A stretch of DNA of 64,000 nucleotides, from NCBI RefSeq assembly GCF_000738435.1, contig NZ_CP003984.1, positions 2,914,001 through 2,978,000 of the forward strand, written 5' to 3'. Position 1 is the stretch's first letter. Each line of letters opens with the position of its first letter. A program made the translations under genes and the position numbers. The notes below the pieces were generated by a model that worked only from the letters and a program-made list of their open reading frames with translations, did no database searches and was not told the DNA's origin. This stretch comes from Planktomarina temperata RCA23 (GTDB taxonomy: Bacteria; Pseudomonadota; Alphaproteobacteria; Rhodobacterales; Rhodobacteraceae). Shown here in pieces: positions 1-64,000 of the stretch.

Positions 1-130
1 ACCCATCATAATCAGACCCGCCGAGGCTATAGCTCGTGCCCTTCATCTTCAGATAGGCGACAAAAAAGGCCAGCACAGGCCCAAACTCCAAAAGCGGCTT
101 CACCCATTTTGGTAAATTTTCGTCAGACAT
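1..130 (-). CDS. ispZ: Septation protein IspZ/YciB, N-terminal part (runs off the left edge)
   Basis: Only the first 43 codons are inside the window. The readable start is MSDENLPKWVKPLLEFGP, followed by the hydrophobic stretch VLAFFVAYLKMKG. A short hydrophilic lead followed by an LE-GP-LFFV-type first membrane segment is typical of the IspZ/YciB family of polytopic inner-membrane proteins, linked to cell-envelope integrity and septation. The start codon lies 15 bases after the stop of the EamA transporter gene, so it is probably the last gene of an ftsY-EamA-ispZ operon, an order I know from Rhodobacteraceae. The identification rests on a short fragment and on context. Confidence 0.75.
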   Translation of the reverse strand, partial: MSDENLPKWVKPLLEFGPVLAFFVAYLKMKGTSYSLGGSDYDG

Positions 131-145
131 AATTAGGCCTTCCTT

Positions 146-1048
146 TTATCCCGCAAACTCAACTATCACAGCGCCCAGCGCAATCAAAGCCATTAAAGCC
201 AAACGGCGCGGCCCGACGGTCTCTTTCAAAAACAACCAGCCAATGAGAGCGGCAAAAATGGTCGAGGTCTCGCGCAGCACAGCCGCTTCTCCAACCTTAT
301 CCAATCGCGTGGCCAATAAGATCGCGCCAAAGGAGGCCATCGCCACCAATCCCCCAATCGGCGCGCGCCACATGAGGCCCTGCCGCGCCAAGGCGATGCC
401 TTTGCGCCGTGCATGGGCAAGTGCCACAATCGGCATGCTCCAAGAATCAATCACAAAGAACCAGGCCAGAAAGGTAAACGGATCCGCCGCAGCTCGGATG
501 CCATAGGCGTCATAGGTCGTATAAAACGCCACAAAAAACCCTGTGAAGAGCGCCAGCACCAAGGCCAGACCCAATGTCTCACGTTCCAGCGTCACCGTGC
601 GCATATTATACACAGCCAGGCCAAAAATCCCGCACAGAAGCACAGCCACCCCCAGCCATTGCCCAACAGTGAACACTTCGCCAAACAATAAGTATGCCCC
701 AATCACCGTAAAAAACGGCCCCGATCCGCGCACCACGGGATAAACAACCGTATAGGCGCCACGGGTGAAGGCCATGGCCTGCAAGACTTTATAAACAGTG
801 TGGATCGCCCATGCCCCTGCCAAAATTGGCCATAAATGCGCCTCTGGCCAGGGCACCACGAACAGAGCAAAAGGCAAGGCCATCAAACCGTAGCTGGCAT
901 CCATAGCCCCGCGCATCACCCAGGGGTCAATTCTCCCCTTTTGCATCGCGGCAAAGACCGCGTGCAACACAGCGGCCAAGAGCGCCAAAAGCATACCGAC
1001 CAATCGGCCCGTGTGACTGCCTTCAATCGCAAGGACCCACTCGGTCAC
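146..1048 (-). CDS. EamA/DMT-superfamily transporter
   Basis: A 300-residue, strongly hydrophobic protein with about ten predicted membrane segments in two EamA-type halves. The second half contains the motif VVYPVVRGSGPF and ends in a segment with LKETVGPRR, a common final-loop pattern in drug/metabolite transporters. The substrate cannot be read from sequence. It begins with an ATGA overlap on the end of ftsY and is followed 15 bases later by ispZ, so the three are most likely co-transcribed. It is a different paralogue from the EamA protein at 15.8 kb. Confidence 0.85.
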   Translation of the reverse strand: MTEWVLAIEGSHTGRLVGMLLALLAAVLHAVFAAMQKGRIDPWVMRGAMDASYGLMALPFALFVVPWPEAHLWPILAGAWAIHTVYKVLQAMAFTRGAYTVVYPVVRGSGPFFTVIGAYLLFGEVFTVGQWLGVAVLLCGIFGLAVYNMRTVTLERETLGLALVLALFTGFFVAFYTTYDAYGIRAAADPFTFLAWFFVIDSWSMPIVALAHARRKGIALARQGLMWRAPIGGLVAMASFGAILLATRLDKVGEAAVLRETSTIFAALIGWLFLKETVGPRRLALMALIALGAVIVEFAG

Positions 1049-2226
1049 GCAGAGACCCCAGTCAAGGCCGCAGCAAATTCCTGAGGATCAAAAGCGTCAA
1101 GATCATCTATCTGTTCACCCACGCCAATGGCGTGAATAGGCAAAGCAAATTTATCCGCGAGAGAGACCAACACCCCGCCCTTGGCGGTGCCGTCCAATTT
1201 GGTCATCACCAGGCCCGTAACATCCGCCATTTTGCGAAAAACTTCCACTTGGTTGACCGCATTTTGCCCGGTCGTCGCATCGAGGACCAAGACCGTGTTG
1301 TGCGGTGCATCAGGATCTTTCTTGCGGATCACACGAATGATTTTGGACAATTCCTCCATCAAATCTGCCCGGTTTTGCAACCGTCCCGCCGTATCAATCA
1401 TCAACAGGTCCGCGCCATCTTTTTCCGCCTGCGTCATGGCGTCAAAGGCCAGGCTTGCCGGATCGGACCCCTCAGCTGCGGTCATCACCGGCACCCCGGC
1501 CCGCTCCCCCCAAACTTGCAATTGCCCCACCGCGGCGGCGCGAAACGTATCGCCAGCCGCGATTACAACAGATTTCCCAGCCTTCTTAAACTGGCTCGCG
1601 AGCTTGCCGATCGTGGTGGTTTTCCCCGAACCGTTCACACCCACCACCAAAATCACCTGTGGTTTTTTATTATAAATCGGCAAGGGCCGGGCCACAGGTT
1701 CCATCACGCGGGCAATTTCTTCGGCCAAGGCTGATTTGATTTCCGCCGTGGAGAGTTTCCGACCAAAACGCCCTTCGGCCAAATTCGCAGTGATACGCAC
1801 AGCCGTATCCACCCCCATATCCGAGGAGATCAACAGCTCTTCGAGCTGTTCAAGCATATCATCATCCAGCACGCGGCGCGGCGCACGCCCGAAAACCCCA
1901 GTTTTCTGGGGCAAGGGATCCACCGGCTTTGTGTCCACCTCCAAAGGGTCAATCGCGACCTTTGGCGCGCTGACGCCTGGCTCTGCCTCTGCCTCTGCTT
2001 CTGGCGGCGCCACCTGCGCGCGCTTGTGCTCTCGCGGGCTGTCTCCTACAGGGTCGGGCGCGCGCAAAACCTCGGGCTGCGCCACCTGCGCAGCCGCATC
2101 CGTGATGGCCGGAGCCGAAGGCTCCTCCTCAGGCGCAACATCTTCTTGGACAATCGCATCCAGACCCTCTTCAAGCTTGGCAGAGGATTTAAAAAGTTTG
2201 GATTTCAACTTACCAAAAAAGGACAT
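1045..2226 (-). CDS. ftsY: Signal recognition particle receptor FtsY
   Basis: SRP receptor GTPase that docks ribosome-nascent-chain-SRP complexes at the inner membrane. The 393-residue protein has an acidic, Ala/Pro/Glu-rich A domain (about residues 15-115), then the N and G domains: GVNGSGKTT (196-204) as G1, DTAGRLQN near 278 as G3 and TKLDG near 342 as G4. I chose ATG at 2226, because GGAG sits 7 bases upstream; GTG two codons earlier is the alternative. It overlaps the EamA gene by four bases. The 96-bp gap to the upstream diaphorase gene contains no clear gene. Confidence 0.97.
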   Translation of the reverse strand: MSFFGKLKSKLFKSSAKLEEGLDAIVQEDVAPEEEPSAPAITDAAAQVAQPEVLRAPDPVGDSPREHKRAQVAPPEAEAEAEPGVSAPKVAIDPLEVDTKPVDPLPQKTGVFGRAPRRVLDDDMLEQLEELLISSDMGVDTAVRITANLAEGRFGRKLSTAEIKSALAEEIARVMEPVARPLPIYNKKPQVILVVGVNGSGKTTTIGKLASQFKKAGKSVVIAAGDTFRAAAVGQLQVWGERAGVPVMTAAEGSDPASLAFDAMTQAEKDGADLLMIDTAGRLQNRADLMEELSKIIRVIRKKDPDAPHNTVLVLDATTGQNAVNQVEVFRKMADVTGLVMTKLDGTAKGGVLVSLADKFALPIHAIGVGEQIDDLDAFDPQEFAAALTGVSA

Positions 2227-2322
2227 CAACACGCTCCATTGTTCGCCGCGGGCTTCAAAGTCGCCGCAAACGGTGACGCGAATGTAATCCTAGCCCCCGG
2301 CAATGCCAATGGCAGCCGCGCG

Positions 2323-4008
2323 CTAAATTTCGCTTGGGAAATATTTGATGACCGATTTGATCGGATTGGGCGCCGCTTGCCCGAGCCCGCAGATCGAAGC
2401 CTCCACCATCGCCGTGGTCAAATCCTCTAAAAGCGGCTGATCCCAGGTCTCTGCCTGCATCAATTTTACCGCCTTTTCACAGCCAACCCTGCAAGGGGTG
2501 CACTGACCACAGCTTTCGTCCTCAAAGAATCGCAACATATTCAAGGCCGCAGCCCGAGGGCTGTCCTGATCCGACAGAACCACCACAGCGGCCGACCCAA
2601 TGAAGGTTCCAAGCGGCTGCAATGTGTCAAAATCTAAGGGCACGTCATGGATGGATGCAGGCAGAAGCCCTGAAGACGGGCCACCAGGTTGGTAAGCTGA
2701 GAAGATATGGCCCTCCAACATCCCGCCACAGGCGGCAATGATATCGGTAATCGTGGATCCCGCAGGCAACAGATGCACACCGGGGTTTTTCACGCGACCA
2801 GAAACCGAGTAACTGCGCAGACCTGTCCGGCCATTGTGTTCCACCGCGTTCAGGCACTCCGGCCCTTCGCGCACCACGCGCGCAACCCAGAGCAAAGTTT
2901 CAACATTATGCACCAAAGTGGGGCGATTGTGGATCCCCACCGCCGCCACAAAGGGAGGGCGATGGCGCGGCAAGCCGCGCTTGCCTTCAATGCTTTCGAT
3001 CATCGCGCTTTCTTCACCGCAGATATAGGCCCCAGCCCCGCGCCGCAGATCAATATAGCCCGCAGGCACAAGCCCAGCCCCTTCCAAAGCGGCAATCTCT
3101 TGGGCCAAAATGTGCAGAACCGCCGGGTATTCGTCGCGCATGTAGATAAAAGAGGTTTCCGCCTCGACTGCCCAAGCGGCAATCAACATGCCTTCGAGAA
3201 ACAGATGCGGTGTGCGCTCGAGATAGTAGCGATCCTTGAACGTTCCAGGCTCGCCCTCATCTCCATTCACCGCCAAATAGCGCGGCCCCGCATTGCTGCG
3301 CACGAAGCCCCATTTTGTGCCGGATGGAAACCCCGCACCACCCAAGCCGCGCAGACCGCTTTGCTTTATCTGCGCCTGGACCTCTCGCCAATCACCACCG
3401 GCGCGCAGCTCTTCAAGCCGCGCATAGCCACCGGCAGAACGATAGGCCGCGAGGTCTTCATAATCGGGACTCTCAGCATGGGTATGGCCGGCGGAAATTG
3501 CTGCCAAAACCTTTTCGGGCGTTGCATGATCAATGTGATGGTGACCCAACTCAAGCACCGGGGCGGTATCACAGCGCCCCATGCAGGGCGCGCGGACAAC
3601 CCGCACAGATTTGGGATCTAACCCCTGCTGCAAAGCCTCTTGCAATTGAGCCGCCCCGGCCAATTCGCACGACAAGCTGTCGCAGACCCGCACGGTCAAG
3701 GCCGGCGGTGGAGTTTCCCCCTCTTTGACCACATCAAAATGCGCGTAGAACGTCGCAACCTCATAGACCTCAGCCTGGCTCAAACGCATTTCTTCGGCCA
3801 AAGCGCGCAAATGCGCCGCCGAGAGATGGCCATAAGCATCTTGAATAAGGTGTAAAAATTCGATCAGAAGATCGCGCCGACGCGGCCGTTGCCCCAGCAA
3901 GTCTTGCACCTGTGACCATGCCAAATCGTCGAGCTGACGCCCTTTTGGTCGCACCCGGCCTCTGCCCGGTCCAGATTTCCAAACACCTTTTGACGATTCG
4001 ATAGACAT
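2323..4008 (-). CDS. Fused NuoE/NuoF-type diaphorase subunit (FdsB-like, NAD-dependent formate dehydrogenase)
   Basis: A 561-residue NADH-binding iron-sulfur flavoprotein. Residues 60-170 are a thioredoxin-like NuoE domain with [2Fe-2S] cysteines C109, C114, C142 and C146. Residues 190-561 are NuoF-like, with the FMN/NAD loop LGGAGFPSGTKW near 222, GDEGEPGTFKDR near 249 and [4Fe-4S] cysteines C500, C503, C506 and C540. Fused proteins of this kind usually serve as the NAD-reducing half of soluble formate dehydrogenases, which also need a molybdenum/tungsten alpha subunit. None is present here: the neighbours are xseA and ftsY. Complex I membership is unlikely because the two domains are fused and no nuo genes are nearby. 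The partner is unknown. Confidence 0.85.
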   Translation of the reverse strand: MSIESSKGVWKSGPGRGRVRPKGRQLDDLAWSQVQDLLGQRPRRRDLLIEFLHLIQDAYGHLSAAHLRALAEEMRLSQAEVYEVATFYAHFDVVKEGETPPPALTVRVCDSLSCELAGAAQLQEALQQGLDPKSVRVVRAPCMGRCDTAPVLELGHHHIDHATPEKVLAAISAGHTHAESPDYEDLAAYRSAGGYARLEELRAGGDWREVQAQIKQSGLRGLGGAGFPSGTKWGFVRSNAGPRYLAVNGDEGEPGTFKDRYYLERTPHLFLEGMLIAAWAVEAETSFIYMRDEYPAVLHILAQEIAALEGAGLVPAGYIDLRRGAGAYICGEESAMIESIEGKRGLPRHRPPFVAAVGIHNRPTLVHNVETLLWVARVVREGPECLNAVEHNGRTGLRSYSVSGRVKNPGVHLLPAGSTITDIIAACGGMLEGHIFSAYQPGGPSSGLLPASIHDVPLDFDTLQPLGTFIGSAAVVVLSDQDSPRAAALNMLRFFEDESCGQCTPCRVGCEKAVKLMQAETWDQPLLEDLTTAMVEASICGLGQAAPNPIKSVIKYFPSEI

Positions 4009-4132
4009 GATCTGTTCCTCAATTCATTGTGGCTGGTTTAACCCGCAACCCGGCCCTGACATAGGTCGAAATACGACACCACTTGCAACAGATGCGTTTT
4101 CTCATGCCTCAATAGACATCACCTGACCACAA

Positions 4133-5686
4133 TCAGAACAATTGTCCCTGTTCAGGTGGGGTCGGCTTGGCGCGGCCTGCGGGACGGGCGGCGGTACTTT
4201 GCCCCACCGCAAAGCGCCCATCGGCAAACTCGATCTCCAGAGATTTCGCGGCCTCAGCCTTCGCCACATTGGTGATCAAAGCCTGCCCAGACCGCACCAC
4301 CGCATAGCCGCGGCGCAGAGTCTCACGATATCCCAAAGTCTCGCGCAACCGATCACAGGCCACCAGCTGCTCGCGGCGTCTTTGCAATTGCCGTTCAAAG
4401 GTTTGCTCCAACCGCGTTTCAAGATCATCGAGATCTTTGCGCAACCGCGCAACCCGCTCCGCCAGGGGTGCCGGACGCAGACGCGATGCGCAGGCCCGTA
4501 GCATCTGCCGGGCCGAGAGCGCTGCCCGGTCCAAGCCGGCCGGTAGGCGCTGCCCCAAGGCCTGCAATTGCCGCGCCTCCTGCACCAATATCCGCCCCAA
4601 TGCAGAGGGCTTAATCTGCCCCGCCGAAGCGGTCAGGCGCAGCTGTTGTTTTTGCACCAAGCTGCGCAGCCCCAATGGCAAACGCCCCTCCCAATGGTCC
4701 AAACGCTGTTGCGCCGTCTGCGTCAGGCTGTCTGGACGCGGCAAAGCGCGGGATACATCGGCCAATCTTTGTTTGCGCCGCGCCATGATATTGGCCAAGC
4801 CCTGCGCCGCCCGGGCGCCCTTAGCACGGGTTTCGGCCAAAAGGTCCAAGCGTACCGGCACCGCCAATTCAGCGGCGGCGCTGGGGGTGGGCGCGCGCAT
4901 GTCAGAGACGAAATCAATCAATGTCGTATCGGTCTCATGGCCCACAGCGGAAATTAGGGGAATCTCAGAGGCCGCCGCGGCGCGTGCAACAATTTCTTCG
5001 TTGAACCCCCAAAGATCCTCAATGGAGCCCCCGCCGCGCGCCACGATCAGCAAATCTGGCCTCGGCAGAGCCCCGCCCGGGGTCATGGCATTGAACCCAG
5101 CAATCGCGCGCGCCACTTCGGCGGCGCAATTGGCCCCCTGCACCGCAACCGGCCAAACCAAAACTTTCCGCGGGAAACGGTCGCGCAGGCGGTGCAGAAT
5201 ATCGCGAATCACAGCGCCAGTGGGAGAGGTGACGACCCCAATCACGTCGGGCAAAAAGGGCAAAGCCTGTTTGCGTGCCGGATCAAACAACCCTTCGGCG
5301 GCCAAAGCGGTCTTTCGCTTTTCCAACATGGCCATCAATGCCCCCACCCCGGCAACAGCCACATCATCCACATTCAAGTTGTATTTGGACTGCCCGCCGA
5401 AGGAGGTCATTTTGCCACTGACAACCACCTCCATCCCCTCCTCGGGGAGGACAGAGAGTTTTGACACCTGACCTTTCCAAGTGGTGCACGCCAGAGCGTT
5501 GCGTTCATCTTTTACATCGAAATACATATGCCCCGAACGGGCCTGAACCACACGCCCCACTTCGCCCTTCACCCTTATGCGGCCAAATTCCGCCTCCAGA
5601 GTGCGTTTCACGGCACCAGAGATTTCTGAAACGGTAAATTCTGGGGCATTCTCGCCAAGACGGGGATCGTCAATAAGATCAGACAT
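4133..5686 (-). CDS. xseA: Exodeoxyribonuclease VII large subunit
   Basis: Large subunit of the single-strand-specific exonuclease VII, which trims DNA ends in mismatch and recombination repair. The 517-residue protein has an N-terminal OB-fold (about 15-110, with VKGEVGRVV and MYFDVKD), the catalytic core with PTGAVIRDIL, ARGGGSIEDLW and SAVGHETDTTLIDFV, then a long arginine-rich coiled coil and a C-terminal tail with LRRGYAVV. The length is usual or slightly long for the family. The small subunit xseB is not in this window. It is divergent from purD, with only 70 bases between the two start codons for both promoters. Confidence 0.97.
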   Translation of the reverse strand: MSDLIDDPRLGENAPEFTVSEISGAVKRTLEAEFGRIRVKGEVGRVVQARSGHMYFDVKDERNALACTTWKGQVSKLSVLPEEGMEVVVSGKMTSFGGQSKYNLNVDDVAVAGVGALMAMLEKRKTALAAEGLFDPARKQALPFLPDVIGVVTSPTGAVIRDILHRLRDRFPRKVLVWPVAVQGANCAAEVARAIAGFNAMTPGGALPRPDLLIVARGGGSIEDLWGFNEEIVARAAAASEIPLISAVGHETDTTLIDFVSDMRAPTPSAAAELAVPVRLDLLAETRAKGARAAQGLANIMARRKQRLADVSRALPRPDSLTQTAQQRLDHWEGRLPLGLRSLVQKQQLRLTASAGQIKPSALGRILVQEARQLQALGQRLPAGLDRAALSARQMLRACASRLRPAPLAERVARLRKDLDDLETRLEQTFERQLQRRREQLVACDRLRETLGYRETLRRGYAVVRSGQALITNVAKAEAAKSLEIEFADGRFAVGQSTAARPAGRAKPTPPEQGQLF

Positions 5687-5756
5687 AGTGCACCTTGTGA
5701 CCAGAGTTGATGCAGCTTAGAACGCGGGCAAGCAAAGGCCAAGGGGAGCGCGTGTC

Positions 5757-7019
5757 ATGAATATCTTAATTTTAGGCAGTGGAGGCCGCGAGCATTCATT
5801 GGCCTGGGCCGTCGCGCAAAACCCAAAATGCGATCATTTGATGGTTGCCCCAGGCAATGCCGGCATCGCTAAAATTGCGGATTGTGTGGATCTGAATATT
5901 TTGGACGGCGCCGCTGTTCTCGCCTTTGTCCGCAGTCAGGCAATTGATTTTGTGATCATTGGTCCAGAAGCCCCTTTGGCTGCCGGTGTCGCCGATGTCT
6001 TGCGGGCCGCAGATGTGCTCTGCTTTGGCCCCAGTCAGGCGGCAGCGCAGCTGGAAGCCTCAAAATTCTTTACCAAATCGATCTGCGATGCCGCAGGTGC
6101 GCCCACTGCCGGATATGGCCATTTTACCGACCAGCCAAGCGCCGCGGACTATGTGCGCAAAATGGGCGCGCCGATTGTGGTCAAAGCCGATGGGCTGGCG
6201 GCGGGCAAAGGCGTCATTGTCGCCATGAGCGAGCAAGAAGCTCTTGAGGCTTTGGATGATATGTTCAGCGGCGAATTTGGCAGTGCAGGCGCAGAAGTGG
6301 TGATTGAAGAGTTTATGGAGGGCGAAGAGGCCTCATATTTCATCCTCTGTGATGGCCGTGATGTTTTGGCCATTGGCACCGCACAGGATCACAAGCGCGT
6401 GGGCGAGGGAGACACCGGCCCCAACACCGGCGGCATGGGCGCCTATAGCCCCGCGCCGGTTTTGACAGATGAGATTGCAGAGCAGGCTATGCGCGAAATT
6501 ATCAAACCCACCATGGCGGAAATGGCCCGTCGGGGCACGCCTTACCAAGGGGTGCTTTATGCCGGTTTGATGATTAAAAACGGCAAGGCCCGCTTGGTGG
6601 AATATAATGCTCGCTTTGGCGATCCAGAATGCCAAGTGCTGATGATGCGGCTCGGGGCTCAGGCGTTGGATCTGCTGCTGGCCTGTGCCGAAGAACGGCT
6701 GTCAGAGGTTCAGGTCAATTGGGCCGCAGACCATGCTTTGACGGTTGTCATGGCCGCCAAGGGCTATCCCGGCGCTTATAAAAAGGGCACAGTAATCTCC
6801 GGGGCGAACGCCTTGCCAGACAGCTCTTCGGCCACCTGTTTTCATGCCGGAACCGCGCAAATTGGCGCAAATCTCACCGCACAGGGCGGGCGGGTTTTGA
6901 ATGTCACGGCGCGCGCTGCAAGCCTGAGCGAGGCCCGGACCATGGCCTATGACATGGTCGATCAAATCGACTGGCCCGAAGGGTTTTGCCGCCGCGATAT
7001 CGGTTGGCGCGCGCTTTAA
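5757..7019 (+). CDS. purD: Phosphoribosylamine-glycine ligase (GAR synthetase)
   Basis: Second enzyme of de novo purine synthesis: ATP-dependent ligation of glycine to phosphoribosylamine. The 420 residues match the family length. It starts MNILILGSGGREHSLAW (the N-domain signature) and carries ATP-grasp motifs VVKADGLAAGKGV, GGMGAYSP and the metal-binding YNARFGDPECQ. GGGGAG lies upstream of the ATG. It is monocistronic as far as seen: xseA is divergent on the left, and a ferredoxin gene converges on the right with a perfect 9-bp stem-loop between them. Confidence 0.98.
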   Translation: MNILILGSGGREHSLAWAVAQNPKCDHLMVAPGNAGIAKIADCVDLNILDGAAVLAFVRSQAIDFVIIGPEAPLAAGVADVLRAADVLCFGPSQAAAQLEASKFFTKSICDAAGAPTAGYGHFTDQPSAADYVRKMGAPIVVKADGLAAGKGVIVAMSEQEALEALDDMFSGEFGSAGAEVVIEEFMEGEEASYFILCDGRDVLAIGTAQDHKRVGEGDTGPNTGGMGAYSPAPVLTDEIAEQAMREIIKPTMAEMARRGTPYQGVLYAGLMIKNGKARLVEYNARFGDPECQVLMMRLGAQALDLLLACAEERLSEVQVNWAADHALTVVMAAKGYPGAYKKGTVISGANALPDSSSATCFHAGTAQIGANLTAQGGRVLNVTARAASLSEARTMAYDMVDQIDWPEGFCRRDIGWRAL

Positions 7020-7027
7020 AAGCGCCT

Positions 7028-7056
7028 GTGGCCGCAGTTCAGAACAGTGCGGCCAC
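7028..7056. terminator. Stem-loop between convergent purD and ferredoxin genes
   Basis: GTGGCCGCA, an 11-base loop and TGCGGCCAC form a perfect 9-bp stem starting 8 bases after the purD stop. The U-tract is poor on both strands, so it may end transcription with help or act as a 3-prime stabiliser. Confidence 0.5.
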
Positions 7057-7074
7057 TTCAGTGTCGACAGGAGT

Positions 7075-7455
<381 letters not shown>

Positions 7456-7519
7456 CTACCCCCCATGAGGGTGGAATAATGCCACTTGCGATATTGCTCA
7501 AATGTTCTATTTTTGTTCC

Positions 7520-7894
7520 ATGTCATTTGACTCTCCCAACACTTGGCCCAAGCCCCCCGCCGCCCTGCCCCATGCTATGCTGGAGCTGCCACCAAATGGT
7601 GCAAGGGTTACTGTGGCGGGTCTGGTCCTGGTGCGCCAAAGACCCGGCACGGCCAATGGAGTCATTTTCATCACGCTGGAGGATGAGACCGGAGTTTGCA
7701 ATGTGATCGTCTGGCGTAAACTCTATGAGCAGTACCGCCGCGCCGTAATCGCGGGGCGTATGTTGCGAATCACCGGGCGCATTCAACGCGAAGGCGCTGT
7801 GTGCCATGTGATTGCTGAGCATGTGGAAGATATATCTTTCATGCTGGATGATCTCTTGCTGCCAGAGGCCAGCCGCGCCACCGAGCAGCCGTAA
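7520..7894 (+). CDS. Orphan OB-fold domain resembling the C-terminus of error-prone polymerase DnaE2
   Basis: About 124 residues. The segment [19 protein letters not shown] followed by [17 protein letters not shown] is, to my recognition, the C-terminal nucleic-acid-binding OB domain of DnaE2 (ImuC), normally part of a polymerase of about 1,000 residues. No polymerase catalytic sequence lies upstream, where the ferredoxin promoter region begins after some 120 bases, and no imuA or imuB is present. Neither this ATG nor the in-frame one at 7502 has a good Shine-Dalgarno sequence; the best one (GGTGGA near 7470) serves an ATG in another frame. It is therefore either a decayed dnaE2 remnant or a free-standing OB protein; an intact frame and a terminator behind it favour expression. 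Confidence 0.6.
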
Positions 7895-7907
7895 CCGCGC
7901 TGAACCC

Positions 7908-7936
7908 AAAAAGGGCGGCCCTAGAGCCGCCCCTTT
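7908..7936. terminator. Bidirectional terminator between the OB protein and the Do protease
   Basis: AAAGGGCGGC and GCCGCCCCTTT flank a 6-base loop, with A-rich and T-rich flanks on the two sides. It lies between two convergent genes, 14 bases after the plus-strand stop codon. Confidence 0.75.
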
Positions 7937-7955
7937 CCCCACCGTACCGCTGCAG

Positions 7956-9431
7956 TTATTGCTGTACAGTGAGGGCCAAAAACCGGGGATCGCCGCCGCG
8001 GCGCACGAGCAGAAGCATCGTTTTACGGCCGCTCTCAATGGTCGCGCTCACTTGCTCTTCAAACTCAGCAAGTGAGGTGACCTTCTCTTGGCCGGCCTCC
8101 ACGATCACATCCCCTGATTTCAAACCTTTTTCAAAGGCCTCGGAGGTTTCCACAACATCCACAACGACAACGCCTTCCAATCCAACGGCAAGGTCCAAAC
8201 CCTCACGAATTTCATCGGTCAGGTTGGACAGGGTGATCCCAAGGTCCTCATAGTCTTTAGGCGCATCTTCATTGACCGCTGGCTCATCTGCGCGGGCCAG
8301 TTTTTCGTCGTCGCGCAGGCCAAGGGTGACGCTCAATGTCACCTGCGCACCATCGCGCACCACAACCACATCAACCGCCTTGCCAACTTCTGTGTTGCCG
8401 ACAGTTTGCACCAAATCGCGCACGTCCTCGACCTCATGACCATCAAAGATCACGATCACATCGCCCTGTAATATTCCGGCATCTTTCGAGGGGCCCTCTG
8501 GCACGCCTGTTACAACGGCCCCGGCGGCCCGGTCCAAACCGTCAATGCTTTCAGCAATGTCTTCATCAACATCTTGGATCCGCACGCCCAGCCAGCCCCG
8601 GCGAATTTCGCCGTATTCCGTCAATTGATCAACGACCCGGCTGACCACATTGGAGGCCATAGAAAAGCCAATGCCGATAGAGCCGCCATTGGGCGACAAA
8701 ATCGCGGTGTTCACACCGACAACTTCACCATCCAGATTGAATAAAGGCCCGCCAGAATTGCCCCGGTTAATTGCGGCATCCGTTTGAATATAGTCGTCAT
8801 AAATCCCAGACAATGCCCGGTTTCGGGCCGAAACGATTCCCGCGGAGACCGAGAACCCCTGTCCCAAAGGGTTGCCCATCGCCACCACCCAATCGCCCAC
8901 GCGGGCTGTGTCACTGTCGCCGAAACTGACGAAAGGCAGCGGTGCATCCGACGCGACCTTCAGCACTGCGATATCCGTATTCTTATCGGTTCCGATGACC
9001 TTAGCGGCCAGTCTTTCACCGGAGAAAAATTCTACTTCAATTTCATCGGCCCCTTCGATCACGTGATTGTTGGTGACGATGAACCCATCGGCAGAGATCA
9101 CAAACCCCGACCCCAAGGCAGAGGAGCGGCTGGCCCCACCATTGCCGCCACGGCGACGATCTTCGAACTCCCGAAAGAACTCTTCAAAAGGCGAGCCCTT
9201 GGGCACAATACCACGCGGCATTTGATCGGCGCGACCAGCAATCACGGTTGTTGTGGTGATATTCACCACGGAGGGGCTGATCTCATCGGCAAGATCGGCA
9301 AATGTATTTGGCAGCATTTGAGCTGTGGCCTGTAGAGCTTGTAAGATCAGCAGACAAAGCGCCGCCGCAAAAACCCAAGTGGCGCGGTAAGCTGCAAAAT
9401 CCTTGCGCTTAGGTAAGGCAATCGAATTCAT
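7956..9431 (-). CDS. Periplasmic serine endoprotease, DegP/DegQ (Do) family
   Basis: An envelope quality-control protease/chaperone of 491 residues. A positively charged N-terminus and hydrophobic segment ending near ATAQ form a signal peptide or anchor. The trypsin-like domain has the triad H123 (NNHVIEG), D153 (NTDIAVL) and S226 (GNSGGP). Two PDZ domains follow, the second beginning near LGITLSNL, and the protein ends LALTVQQ. ATG at 9431 is chosen because GGAGATAAAG precedes it; ATG at 9443 would overlap that ribosome-binding site. It lies downstream of hflK-hflC-DUF2065, a linkage of membrane proteolysis genes familiar from Rhodobacteraceae. Confidence 0.95.
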   Translation of the reverse strand: MNSIALPKRKDFAAYRATWVFAAALCLLILQALQATAQMLPNTFADLADEISPSVVNITTTTVIAGRADQMPRGIVPKGSPFEEFFREFEDRRRGGNGGASRSSALGSGFVISADGFIVTNNHVIEGADEIEVEFFSGERLAAKVIGTDKNTDIAVLKVASDAPLPFVSFGDSDTARVGDWVVAMGNPLGQGFSVSAGIVSARNRALSGIYDDYIQTDAAINRGNSGGPLFNLDGEVVGVNTAILSPNGGSIGIGFSMASNVVSRVVDQLTEYGEIRRGWLGVRIQDVDEDIAESIDGLDRAAGAVVTGVPEGPSKDAGILQGDVIVIFDGHEVEDVRDLVQTVGNTEVGKAVDVVVVRDGAQVTLSVTLGLRDDEKLARADEPAVNEDAPKDYEDLGITLSNLTDEIREGLDLAVGLEGVVVVDVVETSEAFEKGLKSGDVIVEAGQEKVTSLAEFEEQVSATIESGRKTMLLLVRRGGDPRFLALTVQQ

Positions 9432-9447
9432 CTTTATCTCCATTCAT

Positions 9448-9473
9448 GCCCATCTGCATCAAGCAGATTGGGC
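9448..9473 (-). other. Stem-loop in the leader of the Do protease gene
   Basis: On the minus strand the RNA reads GCCCAATCTGC, a 5-base loop, then GCAGATGGGC: ten pairs with one bulge, ending about 17 bases before the start codon and close to the ribosome-binding site. It may influence translation or mark a processing site. There is no U-tract. Confidence 0.4.
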
Positions 9474-9598
9474 GCCTGTTGTCTTGATTAACTTAATGTA
9501 GTTCAGCAAGTTTTCAACGCAATGACCGGTCAGGCCCAGTCACCATCTCGTGAAGGCCAATTTCGGCGGAAAAACACTCATTTTGAACGCCGGGCCGC

Positions 9599-9784
9599 CT
9601 ATAGGCTCAACGCCAATAGAATGCACCCAGCCAGACAAAGCAGAGCCCCCATTTGCCGGCGCGCAGAGATCGACAGGGATTTAAGCGCTTTCAGCAGGGT
9701 CTCAAGGGCATGAGGGGCCAGTAGATAAACCAGCCCCTCAGCAATCATAACAGCCGCAAGGCCGAATACGATCTTGTCAATCAC
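9599..9784 (-). CDS. DUF2065 small membrane protein
   Basis: A 61-residue protein with two hydrophobic segments (KIVFGLAAVMIAEGLVYLL and GALLCLAGCILLALSL) separated by a basic linker SISARRQMG. Size, topology and position match the DUF2065 family, known as a small partner gene between hflC and degP in proteobacteria; its function is unknown. Its start overlaps the hflC stop by four bases, so translational coupling is likely. A 167-bp gap with a leader hairpin separates it from the protease gene. Confidence 0.85.
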   Translation of the reverse strand: MIDKIVFGLAAVMIAEGLVYLLAPHALETLLKALKSLSISARRQMGALLCLAGCILLALSL

Positions 9785-10668
9785 TCAGCAACACGCGGCG
9801 TTGCGGATTTCATATAGGTTAAAAATTCATGATCTGGCGGGATCACCAAAGTTGAATTTCCACCAAGTATGGAAGCCTCATAAGCCGCAAGCGAACGATA
9901 GAAGTCGAAAAACTCAGGATCTGCACCGAAGGCATTCGCCAAAATTCGGGCACGTTCCGCATCGGCTTCCCCTTCGATGATCAAAGCATCCCGCTTGGCC
10001 GCAGACAGCGTTTCCTCATGGGTCCGATCTGCCACAGCTGTGACCCTTTGCGCCGCCTCGCGGCCTCGGGCGCGTTCATCGGTCGCTTCGCGTTCCCGCT
10101 CGGCGATCATACGTTGCAACGTGGCGTCGAAGTTTTGCTCTGGCAAGTTGGTTTGACGCAGACGCACATCAACCACATCCAGCCCCAAATCCTTCGCCCG
10201 CGTTTGAGCCTCACCCCGGATCAGCTCCATCAAGCGGGACCGTTCGGGCGACAGAATGGCGTTTGACGTCACCCCATCGGCCCCGAGAACCGCCCGGATC
10301 TGACCGTCTAGAATGTCGTTGAGCTGAATGCTGGCTTCGCGCTCACCGCCCGCGCCCAAGGCCTGACGGAACTTCACAATATCCGCGATGCGGTACATGA
10401 CAAAAGCATCCACCTCGAGACGACGATCATCCGCCGGCGTCACCTCGATCACCGGGGTTTCCAACGATAAAATCCGGTCATCAAAACGCACAACTTGATC
10501 CAGCCAAGGGATCTTAAAGCCCAAACCAGGATCGGTTTTGACCTGTTTGATTTGGCCGAACCGCAGCACCAGCACTTTTTCGCGCTCATCCACGATGAAC
10601 AAAGACATCAACCCACCAACCGCAATCACGGCGGCTATGATCACTGCAATACGAGATCTCATAGACAT
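9781..10668 (-). CDS. hflC: Protease modulator HflC (SPFH/band 7 protein)
   Basis: A 295-residue membrane-anchored SPFH protein. One N-terminal membrane segment (IAVIIAAVIAVGGLMSLFIV) is followed by the band-7 domain (VDEREKVLVLRFGQI) and a charged coiled coil (REREATDERARGREA). With HflK it forms the periplasmic cage around the FtsH protease and tempers its activity. The start overlaps the hflK stop by one base and the stop overlaps DUF2065, as in a tightly coupled operon. Confidence 0.96.
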   Translation of the reverse strand: MSMRSRIAVIIAAVIAVGGLMSLFIVDEREKVLVLRFGQIKQVKTDPGLGFKIPWLDQVVRFDDRILSLETPVIEVTPADDRRLEVDAFVMYRIADIVKFRQALGAGGEREASIQLNDILDGQIRAVLGADGVTSNAILSPERSRLMELIRGEAQTRAKDLGLDVVDVRLRQTNLPEQNFDATLQRMIAEREREATDERARGREAAQRVTAVADRTHEETLSAAKRDALIIEGEADAERARILANAFGADPEFFDFYRSLAAYEASILGGNSTLVIPPDHEFLTYMKSATPRVAE

Positions 10669-11849
10669 TAGTTTGACCCTCCTTGTGAAGATTTGCGCAA
10701 TTCATTCAACGGCAAATAAGGCACAACACCCTGGCCGCCCTCGCCATTGTCCATGATGATCTTATCGACATTGCCCAAGACTTTTTCCAAAGTCTCAATA
10801 TACAAACGACGACGGGTCACCTCGGGGGCCTCTTTGTATTCGGTCAAGACAGCCGAGAATTGGCTGGCCTCGCCCAAAGCGGCATTGACGACAGAGGCGC
10901 GGTAGCCCTCTGCGGCCTCAAGCAACTGCGCCGCAGCACCACGCGCTTCGGCAAGACGTTGGTTGGCATAAGCATCCGCTTGACGCTCGCGTTGATCGCG
11001 CTCTTGCTCTGCGGCTTGCACATCGCGGAAGGCATCAATCACCGACACGCGCTTTTGCGACCCATCGGCGGCGGTCACGATCACCTGACGGCTTGGCGGA
11101 TCCACTTTGTTAAAGTTGACCCGGACCACAGAAATCCCAGTCTGGCGCTCATCCAATGTTTTTTGGATCAATTGCCGCACATTCGCCTCAATCGCAGCAC
11201 GATCTCGGTTCAAGATCGGCGCCAATTCCGATTGCGCAATCACTTCGCGCATCGCCGCTTCCGAAATCGCCCGGATAGATTGCTCAGGTTCCTTCAGACT
11301 AAACAAAAAATCCGAAGAATTCTTGATATTCCAAACCACCTGAAAGTCGATATCCACGATGTTTTCATCCGTGGTCAGCATCAAGCCCAGCCCGCTGTCA
11401 CGGCTGTCATTGAGCCCGAGAGATTCGGTGCGGTTGGTGGTGACGTTGAACTTCTCATAGGTCACAAAGGGCCAAGGCGCAAAATTGAGACCATTGGTCC
11501 CAATTTCATTGAATTCTCCAAGGAAGAGCTCAACGGATTGTTCCTCCGGCTTGACCGTATAAAAGGACGCGAACAGCCACATGCCAACCGCCGCAAGCCC
11601 AGCCAGGACGAAAGTGCTGCGCGGGATGCCCGCATCTGAGCCGCCAGATCCGCTGCCACCACCTGTGCCACCGCTGCCTTTTCCGCCCATCAACACGCGC
11701 AATTGCTCCTGACCCTTGCGCATCAACTCGTCAATTTCCGGGATTTGCGGCCCGTCTGGACCTCGGTCATTCCCGCCGCCATTACCTTTGTTGCCTCGAT
11801 TGCCGCCGCTTCCGCCGCCGCCCCAAGGTCCACCGTTATTATCCGCCAT
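10668..11849 (-). CDS. hflK: FtsH protease activity modulator HflK
   Basis: A 393-residue partner of HflC. The N-terminus (1-70) is Gly/Asn/Asp-rich and disordered (GGGSGGNRGN, GNGGGNDRG), as is typical for HflK. A membrane span (FVLAGLAAVGMWLFASFY) follows, then the SPFH domain beginning VKPEEQSVELFLGEF and a long coiled coil (ERDQRERQADAYANQRLAEAR). AAGGGA stands before the ATG. It is first in the hflK-hflC-DUF2065-degP group; gor lies 63 bases upstream on the same strand, so read-through is possible. Confidence 0.96.
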   Translation of the reverse strand: MADNNGGPWGGGGSGGNRGNKGNGGGNDRGPDGPQIPEIDELMRKGQEQLRVLMGGKGSGGTGGGSGSGGSDAGIPRSTFVLAGLAAVGMWLFASFYTVKPEEQSVELFLGEFNEIGTNGLNFAPWPFVTYEKFNVTTNRTESLGLNDSRDSGLGLMLTTDENIVDIDFQVVWNIKNSSDFLFSLKEPEQSIRAISEAAMREVIAQSELAPILNRDRAAIEANVRQLIQKTLDERQTGISVVRVNFNKVDPPSRQVIVTAADGSQKRVSVIDAFRDVQAAEQERDQRERQADAYANQRLAEARGAAAQLLEAAEGYRASVVNAALGEASQFSAVLTEYKEAPEVTRRRLYIETLEKVLGNVDKIIMDNGEGGQGVVPYLPLNELRKSSQGGSN

Positions 11850-11912
11850 TCAGCTGTTTCCCTTCACAGTCATTCTGCGCTTCTGTTCTATCTGTGCTCT
11901 GCTTTGAAAATT

Positions 11913-13271
11913 TCAAGCGCTCCGCACAGGGGTTTTCATTGTCACAAGTTCTTCGGACACCGTCGGATGCACAGCACACACACGGTCGAAATCTTCTTTT
12001 GTTGCTCCCATTTTCACCGCTATCCCAGCCAGTTGAATCATCTCACCAGCACCATCTGCGACGATATGACAGCCCAAAATCTTACGGGTTTTTTGGCTGA
12101 CAACCAATTTCATTAACACTTTGTTCGGCGCATCAATAAAGGAAATATTCATTGGGCGAAAGGCAGTTGCATAGACTTCAATCGGCTCTTGCGCACGCGC
12201 CTGCTCTTCGCTGAGGCCAATTGTGCCAAATTCCGGTTGCGTGAAGACCGCCGTTGGGATCAATTCATGATCCACAGAGGTCGGATTGCCCTTCAGGGCG
12301 GTCTCAACAAAGGCCATGCCCTCACGGATCGCCACCGGCGTCAGATTGACACGGTTGGTCACATCTCCGATCGCATAAATCGAAGGCACCGAAGTCTGAG
12401 AAAAACCATCCACCTGGACTGCGCCCACTGAATCCAGACCAATGCCCAGCGCCTCAAGCCCCAATCCCGCGCTTTTAGGGGTGCGGCCTGTGGCGTACAT
12501 CACGACATCAAAGTCATGGCGCGCGCCCTTTGTATCTGTCACGCAGTATCCCGCCCCTTGCTTTTCAATGCGGGCCACATTGGTTTGCATGTGCATCTGG
12601 ACACCGCGCTCTTGCATGCCCTGCACAATCACATCCCGGGCCTCTTTGTCAAAGCCGCGCAAGACCGCCTCGCCGCGATACCAAAGATGGGTTTGCACCC
12701 CAAGACCATTGAGAATGCCGGCAAATTCACAAGCAATATAGCCGCCTCCAACAATCAAGATGCGCTGTGGCAAAGCCTCAAGATGAAAAATTTCGTTCGA
12801 GGTGATGGCGTATTCGGCGCCAGGAACATCGGGCACTGAGGGCCAGCCGCCCGTGGCCAGCAAAATCACCTTGGCCGTCACGACCCGGCCATCGGCCAAA
12901 CGCACCGAATGCGGGCCGCCGACTGTTGCGCGCACATCGAAGGTCTCGACACCTGAGTTTTGCAACAGGCAGCGATAGATGCCTTCAAGCCGATCAAGCT
13001 CACCTTCCAGATTGCGCCGAAATCCCGACCAGTTGAAACCGCCCATCTGCACGTCCCAGCCATAGACTGCAGCTTGCTCCATCGCAGGCGCGTAGGTTGA
13101 GGCAAACACCATCAACTTTTTCGGCACGCAGCCACGGATGACGCAGGTGCCTCCATAGCGGCTCTCTTCGGCCAAACCGACTTTGGCCCCGGTGTCTGAC
13201 GCCGCAACGCGCGCCGCGCGCACACCGCCAGAGCCACCCCCAATTACAAAAAGATCATAGTCAAAAGACAT
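11913..13271 (-). CDS. gor: Glutathione-disulfide reductase
   Basis: NADPH-dependent reductase keeping glutathione reduced; 452 residues, the usual length. FAD motif GGGSGGVRAARVA (11-23), redox pair C43/C48 in GGTCVIRGCVPKK, pyridine-nucleotide motif VGGGYIACEFAG, and the C-terminal dimer-interface His435-Glu440 in HPTVSEEL. AGGGGA precedes the ATG. It follows rpiA by 64 bases on the same strand. The pairing is plausible metabolically, as rpiA belongs to the NADPH-forming pentose pathway, but co-regulation is inferred only. Confidence 0.97.
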   Translation of the reverse strand: MSFDYDLFVIGGGSGGVRAARVAASDTGAKVGLAEESRYGGTCVIRGCVPKKLMVFASTYAPAMEQAAVYGWDVQMGGFNWSGFRRNLEGELDRLEGIYRCLLQNSGVETFDVRATVGGPHSVRLADGRVVTAKVILLATGGWPSVPDVPGAEYAITSNEIFHLEALPQRILIVGGGYIACEFAGILNGLGVQTHLWYRGEAVLRGFDKEARDVIVQGMQERGVQMHMQTNVARIEKQGAGYCVTDTKGARHDFDVVMYATGRTPKSAGLGLEALGIGLDSVGAVQVDGFSQTSVPSIYAIGDVTNRVNLTPVAIREGMAFVETALKGNPTSVDHELIPTAVFTQPEFGTIGLSEEQARAQEPIEVYATAFRPMNISFIDAPNKVLMKLVVSQKTRKILGCHIVADGAGEMIQLAGIAVKMGATKEDFDRVCAVHPTVSEELVTMKTPVRSA

Positions 13272-13335
13272 TTTCGTCCCCTATTGAAATCCAAAGCCCA
13301 CCGCCGCCTGATCTGAAACCCCACCGTTTGGCGTG

Positions 13336-14055
13336 TTAAGGCCGAACGTGCTCTTCAATGCGCCCATCACTGGCGCCAAGAATGACTCGATCACAAATAT
13401 CTATAAATAAGCCATTTTCAACCACGCCCGGCACTTGATTAAGGGCAATGGCCAAAGCCGGCGCATCGGGTATTTGCGCAAGATGCAAATCGAGAATGAA
13501 ATTCCCCTCGTCCGTCACAAAGGGGGCATCGCCCTGCTTGCGCGTGGTGATATCGCACCCGGCCAATCCGTGATCGGCCAAGAGGCGGGCAATATGATCG
13601 CGCGACGAGGCCAAACCAAATCCCAAAACCTCCACCGGCAAAGGGAATTTACCGAGCTGAGGCACATGCTTATCAAAATCTGCAATCACAATCATCCGAT
13701 CCGAGGCGGAGGCGACGATCTTTTCTTGCAAAAGCGCCCCGCCACCGCCTTTGATGAGGTTCAAAGCGGAATCGAATTCATCCGTACCATCAATGGTGAT
13801 GTCCAAATGCCCAGCCTGATCCAGAGTCACAACTTCCAAACCCAGCTCACGGGCCAAGTCGGCTGTGCGGGTCGAGGTGGGCACACCTTGAATGCGCAGC
13901 CCTTCGGCTTTCACCCGCTGAGCCAAACACCGCACCATCCAAGCCGCCGTTGAACCGGTTCCGAGCCCGAGTTTCATACCATCTTCGACCAATTCAACAG
14001 CGCGTTTGGCCGCGACGTATTTTGCCTGATCGGCGGGGGATAAATCGGCAAACAT
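13336..14055 (-). CDS. rpiA: Ribose-5-phosphate isomerase A
   Basis: Interconverts ribose-5-phosphate and ribulose-5-phosphate. 239 residues with the substrate-loop motif LGTGSTAAW near residue 32, DGTDEFD and KGGGGALLQEKIV, all hallmarks of RpiA. AGGAG lies 10 bases before the ATG at 14055. It stands upstream of gor on the same strand. The promoter should lie in the 363-bp region shared with the divergent serine dehydratase gene. Confidence 0.97.
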   Translation of the reverse strand: MFADLSPADQAKYVAAKRAVELVEDGMKLGLGTGSTAAWMVRCLAQRVKAEGLRIQGVPTSTRTADLARELGLEVVTLDQAGHLDITIDGTDEFDSALNLIKGGGGALLQEKIVASASDRMIVIADFDKHVPQLGKFPLPVEVLGFGLASSRDHIARLLADHGLAGCDITTRKQGDAPFVTDEGNFILDLHLAQIPDAPALAIALNQVPGVVENGLFIDICDRVILGASDGRIEEHVRP

Positions 14056-14418
14056 GTAAAGCTACTCCTGGTGATTTTCGCCCCTATTATAGACCGAAGT
14101 TCTGCCAATGCGCGAGGCCCGATTTCATCTTTCGAACCCGGCGTTGGCCGAGCTTAGCTCCAGCCAAGCAAAGGCCTCCGCATAATAGGGAAGCCAGGCC
14201 AAAACACCTTGCCCGGTGGCAACACAGGGTTGCGCCTGCCTGCCCTCAGTTCTGTGTTGAATGGCCTTGTTCAGAGCTCTTTTGACCCGCAATGCGCCGC
14301 TTATTCGCTTGCTCCGTGAAAGGTGCGGACGTAGACCTAGGGGAAAGTGTCGCATTTCCGCCGACAAACCCTGTCAAACCATGATCAACCCAAGCTATAT
14401 ACTCCTGCGAGGTCTTCA
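14056..14418. other. Intergenic region between divergent rpiA and sdaA
   Basis: 363 bp without a gene I can defend. An 80-codon minus-strand frame (14125-14367) has no recognisable motif and no good ribosome-binding site. The region must hold both promoters. The one distinctive element is an inverted repeat 53 bases before sdaA, listed separately. I see no tRNA or riboswitch that I can name. Confidence 0.5.
14348..14366. promoter_or_regulatory. Inverted repeat TGTCG-N9-CGACA upstream of sdaA
   Basis: Perfect 5-bp half sites with a 9-base spacer (centre-to-centre 14 bp), 53 bases before the sdaA start codon. The dyad is the right size for a dimeric or AraC/GntR-type regulator. No regulator gene is adjacent, so the binding protein is unknown. 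Confidence 0.4.
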
Positions 14419-15792
14419 ATGTTTTTATCTGTTTTTGACATGTTTAAGGTCGGCATTGGGCCAAGCTCATCGCATACGATGGGCCCAATGGTTGCGGCGG
14501 GGATGTTTTTGGACCTGCTGCGCGACAGCCCTTTTGAGGCCGCAGGCCTGAAAGCGCGCCTGCATGGGTCTTTGGCCTTCACCGGCGTGGGCCATGCGAC
14601 AGATCGCGCAACACTTCTCGGATTGGCCGGATTTTCGCCCGAAACCTATGATGCCGCCAAGGCTGAAGCGACTCTAGAGGCCATGAAGCGCAACAAAGAG
14701 GTCAACCCTGATGGGCTTGGAACATTGCATCTCGATCCGGCCAGTGACATCGTGTTTGACTTCGGCCCATCCCTGCCGGGTCATACCAATGGTATGATCC
14801 TCATGGCGACGGATGCACAGGGCGACGTGATTTTGCAACAGACCTATTATTCCATCGGCGGCGGTTTTGTGGTGACAGCCGAAGACATGGCCAGTGGGGT
14901 ATCGACCGGCGACATGGACCCCTACCCCCATGAATTCAACACCGCCAATGAATTGCTGGCCCTTTGCGCCGCTCAGGAAAAATCCATCGCCCAGATCAAA
15001 CGCGAGAATGAGTTGAGCCGCCGCAGCGCTGCCGCGCTTGACCGCGGCCTGGCCAAAATCTGGGAGGTGATGAACGATTGCATCAATCGCGGGCTCGACC
15101 GCGGCGGCATTCTGCCGGGTGGTTTGAATGTAAAACGCAGAGCCAAACCCATTCATGAAGCGTTGATGGCCGAGCGCGGGCTGAATATGCCCGCCCCGCA
15201 TACGATCAATGATTGGATGAGCGTCTACGCCATGGCGGTCAATGAAGAGAATGCCGCCGGCGGGCAGGTCGTGACCGCGCCGACCAATGGTGCGGCCGGA
15301 GTGGTGCCTGCCACCCTGCGCTATTGGCTCGATCATGTGCCCGGCGCCACGCCAAAGCGCATCCCAGAGTTTCTCCTCACCGCCGCCGCAATCGGCGGGC
15401 TGATCAAATTCAACGCCAGCATCTCAGGGGCAGAATGCGGCTGCCAAGCGGAAGTGGGCAGTGCTTCGGCCATGGCCGCCGCCGGTCTCTGCGCCGTCTT
15501 GGGCGGCAGCCCCGCACAGGTGGAAAATGCCGCAGAAATAGCCTTAGAGCATCACTTGGGCATGACCTGCGATCCGGTCAAAGGCCTGGTGCAAGTGCCC
15601 TGTATTGAGCGCAATGGGCTGGGCTGTATCAAAGCGGTCTCCGCCGCCAGCCTGTCGATGCGCGGCGATGGCACGCATTTGGTGTCATTAGATGCCTGCG
15701 TGGAAACAATGCGGCAAACCGGTCTAGACATGCATGAAAAATACAAAGAAACTTCGCTCGGTGGATTGGCGGTAAATGTGCCCAACTGCTGA
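14419..15792 (+). CDS. sdaA: L-serine ammonia-lyase (iron-sulfur, single chain)
   Basis: Deaminates L-serine to pyruvate and ammonia. 457 residues with fused beta (N-terminal, [19 protein letters not shown]) and alpha domains. C340, C342 ([11 protein letters not shown]), C384 (MTCDPVKG) and C395 (VPCIERNG) supply the ligand set for the oxygen-sensitive [4Fe-4S] catalytic cluster. ATG at 14419 is chosen because the family starts at MFLSVFD and GCGAGG lies just upstream; an earlier in-frame ATG would add 24 unconserved residues. The family feeds serine, for instance from glycine/sarcosine turnover, into central carbon. Confidence 0.97.
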
Positions 15793-15822
15793 CCAATCCA
15801 AACCTTGATATGAAAGCACCCC

Positions 15823-16707
15823 ATGGCTCAGGATAACAATCGTTTAGGTCTATTGTTGATGATTGGCTTTTGTATTCTGGCGCCGGCCAGTGATGCTTTG
15901 GTCAAGATTTTAGGCGATGGAATTCCTTTGCTGCAGGTGGTCATTGCCCGGTTTATCGCCCAGTTGCTTTTGGTACGCCGCAACCTTTGGACCAGCCGCC
16001 GCAACACTTGGATGCGGGCAGATCGGCTTGGCTATGTCATTCTGCGGTCGGTTCTGCATCTGGTAGCCATTTCTTTTTTCTTTCTCTCGCTGCGCTACCT
16101 GCCCCTCGCAGATGCCATCGCAATTGCCTATGTCCTGCCCTTCCTGATCTTGGGCGTCGGTTGGATGACCGGAGATCGGGCAAGTCCTTTGAGCCTTGGA
16201 CTCTGCCTGCTGGGGTTCATCGGCACTTTGATGGTGGTGCAGCCCAGCTTTGCCGAGGTCGGTTGGCCTGCGCTCTTGCCGCTGGTTGTGGCCGTTTTAT
16301 TCACCGGCTTTATGTTCATCACCCGCAAGATTTCTAAACATATCGACCCCATCGATCTGCAAGCGGCAAATGGGGTCTGCGCCATGGCGATCCTCTTGCC
16401 CATTGCCGCTTTTGGCTCGGCTTTGAACATTCCACTTTTGACCATCGTCCCGGTCACTGGATTTGAATTTTACGCATTGCTGGGCCTTGGGATCTTGGGA
16501 ACTTTGGCGCATTTGAGCATGACTTGGGCGCTGCGCTATGCCTCTGCGCCCACAGTGGCCCCGGTGCAGTATCTCGAGATTCCTTTCGGAGCGCTCTATG
16601 GCCTGGTGCTCTTTGGCGATCTGCCCAATGGCATGGCGGCTGTTGGGATCATCGTGACGGTGACCGCTGGACTATTGGTGGTGCGTTTTACCAAAGCCTC
16701 TGTCTAG
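15823..16707 (+). CDS. EamA/DMT-superfamily transporter
   Basis: 294 residues with ten hydrophobic segments. Typical features are an N-terminal half ending in PLADAIAIAYVLPF and a second half with APVQYLEIPFGALYGLVLFGDLP. This pattern resembles the S-adenosylmethionine/RhaT-like permease subgroup of roseobacters; the substrate is not determinable. It starts 30 bases after sdaA on the same strand and probably shares its transcript. Its 3-prime end overlaps the convergent thiN gene by 36 bases, so both stop codons lie inside the neighbour's coding sequence. Confidence 0.87.
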   Translation: MAQDNNRLGLLLMIGFCILAPASDALVKILGDGIPLLQVVIARFIAQLLLVRRNLWTSRRNTWMRADRLGYVILRSVLHLVAISFFFLSLRYLPLADAIAIAYVLPFLILGVGWMTGDRASPLSLGLCLLGFIGTLMVVQPSFAEVGWPALLPLVVAVLFTGFMFITRKISKHIDPIDLQAANGVCAMAILLPIAAFGSALNIPLLTIVPVTGFEFYALLGLGILGTLAHLSMTWALRYASAPTVAPVQYLEIPFGALYGLVLFGDLPNGMAAVGIIVTVTAGLLVVRFTKASV

Positions 16708-17346
16708 CGCTTCCAGAACAGTCTCAAGGTGGCAGCGCGGCAGGATTGCCAACAAACCCGGCCCATCCACGGTAATGTCCAGCGCACCACCCAAGGCGGC
16801 ATTCGAAGTCGCAATTTGCCCCATCGGGCTCATGGCCGCATTTGAAAGCGGCCAGCGAACCCCGCGCAAACTCGCTTCAACCGAGGTCATGGGGTAAAAC
16901 CCCACGGGTGTCTCAGCTTCCAGATCCACAGAAAATTTTTGCGGCACAACAAAAACCAGCTGCACCTCATCAATCAAGACCACGGGCCGCGGTTCATTGA
17001 GCAGAGCGGAGAAGCCTGCCAATTGATGATCCAACCGCCCGCCGAGAAACCCCACACCCAAAAAAACATCTGCATCACAGACCGCGAGGCATTTTTGGAA
17101 ATCCGTGGTCTCCTGATCTGTGATATGCGCTACAGCCTGACCGGCCGGCAGGGCTTGTTGCGAATCCATATCGCCCACCACTAATGCCACCTGAACCCCC
17201 GCTTGTTTGGCCGCCTCAAAACCCCCATCAGCCGCCACAATCGCGTCACAATAGGCGGAAGTCTCTCGGATCAATTGAGCGGATGATGGGCCTGCCCCAA
17301 TCAATAAAGTTCGGGACGCGCGATACATATTATTCTCATAGATCAT
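16672..17346 (-). CDS. thiN: Thiamine pyrophosphokinase
   Basis: Transfers pyrophosphate from ATP to thiamine. 224 residues with the family landmarks DAIVAADGG, VVGDMDS, ETTDFQKCL and GFLGGRLDHQL; a C-terminal beta domain carries the thiamine-binding region (ATSNAALGG). An internal ATG at 17328 (MYRASRTL), with GAGA upstream, may be the true start; the coordinate given is the outer ATG. It overlaps the 3-prime end of the EamA gene. The cofactor serves pyruvate dehydrogenase and transketolase. Confidence 0.93.
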   Translation of the reverse strand: MIYENNMYRASRTLLIGAGPSSAQLIRETSAYCDAIVAADGGFEAAKQAGVQVALVVGDMDSQQALPAGQAVAHITDQETTDFQKCLAVCDADVFLGVGFLGGRLDHQLAGFSALLNEPRPVVLIDEVQLVFVVPQKFSVDLEAETPVGFYPMTSVEASLRGVRWPLSNAAMSPMGQIATSNAALGGALDITVDGPGLLAILPRCHLETVLEALDRGFGKTHHQ

Positions 17347-17479
17347 TAGATTAACTCACTATTTTTCTTTGCGCCGCATTTCAGAGTGCCCCCTGGAAAA
17401 ATGACCGTCGCGGTCTTAATAATTTTGAAGGACGGCGCGCCTATGAAGAGACCAAACAGATTGCCATCGGATTTTTCCC

Positions 17480-17917
17480 ATGCCCGCCAAGCGTCCGGCC
17501 TCATTTCTCCTCACTCCGCAGTATCGCGTCGACGCGTTATGGTTGAATGGCGCCGGTCCTGAGGTCAAGGCCGAAGCGCCGAACGGGGCCCCCGCGCCCT
17601 TTGTTGATCTGCACGGGCTAGAAGGCCTGCTGCGCAAACCTGATCCGAAAATCGTGCTCTCATTGCCCGAAGACGCGGAGTTGATCGACCAGCTTCACAG
17701 ATTAACTGGGAAAATGCCAAAATTTGCACAATTCAACCCACCACCAGCCGCATCCACAGAAGCGCCACCAGAGCCACAGGCGCCCGTGAAAGCCGAGACG
17801 GCGAAAGAGCAAAGCGCGCCCCATGCGAACCCACCCGCAGCCGCAGCCACTATGGATCTTTGGGATCTAACCTCCGGCCGGCGCCGCAAGCATGCGGCGG
17901 CAGAGAGAGGCAAGTAG
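17480..17917 (+). CDS. Protein of unknown function with Pro/Ala-rich linker
   Basis: 145 residues, not recognised. Residues 1-85 look folded (FLLTPQYRVDALWLNG, FVDLHGLEGLLRKPDP, LSLPEDAELIDQLHRL). Residues 85-125 are a low-complexity Pro/Ala/Glu linker, and the end is a short motif MDLWDLTSGRRRKHAAAERGK split by a basic patch. No membrane segment or signal peptide is present. The ribosome-binding site is weak. It is divergent from thiN, with a 133-bp gap. The linker plus basic tail suggests a scaffold or nucleic-acid-associated protein, but that is a guess. Confidence 0.6.
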   Translation: MPAKRPASFLLTPQYRVDALWLNGAGPEVKAEAPNGAPAPFVDLHGLEGLLRKPDPKIVLSLPEDAELIDQLHRLTGKMPKFAQFNPPPAASTEAPPEPQAPVKAETAKEQSAPHANPPAAAATMDLWDLTSGRRRKHAAAERGK

Positions 17918-18142
17918 GAGCTGCCGCTAAGCATGAAACTTCTCTAGGATCATCACACTTATACCCCCGCGTCCCGTCATCCAGCCGTTGACCCCAATAT
18001 AATAACCATAATAAACAGATAACTTCGGACGAAGAAATACGCTTCACCCCTGCAATTTCAACAGGGCGCGGCTCACGTACGTCCCTATTAAATTTGACCA
18101 TAATTCACAAAATTTGAGCTTTGCGGAATTCTAGGGGCAGCT

Positions 18143-18301
18143 CAAAAAAAATCCAGCTTCACAATTTTTTCTTTTTTGGCTCGAGCAGAAAATTCTTGCG
18201 CATTGATACTCAAAATCATTAGCGTATAAAAATATACATTAGTATCAAATTAATTTTAGATAAATCTAGATCAACCTGATCGAAAACAAAAAAAATCCAG
18301 C
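18143..18301. repeat. 15-nt direct repeats bracketing AT-rich DNA
   Basis: The sequence C-A8-TCCAGC occurs at 18143-18157 and again, identical, at 18287-18301. The copies are 144 bp apart and enclose very AT-rich DNA. Part of the match is the A-tract, but the C and TCCAGC flanks also agree. They could be a duplication scar or paired binding sites. Confidence 0.5.
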
Positions 18302-18303
18302 GT

Positions 18304-18320
18304 GCATCATCGCGTGATGC
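18304..18320. promoter_or_regulatory. Palindrome GCATCA-N5-TGATGC
   Basis: Six-base perfect arms around TCGCG, immediately right of the second 15-nt repeat and 58 bases before the Hint-protein start codon. It is an operator-like dyad; the binding protein is unknown. Confidence 0.35.
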
Positions 18321-18377
18321 AAAAGTACTGCGGCAACGGTGGGCTATTGCGCGGTGACACGAGACGGGGAGCGTTTC

Positions 18378-19484
18378 ATGGCTACTTTCGGGGTCTTAAT
18401 TTTTGCAGCAGATAATCTCACCAACCCACAAAACCCTGGTTTTTTTCCTGCTGAGGACAATTCACATCGTTCGGACCTTCAAAATGGCGACCAGCTTACA
18501 TGGAACGGTGGTGGTGAAAGTGCATTCATTGAAATTGACGATCCTTCAGGGACAAGCTTCGACGAACTTGAAACCGACCAAACCTTGGTAACGTCACTCA
18601 CCTTCGATGGGAGTACCTATAGTTCAGGACAAGTTCTAACACCTTCTTATACCATCATCTTCAGTGGATCTGATGGCAATAATTATACACTTACCAGCTT
18701 AATATTTGCAGCGGGTGGTCAGCCACGGATACCAGACGCAATCTTCTGGGAAGGAAGTATTCCGCCAGCAGGCACAGTGCTCACTGTAACCTCCGAACGA
18801 GACCCTAAAGGTAATCAAGCCAGAAATTATTTAGACTTTGTTGCATGCTTTTGTGAGGGAACGTTGATAGAAACGAAGGACGGCCCCAAGGCTGTTGAAC
18901 AGCTAACTTGCAAACACAAAGTTGCAACTTTGCATGGTCATTTCATGAGCATAAAAGCAGTGTGCAATCGCGGCATCGCATGTTCAGAATTGCTGGACAA
19001 TCCGAACCTACGACCTGTCGTCGTTTCTCAGGGCGCATTGGGTCGAGGCCTTCCCAAGCGCAATTTGCGTGTGTCCAAGCAACATCGATTTCTTGTCTCG
19101 TCACCTATTTGCAGACGCATGTTTGGAACTGATGCCACACTTGTTTCTGCAATTCAGCTGACGCAACTACCCGGAATTTTCATAGATACGAAAACAAACG
19201 ACCTTCGTTACTTCCACATTCTACTTCAAAACCATGAGATCATATTTGCAGAAGGTGCACCTACAGAGAGCCTGCACCTTGGGAAGGGCACGCTTAAAGC
19301 GCTACCACAGGAAACCGTCAAAGAAATTACCTCTATTTTTCCCGACCTTTTAGATTCAGGGTTCTTACCAAAATCCGTTGAGCTCATCCCCGAAGGGAGG
19401 CGCCAAAAGAAATTGATCGCAAGACACCTGAAAAACAATAAGCCTCTACTGACGAAAGACATGACGTTATCCTTGGCCCAATAA
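18378..19484 (+). CDS. Hint-domain protein (hedgehog/intein-type self-processing domain)
   Basis: 368 residues from ATG 18378, preceded by GGGGAG. Residues 1-150 are beta-rich and acidic (NNYTLTSLIFAAGG). A Hint domain follows: C157-F-C159-EGTLIETKDGPKAVEQL as the N-block, NLRVSKQHRFLV (H236) and NHEIIFAEGAPTESLHLG as the later blocks. About 70 basic residues end the protein (RRQKKLIARHLKNN). Proteins of this Hint type are abundant in roseobacters, where they are thought to self-cleave or be surface-associated. Codon use is more AT-rich than in neighbouring genes, and both sides lack operonic partners, so transfer is likely. No signal peptide is evident. Confidence 0.85.
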   Translation: MATFGVLIFAADNLTNPQNPGFFPAEDNSHRSDLQNGDQLTWNGGGESAFIEIDDPSGTSFDELETDQTLVTSLTFDGSTYSSGQVLTPSYTIIFSGSDGNNYTLTSLIFAAGGQPRIPDAIFWEGSIPPAGTVLTVTSERDPKGNQARNYLDFVACFCEGTLIETKDGPKAVEQLTCKHKVATLHGHFMSIKAVCNRGIACSELLDNPNLRPVVVSQGALGRGLPKRNLRVSKQHRFLVSSPICRRMFGTDATLVSAIQLTQLPGIFIDTKTNDLRYFHILLQNHEIIFAEGAPTESLHLGKGTLKALPQETVKEITSIFPDLLDSGFLPKSVELIPEGRRQKKLIARHLKNNKPLLTKDMTLSLAQ

Positions 19485-19498
19485 ATTGCAATTGGGCC
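19475..19498 (+). terminator. Stem-loop at the end of the Hint gene
   Basis: GGCCCAAT, an 8-base loop and ATTGGGCC form a perfect 8-bp stem that straddles the stop codon. No T-run follows, so it is a weak terminator candidate. Confidence 0.4.
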
Positions 19499-19551
19499 GT
19501 AATGCTTTGCAAAAACAGACACTTTCGCAACCCAATTGATATGCCGAGTTC

Positions 19552-19779
19552 TCAAGAATTATCATCCGCATCGGGGTCCACCTGACCGATGCCTTTAAAG
19601 ACAAATTTCAGCGGAAACGCCCAGGCGGTGCCGAGCACCACATAGAGGATGAATTCCAAGAATTTTGGAAGCACGGGAAGCAGTGCCACAAGGTTCACGG
19701 CCAAGACTGCGTAGACTGGCAAGCCAATAACCAAGATCAGCAGCGACCAGCGGCGGCGGGCTTTGTAACTCAGAGCCAT
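19552..19779 (-). CDS. DUF2842 small membrane protein
   Basis: 75 residues: a basic N-terminus (YKARRRW), two membrane segments (LLILVIGLPVYAVLAVNLV and EFILYVVLGTAWAFPLKFVF) and the tail KGIGQVDPDADD. The WAFPLKFVFKG-like stretch is the mark of DUF2842, a family of unknown function found next to purA in Rhodobacteraceae. Its ATG overlaps the purA stop (TGATG), so translation is probably coupled. Confidence 0.88.
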   Translation of the reverse strand: MALSYKARRRWSLLILVIGLPVYAVLAVNLVALLPVLPKFLEFILYVVLGTAWAFPLKFVFKGIGQVDPDADDNS

Positions 19780-21071
19780 CAGTCTGCAAAAGGATCAGTA
19801 ACGAGGATGGTGTCTTCGCGCTCAGGCGAGGTTGAGACCAATGCCACTGGACACTCAATCAGCTCTTCGATGCGCCGAACATATTTGATCGCCTGAGCAG
19901 GCAACTCTGCCCAAGAGCGGGCGCCAGCTGTACTGCCGGACCAACCTTCGATGGTTTCATAGATCGGCGTCACGCGGGCTTGCGCATCGGCGGCAGTGGG
20001 CAGGTAATCCAGCCGTTGGCCATCCAGATCATAAGCCACACAGATTTTCAGTTCGTCAAACCCATCCAAGACGTCCAATTTGGTCAGTGAAATGCCATTC
20101 ACGCCAGAGGTGGCGCAGGTTTGCCGCACCAGACAGGCATCGAACCAACCGCAGCGGCGCTTACGCCCCGTGGTGGTGCCAAACTCATGCCCACGTTCGC
20201 CAAGCTGCTGGCCATCAGCATCGTCCAGCTCTGTTGGAAACGGGCCTTCACCGACGCGGGTGGTATAGGCTTTGGTGATGCCCAGGACATAGTCAATCGC
20301 TCCTGGACCAATGCCTGTACCTGTGGCCGCTTGGCCAGCAATCACATTCGAAGAGGTCACAAAAGGATAGGTGCCAAAGTCAATATCCAGCAAAGCACCC
20401 TGCGCGCCCTCAAACAAGATGCGCTTCCCAGCCCTGCGTTTTTCGTTCAAAACTTTCCAAACCGGCGCCGCATAGGGCAATATCTGGTCCGCAATGTCAC
20501 GCAACTGCGCCAGCAAGCTTGCCCGGTCTACTGGCTCAAGGCCAAGACCTTTGCGCAGCGGGTTATGATGCAGCAAGGCGCGGTCGACGCGCAGTTCCAA
20601 AGTGGCAGTATCCGCCAAATCCGCCACGCGGATCACCCGGCGACCGACTTTATCTTCATAACAAGGGCCAATGCCCCGACCGGTCGTGCCAATTTTCGCG
20701 ACGGACACCTGCCCTTCTCGCGCGCGATCCAGCTCACCATGGTAGGGCATAATCAAAGGGGTGTTTTCCGCCACCATTAGATTTTCTGGATTAATTTCTA
20801 CACCTTGAGAACGGATGCCCTCAATCTCTTTGATCAAATGCCACGGATCGAGCACCACACCATTGCCAATGACAGATAATTTTCCGCCGCGCACAACGCC
20901 AGAGGGCAGCGCATGAAGTTTATAGACAGCCTCCCCGATCACGAGCGTATGACCGGCATTATGGCCGCCTTGAAAACGCGCGATCACATCGGCGCGTTCG
21001 GAAAGCCAATCCACAATCTTGCCTTTGCCTTCGTCACCCCATTGGGTGCCCACCACAACAACATTGGCCAT
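19779..21071 (-). CDS. purA: Adenylosuccinate synthetase
   Basis: First committed step from IMP to AMP, using GTP and aspartate. 430 residues, the standard length. It starts [23 protein letters not shown] (shown in parts: [11 protein letters not shown] is the catalytic P-loop with D and K). It also has [22 protein letters not shown], the guanine-loop region TKLDVLDG and STSPERED near the end. It is transcribed with DUF2842 and divergently from secG across a 241-bp region. Confidence 0.98.
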
Positions 21072-21251
21072 AACTTATCCTCTTTCGATCGGATCAAAAC
21101 GTGGGCCGTATAGCGGGGATCAAGGGCAAGGGAAACTGCTAACTTGCCGCGGGAGGGCCAAGCTGCGTTTTGATGCAAATTCGAGCGCAAACCCCGCCGC
21201 TGGCGCAAGCCAAGCCCGGTGAAGCGGCATATAGGGGCCGATGTCCCAGTT

Positions 21252-21285
21252 TTGACTTGGCAAATGGGTTATCCTTGCTTAGATA
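21252..21285 (+). promoter_or_regulatory. Possible promoter of secG
   Basis: TTGACT at 21252 matches a sigma-70 -35 box; a weak -10 candidate (TTAGATA region) follows at slightly more than the ideal spacing. It lies about 30-60 bases before the secG start codon in the purA/secG divergent region. Only the -35 box is convincing. Confidence 0.3.
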
Positions 21286-21312
21286 GCCTCTGACCTGAAC
21301 TGGGAAATTCGT

Positions 21313-21666
21313 ATGCAAAATGTCGTCTTGATCATCCACCTTCTTTTGGCCATCTCGTTGATTGGCCTGGTTCTGTTGCAACGCTCTGAAGGTGGCGGCC
21401 TTGGTATGGGCGGCGGCGGTGCTGGCGGTGGGGCGATGTCCGGTCGCGCGGCGGCCTCGGCTTTGACCAAGCTGACCTGGGGTCTGGCGATTGCCTTTAT
21501 TTGCACCTCTCTGGCCCTAACGATTCTACAGGTTCAAAAATCCTCTGGCAGCTCCGTTTTGGATCAATTGATGCCGGCCACCGAGCAAGATACACCCGTT
21601 GATGGCGATGCCCTATTGCCGCCTTCGGTCGAGGATTCCGCGCCACTTTTGCCGGTTGCTGACTAA
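21313..21666 (+). CDS. secG: Preprotein translocase subunit SecG
   Basis: Small accessory subunit of the SecYEG channel. 117 residues with two membrane helices (VVLIIHLLLAISLIGLVLLQ and WGLAIAFICTSLALTILQ) joined by the conserved RSEGGGLGMGGGG loop, and an acidic C-terminal tail. GGGAAA precedes the ATG. It is followed by a terminator-like hairpin and pyrG. Confidence 0.95.
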   Translation: MQNVVLIIHLLLAISLIGLVLLQRSEGGGLGMGGGGAGGGAMSGRAAASALTKLTWGLAIAFICTSLALTILQVQKSSGSSVLDQLMPATEQDTPVDGDALLPPSVEDSAPLLPVAD

Positions 21667-21681
21667 CTTACCCCTAAATAT

Positions 21682-21712
21682 GGCGGCATCGGTAAATTTT
21701 GCCGCCTTATCT
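21682..21712 (+). terminator. Terminator after secG
   Basis: GGCGGCA, an 11-base loop, TGCCGCC, then TTATCTTGT: a 7-bp GC-rich stem with a partial U-tract, 16 bases past the secG stop. Confidence 0.65.
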
Positions 21713-21818
21713 TGTATCATCAGATTGCAGAATCATCACGGAGCTGTTATTGGTTTAATCCCGTGGTGAGGCGCATTTTTCTTGCCGAAAATTCGAAACG
21801 ACGGGGATCTCTTTATTT

Positions 21819-23462
21819 ATGGCGCGTTATGTATTTATCACCGGTGGTGTTGTGTCTTCTCTTGGCAAAGGCTTGGCCTCTGCAGCCCTAGGCGCCCTCC
21901 TGCAGGCCCGTGGATTTTCCGTAAGACTGCGGAAACTTGATCCCTATCTCAACGTTGATCCCGGCACGATGTCCCCCTTTGAGCATGGGGAGGTCTTCGT
22001 CACCGATGATGGCGCGGAAACGGATCTGGATTTGGGCCATTATGAACGCTTCACCGGTGTGGCCGCACGGATGACTGATTCTGTCTCTTCTGGTCGAATC
22101 TATTCAACCGTGCTGGAAAAAGAACGCCGCGGCGACTATTTGGGCAAAACCATTCAGGTGGTGCCCCATGTCACCAACGAAATTAAAGAGTTTTTGAAAG
22201 TCGGTGACGATGAAGTCGATTTTATGCTCTGCGAAATTGGCGGCACAGTGGGCGATATTGAAGGCCTGCCATTTTTTGAAGCCATTCGCCAATTCTCCCA
22301 CGACAAGCCACGCGGGGACTGTATTTTCATGCATCTCACGCTGTTGCCTTATCTCGCGGCCAGCGGCGAGCTGAAAACCAAACCCACGCAGCACAGCGTT
22401 AAAGAATTGCAATCCATTGGCATTGCCCCAGATATTTTGGTCTGCCGCTCCGAGCATCAGATTCCCGACAAAGAGCGGGAGAAAATCGCCCTGTTTTGCA
22501 ATGTGCGCCCCGATGCGGTGGTCGCCGCCTATGATCTCAATTCCATCTACGAAGCCCCCTTGGCCTATCACGCCCAGGGGCTTGACCAAGCCGTTTTAGA
22601 TGCATTCAATATCTCCCCCGCGCCACAGCCTGACCTGAGCAAATGGGAGGACGTGCAAGACCGCGTCAACAACCCAGAGGGTGCAGTTAATGTGGCGATT
22701 GTCGGCAAATACACGCAGCTAGAAGACGCCTATAAGTCAATCAAAGAGGCACTCACCCATGGCGGCATGTCCAATCGGGTAAAGGTTAATGTCGAATGGG
22801 TTGATGCCGAAGTCTTTGATCACGAAGACGCCGCGCCACATCTCGAAGGGTATCACGCTATTTTGGTTCCCGGCGGTTTTGGCGAGCGCGGCACGGAAGG
22901 CAAAATCAAAGCGGCACAATTCGCGCGTGAGCGCAAAGTGCCCTACCTCGGCATCTGCCTTGGCATGCAAATGGCGGTGATTGAGGCCGCCCGCAACCTG
23001 TCCAACGTTGCAGATGCGGGATCGGAAGAATTTGATCACGAGGCCGGCAAGAAGCGTTTCACCCCCGTGGTCTACCACTTGAAAGAATGGGTGCAGGGCA
23101 ATCATCGGGTGCGGCGCAACGAAGATGACGACAAGGGCGGCACCATGCGCCTTGGCGCCTATAATGCCACTTTGAACCCAGATTCATTGGTGGCAAAAAT
23201 CTATGGCAGCACGGCCATCGAAGAGCGTCATCGTCACCGCTATGAAGTCGACATCCAATTTCGCGAGCAGCTCGAAGAAAAAGGGCTGCTCTTCTCAGGC
23301 ATGTCGCCTGACGGCCGCTTGCCGGAGATTGTTGAGGTTAAAGATCACCCTTGGTTTATTGGCGTTCAATTTCATCCAGAGTTGAAGTCCAAACCATTCG
23401 CGCCGCATCCTTTGTTCCGCGATTTTGTCCGCGCTGCTAAGGAAATGAGCCGTTTGGTTTAA
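21819..23462 (+). CDS. pyrG: CTP synthase
   Basis: Amidates UTP to CTP with glutamine and ATP. 547 residues. The N-terminal synthase domain begins [17 protein letters not shown] and contains [15 protein letters not shown]. The C-terminal class I amidotransferase has the nucleophile C380 in GICLGMQ and the His-Glu pair in FHPELKSKP. It is separated from secG by a terminator and 150 bases, so it has its own promoter; the DUF1330 gene follows 18 bases after its stop and is likely co-transcribed. Confidence 0.98.
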
Positions 23463-23480
23463 CACACAAAGGAGGGCCCT

Positions 23481-23774
23481 ATGGCCAAAGGATATTGGAT
23501 CGCCCACAATCAGATCAGTGATGCTGAGGCCTATGAGGCCTATAAAATCGCCGCCGCGCCAGCCCTGCGCGCCTATGAGGGCAAATTTCTTGTGCGGGCG
23601 GGTGCCGCTGAATTCCCCGAAGGCCAGCTGCGCGCGCGAACGATTATGATTGAGTTTCCAAGCCTAAAAGCGGCGCAAGAGTGCTACAACAGCGCGACAT
23701 ATCAAGCCGCAAAAGCCCTACGGACGCCAGTTTCAATTGGGGATCTGGTGATTGTCGAAGGATATGACGGCTGA
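23481..23774 (+). CDS. DUF1330 family protein
   Basis: 97 residues with the ferredoxin-like alpha/beta-barrel pattern of DUF1330 (GYWIAHNQISDAEAYEAY, FLVRAGAAEFPEG, RTIMIEFPSLKAAQECY). The family is cytosolic, dimeric and without a settled reaction. It has a strong ribosome-binding site (AAAGGAGG) directly after pyrG, indicating co-transcription. Confidence 0.88.
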   Translation: MAKGYWIAHNQISDAEAYEAYKIAAAPALRAYEGKFLVRAGAAEFPEGQLRARTIMIEFPSLKAAQECYNSATYQAAKALRTPVSIGDLVIVEGYDG

Positions 23775-23807
23775 TCATCGCCGCAGTCCCAAATTTTGAG
23801 GCCCCCT

Positions 23808-24227
23808 ATGTTTGCATCTTTGTTTTCGTCAAAATCCTCTGACAGCGCGCGCGATATCAGCGCCTCTGAAGCCATGGCCGCATTGATGGTGCGGATTGCT
23901 AAATCTGATGATGAATATTCCGCCGCAGAAATCGCAAGGATCGATGCCGTGCTTGGCCTGCTGTATAAATTGACCGCGGATCAAGCCGCCAACCTGCGCC
24001 AAACGGCCGAGGCGCTTGAGGCCGAAGCCCCCGACACCGTGCGGTTCACCCGTGCGATTAAGGAAGAGGTTCCCTATGAGGAGCGCTTCAATGTCGTGCG
24101 CGCGCTATGGCAAGTTGTTCTGGCCGACGGGGCCCGCGATGCAGAAGAAGACGCGCTGATGCGCCTTTTGGCAAGCCTGCTCGGCGTCAATGATCGCGAC
24201 AGCGCCCTAGCCCGTCAACGGGCCTAG
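23808..24227 (+). CDS. TerB-family (tellurite-resistance-like) protein
   Basis: 139 residues, all-helical, with the TerB pattern: a first acidic helix (MAALMVRIAKSDDEYSAAEIARID) and a second copy (VRALWQVVLADGARDAEEDALMRLLA), each with the conserved D/E-rich metal-binding type loop. No other ter gene is nearby, so a role in tellurite resistance is not implied; free-standing TerB proteins are common in roseobacters. ATG 23808 has GAGG upstream. The next gene starts four bases after its stop. Confidence 0.85.
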   Translation: MFASLFSSKSSDSARDISASEAMAALMVRIAKSDDEYSAAEIARIDAVLGLLYKLTADQAANLRQTAEALEAEAPDTVRFTRAIKEEVPYEERFNVVRALWQVVLADGARDAEEDALMRLLASLLGVNDRDSALARQRA

Positions 24228-24231
24228 CCCC

Positions 24232-24948
24232 GTGATTGCGCATCTGCCCATGTATGATGTGCCGGCCAACCGCGCCGCACACCGACGCCTGTGGCAGGCG
24301 CTGCAGGACCACCTGCCAGATGCGCCGAATTTCACCCAACCGAGCGTGGATCTTATGGTCGATTGGCTCAGCCCAGAGCTTTATCTGTCCCAAACCTGCG
24401 GCCTGCCCTATCGCGCGGCGCTGCATGGCCAGGTGCAGTTGATTGCCACGCCAGACAATCAAATTCCAAATTGCCCGCCAGGCTATTACTGCTCGGTGCT
24501 GCTGGCTCGCCGGGGCGCGGTTCCAGACCTTGCGGCCAATGACTTTACCTTGGCCTATAATGAACCGCTGTCTCAATCGGGTTGGGCCGCACCGCAGTCC
24601 ATTGGCCTCACCGGCGCCACACGGCTGCAAACCGGCGGACATGCAGCCTCGGCCCGCGCTGTTTTGGAGGGACGGGCTGATCTGGCTGCCGTGGATGCGT
24701 TGACTTGGCATTTTTTGACACGCGATTGGGACAAGGCGGCAGGGCTAGAGATCTGCGCCATCACTCCTGCCACGCCAACGCTGCCCTATATCACCGCATT
24801 GGGCCAAAACGCAGCCGCCCTCCGCGAGGCTCTGCGGCAGGCGATTCTCTCTATTGGCCTAAAAGACAGGCAAACACTTCAAATATTTGACCTCGTTGAG
24901 ATCAATGCCGAGGCTTACCTGCAATTGCCGCTGCCTCCGACCCCTTAA
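24232..24948 (+). CDS. Solitary PhnD/SsuA-type substrate-binding protein
   Basis: 238 residues of the type-2 periplasmic-binding fold seen in phosphate/phosphonate binding proteins (IAHLPMYDVPAN, TLAYNEPLSQSGW, GGHAASARAVLEGRADLAAVDALTW). The GTG start at 24232 gives no signal peptide, and no permease or ATPase of the PhnCE type is adjacent: the ABC operon that follows has its own, unrelated binding protein. It is therefore either cytosolic with a sensing or scavenging role, or mis-started. It follows the TerB gene with almost no gap. Confidence 0.75.
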   Translation: MIAHLPMYDVPANRAAHRRLWQALQDHLPDAPNFTQPSVDLMVDWLSPELYLSQTCGLPYRAALHGQVQLIATPDNQIPNCPPGYYCSVLLARRGAVPDLAANDFTLAYNEPLSQSGWAAPQSIGLTGATRLQTGGHAASARAVLEGRADLAAVDALTWHFLTRDWDKAAGLEICAITPATPTLPYITALGQNAAALREALRQAILSIGLKDRQTLQIFDLVEINAEAYLQLPLPPTP

Positions 24949-25026
24949 TTTCAGCAGATGCCGCTTTTAGATTGCGAGACGCGCCCTTCCTCGCCTAATA
25001 TCTGCTCTGGTAGGATAGGAGTTTTC

Positions 25027-25800
25027 GTGAACGACCAAAATATACCCGTGATTGAAATAAAAAGTCTCCATAAAGCCTATGGGGATCTTGAGGTTCTCAA
25101 AGGTGTCGACATCACAGCAAAACGCGGTGATGTGGTGGCGCTTATTGGCTCGTCTGGATCTGGGAAATCCACTCTGCTGCGCTGCTGCAATATGCTGGAG
25201 ATCAGCCAAAAGGGTGCGATTCTCTTCCAAGGCGAGGCCGTCCGCTGGAGCTCTCAGGGACACAACCGGCGTCCGGCCGATCCCGCTCAAGTCACCCGGC
25301 TGCGCACCAACCTGTCGATGGTCTTCCAACAGTTCAACCTTTGGGCGCATATGACCATCTTGCAAAATGTCATGGAAGCTCCGGTAACCGTGCTCAAACA
25401 GGATAAATCCGAAGTCGAATCCCGCGCCCGTGCGCTTCTGGATAAAGTGGGTATTGGCGAAAAATGCGATGTCTACCCCGCCCAACTGTCTGGCGGGCAA
25501 CAACAAAGGGCTGCCATCGCCCGCGCCTTGGCCATGGAGCCCGAAGCACTATTGTTTGATGAACCTACATCCGCCCTTGATCCAGAATTGGAGCAAGAGG
25601 TGATTGGCGTCATCAAGGATTTGGCCGCGGAAGGGCGCACCATGCTCATCGTCACCCATGACATGGCCATGGCGCGCGATGTGGCCAATCACGTTATTTT
25701 CTTGCACCAAGGGGTGATTGAGGAACAAGGTCCTCCCGAGACCCTCTTTGGTGCACCGAAATCACAACGGCTTCAGCAGTTTCTTTCTGCCGTCGCTTAA
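25027..25800 (+). CDS. ABC transporter ATP-binding protein, basic amino acid/amine type (HisP-like)
   Basis: 257 residues from GTG 25027, which has AGGAG 5 bases upstream. Walker A GSSGSGKST, signature LSGGQQQRAAIARAL, Walker B LLFDEPTSALDP and the switch His in VTHDM are intact. The insertion between Walker A and the Q-loop (HNRRPADPAQVTRLRTN) is typical of HisP/AotP-type ATPases. First gene of an operon with a binding protein, two permeases and amine-catabolic enzymes, which suggests a cationic substrate. Confidence 0.93.
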   Translation: MNDQNIPVIEIKSLHKAYGDLEVLKGVDITAKRGDVVALIGSSGSGKSTLLRCCNMLEISQKGAILFQGEAVRWSSQGHNRRPADPAQVTRLRTNLSMVFQQFNLWAHMTILQNVMEAPVTVLKQDKSEVESRARALLDKVGIGEKCDVYPAQLSGGQQQRAAIARALAMEPEALLFDEPTSALDPELEQEVIGVIKDLAAEGRTMLIVTHDMAMARDVANHVIFLHQGVIEEQGPPETLFGAPKSQRLQQFLSAVA

Positions 25801-25833
25801 CAACACTCAGCCACATATCTTAGGGAGATACAT

Positions 25834-26547
25834 ATGAATAAGCTGATCTTGACCACCGCCGCATTGGCGCTGACCGCTGGCATGTCTTTTGCCGATACAA
25901 TCCGGATGGGCACCGAAGGGGCCTACCCCCCCTATAACTTCATCAACGATGCTGGCGAAGTTGACGGCTTCGAGCGTAAATTGGGTGATGAGCTCTGCGC
26001 GCGGGCCATGTTGACCTGCGAATGGGTTGTCAACGACTGGGACAGCATCATTCCAAACCTAGTGTCCGGCAACTACGACACCATCATTGCCGGCATGTCG
26101 ATCACAGCGGAGCGTGATGAGGTGATCGACTTCACTCAAAACTATACCCAACCTGATCCTTCCGCTTATATGGCCCTCTCGGCTGATGTGGATCTCTCAA
26201 GCGCTGTGATTGCCGCGCAAGCCAACACCATTCAAGCCAGCTTTGTGGCCGCCTCTGGCGCCACACTGGTGGAATTTGCAACACCGGAAGAAACCGTGGC
26301 TGCCGTGAAAAACGGTGAAGCCGACGCTGTGTTGGCGGATAAAGCCTATCTCACCCCCGTGGCAGAAGGCGATGCCGATCTGGTGCTCTTGGAGCAACAA
26401 GAGTTGATCGGTGGCGGCGTGGGCATGGGGCTCCGCGAATCCGATACGGAGCTGCGCGACAAATTTGATGCCGCCATCGCCTCTATGAAAGCGGATGGGT
26501 CGTTGAACGCGCTGATCGCCGAATGGGACATTGGCGAACAATTCTAA
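25834..26547 (+). CDS. Periplasmic amino acid/amine-binding protein (ArgT/HisJ family)
   Basis: 237 residues. A cleavable signal peptide (MNKLILTTAALALTAGMSFA, cleavage after SFA) is followed by the family 3 solute-binding start IRMGTEGAYPPYNFIND. GFERKLGDELC, AGMSITAERDEVIDFTQ and the C-terminal lobe MGLRESDTELRDKFDAAIA follow. The family binds basic amino acids, opines and related amines; linked catabolic genes point to a di- or polyamine-like ligand. A stable stem-loop follows the gene, as often seen where the binding protein must be made in excess over the membrane subunits. Confidence 0.92.
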   Translation: MNKLILTTAALALTAGMSFADTIRMGTEGAYPPYNFINDAGEVDGFERKLGDELCARAMLTCEWVVNDWDSIIPNLVSGNYDTIIAGMSITAERDEVIDFTQNYTQPDPSAYMALSADVDLSSAVIAAQANTIQASFVAASGATLVEFATPEETVAAVKNGEADAVLADKAYLTPVAEGDADLVLLEQQELIGGGVGMGLRESDTELRDKFDAAIASMKADGSLNALIAEWDIGEQF

Positions 26548-26558
26548 CTGAAAACCTT

Positions 26559-26582
26559 GGGGGCGGGTTCATCCTCGCCCCC
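26559..26582 (+). other. Stem-loop after the binding-protein gene
   Basis: GGGGGCG and CGCCCCC flank a 10-base loop, 12 bases past the stop codon, with no U-tract. It probably stabilises the binding-protein message and attenuates expression of the downstream permeases. Confidence 0.55.
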
Positions 26583-26680
26583 ATTGCCCCAGAACGCCGA
26601 CGTATGAGACGCCGTTAAGGATTTAGAATAAATATTCACCGAAAAAGGCCCGCCGACGCCAAACCGAAGGTCCCAGTCCG

Positions 26681-27547
26681 ATTTTTAACTATTGTTCAGA
26701 TCCTAGCCTCCTTTCCAGCCTGCCCTGGCTCAGCTGCTATCTGACCACGGGCAAACACCTGTTGTTTTATCAATCCTTCGCAACGGTGCTCATCCTCTTG
26801 GCGGTCACGGCCCCTGCGGCGCTTGTGTTTGGCTTTGGCGGCGCGACCTTGGCGCGCGCCCGGCTCTTGCCATTACGCCTTATCGGCAAAACCTATATCT
26901 CCGCTGTGCGCGGCGTGCCTGATATTGCTTTTTTCCTGTTTTTTGTCATCGCCCTGGATCAAGGTTTCGAATGGCTGCGCCATCAGGCGCTTTGCCCCGA
27001 TTGGAACGAACCTATTCGCCAAGGCAATGACTTCGTCGTCTGCGCTGCGGCCAAGCTGCCCTTGGGCACAGCCCCACAATATGTGCATGAGATTTACGGG
27101 TTTTTCACCGCGGTTTTGACCTTTGCAATCGTCTTCGGAGCCTTTGCCGCCAATGTCCTTTATGGTGCCATGCGCGCCGTGCCCCAAGCCCAGATAGAAA
27201 CAGCGCAAGCCTATGGTATGCGCCCAGCGCAAGTATTTTGGCGTATTTTGGTGCCGCAAATGTGGGTCTATGCCCTGCCTGGGCTGTCCAATCTTTGGAT
27301 GGTCTTGATCAAGGCCACACCGCTATTATTTTTGCTTGGCGTCGAAGACATTGTTTACTGGGCCCGCGAATTGGGTGGCACGAAACAGGCGAAATTCTCC
27401 GACTATCCCCATGGTGACTGGCGCATGCAGTATTTTCTGTTTCTGCTGGTCTTTTACCTTGCCTTTACCAAACTCTCCGAGGTGGTGCTGGAACGCGTAA
27501 TGAAACGCCTCACACATGGGCAGGGTACATTGGGAGCCACCTCATGA
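26681..27547 (+). CDS. ABC transporter permease (HisM/HisQ family), possible ATT start
   Basis: Integral membrane subunit with about five to six helices and the coupling motif EAA-type sequence (AQAYGMRPAQVFWRILVPQMW). The first conventional start in this frame is TTG at 26762, but it would cut off residues that look family-like (CYLTTGKHLLFYQSF). The frame is open upstream to 26627 without ATG or GTG. ATT at 26681 (I/M-FNYCSDPSLL) has AAGG 10 bases upstream and gives the expected extended N-terminus, so I place the start there with moderate certainty. The stop overlaps the second permease by four bases. Confidence 0.8.
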   Translation: MFNYCSDPSLLSSLPWLSCYLTTGKHLLFYQSFATVLILLAVTAPAALVFGFGGATLARARLLPLRLIGKTYISAVRGVPDIAFFLFFVIALDQGFEWLRHQALCPDWNEPIRQGNDFVVCAAAKLPLGTAPQYVHEIYGFFTAVLTFAIVFGAFAANVLYGAMRAVPQAQIETAQAYGMRPAQVFWRILVPQMWVYALPGLSNLWMVLIKATPLLFLLGVEDIVYWARELGGTKQAKFSDYPHGDWRMQYFLFLLVFYLAFTKLSEVVLERVMKRLTHGQGTLGATS

Positions 27548-28347
27548 GCTGCCAGCAAACCATTTTGGACTATGGGCTGCGCTCGCTGGGCTATGGCGAA
27601 CGCCTGCTGCCCAAGTCGGATTTCACCCTTTGCCAGCATTTCACGCTGATTGGCTCGGGTCTCATTTGGAATATCTATTTCGGAGCCTTGGCACTTTTGA
27701 TCGGATTTTTCATCGCCAATGCGATGGCGCTCGCCAAGGCCAGCCCCCGCGCGATTCTGCGCCGGCCGGCTGAATGGTTTATTTTAATTTTCCGCGGTTC
27801 TCCGCTGTTTATCCAATTTTTCTTGGCCTATTTCATCTTTCTGCGCCTCAAGCAGCAAGGCCTTCTGCCTTGGCTGACCGCGGCACAATTTGGGGCGCTC
27901 TTGGTGCTGATCCTCAACACAGCCGCCTATTCTGCCGAAATTTTCTACGGCGCGTTGCGGTCCGTGCCAAAAGGAGAGGTTGAGGCCGCCGATGCCTATG
28001 GCCTTTCGGGCTGGTCGCGCTTCCGCCGCGTGATCTGGCCCACCAGCCTACGCCTGGCTTGGCCGGCCTATACCAATGAGGCAATTTTTCTGTTTCATGC
28101 GACCACCTTGGTGTTTTTTTCAGGCTTCCCAGCCTGGCAACAGCGCGGCGATGCCCTCTATTACGCCAGCTATTTCGCCGATAAGACCTTCAACCCCTTC
28201 ATCGCCTATCCTATTTTGGCCTTTTATTTCATCCTGCTCACTTTTGTGATCATCGGCTTTTTTGGCCTTGTCAACGCACGTCTCAATCGACATCTTCCAA
28301 GCCAGGCGCGCCCGAAGCTGCGCTATAGGCCACAGGTCATAAGATGA
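27544..28347 (+). CDS. ABC transporter permease (HisM/HisQ family), second subunit
   Basis: 267 residues with five predicted membrane helices and the cytoplasmic EAA loop VEAADAYGLSGWSRFRRVIWP that docks on the ATPase. It forms the presumed heterodimeric channel with the preceding permease; ATGA overlap couples their translation. Its own stop overlaps the first ligase gene by four bases, tying uptake to catabolism in one transcript. Confidence 0.92.
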   Translation: MSCQQTILDYGLRSLGYGERLLPKSDFTLCQHFTLIGSGLIWNIYFGALALLIGFFIANAMALAKASPRAILRRPAEWFILIFRGSPLFIQFFLAYFIFLRLKQQGLLPWLTAAQFGALLVLILNTAAYSAEIFYGALRSVPKGEVEAADAYGLSGWSRFRRVIWPTSLRLAWPAYTNEAIFLFHATTLVFFSGFPAWQQRGDALYYASYFADKTFNPFIAYPILAFYFILLTFVIIGFFGLVNARLNRHLPSQARPKLRYRPQVIR

Positions 28348-29621
28348 GCAAATCCCTTCGTGTCGCAGCTGTTGATCTCAATGGTCAATTACGCGGCAAA
28401 CGCGTCCCCAAAGGCATGAGCGGCAAGCAAATGCGCATGCCGCTGTCCGTCCTCAATATTGATGTATTCGGGGCAGACATCCAAGAATCGCCGCTTGTGT
28501 TTGAAACCGGCGATCAAGACGGCATTATGGAGCCAGCGGGCCGTGACCCTGTCCCTCTGCCTTGGGTGGCAGGTGAGGCGGAATTGGACCTAAGGGTGAT
28601 GCACAATGAAGATGGCTCCCCCTTTGAAGGCGACCCGCGCATTGCCTTGAGCGATGTTTTGAACCGTTATGCCCATCATGGCTGGCAGGTGATTGCCGCC
28701 TGTGAACTGGAATTTTTCTTGCTCGAAGATGGTGGCAATCTTGCGCCACCGGTGAATCCCAAAACCGGCCGCCGGTTGAGTGGAACCGAAATTTTGTCCC
28801 TGCGGGAATTGGATGGGTTCGATCACTTCTTCAACGATGTGTCCGAAGGGGCAAAGCTCATGGGGATAGGTGATTTGACCATCACCACAGAAGCCGGCGT
28901 TGGGCAGTTTGAAGTCACGATGACCCATGGCCCGGCACTTCACATAGCAGATAATGTCATTTTGCTCAAAGAACTGATCAAAGGCACCGCACGCAACCAC
29001 GGCATGGCCGCAACCTTCATGGCCAAACCTTTTTCCGATGAAAGCGGCAACGGGCTGCACACGCATTTTTCGGTGATCAATCAGGCGGGTGAAAACATCT
29101 TCTGCAGCCAGGACAAGTTACAATCCGCAGTTGCAGGCTGTCTTGAGGCCTTCGAAGCCAGCACGTTGTTTTTCGCCCCCTATGTCAATAGTTTTGAACG
29201 TTTCGTCGCGGGCGCCCATGCGCCGACCTCCGCCACCTGGGGCTATGAAAACCGCACCGTCGCCATGCGTATTCCCAGTGGCCCAAAAGCCGCCACACGG
29301 ATTGAACATCGCGTGGCCGGCGGCGACGCCAATCCTTATTTGCTTTTTGCCGCCATTTTCGGCGCCGCTTTAGAGGGTATAGAACGCAATTCCGTGCCAC
29401 CTGCGCCAATTGAGGGCAATGCCTACGAACACCCCGCACAGCTGCCTGGGTTGTTGCCTGATCTTTCTGCCGCGATTGAAGGGCTGGAGGCGCCACTGCT
29501 TGAGCAGTTCATGCCCCCTCTCATTTTGGAAAATCTCGCGGCCACAAAATCACAAGAACGCGATCTTTTTGATAAGCTTTCGGATCATGACGCCCTCATG
29601 GCCTTGATCGACACTGCCTAA
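28344..29621 (+). CDS. Glutamine synthetase family ligase, paralogue 1
   Basis: 425 residues of the glutamine-synthetase fold. The beta-grasp domain (VAAVDLNGQLRGKRVP) is followed by the catalytic domain with metal ligands E121/E123 (CELEFFL), E183 and E190, the ATP-phosphate loop GNGLHTH (H239, H241), and NRTVAMRIP plus IEHRVAGGDANPYL. The active site looks intact. Members of this branch join glutamate to amines (gamma-glutamylputrescine, gamma-glutamylmethylamide and similar) instead of ammonia. The substrate is unknown; operon position suggests it acts on the imported amine or on a product of it. Confidence 0.88.
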   Translation: MSKSLRVAAVDLNGQLRGKRVPKGMSGKQMRMPLSVLNIDVFGADIQESPLVFETGDQDGIMEPAGRDPVPLPWVAGEAELDLRVMHNEDGSPFEGDPRIALSDVLNRYAHHGWQVIAACELEFFLLEDGGNLAPPVNPKTGRRLSGTEILSLRELDGFDHFFNDVSEGAKLMGIGDLTITTEAGVGQFEVTMTHGPALHIADNVILLKELIKGTARNHGMAATFMAKPFSDESGNGLHTHFSVINQAGENIFCSQDKLQSAVAGCLEAFEASTLFFAPYVNSFERFVAGAHAPTSATWGYENRTVAMRIPSGPKAATRIEHRVAGGDANPYLLFAAIFGAALEGIERNSVPPAPIEGNAYEHPAQLPGLLPDLSAAIEGLEAPLLEQFMPPLILENLAATKSQERDLFDKLSDHDALMALIDTA

Positions 29622-29681
29622 ACACGTCTTTTCAAACCAGCGGAACCTGCATAGGATCCGCGCAATCTACAAGAGGTTCCA

Positions 29682-30383
29682 ATGCTGATCGGCATTTTAC
29701 AATGTGGCCATGCGCCGGATGAGGTCCGTGCCCAGCACGGTGATTTCGACGCTATGTTTGCCACTTTGTTTCAAAGCTATGACTTCACCTTCCAAACCTG
29801 GAACGTGGTGGATGGAGATTTTCCCGCCGCCATTGACGCGGCAGACGGATGGTTGATCTCCGGCTCCAAACATGGCGCCTATGAGGATCACGCTTTTATC
29901 CCTCCTTTGAGTGAATTAATCCGCGAGATCTATGCCAGCGCGCGCCCTATGGTGGGCATATGCTTTGGCCACCAGATCATAGCGCAAGCGCTGGGGGGGC
30001 GCGTGGAGAAATTTGAAGGGGGCTGGGCTATTGGCCGACATGACTACAGCTTTAATGGCCATGGCTCGGTGACGTTGAATGCTTGGCATCAAGATCAGGT
30101 CACGACCCTACCTCCCGAAGCGCAGGTCATCGGCAGCAGCCCATTTTGCCAATTCGCCGCGCTGATTTATGGGCAAAAAGCTTTTACGGTTCAGCCGCAC
30201 CCCGAGTTCAGCAATTCAGTCTTCGATGATTATGTGAAATCGCGACGCTCAAGCCCAGTCTATCCGCCGGCCTTCATGGAACGCGCGGATCAATTGCGCG
30301 ATGTACCGATCCAGAATTCCGCAATTGCGCAGGATATAGCCGCCTTCCTCAAAGGAAAATATATACCGGAGATACGCTCATGA
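29682..30383 (+). CDS. Class I glutamine amidotransferase / gamma-glutamyl hydrolase-like protein
   Basis: 233 residues with the triad Cys-His-Glu: GICFGHQIIAQALGG (nucleophile Cys near residue 95) and QPHPEFS. In gamma-glutamylation pathways a class I amidotransferase-fold enzyme (PuuD in E. coli) releases glutamate from the gamma-glutamyl intermediate; this protein is closer in pattern to the GuaA-like branch but has the right fold and position between two ligases. The stop overlaps the next ligase by four bases. Confidence 0.85.
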   Translation: MLIGILQCGHAPDEVRAQHGDFDAMFATLFQSYDFTFQTWNVVDGDFPAAIDAADGWLISGSKHGAYEDHAFIPPLSELIREIYASARPMVGICFGHQIIAQALGGRVEKFEGGWAIGRHDYSFNGHGSVTLNAWHQDQVTTLPPEAQVIGSSPFCQFAALIYGQKAFTVQPHPEFSNSVFDDYVKSRRSSPVYPPAFMERADQLRDVPIQNSAIAQDIAAFLKGKYIPEIRS

Positions 30384-31732
30384 GTTGGAAAGACAGCCTA
30401 CCGGCCAGTGCCAAAGCCTATATTGGCGAGCGGCAATTGGATGAGGTCGAATGCATCATTTCCGATTTTCCGGGCGTGGCGCGCGGCAAAGCGGTTCCGG
30501 CCTCAAAATTTGCCAAACAAGAGCATTTCTATCTGCCCAACTCAATTTTCCTGCAAACGCTCACGGGCGAATGGGCGGAAGCGGCAGGCGAGGAGGGCTG
30601 GGTGGAGCCTGATATGACACTGCGCCCCGACCTCGACACCGCCACCGCAGCACCTTGGGCCACCGATGCCACCTTGCAGGTCATTCATGATGCCTATGAT
30701 CGCGATGGTGCGCCGATCCCAACCGCGCCGCGCAATGTCCTCAAGCGCGTGGTTCAATTGTTCCGCGACAAGGGGCTTGAGCCTGTGGTTGCGCCAGAGA
30801 TGGAATTTTTTCTTGTTGCCCGCAACACAGATCCGGCGCAACCGATTGTGCCAATGATGGGGCGCTCAGGCCGGCCAGCGGCGGCGCATCAAGCCTACTC
30901 GCTTTCCGCCGTTGATGAATATGGCCCGGTGATCGATGATATTTATGACTTTGCTGAGGCCCAAGGTTTTGAAATTGATGGCATTACCCAAGAGGGCGGC
31001 GCGGGTCAGGTTGAGATCAATCTGCGCCATGGTGATCCGGTGAAACTCGCCGATGAGGTGTTCTTTTTCAAACGCCTGATCCGCGAAGCGGCCTTGAAAC
31101 ACGATTGTTTTGCAACATTCATGGCCAAGCCCATCGCCGATGAACCCGGCTCCGCCATGCACATTCACCACTCATTTTTGGACGCAGATGGCGACAATAT
31201 TTTTGTCGGCCCACAGGGCGGTGAGACTGATGTTTTTTACCATATGATCGCCGGGCTGCAAAATCATCTGCCATCGGTCATTGCCATGCTGGCGCCCTAT
31301 GTGAACAGCTACCGGCGCTACGTCAAAGATCATGCCGCCCCAATCAACCTCGAATGGGCCCGCGACAATCGCACCACAGGAATTCGCATCCCCCTGTCTT
31401 CACCGAAGTCACGCCGGATTGAAAACCGTCTGGCAGGAATGGATTGCAATCCCTATCTTGGCATCGCCGCCTCCCTGGCCTGTTGCTATCTTGGGCTTGA
31501 AGATCAGGAGCGCCCCGACAAACAATATCGAGGTGACGCCTATGACAGCGAAGAGGCGATCCCTTATGACCTTTTCACGGCCATGGATATTTTTGATGAG
31601 GCCAAGCGCCTGCATGAGGTGCTTGATCCCGAATTTGCCCGGGTCTATTCGATCGTCAAGCGCACGGAATATAGTGAATTTTTGCAGGTCATTTCCACTT
31701 GGGAGCGCGAGCATCTGTTACTGAATGTCTGA
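30380..31732 (+). CDS. Glutamine synthetase family ligase, paralogue 2 (gamma-glutamylputrescine synthetase-like)
   Basis: 450 residues, similar in plan to PuuA. N-terminal domain VECIISDFPGVARGKAVP, metal ligands E140/E142 (APEMEFFLV), E205 and E212, GSAMHIHHSF (H261, H263), and TTGIRIPLSSPKSRRIENRLAG. Compared with paralogue 1 it keeps a longer N-terminus and a methionine in the GSAMH loop. It overlaps the flanking amidotransferase and oxidase genes by four and eight bases, so the three products are probably made in fixed proportion. Substrate assignment to putrescine is by analogy only. Confidence 0.9.
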   Translation: MSWKDSLPASAKAYIGERQLDEVECIISDFPGVARGKAVPASKFAKQEHFYLPNSIFLQTLTGEWAEAAGEEGWVEPDMTLRPDLDTATAAPWATDATLQVIHDAYDRDGAPIPTAPRNVLKRVVQLFRDKGLEPVVAPEMEFFLVARNTDPAQPIVPMMGRSGRPAAAHQAYSLSAVDEYGPVIDDIYDFAEAQGFEIDGITQEGGAGQVEINLRHGDPVKLADEVFFFKRLIREAALKHDCFATFMAKPIADEPGSAMHIHHSFLDADGDNIFVGPQGGETDVFYHMIAGLQNHLPSVIAMLAPYVNSYRRYVKDHAAPINLEWARDNRTTGIRIPLSSPKSRRIENRLAGMDCNPYLGIAASLACCYLGLEDQERPDKQYRGDAYDSEEAIPYDLFTAMDIFDEAKRLHEVLDPEFARVYSIVKRTEYSEFLQVISTWEREHLLLNV

Positions 31733-33029
31733 TTTTCTCTACGCCAATGATCAACCGGGCCGCTATCCCGCCAGCTGGTATGCTCAAAACATTCCCGAGC
31801 ACCCGGCCCGGCCCGCACTTACAGATGTGATATCTTGTGATGTCTGCATCATTGGTGCAGGCTTCACAGGATTGTCCTGCGCGCTTCATTTGGCGCAAAA
31901 GGGCTATCATGTCATCGTGTTGGATGCGCATAGGGTAGGCTTCGGCGCCTCCGGCCGCAACGGCGGGCAAGTGGGATCTGGGTACAACCAAAGTCAACAG
32001 ACGCTTGAGAAGACACTGGGCCATGATGCGGCCCATCAGCTTTGGGATATGGCACAGGCCGCCAAATCTCTGACACAAGATTTGGCAGCCCGCCACGCGC
32101 CAGAGGCCGGCTATCAACCCGGTGTCGCCGAAGCAGACTTCAACGCAAAAGACCGGGCCAGCAGCCACGCAAAGGCGGATTATCTGGCCCGGCATTATGC
32201 CTATGAAAAGATTGATTGCCTTAACCAAACGGATATCGCAAATCTCATCAAATCCCCACGCTATGCGGGGGGGATCATTGATTGGGGCGCCGGGCATCTT
32301 CATCCGCTGCGCTACGCCTTGGGCCTAGCCACTGCCGCTGAGACCGCCGGGGCGCGCATTTTTGAAAACAGTGCGGCAATTTCGGTGCAAGACGGCCCCC
32401 CGAGCCTCGTGCAAACCGCCAAAGGCCAATTGCGCGCCAGCTATGTCGTCCATGCCACCAATGGCTATCACAGCAGCCTCAACCCGCGCCAAGCCGCCAA
32501 GGTCATGCCGATCAATAACTTTCTGGTGGCCACAGAGCCGCTGGACCGGCCGCAAGAGGTTTTGAGCAAGCCCATCGCTGTCGCCGATAACCGCTTCGTG
32601 CTCAATTACTATCGCCTCAGCCATGACAATCGGCTGATTTTTGGCGGTGGCGAAAGCTATGGAGCACGGTTTCCAGAAGATATTTTTGCTAAGGTCCGCA
32701 GGCCCCTGTGTGAAATTTTCCCACAGCTGGCCGATGTGCCGCTGACCCATGCCTGGGGCGGAACCCTCGGAATCACCACACGGCGTCTGCCGCTCTTTGC
32801 CCATGTCGGGCCGCAGCAGCTCACCGCTTCTGGCTATTCCGGGCATGGGGTGGCTCTGGCGGGATTCGCTGGGCAAGTCTTGGCAGAGACGATTGCGGGA
32901 GATGCAGAGCGCTTTGACCTTCTGTCCCAGCTTCCCACCCCCTCCTTTCCTGGCGGGCAAAGCCTGCGCGGCCCAATCATGACTTTGGCGATGACATGGT
33001 TCGCTCTGCGCGATAGGCTCGGCCTATGA
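31725..33029 (+). CDS. FAD-dependent amine oxidoreductase (gamma-glutamylputrescine oxidase-like)
   Basis: 434 residues of the DAO family. N-terminal dinucleotide fold CIIGAGFTGLSCALHLA (42-58), VLDAHRVGFGASGRNGGQVG containing the GRNGGQ motif typical of PuuB/OrdL proteins, and a C-terminal FAD-contact block YSGHGVALAGFAGQVLAE. It would oxidise a gamma-glutamyl amine to an aldehyde with release of ammonia and hydrogen peroxide. Overlap of eight bases with the preceding ligase supports a shared pathway. No aldehyde dehydrogenase (PuuC) follows in this window. Confidence 0.9.
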   Translation: MSDFLYANDQPGRYPASWYAQNIPEHPARPALTDVISCDVCIIGAGFTGLSCALHLAQKGYHVIVLDAHRVGFGASGRNGGQVGSGYNQSQQTLEKTLGHDAAHQLWDMAQAAKSLTQDLAARHAPEAGYQPGVAEADFNAKDRASSHAKADYLARHYAYEKIDCLNQTDIANLIKSPRYAGGIIDWGAGHLHPLRYALGLATAAETAGARIFENSAAISVQDGPPSLVQTAKGQLRASYVVHATNGYHSSLNPRQAAKVMPINNFLVATEPLDRPQEVLSKPIAVADNRFVLNYYRLSHDNRLIFGGGESYGARFPEDIFAKVRRPLCEIFPQLADVPLTHAWGGTLGITTRRLPLFAHVGPQQLTASGYSGHGVALAGFAGQVLAETIAGDAERFDLLSQLPTPSFPGGQSLRGPIMTLAMTWFALRDRLGL

Positions 33030-33110
33030 CACAGGTTGCCCCTTGCAGATTCACAGCAAAATCCGTGCCTGCCACAGGCTGGTTTGGCGTGGCCAATGGC
33101 ACATGGGCTT

Positions 33111-33127
33111 GGGCGGGCGCGCCGCCC
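33111..33127 (+). other. GC-rich stem-loop between oxidase and aminotransferase genes
   Basis: GGGCGG and CCGCCC flank GCGCG in the 197-bp gap. It may attenuate read-through from the amine operon into the aminotransferase gene; no U-tract. Confidence 0.3.
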
Positions 33128-33226
33128 CAAAATTGCGGCACTGATTTCATCCGGCCTTAACTGTAAAGGCCTCCTGTTTTTGGGCCGGCGGCCTGCCCTC
33201 CGGTCCCTCCAAGCAAAGGTCCCCCT

Positions 33227-34594
33227 ATGAAAGACCAATCTCCGAACAGCTGGGAAGCACGGGCTGATGCCCATTCCTTCTACGGCTTCACCGATTTACC
33301 AACGATTGAAAACCGCGGTGCAACGGTCCTCACCCACGGCCGCGGCCCCTATGTTTTTGACGTGCACGGCCGACAATTTTTAGATGCCAACTCTGGCCTT
33401 TGGAATATGGTTGCCGGATTTGATCATGCCGGTCTCGCACAGGCCGCCAAGGATCAATATGACCGCTTTCCCGGCTATCACGCCTTTTTTGGCCGAATGT
33501 CCGACCAAACTGTGATGCTGTCGGAAAAGCTCGTTGAGGTCTCCCCCTTTGAGAGCGGCAAGGTGTTTTACACCAACTCTGGCTCTGAAGCCAATGACAC
33601 GATGGTCAAAATGCTTTGGTTTCTGCACGGGTCAGAAGGCCATGATCAGCGACGCAAAATTATTACCCGCAAGAATGCCTACCATGGCGTCACGGCGGTC
33701 TCGGCATCTATGACCGGCAAGCCCTATAACTCTGTCTTCGGCCTGCCTTTGCCCGGCTTTTTGCATCTGACCTGTCCGCATTATTGGCGAGAAGGCCAGC
33801 CAGGCGAAACGGAGGCGCAATTCACCGCGCGGCTTGCGGCTGAATTGGAAGAGATGATCCTGCGCGAGGGCGCAGACACGATTGCCGGTTTCTTTGCAGA
33901 ACCAGTGCTGGGCGCAGGCGGGGTGATTCCACCGCCAGAGGGCTATTTTCAGGCGCTTCAACCCATATTGCAAAAATATGGTATCCCATTGATTTCCGAT
34001 GAGGTGATTTGCGGTTTTGGGCGCACGGGGCATACTTGGGGATGCGAGGCCTATGGGTTTGTACCGGATGCCATCATCAGCTCCAAAAACCTCACGGCTG
34101 GATATTTCCCCATGGGGGCGGTCATTCTTGGCCCGCAATTGACCCAGCGTTTGCAAGCAGCTTCAGAGGCGATTGAGGAATTCCCGCATGGGTTCACCGC
34201 ATCCGGCCATCCGGTTGGCTCCGCCATTGCATTGAAAGCCATTGATGTCATCATGAATGAAGGGCTGGCTGAGAATGTGCGCCGCCTAACCCCCTATTTC
34301 GAAGCGCATATGCAGCGGCTCCTTGAAAATCCAAATATCGGTGAGGCAAGAGGTAAGGGCTTGATGGGGGCATTGGAGGCCGTGCAAGACAAGGGGAGCA
34401 AAACCCCCTTCGCCGCAGAGTTGTCTGTCAGTGAGCGGATCGCGAACACCTGCACCGATCACGGGTTGATCTGTCGACCTTTGGGGCAATCTATCGTGCT
34501 TTGCCCGGCGTTCATCTTTACCGAGAGCCATATCGATGAGATGTTTGAAAAGCTGGAAGCGGCTTTGAAACAAGTGTTCCGTGAAGTGGCCTAG
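33227..34594 (+). CDS. Class III aminotransferase (putrescine/omega-amine:pyruvate type)
   Basis: 455 residues of fold-type I PLP enzymes. VFYTNSGSEANDTMVKM binds the cofactor phosphate, ISDEVICGFGRTG contains the PLP aspartate, and K287 in SSKNLTAGYFPMGAVI is the Schiff-base lysine. The pattern W-R/F-G-Y near the N-terminus (LWNMVAGFDH, FPGYHAFF) is typical of omega-amine:pyruvate and putrescine aminotransferases (SpuC-like). The 197-bp gap suggests a separate or attenuated transcript from the amine operon, but the role fits: deaminating a diamine or the GABA-level product. Confidence 0.9.
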   Translation: MKDQSPNSWEARADAHSFYGFTDLPTIENRGATVLTHGRGPYVFDVHGRQFLDANSGLWNMVAGFDHAGLAQAAKDQYDRFPGYHAFFGRMSDQTVMLSEKLVEVSPFESGKVFYTNSGSEANDTMVKMLWFLHGSEGHDQRRKIITRKNAYHGVTAVSASMTGKPYNSVFGLPLPGFLHLTCPHYWREGQPGETEAQFTARLAAELEEMILREGADTIAGFFAEPVLGAGGVIPPPEGYFQALQPILQKYGIPLISDEVICGFGRTGHTWGCEAYGFVPDAIISSKNLTAGYFPMGAVILGPQLTQRLQAASEAIEEFPHGFTASGHPVGSAIALKAIDVIMNEGLAENVRRLTPYFEAHMQRLLENPNIGEARGKGLMGALEAVQDKGSKTPFAAELSVSERIANTCTDHGLICRPLGQSIVLCPAFIFTESHIDEMFEKLEAALKQVFREVA

Positions 34595-34601
34595 TCGTCG
34601 C

Positions 34602-34625
34602 GTCGGGCGGGGTCTTCCGCCCGAC
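34602..34625. terminator. Stem-loop between convergent aminotransferase and phaR genes
   Basis: GTCGGGCGG, a 6-base loop and CCGCCCGAC form a perfect 9-bp stem, 8 bases from one stop and 7 from the other. It can serve both strands; U-tracts are weak. Confidence 0.6.
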
Positions 34626-34631
34626 ATTACC

Positions 34632-35180
34632 TTATAATTTCGACAATTTTTCTTGCAGCTCCGCCAATTGCGATTTGATGTCGTTCAGATCATCGGCGCT
34701 TTCATTGGCGCGGCTGTCAGGACGGCTGGTCGGGGTTGAGCCAGCCAGACCGCCGGTCATCGCCTTCATAAATGCCTCTTGCTGAGCCTTCATCATCTCA
34801 AAGCCTGGCATGGCGGTCATAGGATTGACCACTGTGAGATTTTCCATGGCTTTGGATTGCCCATCGCGCAGCATCTCAAAGCTGGCCGCAAGAAATTGCG
34901 GTACAATCGATGTGGCTTGGGAGGCGTAGGAGCGCACCAAATCCGTCAGCACATCCACCGGCAATACATTCTCACCACGGCTTTCGTGCTCGGCTATAAT
35001 TTGCAGCAAATATTGCCGCGTCAGATCATCGCCAGATTTTAGATCAATGATCTGGACCTCGCGTCCATCTCGAATGAACCCGGCAATATCATCCAGAGTC
35101 ACATAATCGCTTGATTCGGTGTTGTATAAACGCCGGCTCGCATAACGCTTAATCAGAAGCGGTTGTGTTTTCTTGCTCAT
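34632..35180 (-). CDS. phaR: Polyhydroxyalkanoate synthesis repressor PhaR
   Basis: 182 residues. The N-terminal DNA-binding domain is characteristic (LIKRYASRRLYNTESSDYVTLDDIAGFIRDG region, given here in parts: RYASRRLYNT and YVTLDDIA), followed by the PHB-accumulation regulatory domain (DLTRQYLLQIIAEHES) and a C-terminal coiled coil (DIKSQLAELQEKLSKL). PhaR represses phasin and its own gene and is released when it binds nascent PHA granules. It stands next to its presumed targets. Its own upstream DNA is rich in TGC/GCA elements, which would fit autoregulation. Confidence 0.95.
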   Translation of the reverse strand: MSKKTQPLLIKRYASRRLYNTESSDYVTLDDIAGFIRDGREVQIIDLKSGDDLTRQYLLQIIAEHESRGENVLPVDVLTDLVRSYASQATSIVPQFLAASFEMLRDGQSKAMENLTVVNPMTAMPGFEMMKAQQEAFMKAMTGGLAGSTPTSRPDSRANESADDLNDIKSQLAELQEKLSKL

Positions 35181-35190
35181 ATCCCAGCCC

Positions 35191-35247
35191 TTTGCAGCGA
35201 CTCACCGCATTTGCGCGGCACTGCGGCAATGCTATGCAAACGCAGCA
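35191..35247. promoter_or_regulatory. TGC-rich region upstream of phaR
   Basis: Multiple TTGCAGC, CTGCGGCA, ATGCTATGCA and CGCAGC elements between the phaR start and the phasin terminator. No exact CTGC-N3/4-GCAG site is present, but the density resembles the phasin promoter. A degenerate PhaR site giving autoregulation is possible. Confidence 0.4.
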
Positions 35248-35281
35248 CAAAAAGAAAGGGCGCAGCAAACGCTGCGCCCTT
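35248..35281 (-). terminator. Intrinsic terminator of the phasin gene
   Basis: AAGGGCGCAGC and GCTGCGCCCTT form a perfect 11-bp stem around AAAC; on the minus strand the hairpin is followed by TTCTTTTTG. It isolates the highly expressed phasin message from phaR. Confidence 0.9.
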
Positions 35282-35337
35282 CAATACCGGTTCATCTAAA
35301 TTTGGGAGGACAGATAAACCTAACTTTTTATCGTAAC

Positions 35338-35760
35338 TCAGGCAGCTTTTGCAGCTTTACCGGCTTTTTTCATGGCAGCTGTAGCTTCAGCGCTCACTTC
35401 TTTGCCAGCAGCCATCATCAACTCAGCGGAGTCCAGTTGCACTTTTTTCGCAACACCGGCCATAGCAGCCATGTTTTCAGCAGCCATTTCAGCGGAAGAA
35501 GATGCAAAATCTGTCAATGTCTGCGCGGCAGCGGCAGGATCTGCGTTTACTTTTGACAAGTCAGCAACTTTTTCCAAAGAAGCTTTTGTCCAAGCAGAAG
35601 AAATCTCGGCCGATTTCATCGCAGCTTCCAAAGCAACTGCAGACATTTTTTCGCCAAAAGCCACTTGAGCTTTGTAGGCATCTTCAAAAGCAGACATATC
35701 TACTGGGAATTTACCCATCATGTCTTTGAACATCGCGGTGTAATCAGGTGTTTTTGTCAT
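35338..35760 (-). CDS. Phasin (PHA granule-associated protein)
   Basis: 140 residues, Ala/Lys-rich and helical throughout, with no Cys or Trp clusters and heptad-like repeats (ALEAAMKSAEISSAW, FASSSAEMAAENMAAMAG). It begins MTKTPDYTAMFKDMMGKFPVDM, matching phasin family 2 proteins of Rhodobacterales. Phasins coat PHA granules and control their size and number. ATG 35760 has GAGGAT upstream. The unit is monocistronic: it has its own promoter with two PhaR-like sites and a strong terminator. Confidence 0.92.
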   Translation of the reverse strand: MTKTPDYTAMFKDMMGKFPVDMSAFEDAYKAQVAFGEKMSAVALEAAMKSAEISSAWTKASLEKVADLSKVNADPAAAAQTLTDFASSSAEMAAENMAAMAGVAKKVQLDSAELMMAAGKEVSAEATAAMKKAGKAAKAA

Positions 35761-35806
35761 GTGCTTAATCCTCAAGCGTGTTTTCTCTCTGACACCTATT
35801 TAGATG

Positions 35807-35817
35807 CTGCGTTGCGG
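35807..35817. promoter_or_regulatory. Second PhaR-like site in the phasin promoter (one mismatch)
   Basis: CTGC-GTT-GCGG differs at one base from CTGC-N3-GCAG and lies 26 bp (centre to centre) from the perfect site, between it and the phasin start codon. The spacing suits cooperative binding. Confidence 0.5.
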
Positions 35818-35832
35818 CATTGCAAGTATTTT

Positions 35833-35850
35833 CTGCACTGCAGCATAAAT
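35833..35850. promoter_or_regulatory. Probable PhaR operator upstream of phasin
   Basis: CTGC-ACT-GCAG (35833-35843) is a perfect CTGC-N3-GCAG dyad, the form I recall for PhaR sites in Paracoccus, followed by CATAAAT. The 12-mer TGCAGCATAAAT here recurs identically at 37620-37631 in the phaC/phaZ region. Confidence 0.7.
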
Positions 35851-37592
35851 TATTTCAACACATACTGCCCAGGCGCATTGCCCAACTTCAGTCCTTTAGG
35901 AGATTTTGGCTTGCGCGCCTTGATGCTATTGCCGCTTTGCAGCATTAACCAGTCTTTCCAAGCAGGCCACCAGCTGCCTGTGGAATGAGCCGCCGAAGAC
36001 TGCCAAGCTTCTGGGCTCTCGGCCAAAGACTTCTGGGTGTAATAGCCATATTTATTGCGCTGCGGCGGATTGATGATGCCCGCAACATGACCAGATTCAG
36101 CCAAGATAAAATAGCGGTCAGCCCCGGTCATTTGCTGCACACCCCGGTAGGATTGTGCCCAGGCGGCAATATGATCTGTCTCACAGGCCACTGCGCAGAC
36201 CGGCACGTCAATATCGCTCAAGTGCAGCCGCGCTCCGCAGACCTCAAACCCGCCATCGGCGAATTGATTCTTTTGGCAAAGCCCACGCAGATACTCGATC
36301 GCCATACGGCCTGGCAGGTTGGTGCCATCGCCATTCCAATACAGCAGATCAAACGCCGGCGGTGTCTCCCCCATCATATAATGACGAATTGCGGGGCCGT
36401 AGATCAGATCATTCGAGCGCAAAAAGGAAAAGGTCCGCGACATGAAGAATTTATCTAAGATGCCATGCTCCTCCACCTCATCCGCGATTCCATCCACAAA
36501 GTCATTGCCCAAGAACACCGACATCTCCCCCTGATCGGAAAAGTCTGTCAGAGTGGTAAACAGGGTGGCGGATTTCACCGATGTGTCGCCGCGCTGCGCC
36601 AAAAGCGCCAAGGTTATGGACAAGGTTGTGCCGCCTATACAATAGCCCGTGGCATTGACCTGCGGCACATCGCAAATCTGTTTGACCTGTTCAATTGTCG
36701 TCAGAAACCCATCCTCAATATAGGTTTCGACACCCGTGTCGCGCATCGACGCATCCGGATTAACCCAGCTGACCACAAATAGCGTGAAGCCTTGATCGAC
36801 GATCCATTTGACCAAGCTATTCTCTGGCCGCAGATCCATGATGTAGAATTTATTGATCCAGGGCGGGAAGATCACCAAAGGCACTTCCTGCACCGTTTGC
36901 GTGGTGGGACTATATTGAATCAGCTCAAACAGATGATTGCGGAACACAACTTTACCCGGCGTCGTCGCGATATTGCTGCCGACATCAAAGGCGCCTTGAT
37001 CGGCCAGAGTCACCATGAGATCGCCATTATTGGCCTCAATATCTCGCACAAGATTTTCCAACCCCCGCACGAGGCTCTCCCCATCGGTCTCAACCGCCCG
37101 GGCCAAGGCCTGCGGGTTTGTCCCGAGAAAATTGCTTGGGCTGAACATATCCATGATCTGGCGGCTAAAGAAATCCAACTTTTGCCGCTCACGGGTGTCG
37201 AGATTGTCCATCTGCGCAACGGCCGTTTCCATCGCCTTGGTATTGAGCAAATACTGCTGTTTAATAAAATTAAAATAAGGGTGCTCATTCCACAACGGAT
37301 CAGAGAATCTGCGATCTGCTGGCGCGCTTTGACTGTCGACGAAATGCTGTAAAGATTGCCCCCAATAGGCGATTTGTTGCTCGATCATACGGGATGGATT
37401 GCTCATCATCTCCGTGACATAGGCTGTTGCGGCCTTGGTAAACAGATCGTGGCCGGGCCCCTGCAAGGCGGGTCGCACGGGTTTTTTATGGGAAACCGCT
37501 GCCAAAAGCCGCTGGGTCAGCGCCTCGACACGTTGTAAATTTTCAGTCAATCGCTCTAATCCGAGCTCAGTGCTGCCGTTATCAGTTGTCAT
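35850..37592 (-). CDS. phaC: Class I polyhydroxyalkanoate synthase
   Basis: Polymerises 3-hydroxyacyl-CoA into granules. 580 residues. The lipase-like box GYCIGG gives nucleophile C318; D473 (CETDHIAAW) and H502 (ESGHVAGIINPP) complete the triad. The N-terminal domain (1-200) is helical as usual, and FPPWINKFYIMDLRPENS is a hallmark stretch. The stop codon reaches into the phasin promoter element. It is divergent from phaZ; the 100-bp intergenic region carries a PhaR-like site. Confidence 0.97.
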   Translation of the reverse strand: MTTDNGSTELGLERLTENLQRVEALTQRLLAAVSHKKPVRPALQGPGHDLFTKAATAYVTEMMSNPSRMIEQQIAYWGQSLQHFVDSQSAPADRRFSDPLWNEHPYFNFIKQQYLLNTKAMETAVAQMDNLDTRERQKLDFFSRQIMDMFSPSNFLGTNPQALARAVETDGESLVRGLENLVRDIEANNGDLMVTLADQGAFDVGSNIATTPGKVVFRNHLFELIQYSPTTQTVQEVPLVIFPPWINKFYIMDLRPENSLVKWIVDQGFTLFVVSWVNPDASMRDTGVETYIEDGFLTTIEQVKQICDVPQVNATGYCIGGTTLSITLALLAQRGDTSVKSATLFTTLTDFSDQGEMSVFLGNDFVDGIADEVEEHGILDKFFMSRTFSFLRSNDLIYGPAIRHYMMGETPPAFDLLYWNGDGTNLPGRMAIEYLRGLCQKNQFADGGFEVCGARLHLSDIDVPVCAVACETDHIAAWAQSYRGVQQMTGADRYFILAESGHVAGIINPPQRNKYGYYTQKSLAESPEAWQSSAAHSTGSWWPAWKDWLMLQSGNSIKARKPKSPKGLKLGNAPGQYVLK

Positions 37593-37612
37593 GTCGACAA
37601 AAGCCCCCTAGT

Positions 37613-37631
37613 TTGCAGTTGCAGCATAAAT
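37613..37631. promoter_or_regulatory. Probable PhaR-like operator between phaC and phaZ
   Basis: TTGC-AGTT-GCAG (one mismatch from CTGC-N4-GCAG) overlaps TGCAGCATAAAT, the same 12-mer as in the phasin promoter and in the same orientation relative to the minus-strand gene. It lies 21 bases upstream of the phaC start. Confidence 0.6.
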
Positions 37632-37692
37632 GAAACTTTAGAATTATCAAAATATAAAGTTGCATAGCCGCCATGCAAGGAGAGAAACGTCA

Positions 37693-38952
37693 ATGCGCTA
37701 TATGGCCACTTACGATATGATGGAAACATTGCGGAACACCAATCAATGGATGGGTGCAACTGCGAAAGCGATGGCCTCCTACCCCATGTTTGCCATGGTC
37801 CCTAACCCCGCTTTTCAGTGGATGTCGGCTTGGGGAGAAGTCACCGAACGGGCCTATGCGCGCATGGTGGTCAAGCCCGGCTGGCGTTTGGATTTTGTCT
37901 CAACCGAGGATGGTAAAGATCATTTGGTTGAAGTCGAAACCCTATTGGCAAAGCCGTTTGGCGACTTGATCCATTTCGCCGTGCCTGGCCGCAGACCAAG
38001 GGACCGCAAAGTTCTTCTGGTCGCTCCGATGAGCGGACATTACGCCACGCTCCTGCGCTCCACTGTGCGCAGTCTGCTGCCTGATTGTGAGGTCTACATC
38101 ACGGATTGGCACAATGCCCGCGATATTCCTGTCAGCGCCGGCAAGTTCGATGTGGAAGACTACACCCTCTATCTCGCAGAATTTATAAGAGAACTTGGCT
38201 CAGACACCCATGTCATCGCTGTGTGCCAACCCGGACCAATTGCGCTTGTTGCAACAGCCTATCTCGCCGCCACCACCCCCGAGGCGCAGCCCGCGAGCCT
38301 GACTTTGATTGGCGGCCCGATTGATCCCGATGCCAATCCAAGCGACGTCACCGACTTTGGCAATCGCGTTCAAATGGGGCAGTTGGAAGAAACTATGATC
38401 CAGCAAGTTGGGTTTCAACATGCCGGTGTCGGCCGCCGGGTCTATCCCGGCCTGCTGCAATTGATGAGCTTCATGTCCATGAACAGCGACACCCATGGCA
38501 AGGCTTTCACCGATCAAATTATCCGCACAGCTCAGGGCGAAGCGCGCGACAATGACAAACACAATCGCTTTTACGATGAATATCTCGCCGTGATGGATAT
38601 GACAGCTGAGTTTTACCTTTCAACGGTGCACCGGATTTTCAAGCAACGCGAAGTGGCGCGCAACGCATTTTATGTGCAAGGAATCCATGCGGATATCTCG
38701 AAAATAACATCCGTTCCCGTGATTGTCGTGGAGGGGGAGAATGATGATATCTCCGCGCCGGGGCAATGTTTGGCCGCGCTGGACCTGCTCACCGGCTTGC
38801 CAGACTCCCTAAAAGCAGCACATCTCGAACCGGGCGCCGGCCACTATGGTATTTTCGCGGGCAAAAGCTGGCGCAATAATATCCGCCCCTTGGTGCTTGA
38901 GTTTATCGCCGGCACACAAGAGCACAGAAAGAAAAAACCATCGAAAGTTTGA
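37693..38952 (+). CDS. phaZ: Intracellular polyhydroxyalkanoate depolymerase
   Basis: Mobilises stored PHA. 419 residues from ATG 37693, which has AGGAG just upstream; an earlier in-frame ATG lacks one. The family begins MRYMATYDMMETLRNTN. The catalytic cysteine box is VCQPGP (C178), as in intracellular PhaZ enzymes where Cys replaces Ser. The C-terminal half has VIVVEGENDDISAPGQC and the His in GAGHYGIFAG. It has no signal peptide, consistent with a cytosolic granule enzyme. It is divergent from phaC and overlaps the rsgA start by four bases. Confidence 0.95.
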   Translation: MRYMATYDMMETLRNTNQWMGATAKAMASYPMFAMVPNPAFQWMSAWGEVTERAYARMVVKPGWRLDFVSTEDGKDHLVEVETLLAKPFGDLIHFAVPGRRPRDRKVLLVAPMSGHYATLLRSTVRSLLPDCEVYITDWHNARDIPVSAGKFDVEDYTLYLAEFIRELGSDTHVIAVCQPGPIALVATAYLAATTPEAQPASLTLIGGPIDPDANPSDVTDFGNRVQMGQLEETMIQQVGFQHAGVGRRVYPGLLQLMSFMSMNSDTHGKAFTDQIIRTAQGEARDNDKHNRFYDEYLAVMDMTAEFYLSTVHRIFKQREVARNAFYVQGIHADISKITSVPVIVVEGENDDISAPGQCLAALDLLTGLPDSLKAAHLEPGAGHYGIFAGKSWRNNIRPLVLEFIAGTQEHRKKKPSKV

Positions 38953-39992
38953 GCCTACCCACCCAGCGCGACGCAGCAGGCCAACTGCGCGCTCTGGGCT
39001 GGTCAAAGTATTTTGCCGATCAAGCCACCTCCGCCGCCCTCTCGAAAACCCCACCCGTGCGGATCACACAGGTGCACCGCAACACGCTGCATATCCAAGG
39101 CGTTGATCTCGACATGATCATTCCGGGCCTTCACGGCGTCACAGTTGGAGACTGGCTCCTCTTTGACGCCGACACGCCGCGCAACAGTCAATTGTTGAGC
39201 CGCAAAAGCTTGATCAAACGGCGCGCACCGGGTCATGATCGCAAAGAACAACTGATCGCTGCCAATCTGGACACGGCTTTTGTTGTGACCTCTTGTAACA
39301 ATGACTTCAGCCTGGCGCGGTTGGAACGCTATGTTGCCATGGCCCATGAGGCCGGTGTTACCCCGGTCATCATTTTAAGCAAAATCGATTTGACCACCGA
39401 AGCCAGCGACTTTGCAGCGCAGGCGCAAAGTATTTCACCGCAGCTCTCAGTGGTCTGCCTCGACGCCCGTAGTCCCGAGGCCATTGAACTCTTACGCCCT
39501 TGGTGCCAAGCCGGGCAAACCGTCGCCTTTCTGGGCTCCTCCGGTGTGGGCAAATCGACCTTGACCAATTCCCTGGCCGGCAATGAGGCCATTGCGACCC
39601 AAGATGTCCGCGCCAGCGACGACAAGGGCCGTCACACCACCACCGGACGGCAATTGCACATTCTGCCCAGCGGATGCGCCGTCTTGGATACGCCTGGGAT
39701 GCGTGAAATCCAACTGACTGATGTCTCTGTCGGCTTGGAAGAGACCTTTGCGGACCTGCACGCCCTCAAACAAAACTGCCGCTTCAATGACTGTGCCCAC
39801 AAGACAGAACCCGGCTGCGCCGTGCAAGCGGCCGTTGCTTCAGGAGAGGTTGATGTGCCGCGCCTGCAACGCTGGCTCAAACTTGTGGCGGAAGATGCCG
39901 AAAACACCAAATTCTTGGCCAATCGCAAACTGCGTGATCGGGCAAAAAACAAACTCGAAAAATCTGTCACAAAATACAACTCAAAGAAATAG
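38949..39992 (+). CDS. rsgA: Ribosome small-subunit biogenesis GTPase RsgA
   Basis: A circularly permuted GTPase acting late in 30S maturation. 347 residues: N-terminal OB-fold (VDLDMIIPGLHGVTVGDWLLF), then the G motifs in permuted order, LSKIDLT (G4), GSSGVGKSTL (G1) and DTPGMREI (G3), and the zinc knuckle CRFNDCAHKTEPGCAV. The start is TTG overlapping the phaZ stop (TTGA). Linkage with phaZ is probably only by translation coupling. The C-terminus is lysine-rich. Confidence 0.93.
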   Translation: MSLPTQRDAAGQLRALGWSKYFADQATSAALSKTPPVRITQVHRNTLHIQGVDLDMIIPGLHGVTVGDWLLFDADTPRNSQLLSRKSLIKRRAPGHDRKEQLIAANLDTAFVVTSCNNDFSLARLERYVAMAHEAGVTPVIILSKIDLTTEASDFAAQAQSISPQLSVVCLDARSPEAIELLRPWCQAGQTVAFLGSSGVGKSTLTNSLAGNEAIATQDVRASDDKGRHTTTGRQLHILPSGCAVLDTPGMREIQLTDVSVGLEETFADLHALKQNCRFNDCAHKTEPGCAVQAAVASGEVDVPRLQRWLKLVAEDAENTKFLANRKLRDRAKNKLEKSVTKYNSKK

Positions 39993-39998
39993 CACCCC

Positions 39999-40694
39999 TC
40001 ATGTCAGCCAATGACGCAGGGCAGAAATGGTCGCCGCTGGCTGTTCCAGGGTCGGGATATGTCCCGCGTTTTCAATAACAACCAGCTCTGCGGGCTCAAT
40101 CAATTCAGCTATGAATTCTTGTCTCTGAAGCGGGGTGACTAGATCTTCAGCACCACAGAGCACCAAACAGGGGCACTTAATTAAGGCCAGAGACCGCTGA
40201 TAATCCCGGCGCTTTTGCAAAGCCCGCGATTGGCGCACGAAGACATCTGGCCCGAGCGACAGTGCCATATCCACCATCATGTCGAAAATATGGGCTTTGA
40301 AGGGTGTCTCGGCCAGGAGCTCAGGGATCAACTCCTCGCGGATGACCTGTTCCAGCCGCCCCGTGCGCGCCGCGATGATCTGCGGCTCCCTTTCGGCCGC
40401 CCGTACCGGCGTTTCGCCCATGGGATTGGTCGCAATCAAGCACAGGCGGCTCACGCGAGTGGGCGCGCGCCGCAAGATCTCCAGCGCAACAGTACCACCG
40501 AACCCATGCCCGCAGAGAGCAAAACGACGCGGCGCCATGTCCAAAATCATGCTGGCACGCTCTTCGACCCGCTCACCCAAATGGACCGGCCCAACCATCA
40601 CAGCTCGGTCGTGAGAGAGCCCGTCAATTTGTGGCGCAAAAAGGCGCGCATCGCACATCATGTCAGGTAAAACTACCAGCGGATCCAAATTCAT
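39999..40694 (-). CDS. Alpha/beta hydrolase-fold protein lacking the nucleophile serine
   Basis: 231 residues with the alpha/beta hydrolase plan: PLVVLPDMMCDARLF (oxyanion region), the nucleophile elbow ALCGHGFGGTVALEIL, D184 in LCGAEDLVTP and H212 in ENAGHIPTLEQP. At the expected G-x-S-x-G elbow the central residue is Gly64 (GHGFG, codon GGG), so the classical serine is missing while Asp and His remain. It may be a non-hydrolytic member or use another nucleophile, as in cofactor-free dioxygenase-like relatives. It is convergent with rsgA. No signal peptide. Confidence 0.88.
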   Translation of the reverse strand: MNLDPLVVLPDMMCDARLFAPQIDGLSHDRAVMVGPVHLGERVEERASMILDMAPRRFALCGHGFGGTVALEILRRAPTRVSRLCLIATNPMGETPVRAAEREPQIIAARTGRLEQVIREELIPELLAETPFKAHIFDMMVDMALSLGPDVFVRQSRALQKRRDYQRSLALIKCPCLVLCGAEDLVTPLQRQEFIAELIEPAELVVIENAGHIPTLEQPAATISALRHWLT

Positions 40695-40762
40695 GCCGCA
40701 TTACTTGCAATTTTTAAAACGCTTGCCAAGTTCTCCCGAGGGGAATTAACCTTAATAGTTCT

Positions 40763-40779
40763 ATATCTTACAAAGATAT
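40763..40779. promoter_or_regulatory. AT-rich palindrome between hydrolase and YciI-like genes
   Basis: ATATCTT-ACA-AAGATAT, a perfect 7-bp dyad in the 119-bp gap, 69 bases upstream of the hydrolase start. It could be an operator or lie over the promoter; the -35/-10 boxes are not clear. Confidence 0.4.
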
Positions 40780-40813
40780 TCGCAAAACCCATGCGGCGCG
40801 GGCAAACCAAATC

Positions 40814-41122
40814 TCAACCGCCCATGACCATCAATTCTGAAACCGCCATTTTGGCATGATCTGAGAACGGGTCGGACTGCGCGATTTTCACAGCGGCCTC
40901 CATATCGTCTGCCTCAACGATCAAAAACCCGGTGATGGCCACGGGCTCATCACTGACTCCATCCGGGCCAACCACTTTGGAGCGTTTCACCGGTGAAGCG
41001 GGATAAACCACGGCCTCCCCCAAGCCCGTCAACCAGTTCATCCATTTGCCCATATGCGCCTTGCCTTCTTCTGGCGACGTCATCTGAGGTTGCTCTAAAT
41101 AAGTTAATAAAAATTGTGCCAC
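40814..41122 (-). CDS. YciI/DGPF-like protein
   Basis: 102 residues of the YCII-related fold (FLLTYLEQPQMTSPEEGKAHMGKWMNWL; GFLIVEADDMEAAVKIAQSDPF). The family has a ferredoxin-like fold with a conserved His/Asp pair and no settled reaction. The start is GTG with AGGAGA 7 bases before it. It lies downstream of the second alpha/beta hydrolase, 21 bases apart, so the two may be co-transcribed. Confidence 0.82.
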   Translation of the reverse strand: MAQFLLTYLEQPQMTSPEEGKAHMGKWMNWLTGLGEAVVYPASPVKRSKVVGPDGVSDEPVAITGFLIVEADDMEAAVKIAQSDPFSDHAKMAVSELMVMGG

Positions 41123-41143
41123 GCGATAATCTCCTAAAATTCA

Positions 41144-41890
41144 TTATGCCTTAATTGCGCCAATCACATCCGTAATCGCCTCTTGGGTCAAGGCCAGAGC
41201 TCGGGGAGATGAAAAACGGTGATCCCCTCCCTTGAGCAAGCGCAGTTGAATATCATCGCCCGTGGCAAGCGCAAAAAGGCGTTGAGCCAGGTCAACGGAA
41301 ACCTCCTCATCCTCATCACCTTGCAAAAATCGCGTGGGAAAAGGCAAATGCAGCGGGCTGCGCAGAACTAGATGCAACCGACCGTCCTCAATGAGGCGTT
41401 TGGTGATCGGATAGGGATCGCCGTAATCCGACGGAATATTAACCAGCCCCTCTTGAGCCAAAAACTTTCGAGTATCCGCATTGAAGCTTGCCCAAAACCC
41501 ATCTTCCGTAAAATCTGGAGCCGCGGCGATGGTCACCAGCCCGGCAATACGCTCTGGAATTCTCTTTGCCATCAAAAGGGAAATCCAGCCTCCCATCGAC
41601 GAGCCAACCAAAATTTGTGGGCCTTGGGTGAGTTCACAAATTGCCGCCTGCGCATCTTCCGCCCAATCGCCAATGCATCCATCGGTGAAGGCCTCCGAAG
41701 ACGCGCCGTGCCCCGAATAGTCAAATCGCAGAAACCCGCGCCCCTCCGCCTTGCACCAGGCCTCCAATTGCAGCGCCTTGGTGCCCGTCATATCGGACAT
41801 AAACCCACCCAAAAACACCACGCCCGGCCCCATGCCCTTGCTCTGCACATAGGCAATCTTGCGGCCCGTATCCGTTGTTAAAAATTTCAT
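41144..41890 (-). CDS. Alpha/beta hydrolase (thioesterase/carboxylesterase-like)
   Basis: 248 residues from ATG 41890, which has GGGGGG upstream; an in-frame start at 41986 would add residues with no family match. Nucleophile S98 in ILVGSSMGGWISLL, acid in QGDEDEEVS, His in GGDHRFSSP, and an oxyanion region VFLGGFMSDMTGTKA. The GGFMSDMTGTKA stretch resembles the ABHD10-like group that cleaves acyl thioesters and glucuronide esters. Cytosolic. It is likely co-transcribed with the YciI-like gene. Confidence 0.9.
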   Translation of the reverse strand: MKFLTTDTGRKIAYVQSKGMGPGVVFLGGFMSDMTGTKALQLEAWCKAEGRGFLRFDYSGHGASSEAFTDGCIGDWAEDAQAAICELTQGPQILVGSSMGGWISLLMAKRIPERIAGLVTIAAAPDFTEDGFWASFNADTRKFLAQEGLVNIPSDYGDPYPITKRLIEDGRLHLVLRSPLHLPFPTRFLQGDEDEEVSVDLAQRLFALATGDDIQLRLLKGGDHRFSSPRALALTQEAITDVIGAIKA

Positions 41891-42112
41891 GCGCCCCCCA
41901 AAGTCTGATCCTAATTTTAGCTGCACAATGGACACTGACAATGATATTTTACGCCCCCGCGAGTCCATCTGATGGGCCTGTGTCATAATGGCCGCAACGC
42001 GCCCCGCCGCTTGAGCGGTTGACAGTCAAATTCAAAACCGCCAAACAGCAGCCGAACCAAATACCCGCAACCGGGCGTTCCGTGGGCGCCAAACTGACGA
42101 GGAGTGCCCGTG

Positions 42113-44059
42113 ATGGCCCAAATCTCACTCACCCTTCCTGACAATTCTATCCGCCATTATGAGGCCGGCATCACCGCCGCCGAAGTGGCTGCTGATATCG
42201 CCAGCTCTTTGGCGAAGAAGGCGATTTCTGCCACAGTGAATGGCGCACATTTTGATCTGGCTTGGCCCATTGAGACCGACGCCACGATCGCCATTCACAC
42301 CATGAAAGATGAGGCGCAAGCCAATGAGCTGATTCGCCATGATTTGGCCCATATCATGGCCCGTGCGGTTCAAGAGATCTGGCCCGATGTTCAGGTGACC
42401 ATAGGCCCGGTGATCAAAGACGGCTGGTATTATGATTTTGATCGCAAAGACCCTTTCACCCCGGAAGACTTGGGCGTGATCGAGAAAAAGATGAAGGAAA
42501 TCATCAACAAGCGCGATGCCGTCCGCGCCGAAGTTTGGGACCGTGCGCGCGCGGTGCAACATTATACCGATGCCAAAGAGCCCTATAAGGTGGAGCTGAT
42601 TGACGCCATCCCTGGCGACGAACCGCTGCGGATGTATTGGCACGGTGACTGGCAAGACCTCTGCCGTGGACCGCATTTGCAACACACAGGGCAAGTGCCC
42701 GCGGATGGGTTCAAACTGATGAATGTGGCCGGCGCCTATTGGCGCGGCGACAGCGACCGAGCGATGCTACAACGCATCTATGGGGTCGCATTTTCCAATA
42801 AGGAAAAGCTCAAAGCCCATCTGCATATGCTGGAAGAAGCCGCAAAACGCGACCACCGCAAATTGGGCCGCGAAATGGATTTGTACCATATGCAAGAAGA
42901 GGCGCCCGGGCAGGTCTTTTGGCATCCAAACGGCTGGACCATCTACACCGAGCTACAAGATTACATGCGCCGCAAACAACGCGCAGGCAGGTATGTTGAA
43001 GTCAACACCCCGCAGGTCGTGGACCGCAAGCTCTGGGTGGCCTCAGGCCATTGGGACAAATACCAGGAGAATATGTTCATCGTTGAGGTGGATGAAGAAC
43101 ATGCCCGCGAAAAGGCCGTCAATGCGCTCAAGCCGATGAACTGCCCCTGCCATGTTCAAATTTTCAATCAAGGCTTGAAATCCTACAGAGATCTGCCGCT
43201 GCGCATGGCGGAATTTGGCAGCTGCGCACGCTACGAGCCATCCGGTGCACTGCATGGCATTATGCGGGTGCGCGGCTTTACCCAAGACGACGGGCATATT
43301 TTCTGCCGTGAAGATCAAATCGAAGAGGAAACGGCGCTATATATCGCCTATCTAACCTCCGTTTACAAAGATCTCGGCTTTGAATCCTTTCGGGTGAAAT
43401 TCAGTGATCGGCCAGAAAAGCGCTCCGGCTCTGATGAGGTTTGGGATCGTGCAGAAACCGCCCTTTTGGCCGCGACCCGCAAAGCGGGCATTGAACCGGA
43501 GATGAACCCGGGAGAAGGCGCCTTCTATGGTCCAAAATTGGAGTTTGTTTTGACAGACGCCATTGGCCGGGATTGGCAATGCGGCACCCATCAGGTGGAT
43601 TTCGTTCTGCCTGAACGCTTGGACGCCAGCTACATCGGCGAAGATGGGAATAAGCATAGGCCGGTCATGCTGCATCGCGCCTGCTTGGGATCTTTTGAAC
43701 GGTTCATCGGGATATTGATCGAAGAACATGCCGGTCGCTTGCCACTTTGGCTGGCACCGCGTCAGGTGGTCGTAGCTTCCATTGTGTCGGACGCCGATGA
43801 ATTTGTTCATGAGGCGGTTGCGGCCCTGCGCGCCGCGGGCATTCGGGCCGAAGCCGATACCCGCAACGAAAAAATCAATTATAAAGTGCGCGAGCATTCC
43901 GTGGCCAAAGTGCCTGTGATCCTCGCTGTGGGGATGAAAGAGGTTGCAGATCGCACGCTCTCCATGCGCCGCTTGGGCAGCAAAAACAGCGAAGTTGTGG
44001 CGCTCGATCAACTGGTGGCAGAGCTCAAAACCGAATCCACACCACCAGATTTGCTGTAA
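42113..44059 (+). CDS. thrS: Threonyl-tRNA synthetase
   Basis: 648 residues. TGS domain (1-60, [16 protein letters not shown]), editing domain with [10 protein letters not shown] and [10 protein letters not shown], class II catalytic core with zinc ligands starting at [10 protein letters not shown], and a C-terminal anticodon-binding domain ([16 protein letters not shown]). GAGGAG stands 10 bases before ATG 42113; the GTGs just before it are less well spaced. No T-box or threonine attenuator is visible in the 222-bp upstream gap. Confidence 0.98.
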
Positions 44060-44086
44060 AACCCGCATCCATTATAAATCAAGAGC

Positions 44087-44110
44087 CTGCCCGGTCATCG
44101 CATCGGGCAG
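44087..44110. terminator. Stem-loop between convergent thrS and the ArsC-like gene
   Basis: CTGCCCG, a 10-base loop and CGGGCAG: a perfect 7-bp stem abutting the stop codon of the ArsC-like gene. No U-tract. Confidence 0.45.
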
Positions 44111-44443
44111 CTATGCCCCCGGCAAAGCCGCATAATAGGCCGCCACATCAGGCTTCCAGCCGAGAGTCATCTGTCCATCGTGGACAATCAACGGGCGCTT
44201 CATTAGCGTCGGATGCGCCTTGAGCAGCGCCAACGGATCACTGGCACGGGCCACCTCATCCAAGCCGCGCCAGGTGGTCGAGGCACGGTTCAACAGAGCA
44301 TCCCCAAACTGTGCGAGGGCCGCTTCAAGCACTGCATCCGGCACCTGCCCCTCCCGCACATCGATATATTCGACCTGCTGATTTTGCAGCGCTTTTCTTG
44401 CTTTGCGACAGCTGTCGCAGGTTTTTAATCCATAGAGTTGCAT
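44111..44443 (-). CDS. ArsC/Spx-family thioredoxin-like protein
   Basis: 110 residues from ATG 44443 with AAGGA upstream. LYGLKTCDSCRKARKAL holds a CxxC redox pair; QVEYIDVREG, STTWRGLD and LMKRPLIVHDG are the conserved ArsC/YffB blocks. In the YffB-like branch the residues for arsenate binding are not conserved and glutathione-dependent thiol chemistry is suspected; no ars genes are adjacent. It is divergent from the cold-shock gene. Confidence 0.88.
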   Translation of the reverse strand: MQLYGLKTCDSCRKARKALQNQQVEYIDVREGQVPDAVLEAALAQFGDALLNRASTTWRGLDEVARASDPLALLKAHPTLMKRPLIVHDGQMTLGWKPDVAAYYAALPGA

Positions 44444-44544
44444 AAAATTTTCCTTGATTTTATTTTTAATCGCATAATTGTAGAGACATGGCATCTGGAA
44501 AACAGGGTATTCGTGAGAATTTTTGCCCTTCAGATGCGTGATGC

Positions 44545-44564
44545 CGCCCGCAACTCTTCGGGCG
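44545..44564 (+). other. Hairpin in the cold-shock mRNA leader
   Basis: CGCCCG, an 8-base loop and CGGGCG, 27 bases before the csp start codon and just above the GGGAGA ribosome-binding site. It could form a temperature-dependent element in the leader, as known for other csp mRNAs, but that is only a possibility. Confidence 0.4.
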
Positions 44565-44591
44565 TGTAGGTATGACTTGGGAGAATATGAT

Positions 44592-44801
44592 ATGCCTTTG
44601 GGCACAGTAAAATGGTTCAACACCACAAAAGGTTTCGGGTTCATTGAGCCAGAAGGTGGAGGGAATGACGTGTTTGTCCATATTTCAGCAGTCGAACGCG
44701 CTGGAATGACAAGCTTGGCTGACAACCAAAAAATAAACTATGAGCTGGTCGAAGGACGCGACGGGCGTCAAATGGCTGGTGAACTGAGCAACGCCGACTA
44801 A
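44592..44801 (+). CDS. Cold-shock protein (CspA family)
   Basis: 69 residues, one cold-shock domain: GTVKWFNTTKGFGFIEPEGG contains RNP1 (KGFGFI), and DVFVHIS is RNP2. It acts as an RNA chaperone. An acidic loop (ELVEGRDGRQ) and a short C-terminus are normal. ATG 44592 is chosen because the domain starts there, with GGGAGA upstream. The gene has its own terminator and, judging by spacing, a leader up to about 140 bases long. Confidence 0.95.
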   Translation: MPLGTVKWFNTTKGFGFIEPEGGGNDVFVHISAVERAGMTSLADNQKINYELVEGRDGRQMAGELSNAD

Positions 44802-44822
44802 ACGCGCCTTGCCGCAGCCTGA

Positions 44823-44875
44823 GCGGACGGTGATCCGCTATATGTTGGGCCGCGCCCAACCTGTTTACTTTTGTG
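44823..44875 (+). terminator. Terminator of the cold-shock gene
   Basis: Two stem-loops in tandem: GCGGA-N6-TCCGC (44823-44838) and GTTGGGC-CGC-GCCCAAC (44844-44860), the latter followed by CTGTTTACTTTTG. Confidence 0.8.
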
Positions 44876-44890
44876 TCATGCTCTTAGGGT

Positions 44891-45799
44891 TTAACGCCCG
44901 ATCACCGCTTCAAATTCTCGCCATTCCCCCTTGCTCATACCTGAATCTTCCTGCGTAACAGGCTCGCCGGCAAGCATACGCTTCAGACATTCAACCGATT
45001 TTGCCGAGAGCACCGCGCCACCCAAACGGTAATCCTCAAAAGCGCCATAGGCCGCCGGCACCCAGTCGCGCACCATCTCACAAATAGCCTCCGCATAGAC
45101 CCGAATTTCATATTGCGCATGAGAATCAGCCCGAAGACGCAGGAAGTGAAACAGGTTATGCAGATCAACTTTCCAATACCATTGCGTGTAAATATTCGCC
45201 GGTAGGTTCATGCGCGCCAATTCACGGGCCAAACCATCCTGCCCATCATCCGAGATCATCGACTCATAATTGTCATAGGCGCGGTTGCTGTCCGATTTCA
45301 AAATCTCCAAAACCCGCGCCGCTTCGGCCCCTTGCAAAACCTGACCACGGCCCTGATTGTTCACCACCGATTGCGCAGCCAGAGAGTCCGGCTCTGGAAT
45401 GTAAAACTCCCGATCCAAAATCGAATAGCGCGCTGAATACTCATTTACATTGGCCGTGCGGTGGCGAATCCATTGGCGAGCCACAAAAACCGGTAATTTC
45501 ACATGCAGTTTGATTTCGCACATCTCAAAAGGCGTGGAATGCCAGTGGCGCATCAGGTAACGAATGAGGCCCGCATCATTTTGTACGGATTTTGTCCCCT
45601 TGCCGTAGCTGACCCGTGCGGCTTGGCAGATAGCGGCATCATCGCCCATATAATCGATCACCCGCACAAACCCGTGGTCCAAAACAGGCTTGGCACTGTA
45701 AAGATGTTCTTCCATGCCTGGCGCGACAGCCCGCAGGGTAAGCTGGGGATTTGATCGCAGCTGGTCAATTTCTTCTTGTTGTTCTGGTGTCAGCAGCAT
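44891..45799 (-). CDS. thyX: FAD-dependent thymidylate synthase
   Basis: Makes dTMP from dUMP using methylenetetrahydrofolate and reduced FAD. 302 residues. The ThyX signature is at 112-125 ([14 protein letters not shown], fitting RHR-x3-N-E-x-S-x-R-Y). ATG 45799 has AAGGGG upstream; an in-frame start at 45895 would lengthen the N-terminus without family support. It is divergent from the glyoxalase gene with 96 bases between. A thyA gene is not in the window. Confidence 0.96.
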
Positions 45800-45895
45800 C
45801 ACTATCCCCTTAGTTAACCCCATCTGGAGTGATTCCCTTAACACTATATATGGAGTAATCTGAAGGATGAACCTACTATATAAAGGCAAATGCAA

Positions 45896-46318
45896 ATGAA
45901 ATATCTACACACAATGGTCCGCGTGGCCGATTTAGACGCCTCCATCGCTTTTTTTGCCCTCTTGGGGCTAGAAGAAACGCGCCGTTGGGACAATGAAGCT
46001 GGACGTTTCACCCTGGTTTTTATGGCTCCTCCTGGCCAACCAGAGTGTCCCGTTGAACTGACCTATAACTGGGATGGTGATGACGGCCTGCCGTCAGACA
46101 GCCGACATTTCGGGCATTTGGCCTATGAGGTGAAAGATATTTATGCCACCTGCCAGCATCTCATGGACAATGGCATCACAATCAATCGCCCGCCACGCGA
46201 AGGCCGCATGGCTTTTGTGCGCAGCCCAGACAATATCTCGATTGAGCTCTTGCAAGAGGGTGACAACCTGCCCGTGGCCGAACCCTGGGCGAGTATGGAA
46301 AACATCGGTCATTGGTGA
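45896..46318 (+). CDS. gloA: Lactoylglutathione lyase (glyoxalase I)
   Basis: 140 residues, VOC fold with two beta-alpha-beta-beta-beta modules: [20 protein letters not shown] and [18 protein letters not shown]. Metal ligands are His5 and the Glu of ELTYNW, then the His of HFGHLAYEV and the Glu of ISIELLQ, so the zinc/nickel site is complete. It detoxifies methylglyoxal together with glutathione, kept reduced by the gor product of this window. ATG 45896 has better AAAGG spacing than ATG 45890. The stop overlaps the start of the DUF1194 gene. Confidence 0.93.
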
Positions 46319-47049
46319 ATCGTCGCCTCTGCAAAGCCCTGGCCGCTCTGTCATTTACGTTTTGGGTGACAAGCTCGGCCGGCGCTGACGCCGCCTGCCG
46401 CCAGGCCCTGGCCTTGGGCCTGGATGTGTCAGGATCTGTTGACGAGGCCGAATATCAGCTGCAACTGCAGGGGCTGGCCGCCGCCTTGATCAGTGATGAT
46501 GTCCGCGCAAGTCTCATGCGCCTGCCCGATGCACCGGTCCGGATTTTGGTTTTTGAATGGAGCGGTCAGGACTATCAGCGGGTCCTCATCCCGTGGACAG
46601 ATATAACAAGCCCATCGCGCCTTAAGGCTGTTTCCGAGCAACTGCGGTCCACCACCCGCCGCCAAGCCCCACCAACCACCGCTTTGGGTCAAGCCATACA
46701 GGTCGGAGCTGGGTTTCTAAACCAACAGCCAGACTGCTGGAAGCGCACTTTGGATATTTCGGGGGATGGGAAAAACAACACGGGTCCAGAACCGCATCAC
46801 GTCAACGGCCCAGAGAAGATCGGAGATATTGTCATCAACGCATTGATCATCGGCGTTGATGCCACCTCCCGGCTGTCCCATGCTGAACTGTCCATTGCCG
46901 AATTGACCGCCTATTTTGCGCATCGCGTTCTGGCCGGGCCAGACGCGTTTTCCGAAGTTGCCATCGGTTTTGACGATTATGAGCGCGCCATGAGCCGAAA
47001 ATTACTTCGCGAATTGGAATTTTTGAGCATGAGCCAATCGGATCAATAA
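46315..47049 (+). CDS. Exported DUF1194 protein with von Willebrand A domain
   Basis: 244 residues from GTG 46315, which overlaps the gloA stop (GTGA). A signal peptide ([26 protein letters not shown]) precedes a VWA-like domain whose metal motif is LDVSGSVDEAEY (D-x-S-x-S). ISGDGKNNTGP and RVLAGPDAFSEVAIGFDDY are typical of DUF1194, a periplasmic family of unknown role common in Rhodobacteraceae. Its 3-prime end overlaps the convergent ldtR gene by seven bases. Confidence 0.88.
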   Translation: MNRRLCKALAALSFTFWVTSSAGADAACRQALALGLDVSGSVDEAEYQLQLQGLAAALISDDVRASLMRLPDAPVRILVFEWSGQDYQRVLIPWTDITSPSRLKAVSEQLRSTTRRQAPPTTALGQAIQVGAGFLNQQPDCWKRTLDISGDGKNNTGPEPHHVNGPEKIGDIVINALIIGVDATSRLSHAELSIAELTAYFAHRVLAGPDAFSEVAIGFDDYERAMSRKLLRELEFLSMSQSDQ

Positions 47050-47528
47050 ATAAATCGAATCTGTTTGCCCCAATATTGCTCCATCCGCCGCAGCGCTGCA
47101 TTGATATCCTCGACCCCGGTGCCTTGCAAAACCCCCTCCGATTGCAGCGCAGCCGCATGACCCTCAAACAAGTCATTCACAAGTCCACGAATATGTTGCC
47201 CCTTATCGGTCAGCCTCACGCGCACAGACCGCCGGTCCGCCCGGCACCGTTCATGGTGCATATAGCCCATACCCACCAATTTTTTCAGATTGTAACTGAC
47301 ATTTGAGCCCTGATAATATCCGCGGCTCTTCAGCTCGCCCGCGGTGACCTCATTGTCGCCGATGTTGAATACGAGCAAAGCCTGCACGGGGTTGATCTCA
47401 ATCACCCCAACCCGCTCAAATTCATCTTTGATAACATCCAACAACAAACGATGGAGCCGCTCGACCAAAGCCAAACTCTCCAAGTAATGGGTCATAAAAC
47501 TCTTGCCGGTTTTGGAATCGCCACTCAT
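47043..47528 (-). CDS. ldtR: MarR-family transcriptional regulator, LdtR type
   Basis: 161 residues with a winged helix-turn-helix: YLESLALVERLHRLLLDVIK dimer helix, AGELKSRGYYQGSNVSYNLKKL recognition helix and the wing DRRSVRVRLTDKG. The YYQGSNVSYNLKKLV block is the mark of the alphaproteobacterial LdtR group, in which the founding member controls an L,D-transpeptidase and stress tolerance. The target here is not in the window. ATG 47528 has GAGAGG upstream. The 71-bp gap to sdhE on the same strand may carry its own promoter. Confidence 0.88.
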   Translation of the reverse strand: MSGDSKTGKSFMTHYLESLALVERLHRLLLDVIKDEFERVGVIEINPVQALLVFNIGDNEVTAGELKSRGYYQGSNVSYNLKKLVGMGYMHHERCRADRRSVRVRLTDKGQHIRGLVNDLFEGHAAALQSEGVLQGTGVEDINAALRRMEQYWGKQIRFIY

Positions 47529-47599
47529 TGATCGCCTCTCACACTGCTTCGGTCCGCAGTATTGAGGAAATTCGCGAATATTATCTAAACGAGATGCGT

Positions 47600-47866
47600 T
47601 TAAACGGATGGACCCTGCAAACCTGCGACGATTTGGCCGATCATGGGCGCAAATTCTGCGGGAGCTGCGGCACTTCCGGTTACCCAAGAATAAAGATCAT
47701 GGTCATTTTCTGCCAGCAACAAGTCGTAATTCACCAGCTCTTCTTCAGTCATCCGCTCCAAGGCGATTTCAGCAAAATGGCTTAAAATAATGTCCATTTC
47801 TTTGATTCCACGGCGCATAGAACGCATCTTCAGGCGTTTGATCCTATGATCATGCAGCTCAATCAT
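47600..47866 (-). CDS. sdhE: FAD assembly factor SdhE (succinate dehydrogenase assembly factor 2)
   Basis: 88 residues. RMKMRSMRRGIKEMD-like start (RSMRRGIKEMDIIL) with the conserved RGxxExD motif needed for flavinylation, then FAEIALERMTEEELVNYDLLLAENDHDLYSWVTG. It promotes covalent attachment of FAD to SdhA. Start overlaps the XRE regulator stop by four bases. The sdh operon itself is not in the window. Confidence 0.92.
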   Translation of the reverse strand: MIELHDHRIKRLKMRSMRRGIKEMDIILSHFAEIALERMTEEELVNYDLLLAENDHDLYSWVTGSAAAPAEFAPMIGQIVAGLQGPSV

Positions 47867-48255
47867 TTCATGGCCAACCTTAATTTTTTTTCCAATTTAC
47901 TCAGCCGATCGGCGGTACGGTTCATGTCCGTTTTTATTGCGCGCATTTCGATTAAAATTGTTTGAATATCGTCGGACAGCGGCGCCGTGTTCGGCTCTTC
48001 TGGCCCGATCCCCTCACCGCTCAGAAGCCACGGCAAAGACACGTTGAGCATTCCAGTCAACATTTGCAATTTATTGGCCCGCGGCTCGGAACGATCCTCT
48101 TCCCAGGCCTGCAAAGTGGTCAATTTAATTCCCAGACGGCGCGACAGTTGCGCCTGGGTCATGCCAGCCTTTTCCCGCGCCCCCAGAACACGATCCCCAA
48201 ACGTGGCTGCATCGGGACCGTACCAATCGAAGTTTGTATCAGATTCATTTTCCAT
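47863..48255 (-). CDS. XRE-family helix-turn-helix regulator
   Basis: 130 residues from ATG 48255. The HTH lies at about 18-75 (FGDRVLGAREKAGMTQAQLSRRL, LTTLQAWEEDRSEPRANKL), followed by LPWLLSGEGIGP and a C-terminal coiled coil (IQTILIEMRAIKTDMNRTADRLSKLEKKL) that likely dimerises. The HTH plus coiled coil is a conserved regulator adjacent to sdhE in Rhodobacteraceae; the target is unknown. It is divergent from aspC with 88 bp between, so one of the two promoters may be its target. Confidence 0.88.
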   Translation of the reverse strand: MENESDTNFDWYGPDAATFGDRVLGAREKAGMTQAQLSRRLGIKLTTLQAWEEDRSEPRANKLQMLTGMLNVSLPWLLSGEGIGPEEPNTAPLSDDIQTILIEMRAIKTDMNRTADRLSKLEKKLRLAMK

Positions 48256-48319
48256 AATCGTTTTTCTCTTTCCAATTACTTCGCCTTGCAGAGCCCTGCA
48301 CATCTATCTAGAATTGTAG

Positions 48320-49546
<1,227 letters not shown>

Positions 49547-49560
49547 TTTGAGTTATTGCC

Positions 49561-49965
49561 ATGACCATTGCCCTACCAAGGTATTTTTTTCGAATCCGCG
49601 AAAACGGTGCGGTCCTGTTCAAGACTCCGGGAAATAATCGCCAAAATCGGCTGGAAATGCACCAAATCGCGGCAATTAACATACGCAACGAGACCGTGAA
49701 ACCGCTGGGCGATACTGTCCTGACCGATGAAGAAACCAAGTTGATCGCAGACTGGATGCGAGAGCGCAAAACCGTGCTAGAAGAGCGTGAAATCGATGAC
49801 ATTTTACGAACTATTGATCACCTCAATCTGACCGCGCAATGGGCGCAATCAAAAGCCAGCGATGCAGATCTAGAGCGAGTCACAGATCAGCTGTTATTGT
49901 CCATGCATGATCTGCGAACAATCCTGAGCCGCAAAAAAATCGAGCGGGCCACGAACAAGCCCTAA
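49561..49965 (+). CDS. Conserved protein of unknown function downstream of aspC
   Basis: 134 residues; I recognise it only as a conserved Rhodobacteraceae neighbour of aspC. N-terminal beta-rich part (IALPRYFFRIRENGAVLFKT, AAINIRNETVKPLGDTVLT), then two long charged helices (WMRERKTVLEEREIDDILRTIDHL; RVTDQLLLSMHDLRTILSRKKIERA). No membrane segment. It starts 14 bases after aspC and probably shares its transcript; its stop overlaps the convergent MATE gene by four bases. Confidence 0.78.
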   Translation: MTIALPRYFFRIRENGAVLFKTPGNNRQNRLEMHQIAAINIRNETVKPLGDTVLTDEETKLIADWMRERKTVLEEREIDDILRTIDHLNLTAQWAQSKASDADLERVTDQLLLSMHDLRTILSRKKIERATNKP

Positions 49966-51311
49966 GGATTACGCCCAGCCAGACGGTGAAACCGCAGCCA
50001 AAGTAAGACCGCGGCCAGTCCGAGCCCAACGACCAGACCCATCCATATGCCGGCCTCTTGGAAGCCGAACCAAAAGCCCAAAACATAGCTGATCGGCAGG
50101 CCGATCAACCAATAGGATATCGCGGCGATCCACATGGGCACTTTGGTGTCTTGCAACCCGCGCAGCAGGCTCAGGGCCACAACCTGTGCGGCATCGACAA
50201 ATTGAAACAATGCCGCGAGCATCAACAAGAGCGTGCCGATGCGTAGGATGTCAGCGGTCAAAGGATCCTGCGGGTCCAAAAACGCACGGATCAGAAGCTG
50301 CGGGCTCGTCAGGAAAAAGAATATGGCCACAATGGCCGCAATGCTCGACAAGCCCATTGTCACCCAGGCTGTGCGCCGGACCGCGGGCCAGTCCTGCCGA
50401 GCAAAGGCTTTGCCGGCGCGCACCGTGCCGGCTTGTGACAATCCCATATGCACCATGAAACTCAACGCCGCCAGCTGCAATACAATACCATGGGCCGCCA
50501 GCTCCAAATGTCCGAGCCAACCCATCATAAAGGCGGACGCGGCAAACAATCCACTTTCGGCAAGGGCCGTGGCTGAGATCGGCACCGCAAGCCGGGTGAC
50601 GGCCAGGGCGGCGCTGCCATCAAATCGCCAGAAGCGGGCGAACATCTGTTGTTCGGGAAAATTGCGCTGGATGTAGATCACAAATCCGAGCAGAGCCAAC
50701 GTTTGCGCCATGACCGACGCAATCGCTGCGCCCTGCAGCCCCAACTCCGGCAGCCCCCAATTGCCAAATATCAAGGCATAGTTGATCAGCGCATTGGCCA
50801 CCAAAACAAAGAGGGACACCCAAAGCACGATCCCGGCATGTTCCAGCGCCGAAAGATAGCTGCGCAGCACCAACCCCCACAATGCGGGCCATAGGCCAAA
50901 ACCCGCGATGCGGAGATAGTCCTGCGCGCCCTGTGCCACTGTGGGATCCTGACCCATCGCCTCAAGCAGAGGGCGGGCATGCCACATGGGCAAAAACGAT
51001 AGAGCCGCGGCCAAAGTCGACACCCAAAGCCCCATGCGCGTGGCCCGCCTGGCCGATTGCGAATCCTCCTCCGCCATAGATTTGGCCACCATCGGCAAAA
51101 TTGCGAAAGCAAAACCGGAGGTTGCGATGAAGGCGATGAACAAGACTTGGGCGCCCAAAGTCACCTGCGCCAGCGCCAGAACGGAATACCAGCCCAGCAT
51201 CAACGTATCGGTTGTATGCACAGCAAATTGCGCCACTTGGCTGCCAACCAAAGGCAGTCCCAAGATCAACAAAGATCGCGCTTCCAATGTGATCGCAGAG
51301 GTTTTTTTCAT
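49962..51311 (-). CDS. MATE family efflux transporter
   Basis: 449 residues with twelve predicted membrane helices in two six-helix halves. The first half begins LLILGLPLVGSQVAQFAVHTTDTLMLGW, matching the MATE signature; FVDAAQVVALSLLRGLQDTKVPMWI lies in the second half. It exports organic cations or drugs in exchange for Na+ or H+; the substrate is unknown. It is convergent with the aspC unit and divergent from parE. Confidence 0.93.
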   Translation of the reverse strand: MKKTSAITLEARSLLILGLPLVGSQVAQFAVHTTDTLMLGWYSVLALAQVTLGAQVLFIAFIATSGFAFAILPMVAKSMAEEDSQSARRATRMGLWVSTLAAALSFLPMWHARPLLEAMGQDPTVAQGAQDYLRIAGFGLWPALWGLVLRSYLSALEHAGIVLWVSLFVLVANALINYALIFGNWGLPELGLQGAAIASVMAQTLALLGFVIYIQRNFPEQQMFARFWRFDGSAALAVTRLAVPISATALAESGLFAASAFMMGWLGHLELAAHGIVLQLAALSFMVHMGLSQAGTVRAGKAFARQDWPAVRRTAWVTMGLSSIAAIVAIFFFLTSPQLLIRAFLDPQDPLTADILRIGTLLLMLAALFQFVDAAQVVALSLLRGLQDTKVPMWIAAISYWLIGLPISYVLGFWFGFQEAGIWMGLVVGLGLAAVLLWLRFHRLAGRNP

Positions 51312-51448
51312 ATCTTTCTCTTAAGCAGAAGCCAGCGGTCTGACCAGTGGTGAAATCGGCAAGGAATATGGACCGCGCCGCGCGCCAGGTCTTTTCTTGC
51401 CCGGCAACTTCTGCCATGAATACCGCCAATCAAAGAAAGAGCAGCCCA

Positions 51449-53407
51449 ATGGCAAGTGACCTATTATCTTCGGCCGCAAATACGGATTATGACGCCTCCT
51501 CCATTGAGGTGTTGGAAGGTCTCGAGCCGGTGCGCAAACGACCCGGCATGTATATCGGCGGCACCGATGAGCGGGCCTTGCACCATCTGGTGGCTGAGGT
51601 TTTGGACAACTCAATGGATGAGGCGGTGGCAGGCCATGCCAATCGCATCGAAGTTGAGCTGCACGCAGATTATTCCGTAACCATCCGCGACAATGGCCGC
51701 GGTATTCCTGTTGATCCCCATCCGAAATTTCCCGACAAATCCGCCCTTGAGGTTATCCTGTGCACCTTGCACGCCGGTGGCAAATTTTCTGGCAAAGCCT
51801 ATCAAACCTCGGGCGGCCTGCATGGGGTTGGTGCCTCTGTGGTCAATGCGCTCTCCGATTCCATGGTTGTCGAAGTCGCCCGCAATCGGGAACTCTACGA
51901 GCAGCGCTTCGCCCGCGGCATCCCGCTGGGTCCCATTGCCAAGATCGGCGCCGCCCCCAATCGCCGCGGCACCTCGGTCACCTTTCATGCAGATGAACAG
52001 ATCTTCGGCAAGCATCGATTCAAACCTGCGCGCCTCTTTGCCTCTATTCGATCTAAGGCCTATCTGTTTTCCGGCGTCGAAATTCGGTGGAAAACCGAGA
52101 TTGATGATGGCGAAACACCGCGTGAAGCGACGTTCCATTTTCCCGGTGGCCTGTCAGACTATCTCGTGGAGACCCTGGGCAAAGCCAGCACCTATGCCGA
52201 GGCCCCTTTCGCCGGCACCGTGGATTTTCAAGAGCGCTTCAATGTGCCCGGCAAGGTGGAATGGGCGGTCAATTGGACACCATCGCGTGATGGCTTAATC
52301 CAATCCTATTGTAACACCGTACCGACACCGGAAGGTGGCACCCATGAAAGCGGGTTCTGGGCCGCAATCTTAAAAGGCATCAAAGCCTATGGCGAGTTGG
52401 TCAATAACCGCAAAGCCAGCAACATCACCCGTGATGACCTCACAACAGGCGGTTGCGCGCTGGTCTCTTGTTTCATCAGCGAGCCGGAATTCGTCGGCCA
52501 AACCAAAGACCGTTTGGCCACTGTCGAAGCTCAACGATTGGTCGAAAACTCCGTCCGTGACCGGTTCGACAATTGGCTTGCGGCCGATACGAAGTCCGCC
52601 GGCGCAATCCTCGATTTCTTGGTCCTGCGCGCTGGGGAGCGCCTGCGGCGCCGGCAGGAAAAAGAAACGCAGCGCAAATCTGCCACTAAGAAACTGCGCC
52701 TGCCGGGAAAACTCACCGATTGCACCTCTAAAACCCGCGAGGGCACGGAATTATTTATCGTTGAAGGCGACAGCGCTGGCGGCTCAGGCAAAGGCGCGCG
52801 CAATCGCGTCAACCAAGCGCTTTTGCCCCTCAAGGGGAAAATCCTCAACGTCTTGGGCGCCGCATCAAATAAACTCGGCTCGAATGCTGAGATCAGCGAC
52901 CTCTGCGAAGCGCTGGGCGTCGGGATTGGCACAAAATTCAATATTGATGATCTGCGCTATGAAAAAGTCATCATCATGACCGATGCCGATGTCGATGGAG
53001 CCCATATCGCCAGCCTTCTCATGACGTTCTTTTTCTCACAAATGCGGCCTTTGATTGATGCCGGTCATCTTTATCTGGCCTGCCCCCCGCTGTTTCGCCT
53101 AACGCAGGGAGCCAAGCGGGTGTATTGCCTGGATGAGGCAGAGAAAGATCTCTGGCTTGCCAAGGGATTGGGCGGTAAGGGCAAAATTGACGTCAGCCGT
53201 TTCAAAGGTCTGGGCGAAATGGATGCCAAGGATCTCAAAGAGACCACAATGGACCCGTCGACACGCAAATTGATTCGCGTCACCGTTGATGAGGACACGC
53301 CGGGCGAGACCGGAGATCTCATTGAACGTTTGATGGGCAAAAAGCCGGAAAAACGGTTTGAGTATATCCAAGCCAACGCCAAATTCGTTGAAGAGCTCGA
53401 TCTATAG
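51449..53407 (+). CDS. parE: DNA topoisomerase IV subunit B
   Basis: ATPase subunit for chromosome decatenation. 652 residues, shorter than GyrB and lacking the C-terminal GyrB insertion. GHKL motifs LDNSMDEA (52-59) and DNGRGIP (81-87), TOPRIM motif EGDSAGGSGKG (439-449) and DADVDGAHI (512-520), and the end EYIQANAKFVEELDL. ATG 51449 is the family start (MASDLLSSAANT), with AAAGAG upstream. parC is not in the window. Confidence 0.95.
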   Translation: MASDLLSSAANTDYDASSIEVLEGLEPVRKRPGMYIGGTDERALHHLVAEVLDNSMDEAVAGHANRIEVELHADYSVTIRDNGRGIPVDPHPKFPDKSALEVILCTLHAGGKFSGKAYQTSGGLHGVGASVVNALSDSMVVEVARNRELYEQRFARGIPLGPIAKIGAAPNRRGTSVTFHADEQIFGKHRFKPARLFASIRSKAYLFSGVEIRWKTEIDDGETPREATFHFPGGLSDYLVETLGKASTYAEAPFAGTVDFQERFNVPGKVEWAVNWTPSRDGLIQSYCNTVPTPEGGTHESGFWAAILKGIKAYGELVNNRKASNITRDDLTTGGCALVSCFISEPEFVGQTKDRLATVEAQRLVENSVRDRFDNWLAADTKSAGAILDFLVLRAGERLRRRQEKETQRKSATKKLRLPGKLTDCTSKTREGTELFIVEGDSAGGSGKGARNRVNQALLPLKGKILNVLGAASNKLGSNAEISDLCEALGVGIGTKFNIDDLRYEKVIIMTDADVDGAHIASLLMTFFFSQMRPLIDAGHLYLACPPLFRLTQGAKRVYCLDEAEKDLWLAKGLGGKGKIDVSRFKGLGEMDAKDLKETTMDPSTRKLIRVTVDEDTPGETGDLIERLMGKKPEKRFEYIQANAKFVEELDL

Positions 53408-53431
53408 ACCCCAGAAAGAGGACCGCAATCT

Positions 53432-53866
53432 ATGCCAATCTATGCGATTACAATGCTTGCGGCGGGGATTGGGATACCGGTCTTGGCCGCGATGAATGCA
53501 GCCCTCGGCCGATCTCTTGGCGCGCCCATGCTCGCCGGGGTGGTGTTGATCGCTGTGGGCTTGCTCACCGCCAGCCTGGTCGCCATGACCCAAGGGCCCA
53601 GCGCTCTGGTCAAACTCGCAACTGCACCAAAACATCTGTTCTTTGCCGGCGTCTTGCTGGCGTTTTATGTGCTGTCCATAACCGCGATTGCGCCCAAGTT
53701 TGGCGTTGGAAATGCCATTTTCTTTGTGCTCATCGGCCAATTGATTTCCGCGGCCGTGATCGATCATTTCGGATTATTTGGCGCTCAGCAAATCCCTCTG
53801 ACCTGGACCCGTCTCAGCGGATTACTTCTCATGGCCACCGGGGTCTTGCTGACGCAAAAGGCCTAA
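53432..53866 (+). CDS. Small DMT transporter, YdcZ family
   Basis: 144 residues and five hydrophobic segments. ITMLAAGIGIPVLAAMNAALGRSLGAP is the YdcZ start pattern (N-x-A-LG repeat), and the end TWTRLSGLLLMATGVLLTQ is also typical. A half-size transporter expected to act as a dimer; the substrate is unknown. It starts 24 bases after parE on the same strand and may be read from its promoter. Confidence 0.88.
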   Translation: MPIYAITMLAAGIGIPVLAAMNAALGRSLGAPMLAGVVLIAVGLLTASLVAMTQGPSALVKLATAPKHLFFAGVLLAFYVLSITAIAPKFGVGNAIFFVLIGQLISAAVIDHFGLFGAQQIPLTWTRLSGLLLMATGVLLTQKA

Positions 53867-53875
53867 GCGACCAGT

Positions 53876-54865
53876 CTACTGCGGACCCTTTGCCAGCTCC
53901 GCAACCAGATCCCAGAGCGCATCAGGCACATCAACTTCCGCCATAGGGCTGCGGGCACTGCCGGGAAGCCGTGCGCCCTCCTGCGAAGCCACCGCATCTG
54001 CAAGCCGTGCCAAACGATCGGCAAACCCGTCATGATGGGTGCTCGGATCCAAAATAAGGTAAAACTGCCCCAATCCATGCGGCGGGCCGTCCGGCAATTT
54101 CAAGCCACCGACATCCAAGGAATTGACAGACCCTGTCATCCCCGCGGCGAGAAGCTCGGCCAATATGCCAAAACCCCAGCCTTTATAGCCGCCGGCTGAG
54201 ACCAAAGCTCCGCCCAGTGCTGCCTCTGGATTCGTCGTCGGCACACCCTGCGCATCCACAGCCCAGCCTAAAGGAATTTCCTCCCCGGCGGCCTTTGCCA
54301 TGGTGATCTTGCCCAGCGCCACGGCAGAGGTGGAAAAGTCAAAATGCACCGCGAGGCCACCGGCACCATCTGGAACCGACATGGCAATGGGATTGGTGCC
54401 AATCACCTTTTGGTTGCCCCCCGGAGGCGCCACAACTGGGCTGGCGTTGGTAAAACCAATCGCCATCAAACCCTCAGCGGCCAATTGCGCGGTGAAATAT
54501 CCCAAAGATGTGCAGGTGTGCGCATGAGCCACCGCGAGCGAGGCCGTGCCATTCTCCCGCGCGGCGGCCACCGCCATGGGCAAAGCGGCCTCAAAAGCCG
54601 GCTGCGCAAAGCCATAGCCCGCGTCCGATAAGATCGAGCCCGGCCGGGAGGCCGTGACCTTTGGATCCACCGAACCGCTCACCCGGCCTGTGGCCAATTG
54701 GCGGCAATAGCTCTCGAGATAATAGAGCCCGCAAATCACATTGCCATGCGCCTCCGCATCGGCAACGGCCCGCGCCACAGAGGTGGCTATCCAGTCTTTT
54801 GCGCCAAAAGCTTCAAGCGCCAATTTACTGGCAGTTTCAATTTCCAAGACAGAGCAGCGCGGCAT
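53876..54865 (-). CDS. Ldh-family (malate/L-lactate dehydrogenase-like) oxidoreductase
   Basis: 329 residues of the LDH2/MDH-YlbC fold, NAD(P)-dependent and unrelated to classical Rossmann dehydrogenases. AVAHAHTCTSLGYFTAQLAAEGLMAIGFTNASPVVAPPGG and TNPIAMSVPDG are family blocks, with LVSAGGYKGWGFGILAELL toward the C-terminus. Members act on malate, ureidoglycolate, sulfolactate or delta-1-piperideine/pyrroline carboxylates. Without context genes the substrate is undetermined. It is convergent with the YdcZ gene. Confidence 0.88.
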   Translation of the reverse strand: MPRCSVLEIETASKLALEAFGAKDWIATSVARAVADAEAHGNVICGLYYLESYCRQLATGRVSGSVDPKVTASRPGSILSDAGYGFAQPAFEAALPMAVAAARENGTASLAVAHAHTCTSLGYFTAQLAAEGLMAIGFTNASPVVAPPGGNQKVIGTNPIAMSVPDGAGGLAVHFDFSTSAVALGKITMAKAAGEEIPLGWAVDAQGVPTTNPEAALGGALVSAGGYKGWGFGILAELLAAGMTGSVNSLDVGGLKLPDGPPHGLGQFYLILDPSTHHDGFADRLARLADAVASQEGARLPGSARSPMAEVDVPDALWDLVAELAKGPQ

Positions 54866-54945
54866 AGCATTTCCAATTCAAACAGGTCTAAAGGTCATCA
54901 TTTTGGAGAAAAAATCAGGCTTTTCCAGGTTAAGCAACACAATAT

Positions 54946-55623
54946 TCAGACAATCTGTCCCTTGCTCAACCGCACTTGCCGGTCCATCCGGGCAGCCAAC
55001 TCCATATTATGCGTGGCAATCAACGCCGCCATGCCCGTGCTGCGCACGAGGCCCATCAAGACATCAAACACGTGATCAGAGGTTTCAGGGTCGAGGTTCC
55101 CAGTCGGCTCATCGGCCAACAGAAGTTTTGGTTCATTGGCCAGTGCACGGCAAAAGGCGACCCTTTGTTGCTCCCCGCCGGACAATTCACTCGGTCTGTG
55201 ATCGGCACGCTCTGCCAAACCCGTTTGATCCAAAAGCTCCAGCGCCCGTTTGCGGGCAGAACCGACCGCCTTGCCCGCCGCCTGCTGCGGCAGCATGATA
55301 TTTTCAGCCGCCGTGAATTCTGGGAGCAGATGATGAAATTGATAGACAAAACCAATTTCCATCCGTCGCAAATCCGTGCGCAGCCGATCATCGGCGCGTG
55401 ACATGTCGCGCCCCGCAATCTGCAACTGACCACTGTCGGCGGTGTCCAGCAGGCCGGCAATATGCAGCAATGTGGACTTTCCCGAACCAGATGGCGCCAC
55501 CAGCGAGGTCACTTGCCCAGCCATCAGCGTCAAATCACAGCTCTGCAGCACCCTCACCTCATTGGCCTGGCCCGGATTGTAGGATTTACAGATCCCCGTC
55601 AACGACAACACCGGCTCATTCAT
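54946..55623 (-). CDS. lolD: Lipoprotein-releasing ABC transporter ATPase LolD
   Basis: 225 residues. Walker [13 protein letters not shown], signature [15 protein letters not shown], Walker [14 protein letters not shown] and the switch H in [12 protein letters not shown]. The LolD mark [19 protein letters not shown] lies between Walker A and signature. It powers extraction of outer-membrane lipoproteins from the inner membrane. It overlaps the permease gene by eight bases. Confidence 0.95.
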
Positions 55624-56899
55624 TGCGCAATGCCTCCACCGGATTCATCCTGGCCGCCCGTCTTGCGGGGAAAATGGTGATAAAAAAGGACAAAAACAGT
55701 GAAATCCCCACGGCGTTGAGCACATCCACACCGCGCAGCTCTGAGGGCAGATGGTAGATGCCCCGGATCGAGGGATCCCAGACTTGCCCACCAGATAGGT
55801 AATTCACCAGACTGAAAATCGCATCAATGTTGACCACAAAGACCACGCCAACAATCACGCCCAGAAGCGTACCGACCAAGCCAATCCCCGCGCCGCACAG
55901 GAAGAATACCCGCAACACCGTGCCTTCGCTGAGGCCAATGGTTCGCAGAATGCCGATATCGCGGCCCTTGTTTTTCACCAGCATGATGAGGCCCGAGATG
56001 ATATTCATAGTGGACAGTAAGATCAGCACAATCATGATGACCAACATCACATTGTCTTCAACCGCCAAGGCCCGCAGAAATCCGCCCGCGTAATCGCGCC
56101 ATGTTTCCACCACAGCCGACTCGCCCGCCGCTTCACGCAGCTTGCGCGCCATGACCTCCGCTTGCTCTGGCGCATCAACAAAAACCTCAATCTGATCGGC
56201 AAAGCCTTCTTTGTTGAAAAAACTCTGCGCTTCCTCGAAGGGTAGATAAAGGCGTGTTTGATCAATGTTATAATGCCCCGCGGTGAAGATGTACGAGACC
56301 GTATAAGACTTGACCCGCGGGCTTGTGCCAAAGGCCGTCCGCACGCCATTAGGTGAGATCAGTTTGATCCGATCCCCAATCGCCAAGCGCAGTGCCTTGG
56401 CCACGCCAGAACCAATCGCCACCCCTTGGGAAAAATCATCAATATCTCCTTGGCTCCGCTCGGAGCCCGCCACGTTGGGGATGGTTTTTAGGTCCTCAAG
56501 CGTGATGCCAAAAACAATCACCCCGTGATTTTGATCGTTTGCCGTGCCCATGACCTGCCCGCGTATCAGCGGAGCTGCACGCGTGACCCCCGGCACCGCC
56601 TGCACTTGGGCTGTTAAGGCCTCGAACTCTTCGATCCGATAGTCAAAACGACCACTGGGGCCATCGAAACGCTGTTCATAGACCGTCACATGGGCATTGG
56701 CGCCCAAAATTGCATCAACAAATTCCGTGCGAAAGCCGCTGCGCACAGCCAGCACAATAATCAAAGCAGCCACAGCAAGGGCGATGCCAATCAAGCTGAT
56801 CCAGGTCATCGCGCTGACGCCACCCTCGGCGCGTTTGGCCCTAAGATAGCGCCAAGCAATCAGAAATTCAAAAGCGGCAAAGGGCGCAGCGCGGGTCAT
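55616..56899 (-). CDS. Lipoprotein-releasing permease, LolC/LolE (LolF-like) family
   Basis: 427 residues from ATG 56899, preceded by GAGGCG; ATG 56938 is an alternative. Four membrane segments: one near residue 30 (SAMTWISLIGIALAVAALIIVL), then a large periplasmic domain, then three C-terminal helices with GILRTIGLSEGTVLRVFFLCG, the FtsX-type core. Only one such permease accompanies LolD here, so the transporter is probably a homodimer of the LolFD kind. The proS gene precedes it by about 90 bases. Confidence 0.93.
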   Translation of the reverse strand: MTRAAPFAAFEFLIAWRYLRAKRAEGGVSAMTWISLIGIALAVAALIIVLAVRSGFRTEFVDAILGANAHVTVYEQRFDGPSGRFDYRIEEFEALTAQVQAVPGVTRAAPLIRGQVMGTANDQNHGVIVFGITLEDLKTIPNVAGSERSQGDIDDFSQGVAIGSGVAKALRLAIGDRIKLISPNGVRTAFGTSPRVKSYTVSYIFTAGHYNIDQTRLYLPFEEAQSFFNKEGFADQIEVFVDAPEQAEVMARKLREAAGESAVVETWRDYAGGFLRALAVEDNVMLVIMIVLILLSTMNIISGLIMLVKNKGRDIGILRTIGLSEGTVLRVFFLCGAGIGLVGTLLGVIVGVVFVVNIDAIFSLVNYLSGGQVWDPSIRGIYHLPSELRGVDVLNAVGISLFLSFFITIFPARRAARMNPVEALRNE

Positions 56900-56990
56900 A
56901 GGCGCCTCGCGGTGGCTGGCCTCTGGGCCTTCATCCATTCCTCTTGCCTCATGGGCTATGCCGCTTTCTGCGCCTCATGCGCGCTTGAAT

Positions 56991-58322
56991 TCAATTATAT
57001 TGCGCAATGACTTTGGCGATCGCGGCTTGAGGCGTCAATTCTTCACTCTCGCCAGTTTTACGGCAGGTCAGTTCAACCACACCGTTTTTCAAGCCCCTTG
57101 GTCCGACCGTTAAGCGCCAAGGCAAGCCGATAAGATCCATCGTGGCAAATTTGCCGCCGGCGCGCTCGTTGCGGTCGTCATACAGCGGCTCAAGTCCCGC
57201 TTTGGTCAAATGGTGGTAAAGATCCTCACAGGCGGCATCCGCCTCTGCATCACCTTGCTTGAGATTCACAATTCCGCAATGAAATGGGGTGACACCTTCT
57301 GGCCAAATGATGCCTTTGTCGTCATGGCTGGCCTCAATAATGGCCCCAACAAGCCGGCTCACGCCGATGCCATGGCTGCCCATATGCACAGGCACCTGTT
57401 TACCATCACCGTCCTGGACCGTGGCCCCCATAGCTTCGGAATATTTTGTGCCAAAGTAAAAAATCTGCCCCACTTCAATCCCGCGCGCCACTTTTCGGCG
57501 CTCTTGCGGCACCTCGGCGAAAAGCGCCTCATCATGGGTTTCATCGGTGCGGGCGTATTTGGTCGTAAACTCTTCCATGATCGACTGACATTGCGCTTTG
57601 TCATCATAATTGATGTCACGATCACCAAAGGTCAGATCTGTCACTGCGCTGTCGTAGAACACTTCGCTCTCGCCTGTATCGGCCAGAACCAAAAATTCAT
57701 GGGTATCATCGCCACCGATCGGGCCGCTGTCCGCCCGCATGGGGATGGCTTGTAGGCCCATGCGCTCATATGTGCGCAGATAGCTGACCAAATGGCGGTT
57801 ATAGGCGTGCATCGCATCTTCTTTGGTCAGGTCGAAATTATACCCGTCTTTCATATAGAATTCGCGGCCCCGCATCACACCAAACCGTGGGCGCCGCTCA
57901 TCGCGGAACTTCCACTGGATTTGATACATGGTCAGGGGCATATCCTTATAGGACGTGACGTGACCACGGAAAATATCTGTGATCAGCTCTTCTGCGGTGG
58001 GGGTGAAAAGCATATCGCGGCCGTGACGATCTTTGATGCGCAGCATCTCCTCGCCGTAATCGTCATAGCGCCCTGATTCTCGCCAAAGATCTGCCGATTG
58101 AATGGTTGGCATCAACATCGCCAAATGCCCGGCTTTCGCCTGCTCTTCATGCACGATGTTTTCAATATTTTTGAGCACCTTTAATCCAAGCGGCAACCAA
58201 GAATATATGCCCGCGGCAGATTGCTTGATCATCCCAGCACGCAGCATCAAGCGATGCGAGACAATCTGCGCCTCGGCGGGGTTTTCTTTCAGGACGGGCA
58301 AAAAGTAGCGACTTAGGCGCAT
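56991..58322 (-). CDS. proS: Prolyl-tRNA synthetase (short form)
   Basis: 443 residues. The family starts [19 protein letters not shown]; motif 2 [19 protein letters not shown], motif 3 [15 protein letters not shown], anticodon-binding domain [11 protein letters not shown]. It lacks the INS editing insertion, as is usual for alphaproteobacterial ProS of about 440 residues; trans-editing proteins would be elsewhere. ATG 58322 has GGAGTG upstream. It lies upstream of the lol genes on the same strand. Confidence 0.97.
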
Positions 58323-58478
58323 CGAACACTCCAATTGATTTCAGGGGCCAGTTTAATGCCCCCCCGCGAGCGTCACAAGCGAAAGCGGTCGAAACTGCGT
58401 CATAGCCGCGATATTTCCCTTCCCCCTCTTGCAAGCTGGGCTACAATACGCAAGTTGAACGACAAAGGGAGATTGATC

Positions 58479-59552
58479 ATGGCCTTACCAGTGTCTTTAC
58501 AGCTGCGCTATTGGGGAGTTGCCGCCGCCGTTTTGGGCCTGGTGCTTTGGTTTTTGGGCGACACATTGCTGCCCTTCATTTTGGGCGGGGCCATTGCTTA
58601 CCTGCTCGACCCGATTGCCGACCGGATGGAGCGCTGGGGGCTGTCGCGCCTGCTTGCCACAAGTGTGATCACCTTGGCGGCGATTTTCGTATTTGTCTTA
58701 GCCATGCTGCTGATCGTGCCATTGCTGGTGCAGCAAGCGATTTCCTTGTTCAATACGGCGCCTCAGATTGCCGCCGATCTCTGGACATTTCTGACAACCC
58801 GCTTCCCGGATCTTCTCGATAACAACAGCGCGATTAGGCAGTCCCTGACTGGGCTGGGCGAGACCATACAGGCGCGCGGTGGCGCTTTGGTTAATGGTCT
58901 GGCCTCCTCGCTCAATTCCATCGTCAATATTGTGGTCTTGATCGTGGTCGTGCCCGTTGTCGCGTTTTATCTATTGCTCGATTGGGACAATTTGGTGGCA
59001 AAAATTGACGAGCTGATCCCGCGCGACCACCTTGAGAACGTGCGCAGATTGGGCCACGAGATTGATGCCACCCTCGCCTCCTTCATCCGCGGACAAGGCA
59101 CGGTGTGCTTTATCCAAGGGCTTTACTACGGCATTGCCTTGATGCTGGCCGGGCTAAACTATGGCATTGTGGTCGGCTTTGTGGCCGGGTTGATCTCTTT
59201 CATTCCCTATGTCGGCGCCTTGGTGGGCGGTGGTCTGGCGCTGGGTTTGGCGCTGTTCCAGTTTTGGGGAGATTGGATGTCCATTGGTGTGATTGCCATT
59301 ATTTTCATGCTCGGGCAGGTTTTAGAAGGCAATGTGCTGACGCCAAAACTCGTGGGAAACTCCGTCGGATTGCATCCGGTCTGGCTGATCTTTGCCCTTT
59401 CCGTTTTCGGCAGCATATTTGGCTTTGTCGGCATGTTGGTCGCCGTGCCGGTCGCGGCTATGATCGGCGTTGTCGCACGGTTTTTGATGCAACAATATAA
59501 AGCGGGGCTATTGTACCGCGGGTTAAGCCATTCGGAGCCCAAAGATGAGTGA
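58479..59552 (+). CDS. AI-2E family transporter
   Basis: 357 residues with about eight membrane helices. ATG 58479 has GGGAG upstream; an open frame extending 48 codons further has no start with a ribosome-binding site. LGGAIAYLLDPIADRMERWG, PRDHLENVRRLGHEIDATLASFIRGQGTVCFIQGLYYGIAL and GLISFIPYVGALVGGGLALGLALFQF are family blocks. Some members export autoinducer-2, most have other or unknown substrates, so no quorum-sensing role is claimed. The stop overlaps hdaA by eight bases. Confidence 0.93.
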   Translation: MALPVSLQLRYWGVAAAVLGLVLWFLGDTLLPFILGGAIAYLLDPIADRMERWGLSRLLATSVITLAAIFVFVLAMLLIVPLLVQQAISLFNTAPQIAADLWTFLTTRFPDLLDNNSAIRQSLTGLGETIQARGGALVNGLASSLNSIVNIVVLIVVVPVVAFYLLLDWDNLVAKIDELIPRDHLENVRRLGHEIDATLASFIRGQGTVCFIQGLYYGIALMLAGLNYGIVVGFVAGLISFIPYVGALVGGGLALGLALFQFWGDWMSIGVIAIIFMLGQVLEGNVLTPKLVGNSVGLHPVWLIFALSVFGSIFGFVGMLVAVPVAAMIGVVARFLMQQYKAGLLYRGLSHSEPKDE

Positions 59553-60198
59553 GCAACTCAGCTTCAGACTGCCAATCAAGGTGGCACGAGAGCGCGATGC
59601 GTTTTTCGTATCAGAAGCCAATCAACAGGCAGTTGCGCAGCTGGAAAACGCCGCCAGTTGGCCGCAAGGCAAGTTGGTCCTCCTGGGCCCCAAAGCCTGC
59701 GGCAAAACGCATCTTTTGGAAATTTGGGCCACCGAACAGAACGCCCAGAAAATTGATCCCCTGCGAGAATTTGCGCCGCCAGAGGCCGGGGCGCGGGTTG
59801 TGGTAGACAACCTTGAGCAGGTGGCAGGCATTTTGCCTGCTGAAACCCGTTTGTTTCATCTGCACAACCAGCTGCAATCAAGCGGCGGGCTGCTGCTTAT
59901 GGCCTCCAACATCGCCATGCGACAAGCCGGGTTCCAGTTGCCCGACCTGCTTAGTCGGCTCGAAGGCACAAGTTGCGCCAAAATTGACCGCCCCGATGAC
60001 GCCTTGCTGCACGCGGTCTTGCTCAAATCCTTCATGGATCGTCAGCTCTCCCCAACCCCAGCCGTCTTGGCATATATCTTAAAAAACATGGATCGCAGTT
60101 TTGATGCGGCCAGTGATATTGTCGCTGAATTGGACCGTCAGAGCATGTCCACCAAGCGCCCGATCACCCGCGCTATGGCCGCGACGGTTATGGCCTAG
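59545..60198 (+). CDS. DnaA inactivator HdaA-like AAA protein
   Basis: 217 residues homologous to the AAA domain of DnaA but without the DNA-binding domain. The N-terminus QLSFRLP is a sliding-clamp-binding hexapeptide of the Hda type. P-loop LGPKACGKTH (47-56), Walker B VVVDNLEQ, then helical lid residues. In alphaproteobacteria HdaA stimulates ATP hydrolysis on DnaA to prevent re-initiation. It is translationally coupled to the AI-2E gene and precedes ppk, a gene order I know from Rhodobacteraceae. Confidence 0.9.
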   Translation: MSEQLSFRLPIKVARERDAFFVSEANQQAVAQLENAASWPQGKLVLLGPKACGKTHLLEIWATEQNAQKIDPLREFAPPEAGARVVVDNLEQVAGILPAETRLFHLHNQLQSSGGLLLMASNIAMRQAGFQLPDLLSRLEGTSCAKIDRPDDALLHAVLLKSFMDRQLSPTPAVLAYILKNMDRSFDAASDIVAELDRQSMSTKRPITRAMAATVMA

Positions 60199-60260
60199 GG
60201 CGCCCCCTTACAATTTGCATTCAAGAGGTATAAATTACCGCCTTGGATATAGGATAAACC

Positions 60261-62429
60261 ATGACGCACCCCGCTGACTTTCTGCACAGTGATTTCCCCG
60301 CAGCGCAAAGTTGTGGTCTTGATATCACCGGGCCAGATCGATTTTTGAACCGAGAGCTGTCATGGCTGGCGTTTAACTGGCGCGTTTTAGAGGAGGTGGA
60401 TAACCTCAATGTGCCTTTGCTCGAACGCCTGCGCTTCTTGTCAATTTCCGCCACCAATTTGGACGAATTTTATTCTGTGCGCGTCGCCGGTCTGCGCGAA
60501 TTGGCCCGCGCGGGCAGCATCACGCCCGGTATAGACGGGCGCAGCATCCCTGAGCAATTGGAGCTCATCGACAGCGAAGCGCGCGATTTGATGAGCCAAC
60601 AGCAATCGGTTCTTGCCAATCTGCGCAAAGAAATGGCGGAGCAGGATATTCAAATTCTGACCGCAGCGGAGGCGAAAGAGGATCACGCCTATCTGCTGCA
60701 ATATTTCCTGTCCCATGTCTTTCCCGTGGTCTCGCCTCTGGCGATTGATCCGGCCCATCCCTTTCCGTTCATCCCCAATGCTGGCTTTGCCCTCGCGCTG
60801 CAGCTTGAGCGCAAGACGGACAAGCGCAGCCTGCGCGCCTTGGTGCCCATACCGCAGCAAATTAGCCGCTTTGTGGTGCTTCCCGGGAATGGTTATCGAT
60901 ACCTTCCGCTCGAAGAGCTGATCTTGATGCATTTGGAGCAATTGTTCCCAGGCTATGCGCTCAAAGGTCATTGCAGTTTCTCCGTCCTGCGCGACAGCGA
61001 TTTGGAAGTCGAAGATGAGGCCGAAGATTTGGTGCGCGAATTTGAGGTTGCCCTCAAACGCAGGCGGCGCGGCGAAGTCATTCGCCTAAAAATAAGTGCA
61101 AATGCCCCCAAAGCTTTGCGCGATGACATTATGGTCGAGTTCTCCGTCACCAATACCGAGGTGATCGAAGTGGATGGCATGTTGGGTCTTCCCGATCTGA
61201 AAGAATTGGTCATTGAAGACCGGCCCAACCTCCTGTGGCCCAATTTCACACCGCGCGTGCCCGAGCGGGTCACCGATCATGACGGCGATATGTTCGCCGC
61301 AATTCGCAACAAAGATATGCTGCTGCAGCACCCCTATGAGACTTTTGATATGGTCGTGCGCTTGTTGCAACAAGCCGCGCGAGATCCCAATGTCTTGGCC
61401 ATTAAGCAAACACTTTACCGCACATCAAAACGCTCCCCCATCGTGGAGGCTTTGTGCGAAGCGGCAGAAGATGGGAAATCCGTAACCGCATTGGTCGAGC
61501 TGAAAGCCCGCTTTGATGAGGCCGCCAATATTCGTCAATCCCGCCGCTTGGAGCGCGCCGGAGCCCATGTGGTCTATGGCTTTATGAACCTTAAAACCCA
61601 TGCGAAAATCAGCACCATCGTGCGGCAAGAAGGTGATCGTTTGGTCACCTATACCCATTATGGCACCGGCAATTATCACCCGATCACCGCAAGGATTTAC
61701 ACCGATGTGAGCCTGTTCACCTGCGATGCGGCTTTGGGGCGAGATGCCACAAAAGTGTTCAACTATCTGTCAGGATATGCACAGCCCGAAACTCTTGAAA
61801 ATATCTCCATTTCGCCACTGACTTTGAAAACCACCCTTCTGCAAGGCATCGCAGCTGAGGCCGAACACGCCAAGGCTGGCAAGCCTGCGGCTATTTGGGT
61901 CAAGTTAAATTCCCTGATTGATGCAGAAGTGATCGACGCACTCTATGCCGCGGGGCAGGCGGGGGTGAAAATCAGCCTCGTCATTCGCGGGATTTGTGGC
62001 TTGCGACCGGGGGTGGCTGGGCTTTCTGAGAATATCCGCGTGAAATCCGTGATTGGGCGGTTCTTAGAGCATTCCCGCATCGTTTGCTTTGCCAATGGCC
62101 ATGATCTGAACAGCCCCAAGGCGCGGGTTTATATCTCCTCTGCCGATTGGATGGATCGCAACTTACACCGCCGGGTTGAAACATTGGTTGAAATTCACAA
62201 TGAAACCGTCAAGGCGCAGATTGTCAGCCAGATCATGGCGGCCAATCTGGCCGATGTTGCCCAATCCTGGGTGATGCAACCCAATGGCAGCTATGCAAGA
62301 GCCACTTGGCCAGATGGCAGCTTCGCCTTCAGTTGCCACCGGTTTTTCATGGAGAACCCCTCGCTCTCGGGACGTGGCAGTGCCGGGGCGCAGGATGTGC
62401 CGCAGCTCACCCATACCGATGATTCCTAA
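60261..62429 (+). CDS. ppk: Polyphosphate kinase 1
   Basis: Makes polyphosphate reversibly from ATP. 722 residues: N-domain RFLNRELSWLAFNWRVLEE, head domain, and two phospholipase-D-like domains. Catalytic His447 lies in NLKTHAKIST, with H604 in FLEHSRIV. PIVEALCEAAEDGKSVTALVELKARFDE is a hallmark. ppx follows 72 bases after, giving a synthesis/degradation pair under one probable promoter near 60200-60260. Confidence 0.97.
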   Translation: MTHPADFLHSDFPAAQSCGLDITGPDRFLNRELSWLAFNWRVLEEVDNLNVPLLERLRFLSISATNLDEFYSVRVAGLRELARAGSITPGIDGRSIPEQLELIDSEARDLMSQQQSVLANLRKEMAEQDIQILTAAEAKEDHAYLLQYFLSHVFPVVSPLAIDPAHPFPFIPNAGFALALQLERKTDKRSLRALVPIPQQISRFVVLPGNGYRYLPLEELILMHLEQLFPGYALKGHCSFSVLRDSDLEVEDEAEDLVREFEVALKRRRRGEVIRLKISANAPKALRDDIMVEFSVTNTEVIEVDGMLGLPDLKELVIEDRPNLLWPNFTPRVPERVTDHDGDMFAAIRNKDMLLQHPYETFDMVVRLLQQAARDPNVLAIKQTLYRTSKRSPIVEALCEAAEDGKSVTALVELKARFDEAANIRQSRRLERAGAHVVYGFMNLKTHAKISTIVRQEGDRLVTYTHYGTGNYHPITARIYTDVSLFTCDAALGRDATKVFNYLSGYAQPETLENISISPLTLKTTLLQGIAAEAEHAKAGKPAAIWVKLNSLIDAEVIDALYAAGQAGVKISLVIRGICGLRPGVAGLSENIRVKSVIGRFLEHSRIVCFANGHDLNSPKARVYISSADWMDRNLHRRVETLVEIHNETVKAQIVSQIMAANLADVAQSWVMQPNGSYARATWPDGSFAFSCHRFFMENPSLSGRGSAGAQDVPQLTHTDDS

Positions 62430-62501
62430 CCACTCTTTGAAGTCTCGGTCGAATCGCCTAGGCTGAGTGAAAGACAATTGCGGAAACCCGCAGGAGCCCA
62501 G

Positions 62502-64000
62502 ATGGACGACTTGGTAAAACCCTCTGAAAAATGGGACCCGTTTGAGCGGCCTTTATTTGATAACCCCAAGGCCCGCGATCTGTCACGCGTCGGGGTGGTT
62601 GATATTGGCTCGAACTCCGTACGCTTAGTGGTTTTTGACGGCGCCGCCCGATCTCCGGCCTATTTTTTCAATGAAAAAGTCATGTGCGCACTTGGTGCAG
62701 GCTTGGCCGAAAGTGGCAAGCTCAATCCCGATGGGCGCTTGCGCGCCCTCTCTGCCTTACGACGATTTTGCACCATTGCCAAAGGCATCGGCCTGCCCAG
62801 CCTGACCGCTGTCGCCACCGCCGCCGTGCGTGAGGCCAGCGATGGCAACGACTTCATCGCGCAGGTCCAAAGCGAAACGGGGTTGAAAATCCACGTCATC
62901 GATGGCGAGGAAGAAGCCCGACTGGCGGCGCAGGGTGTCTTGCTTGGCTGGCCCGGCTCTTATGGCCTTGTCTGCGATATTGGCGGTGGTTCGATGGAAT
63001 TGGCAGAGATTGCCAATGGGCAAGTGGGCCAAAGAGTGACCTCTCCACTTGGGCCATTGAAGCTGATCAATGTCCCGGGCGGTAAAAAGGGACGTAAAGC
63101 GGTGATCGCAGAGACATTAGATCATCTGCGCGATCAAATGGGACCACAATCTGATCGGCTCTTTTTGGTTGGGGGATCTTGGCGGGCCTTGGCGCGTATT
63201 GATATGCACAGGCGCGGATACCCGCTGCATGTGATGCACGAATATCAAATGACGGCCCGCGATGTGAAGGCCACTTTGCGCTATATCGAAGACTGTGATC
63301 TCGAAGCGCTGCGCCAGACCATCCGCGTGACACAAAGCCGAATGGCACTTGTGCCAATCGCGGCAGAAATTCTTAAAGGCCTCCTCAAACGGTTCAAGCC
63401 CCATGACATCGCCATCTCAAGCTATGGGATTAGAGAGGGGCTTCTTTATGAACAGATGCCGCAAGCCATGCGCGACCGCGACCCTTTGATCGAAAGCTGC
63501 CATTTCGCCGAGCGCAAGGATGCGCGGCTTCCGGGCTTTGGTATGCGGCTGCACAAGTTCATCTCCCCGCTCTTTTCCAAGATGTCCCCCAGTCGCGCGC
63601 GGCTGGTGCGCGCGGCGTGTTTGCTGCATGATGTAAGCTGGCGCGCCCATCCTGATTTCCGGGCGGAGGTTTGCTTCGAATATGCCACCCGTGCCAATTT
63701 GGGCGGGCTGAGCCATGAGGAGCGAATTTTTCTGGGCTTGGCATTGCTGCATCGCTACCGAAACAGCCGCGCAGGCACCCGGTTTGAAGAGCTTTTGACG
63801 CTTCTGGATGAGCCCAACCAAAAACAGGCTGAGATCTTAGGCAAAGCCATGCGCCTTGGCGCGATGCTCTGGGCCGATCCCGACGATGAGACCGCCCAGC
63901 TCCACTGGTCCGCAAAGACAAAAACACTGTCGCTCACGCTCACGGCAGAGGCCTCGCCTCTGTTTGGGGAGGTGGCCGAAGCCCGGCTCAATTCTTTGGC
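62502..64000 (+). CDS. ppx: Exopolyphosphatase/Ppx-GppA family (cut by the right edge)
   Basis: The first 499 codons are readable, from ATG 62502 (CAGGAG upstream). ASKHA-type N-domain: GVVDIGSNSVRLVVFDG (phosphate 1), ATAAVREASDG, VIDGEEEARL, CDIGGGSMELAEI (phosphate 2). From about residue 340 an HD-like C-domain begins (RLVRAACLLHDVSWRAHPDF, LGLALLHRYRN). The family length of about 510-530 suggests little is missing. It degrades polyphosphate made by the adjacent Ppk and might also act on pppGpp. Confidence 0.95.
   Translation, partial: MDDLVKPSEKWDPFERPLFDNPKARDLSRVGVVDIGSNSVRLVVFDGAARSPAYFFNEKVMCALGAGLAESGKLNPDGRLRALSALRRFCTIAKGIGLPSLTAVATAAVREASDGNDFIAQVQSETGLKIHVIDGEEEARLAAQGVLLGWPGSYGLVCDIGGGSMELAEIANGQVGQRVTSPLGPLKLINVPGGKKGRKAVIAETLDHLRDQMGPQSDRLFLVGGSWRALARIDMHRRGYPLHVMHEYQMTARDVKATLRYIEDCDLEALRQTIRVTQSRMALVPIAAEILKGLLKRFKPHDIAISSYGIREGLLYEQMPQAMRDRDPLIESCHFAERKDARLPGFGMRLHKFISPLFSKMSPSRARLVRAACLLHDVSWRAHPDFRAEVCFEYATRANLGGLSHEERIFLGLALLHRYRNSRAGTRFEELLTLLDEPNQKQAEILGKAMRLGAMLWADPDDETAQLHWSAKTKTLSLTLTAEASPLFGEVAEARLNSL

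Follow-up and report, generated by a model that had tools for sequence, protein, structure and literature searches.

The window, a stretch of 64,000 nucleotides of Planktomarina temperata RCA23, carries a cluster (25027-34594) in which the genes of a PAAT importer are followed by those of two glutamine-synthetase-like ligases, GS1 and GS2, a hydrolase, an oxidase and an aminotransferase (Table 1). All genes of the cluster are real as judged from the ORF list and family profiles. The ten proteins score below the curated NCBIfam cut-offs for named functions, the only exception being one general aminotransferase subfamily. A gene of the PhnD-like type that precedes the importer here is also often found 5' of it in relatives, at many Rhodobacteraceae loci. 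The earlier note described genes fused by overlaps of 4-8 bp. According to the ORF coordinates, this is the case at four junctions: permease 1/permease 2, permease 2/GS1 and GATase/GS2 overlap by 4 bp, and GS2/FAD oxidase by 8 bp. The other three junctions named are separated, the binding protein and permease 1 by 133 bp (counted up to the putative ATT start) that contain a predicted hairpin, GS1 and the GATase by 60 bp, and the FAD oxidase and the aminotransferase by 197 bp. A terminator-like site (33153-33171) lies in the last of these gaps; such sites number 17 against 11.6 expected (sd 3.6). The promoter scan remained at chance level, with 4 found and 6.0 expected.

Table 1. Genes and signals of the cluster, with positions in the window.
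Feature	Coordinates	Strand	Remarks
PhnD-like (PF12974) protein	24232..24948	+	PF12974 54.8 bits; no obvious signal peptide by eye
PAAT ATPase, HisP/TcyN/GlnQ/ArtP-type	25027..25800	+	start GTG 25027 or ATG 24958
Family-3 periplasmic binding protein, basic-amino-acid type, probably lysine	25834..26547	+	predicted from 3i6v identity and conserved contacts
GC-rich RNA hairpin	26558..26583	+	predicted; 10-bp stem, just 3' of the binding-protein gene
Shine-Dalgarno-like AAGG	26667..26670	+	10 nt upstream of the ATT start
Permease 1, HisQ/ArtQ-type	26681..27547	+	start ATT 26681-26683 inferred
Permease 2, HisM-type	27544..28347	+	
GS1, putative glutamine-synthetase-like amine ligase	28344..29621	+	PuuA/SpuI side of the tree
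Class I glutamine amidotransferase (GATase)-like hydrolase	29682..30383	+	gamma-glutamyl hydrolase candidate
GS2, putative SpuB-type gamma-glutamylpolyamine ligase	30380..31732	+	
FAD-dependent gamma-glutamylamine oxidase candidate	31725..33029	+	DAO family
Class III aminotransferase, 4grx/3nui/4e3q amine-transaminase type	33227..34594	+	accessory

The cluster is more than a chance assembly, since its gene order recurs across Rhodobacteraceae. Among 120 sampled genomes of this family, about one per genus, 63 possess the importer, GS1 and GS2 within 12 kb on one strand, and many loci keep the cluster order between pyrG and phaR/phaC. Phaeobacter sp. 11ANDIMAR09 is one of the carriers. Reduced versions also exist: two loci have kept the importer, the GATase and a DegT transaminase, with neither ligase nor oxidase at the locus, and a third has kept the importer and DegT. 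Neither the operon nor the AUN start of its permease 1 gene (see below) is described among the best matches of the open-licence literature.

Both ligases exhibit, by eye, the intact catalytic motifs of glutamine synthetases, and neither has the D-G-S-S stretch seen in GlnA of the same genome. Catalytic motifs without the GlnA ammonium-site stretch match a ligase of the PuuA/PauA kind, although the NCBIfam GGputSyn scores of GS1 and GS2 (146 and 172 bits) are far under the 650-bit cut-off. In the tree, GS1 shares one branch with PuuA and SpuI-like proteins (support 0.996), and GS2 shares 46% identity with the SpuB-like protein encoded at a Pseudomonas-like spu locus. Outside Rhodobacteraceae, relatives of GS2 are often encoded near PotA-type ATPases, PuuB, PuuC, PuuD or class III transaminases. 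The description of two distinct, active-looking ligases in the earlier note is retained on the strength of the catalytic motifs. Its suggestion that two ligases call for two amines, or for an unusual one, is needless: Pseudomonas-like spu loci, and other polyamine loci as well, contain members of the PuuA/SpuI and SpuB lineages together, so no novel or asymmetric amine has to be invoked. Each ligase, moreover, also occurs with the importer without the other one. The importer is linked to GS2 without a linked GS1 in 9 of the 120 genomes, and to GS1 without a linked GS2 in 7, two of the latter being contig ends and one an inversion.

The GATase has intact GICFGHQ and HPE motifs by eye (Cys-His-Glu, class I GATase domain). 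Among solved structures, its nearest relative is gamma-glutamyl peptidase 1 (9k7i, E 2.8e-20), and it reaches 26 bits against the PuuD-type family Peptidase_C26 (cut-off 20.5). It may resemble PauD2 (PA1742). Its assignment as SpuA is unsupported, since the hydrolase of Pseudomonas-like spu loci is PuuD-like. The oxidase belongs to the DAO family (212 bits), and its best NCBIfam match is the L-pipecolate oxidase AmaA, at 178 bits where the cut-off demands 600. No ORF of the operon encodes an aldehyde dehydrogenase; the genome as a whole contains 23 matches to this family, one of them 50% identical to E. coli PuuC and located in another cluster. The absence of PuuC pointed out previously is thus true locally, but it is not special. 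No PuuC relative lies within ~8 kb in four Pseudomonas-like spu loci, and in P. aeruginosa PauC/KauB (PA5312) is distant from SpuI (PA0296) and SpuD-SpuH (PA0300-PA0304), according to a table in PMC9397018.

The aminotransferase, found in 30 of the 120 genomes, had been regarded as SpuC-like. It matches 4grx with 844 bits and 3nui/4e3q, entitled 'Pyruvate transaminase', with 834 bits, nearly over its full length, as compared to 316 bits for 9j4z, the 'Polyamine:pyruvate transaminase'. The SpuC identity was rejected on these scores in favor of the 4grx/3nui/4e3q amine-transaminase type, whose three structures presumably originate from Paracoccus and Vibrio fluvialis. As for the proposed operon for gamma-glutamylation of amines, its enzymatic half stands on homology: amine gamma-glutamylation is supported by the predicted SpuB type of GS2, the position of GS1 on the PuuA/SpuI side, the DAO oxidase and the gamma-glutamyl peptidase 1-like GATase. 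The uptake half does not appear to be for amines.

The importer is a PAAT system with an SBP_bac_3 protein, as first described: a family-3 ABC transporter, not one of the PotD type. Its binding protein (25834-26547) is 71% identical to its closest solved relative, 3i6v of Silicibacter pomeroyi, the incompletely displayed title of which gives the ligand as 'in complex with ly', which we take to be lysine. Further matches include opine-binding proteins and LAO proteins as well as SAR11_1210, named as arginine-/lysine-binding. The contacts are conserved in an alignment of 85 binding-protein sequences: R94, T132 and Y31 in all 85, D169 and E28 in 84, and S89 in 83. By analogy with LAO structures, R94 presumably contacts the alpha-carboxylate and D169 the alpha-ammonium group. 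Because of the identity to 3i6v and the conserved alpha-amino-acid contacts, the importer probably carries a basic amino acid and not an amine. The name "amine uptake" does not fit a protein with these LAO/ArgT-type zwitterion contacts and with a nearest structure whose ligand begins with 'ly'. Specificity of the binding protein for a standard amino acid had been announced as evidence against the whole proposal; this is probably what is found, and it bears on the importer while leaving the enzymes untouched. The cluster thereby guards against a misreading, that of a probable basic-amino-acid importer as an amine transporter by its context.

It is unlikely, in our view, that a diamine or polyamine is the cargo of the PAAT importer itself, with the two ligases serving two imported amines. 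The 4-bp overlap that couples the importer to the ligases and the linkage in more than half of the sampled genomes are in line with such a role, as are two Pseudomonas-like loci in which a PAAT-like ATPase (53-54% identical), a permease and a binding protein are encoded near GS2/PuuB relatives. However, diamines do not possess the alpha-carboxylate/alpha-ammonium arrangement that the nearly invariant R94 and D169 are expected to hold, and the ligand name of 3i6v points in the same direction.

The importer displays a second feature, the start of permease 1. As judged from the sequence, this gene most likely starts at ATT 26681 rather than at TTG 26762, its first canonical codon. Among 88 orthologues, 39 appear to have an AUU, AUC or AUA (AUN) start, and in 33 of these an in-frame stop lies upstream with no canonical start in between. 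A Shine-Dalgarno-like core precedes 37 of the 39 AUN-start genes, as compared to 12 of 47 AUG/GUG genes. The Fisher tests on this link treat related loci as independent. The phylogenetic control is weak with the permease 1 tree alone (median p 0.25 from 4 independent pairs with support), and a second sample yields 1 pair; only the five-gene tree provides 10 independent pairs, with a median p of 0.008 (range 0.002-0.07). To note, the title of a 2026 study on a Borrelia gene attributes its reported rare start codon to an annotation error (PMC13398362), which calls for caution with AUU starts. The hairpin upstream (56 nt, -22.1 kcal/mol, z -2.28; 9 of 200 shuffled sequences reach that stability) was considered as a partner of the AUN start and rejected: AUG/GUG genes have structures that are no weaker, with a median best 60-nt energy of -28.1 versus -25.6 kcal/mol in AUN genes (p 0.026, 43 and 38 loci). 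On balance, it is rather probable that permease 1 is non-canonically initiated and that repeated switches between "AUN + strong Shine-Dalgarno" and "AUG/GUG + little or no Shine-Dalgarno" have taken place in this gene across Rhodobacteraceae. If true, a low set-point of the membrane component relative to the binding protein would be conserved through two interchangeable initiation codes, and permease 1 would be a further case, besides infC, sigR and few others, of the start codon itself acting as a dose control. If confirmed, this would offer a natural experiment, repeated many times, on the trade-off between start codon and Shine-Dalgarno strength, and would mark genes truncated by pipelines restricted to ATG/GTG/TTG.

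The reading that we prefer, with a probability of roughly 0.52, is that of an operon for scavenging basic nitrogen by gamma-glutamylation, common to many Rhodobacteraceae. In the following scheme, every substrate and the sequence of the steps are inferred from the gene content, families, conservation, phylogeny and motifs reported above. The PAAT importer would take up a lysine-type basic amino acid, as suggested by the crystal structure of the orthologue and by the contacts. GS1 and GS2 would attach glutamate, with ATP, onto one amino group of a diamine or polyamine, and the FAD oxidase would turn the other amino group into an aldehyde, which an aldehyde dehydrogenase encoded elsewhere may oxidize to the acid. 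The GATase-like hydrolase would then free glutamate and an omega-amino acid (GABA or 5-aminovalerate), and the remaining amino group would be taken by the transaminase. Where a relative encodes a PLP decarboxylase, both halves may join in a route from lysine to cadaverine to 5-aminovalerate; labelling of Phaeobacter inhibens indeed led from lysine to cadaverine, 5-aminopentanoate and glutarate (PMC5653290).

In Planktomarina itself, lysine decarboxylation was considered and rejected on a search of two decarboxylase families. Its genome contains a single PF02784 gene, probably lysA, with an argH-like upstream neighbour (gene names by eye), and no match to PF01276. The conversion of lysine to cadaverine is therefore impossible here via these two families, and Planktomarina would obtain its amines through other transporters or produce them in another way. 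A single PF02784 match is found in 26 of the 120 genomes, and one has none; three genomes carry the linked cluster yet have one match. Rhodobacteraceae are abundant in the sea, and the cluster provides candidate genes for lysine- and amine-nitrogen use in a family in which it is so widespread.

Slightly less likely again than an amine importer is that nitrogen limitation co-regulates two neighbours, importer and enzymes, whose substrates are unrelated, with amines entering via Pot-type transporters. Importer loci without adjoining ligases (L166-L173) and two ligase loci without importer fit such an arrangement, and 8 SBP_bac_8 matches of the Planktomarina genome exceed the cut-off, some of them possibly Pot-type. 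The verified polyamine importer of Ruegeria pomeroyi is likewise potFGHI (PMC10130141); that study is neutral on lysine uptake here, since the word lysine is absent from its main text. Against mere neighbourhood stand the gene overlaps, the recurrent linkage of all three components and its persistence where the importer accompanies one ligase alone. Direct glutamylation of the side-chain amine of imported lysine or ornithine, making a decarboxylase needless, is improbable: the importer and GS1 form a unit with the rest missing on plasmid pFER4 of Paracoccus ferrooxidans and at three further loci, and Planktomarina is without PLP decarboxylases of the families searched other than the probable lysA, but the lineages of GS2 (SpuB) and GS1 (PuuA/SpuI) are described as amine ligases, and no amino-acid ligase of such type is among the literature matches listed.

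The scavenging operon that we favor combines parts of known systems. Its binding protein shares the fold and the zwitterion contacts of 3i6v and of PAAT binding proteins of the LAO/ArgT and NocT/OccJ types, but its gene forms one operon with gamma-glutamylation enzymes, and its ligand is a prediction. As for the start of permease 1, non-canonical start codons in conserved genes are described in PMC5472188 for E. coli infC (ATT) and for sigR of Streptomyces (GTC); here, the gene encodes a transporter component, the start is deduced from sequence and the codon varies between species. With the E. coli puu operon, the cluster would share the steps of ligase, FAD oxidase and hydrolase; that operon has one ligase, the PuuP permease, PuuC and PuuE, which are absent or replaced in Planktomarina. 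A close parallel is with the P. aeruginosa genes for polyamine gamma-glutamylation, spuABCDEFGH-spuI and pau, which likewise include a hydrolase, a class III transaminase and two glutamine-synthetase-like ligases, one of the SpuI and one of the SpuB lineage; Pseudomonas-like spu loci are also alike in having no PuuC-type gene within ~8 kb. The differences are a lysine-type PAAT importer, not of the PotD type, instead of SpuDEFGH, a GuaA-like class I GATase instead of the PuuD-like hydrolase of Pseudomonas-like spu loci, an oxidase encoded within the operon, and a transaminase of another subgroup.

The cluster is a real and widely shared operon, which varies the Spu/Pau scheme by having an importer of predicted lysine type. 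The window covers positions 2,914,001-2,978,000 of a genome assembled as a single contig of 3,288,122 bases. According to the ORF coordinates, overlaps of 4-8 bp join permease 1 to permease 2, permease 2 to GS1, the GATase to GS2 and GS2 to the FAD oxidase, while three joints are gaps, of 133, 60 and 197 bp. The class III aminotransferase may form a separate unit, since a terminator-like site falls in the last of these gaps (17 such sites were found overall vs 11.6 expected). The PhnD-like protein, which also precedes the importer in many relatives, has no obvious signal peptide and may be a cytosolic ligand-binding protein.

Cluster genes in their order, and related loci (window positions unless a locus, L, is named)
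Feature	Position	Strand	Remark
PhnD-like protein	24232-24948		ahead of the importer
PAAT ATPase	25027-25800	+	importer half
Family-3 binding protein	25834-26547	+	importer half
Permease 1	26681-27547	+	importer half
Permease 2	27544-28347	+	importer half
GS1	28344-29621	+	enzyme half
Class I GATase	29682-30383	+	enzyme half
GS2	30380-31732	+	enzyme half
FAD oxidase	31725-33029	+	enzyme half
Terminator-like site	33153-33171	+	oxidase-aminotransferase gap; maybe chance
Class III aminotransferase	33227-34594	+	accessory, after the 197-bp gap
phaR-like and phaC-like genes	beyond class III aminotransferase	opposite	named by eye
DegT-type aminotransferase, LysR regulator	L066 15517-17859		post-oxidase site
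DegT and class IV aminotransferase	L083 12556-14730		post-oxidase site
Importer, GATase, DegT	L161, L164		partial, no ligases
Importer, DegT	L162		partial
Importer, GS1	L181-L183; also Paracoccus plasmid pFER4		partial
Importer, GS2, DegT	L177		partial
Ligases	L188, L190		partial, no importer
Importer	L166-L173		partial, no adjoining ligase
Second gamma-glutamylation-like cluster	L137 9953-17991 (genome 2,778,236-2,786,274)		GS-like ligase, cytochrome P450, class I GATase, tripartite tricarboxylate-type transporter, PuuC-like aldehyde dehydrogenase; some genes named by eye
GmaS-like ligase behind three glutamate-synthase-like genes	L136 6692-11041 (genome about 2,507,349-2,511,698)		named by eye

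The closest solved relative of the binding protein is 3i6v from Silicibacter pomeroyi (71% identity), whose title as shown ends 'in complex with ly' and whose ligand we take to be lysine. Nopaline/octopine-binding proteins and LAO proteins also rank high, as does SAR11_1210, which is named as arginine-/lysine-binding. The AlphaFold model has a mean pLDDT of 90.8. Among 85 sequences the ligand contacts are almost invariant (R94, T132 and Y31 in 85, D169 and E28 in 84, S89 in 83). Presumably, as in LAO structures, the arginine contacts the carboxylate and the aspartate the alpha-ammonium group; with these roles, the two conserved contacts argue for an alpha-amino acid rather than a diamine as the predicted ligand. 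The earlier note had the importer carry an amine, which is probably wrong given these contacts and the relationship to 3i6v. For R. pomeroyi, PMC10130141 gives potFGHI (SPO3466-3469) as the verified importer of cadaverine, putrescine and spermidine.

The spread of the cluster was followed in 120 Rhodobacteraceae genomes, about one per genus. The binding protein is present in 98 (E <= 1e-50), GS1 has matches in 91 (E <= 1e-80, some being paralogues outside the cluster), GS2 in 115 (E <= 1e-60) and the class III aminotransferase in 30 (E <= 1e-150). With GS2 restricted to the 96 genomes having matches of at least 66% identity, and with counts lowered by contig breaks, binding protein, GS1 and GS2 lie on one strand within 12 kb in 63/120 genomes, and GS1 and GS2 are linked in 74/120. 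The binding protein is linked to GS2 without a linked GS1 in nine of the 120, and to GS1 without a linked GS2 in seven, two of which end at contig breaks (G045, G056) and one of which is an inversion (G042). In the latter genome, GATase-GS2-FAD is inverted relative to importer and GS1 (L179). Several genomes with partial loci carry ligase relatives at other sites. Two tandem binding-protein genes precede one permease pair at L165, L167, L168 and L175, the less similar copy being 34-58% identical to that of the window. In relatives the cluster recurs in a frame of pyrG ahead and phaR/phaC-like genes behind, and in many of them a LysR regulator and an aminotransferase of the DegT type occupy the place where Planktomarina has its class III enzyme.

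This class III aminotransferase is accessory to the cluster. It is linked to GS2 in 16 of the 30 genomes that bear it. Its bit score is 844 against 4grx and 834 against 3nui/4e3q ('Pyruvate transaminase'), vs 316 against 9j4z ('Polyamine:pyruvate transaminase'); we take the former to be the Vibrio fluvialis and Paracoccus enzymes that serve in the synthesis of chiral amines. Its surroundings in the genome hint at a role in amine catabolism.

A FastTree built on 86 GS-like proteins, selected among the queries and 238 matching ORFs, groups GS2 with SpuB-like proteins of Pseudomonas-like loci (46% pairwise identity) and places GS1 on the PuuA and SpuI-like side with a support of 0.996, the grouping within this side being weak (0.194). 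GS1 is 37% identical to a SpuI-like protein, 35% to PuuA and 29% to GS2. GS1 recurs at 90% identity or higher in six named loci, which belong to four Planktomarina MAGs, a MAG labelled Rhodobacteraceae and strain IMCC1909. Its predicted structure (pLDDT 88.4) matches GS folds, among them a Chromohalobacter GS-like enzyme (Z 45.2, 2.1 A, 354 residues), a fold match that is neutral as to substrate.

As the earlier note stated of the standard Puu enzyme, the operon holds no aldehyde dehydrogenase. The genome has 23 PF00171 matches, of which one, at 2,784,757, shares 50% identity with E. coli PuuC but belongs to a separate cluster, together with another GS-like ligase, a P450 and a GATase. Elsewhere, the GmaS-like gene group of L136 resembles what we take to be the N-methylglutamate route for methylamine.

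The most novel part of the analysis is the start-codon pattern of permease 1, as read from sequence. Its conserved N-terminus in the window contains no ATG, GTG or TTG; the aligned start is ATT (26681-26683), with AAGG ten bases upstream, and is the probable start codon. Across 88 loci this position holds ATG in 44, GTG in 3, ATT in 32, ATC in 4, ATA in 3 and other codons in 2. In 33 of the 39 genes with ATT, ATC or ATA (AUN), an in-frame stop is reached upstream before any canonical start. Within codons 2-26, differences among AUN genes fall mainly on third positions (6.4, 5.0 and 12.0 per pair by position), whereas the 15 triplets upstream show no such excess (10.3, 9.9, 9.9). The stretch from the upstream stop to residue 12 lacks a canonical start in 24/87 loci for permease 1, vs 0/612 copies of eight other cluster genes.

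A Shine-Dalgarno (SD)-like core precedes 37/39 AUN vs 12/47 ATG/GTG genes (Fisher p 2e-11), and a stricter pattern 28/39 vs 9/47 (p 1e-6), related loci being treated as independent in both. Another 89 loci, drawn from the 120 genomes with almost always a single locus from each and overlapping the first sample by some 34, have 22 AUN, 64 ATG/GTG, 1 CTG and 2 other starts; the core precedes 21/22 AUN vs 10/64 ATG/GTG genes (p 1e-11, related loci again taken as independent), with median anti-SD duplexes of -6.7 vs -3.7 kcal/mol. To control for kinship, 10 supported independent pairs were drawn from a five-gene tree of 87 loci: on average, 7.6 pairs have the SD on the AUN side, 0.0 have it on the opposite side and 2.4 show no difference (median p of the sign test 0.008, range 0.002-0.07). 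The permease 1 tree alone gives too few pairs to decide. A strong hairpin after the binding-protein gene is common to both classes. The weak start of permease 1 would hold the importer's membrane component at a lower level than its binding protein.

By the PF02784 and PF01276 decarboxylase families, a step from lysine to a diamine could exist in many relatives: PF02784 has at least two matches in 93 of the 120 genomes, one in 26 and none in 1. In the Planktomarina genome it could not run through these families, because the single PF02784 gene is probably lysA and PF01276 has no match.

Several known systems offer comparisons. At L132, L134, L147 and L148, called Pseudomonas-like for their gene order, a PuuA-like gene (+) is followed by PuuD-like, SpuB-like, transaminase and PotA-type ATPase genes (-), which fits the divergent spuABCDEFGH-spuI operons named in a title cited in PMC9397018. 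In P. inhibens, labelled lysine yields cadaverine, 5-aminopentanoate and glutarate, with a pipecolate route in parallel (PMC5653290); this fits an operon joining a lysine importer to diamine degradation. For the putative start of permease 1, PMC5472188 offers two precedents: E. coli infC, which begins with ATT, and sigR of Streptomyces, which begins with GTC and where IF3 repression holds SigR below its partner RsrA.
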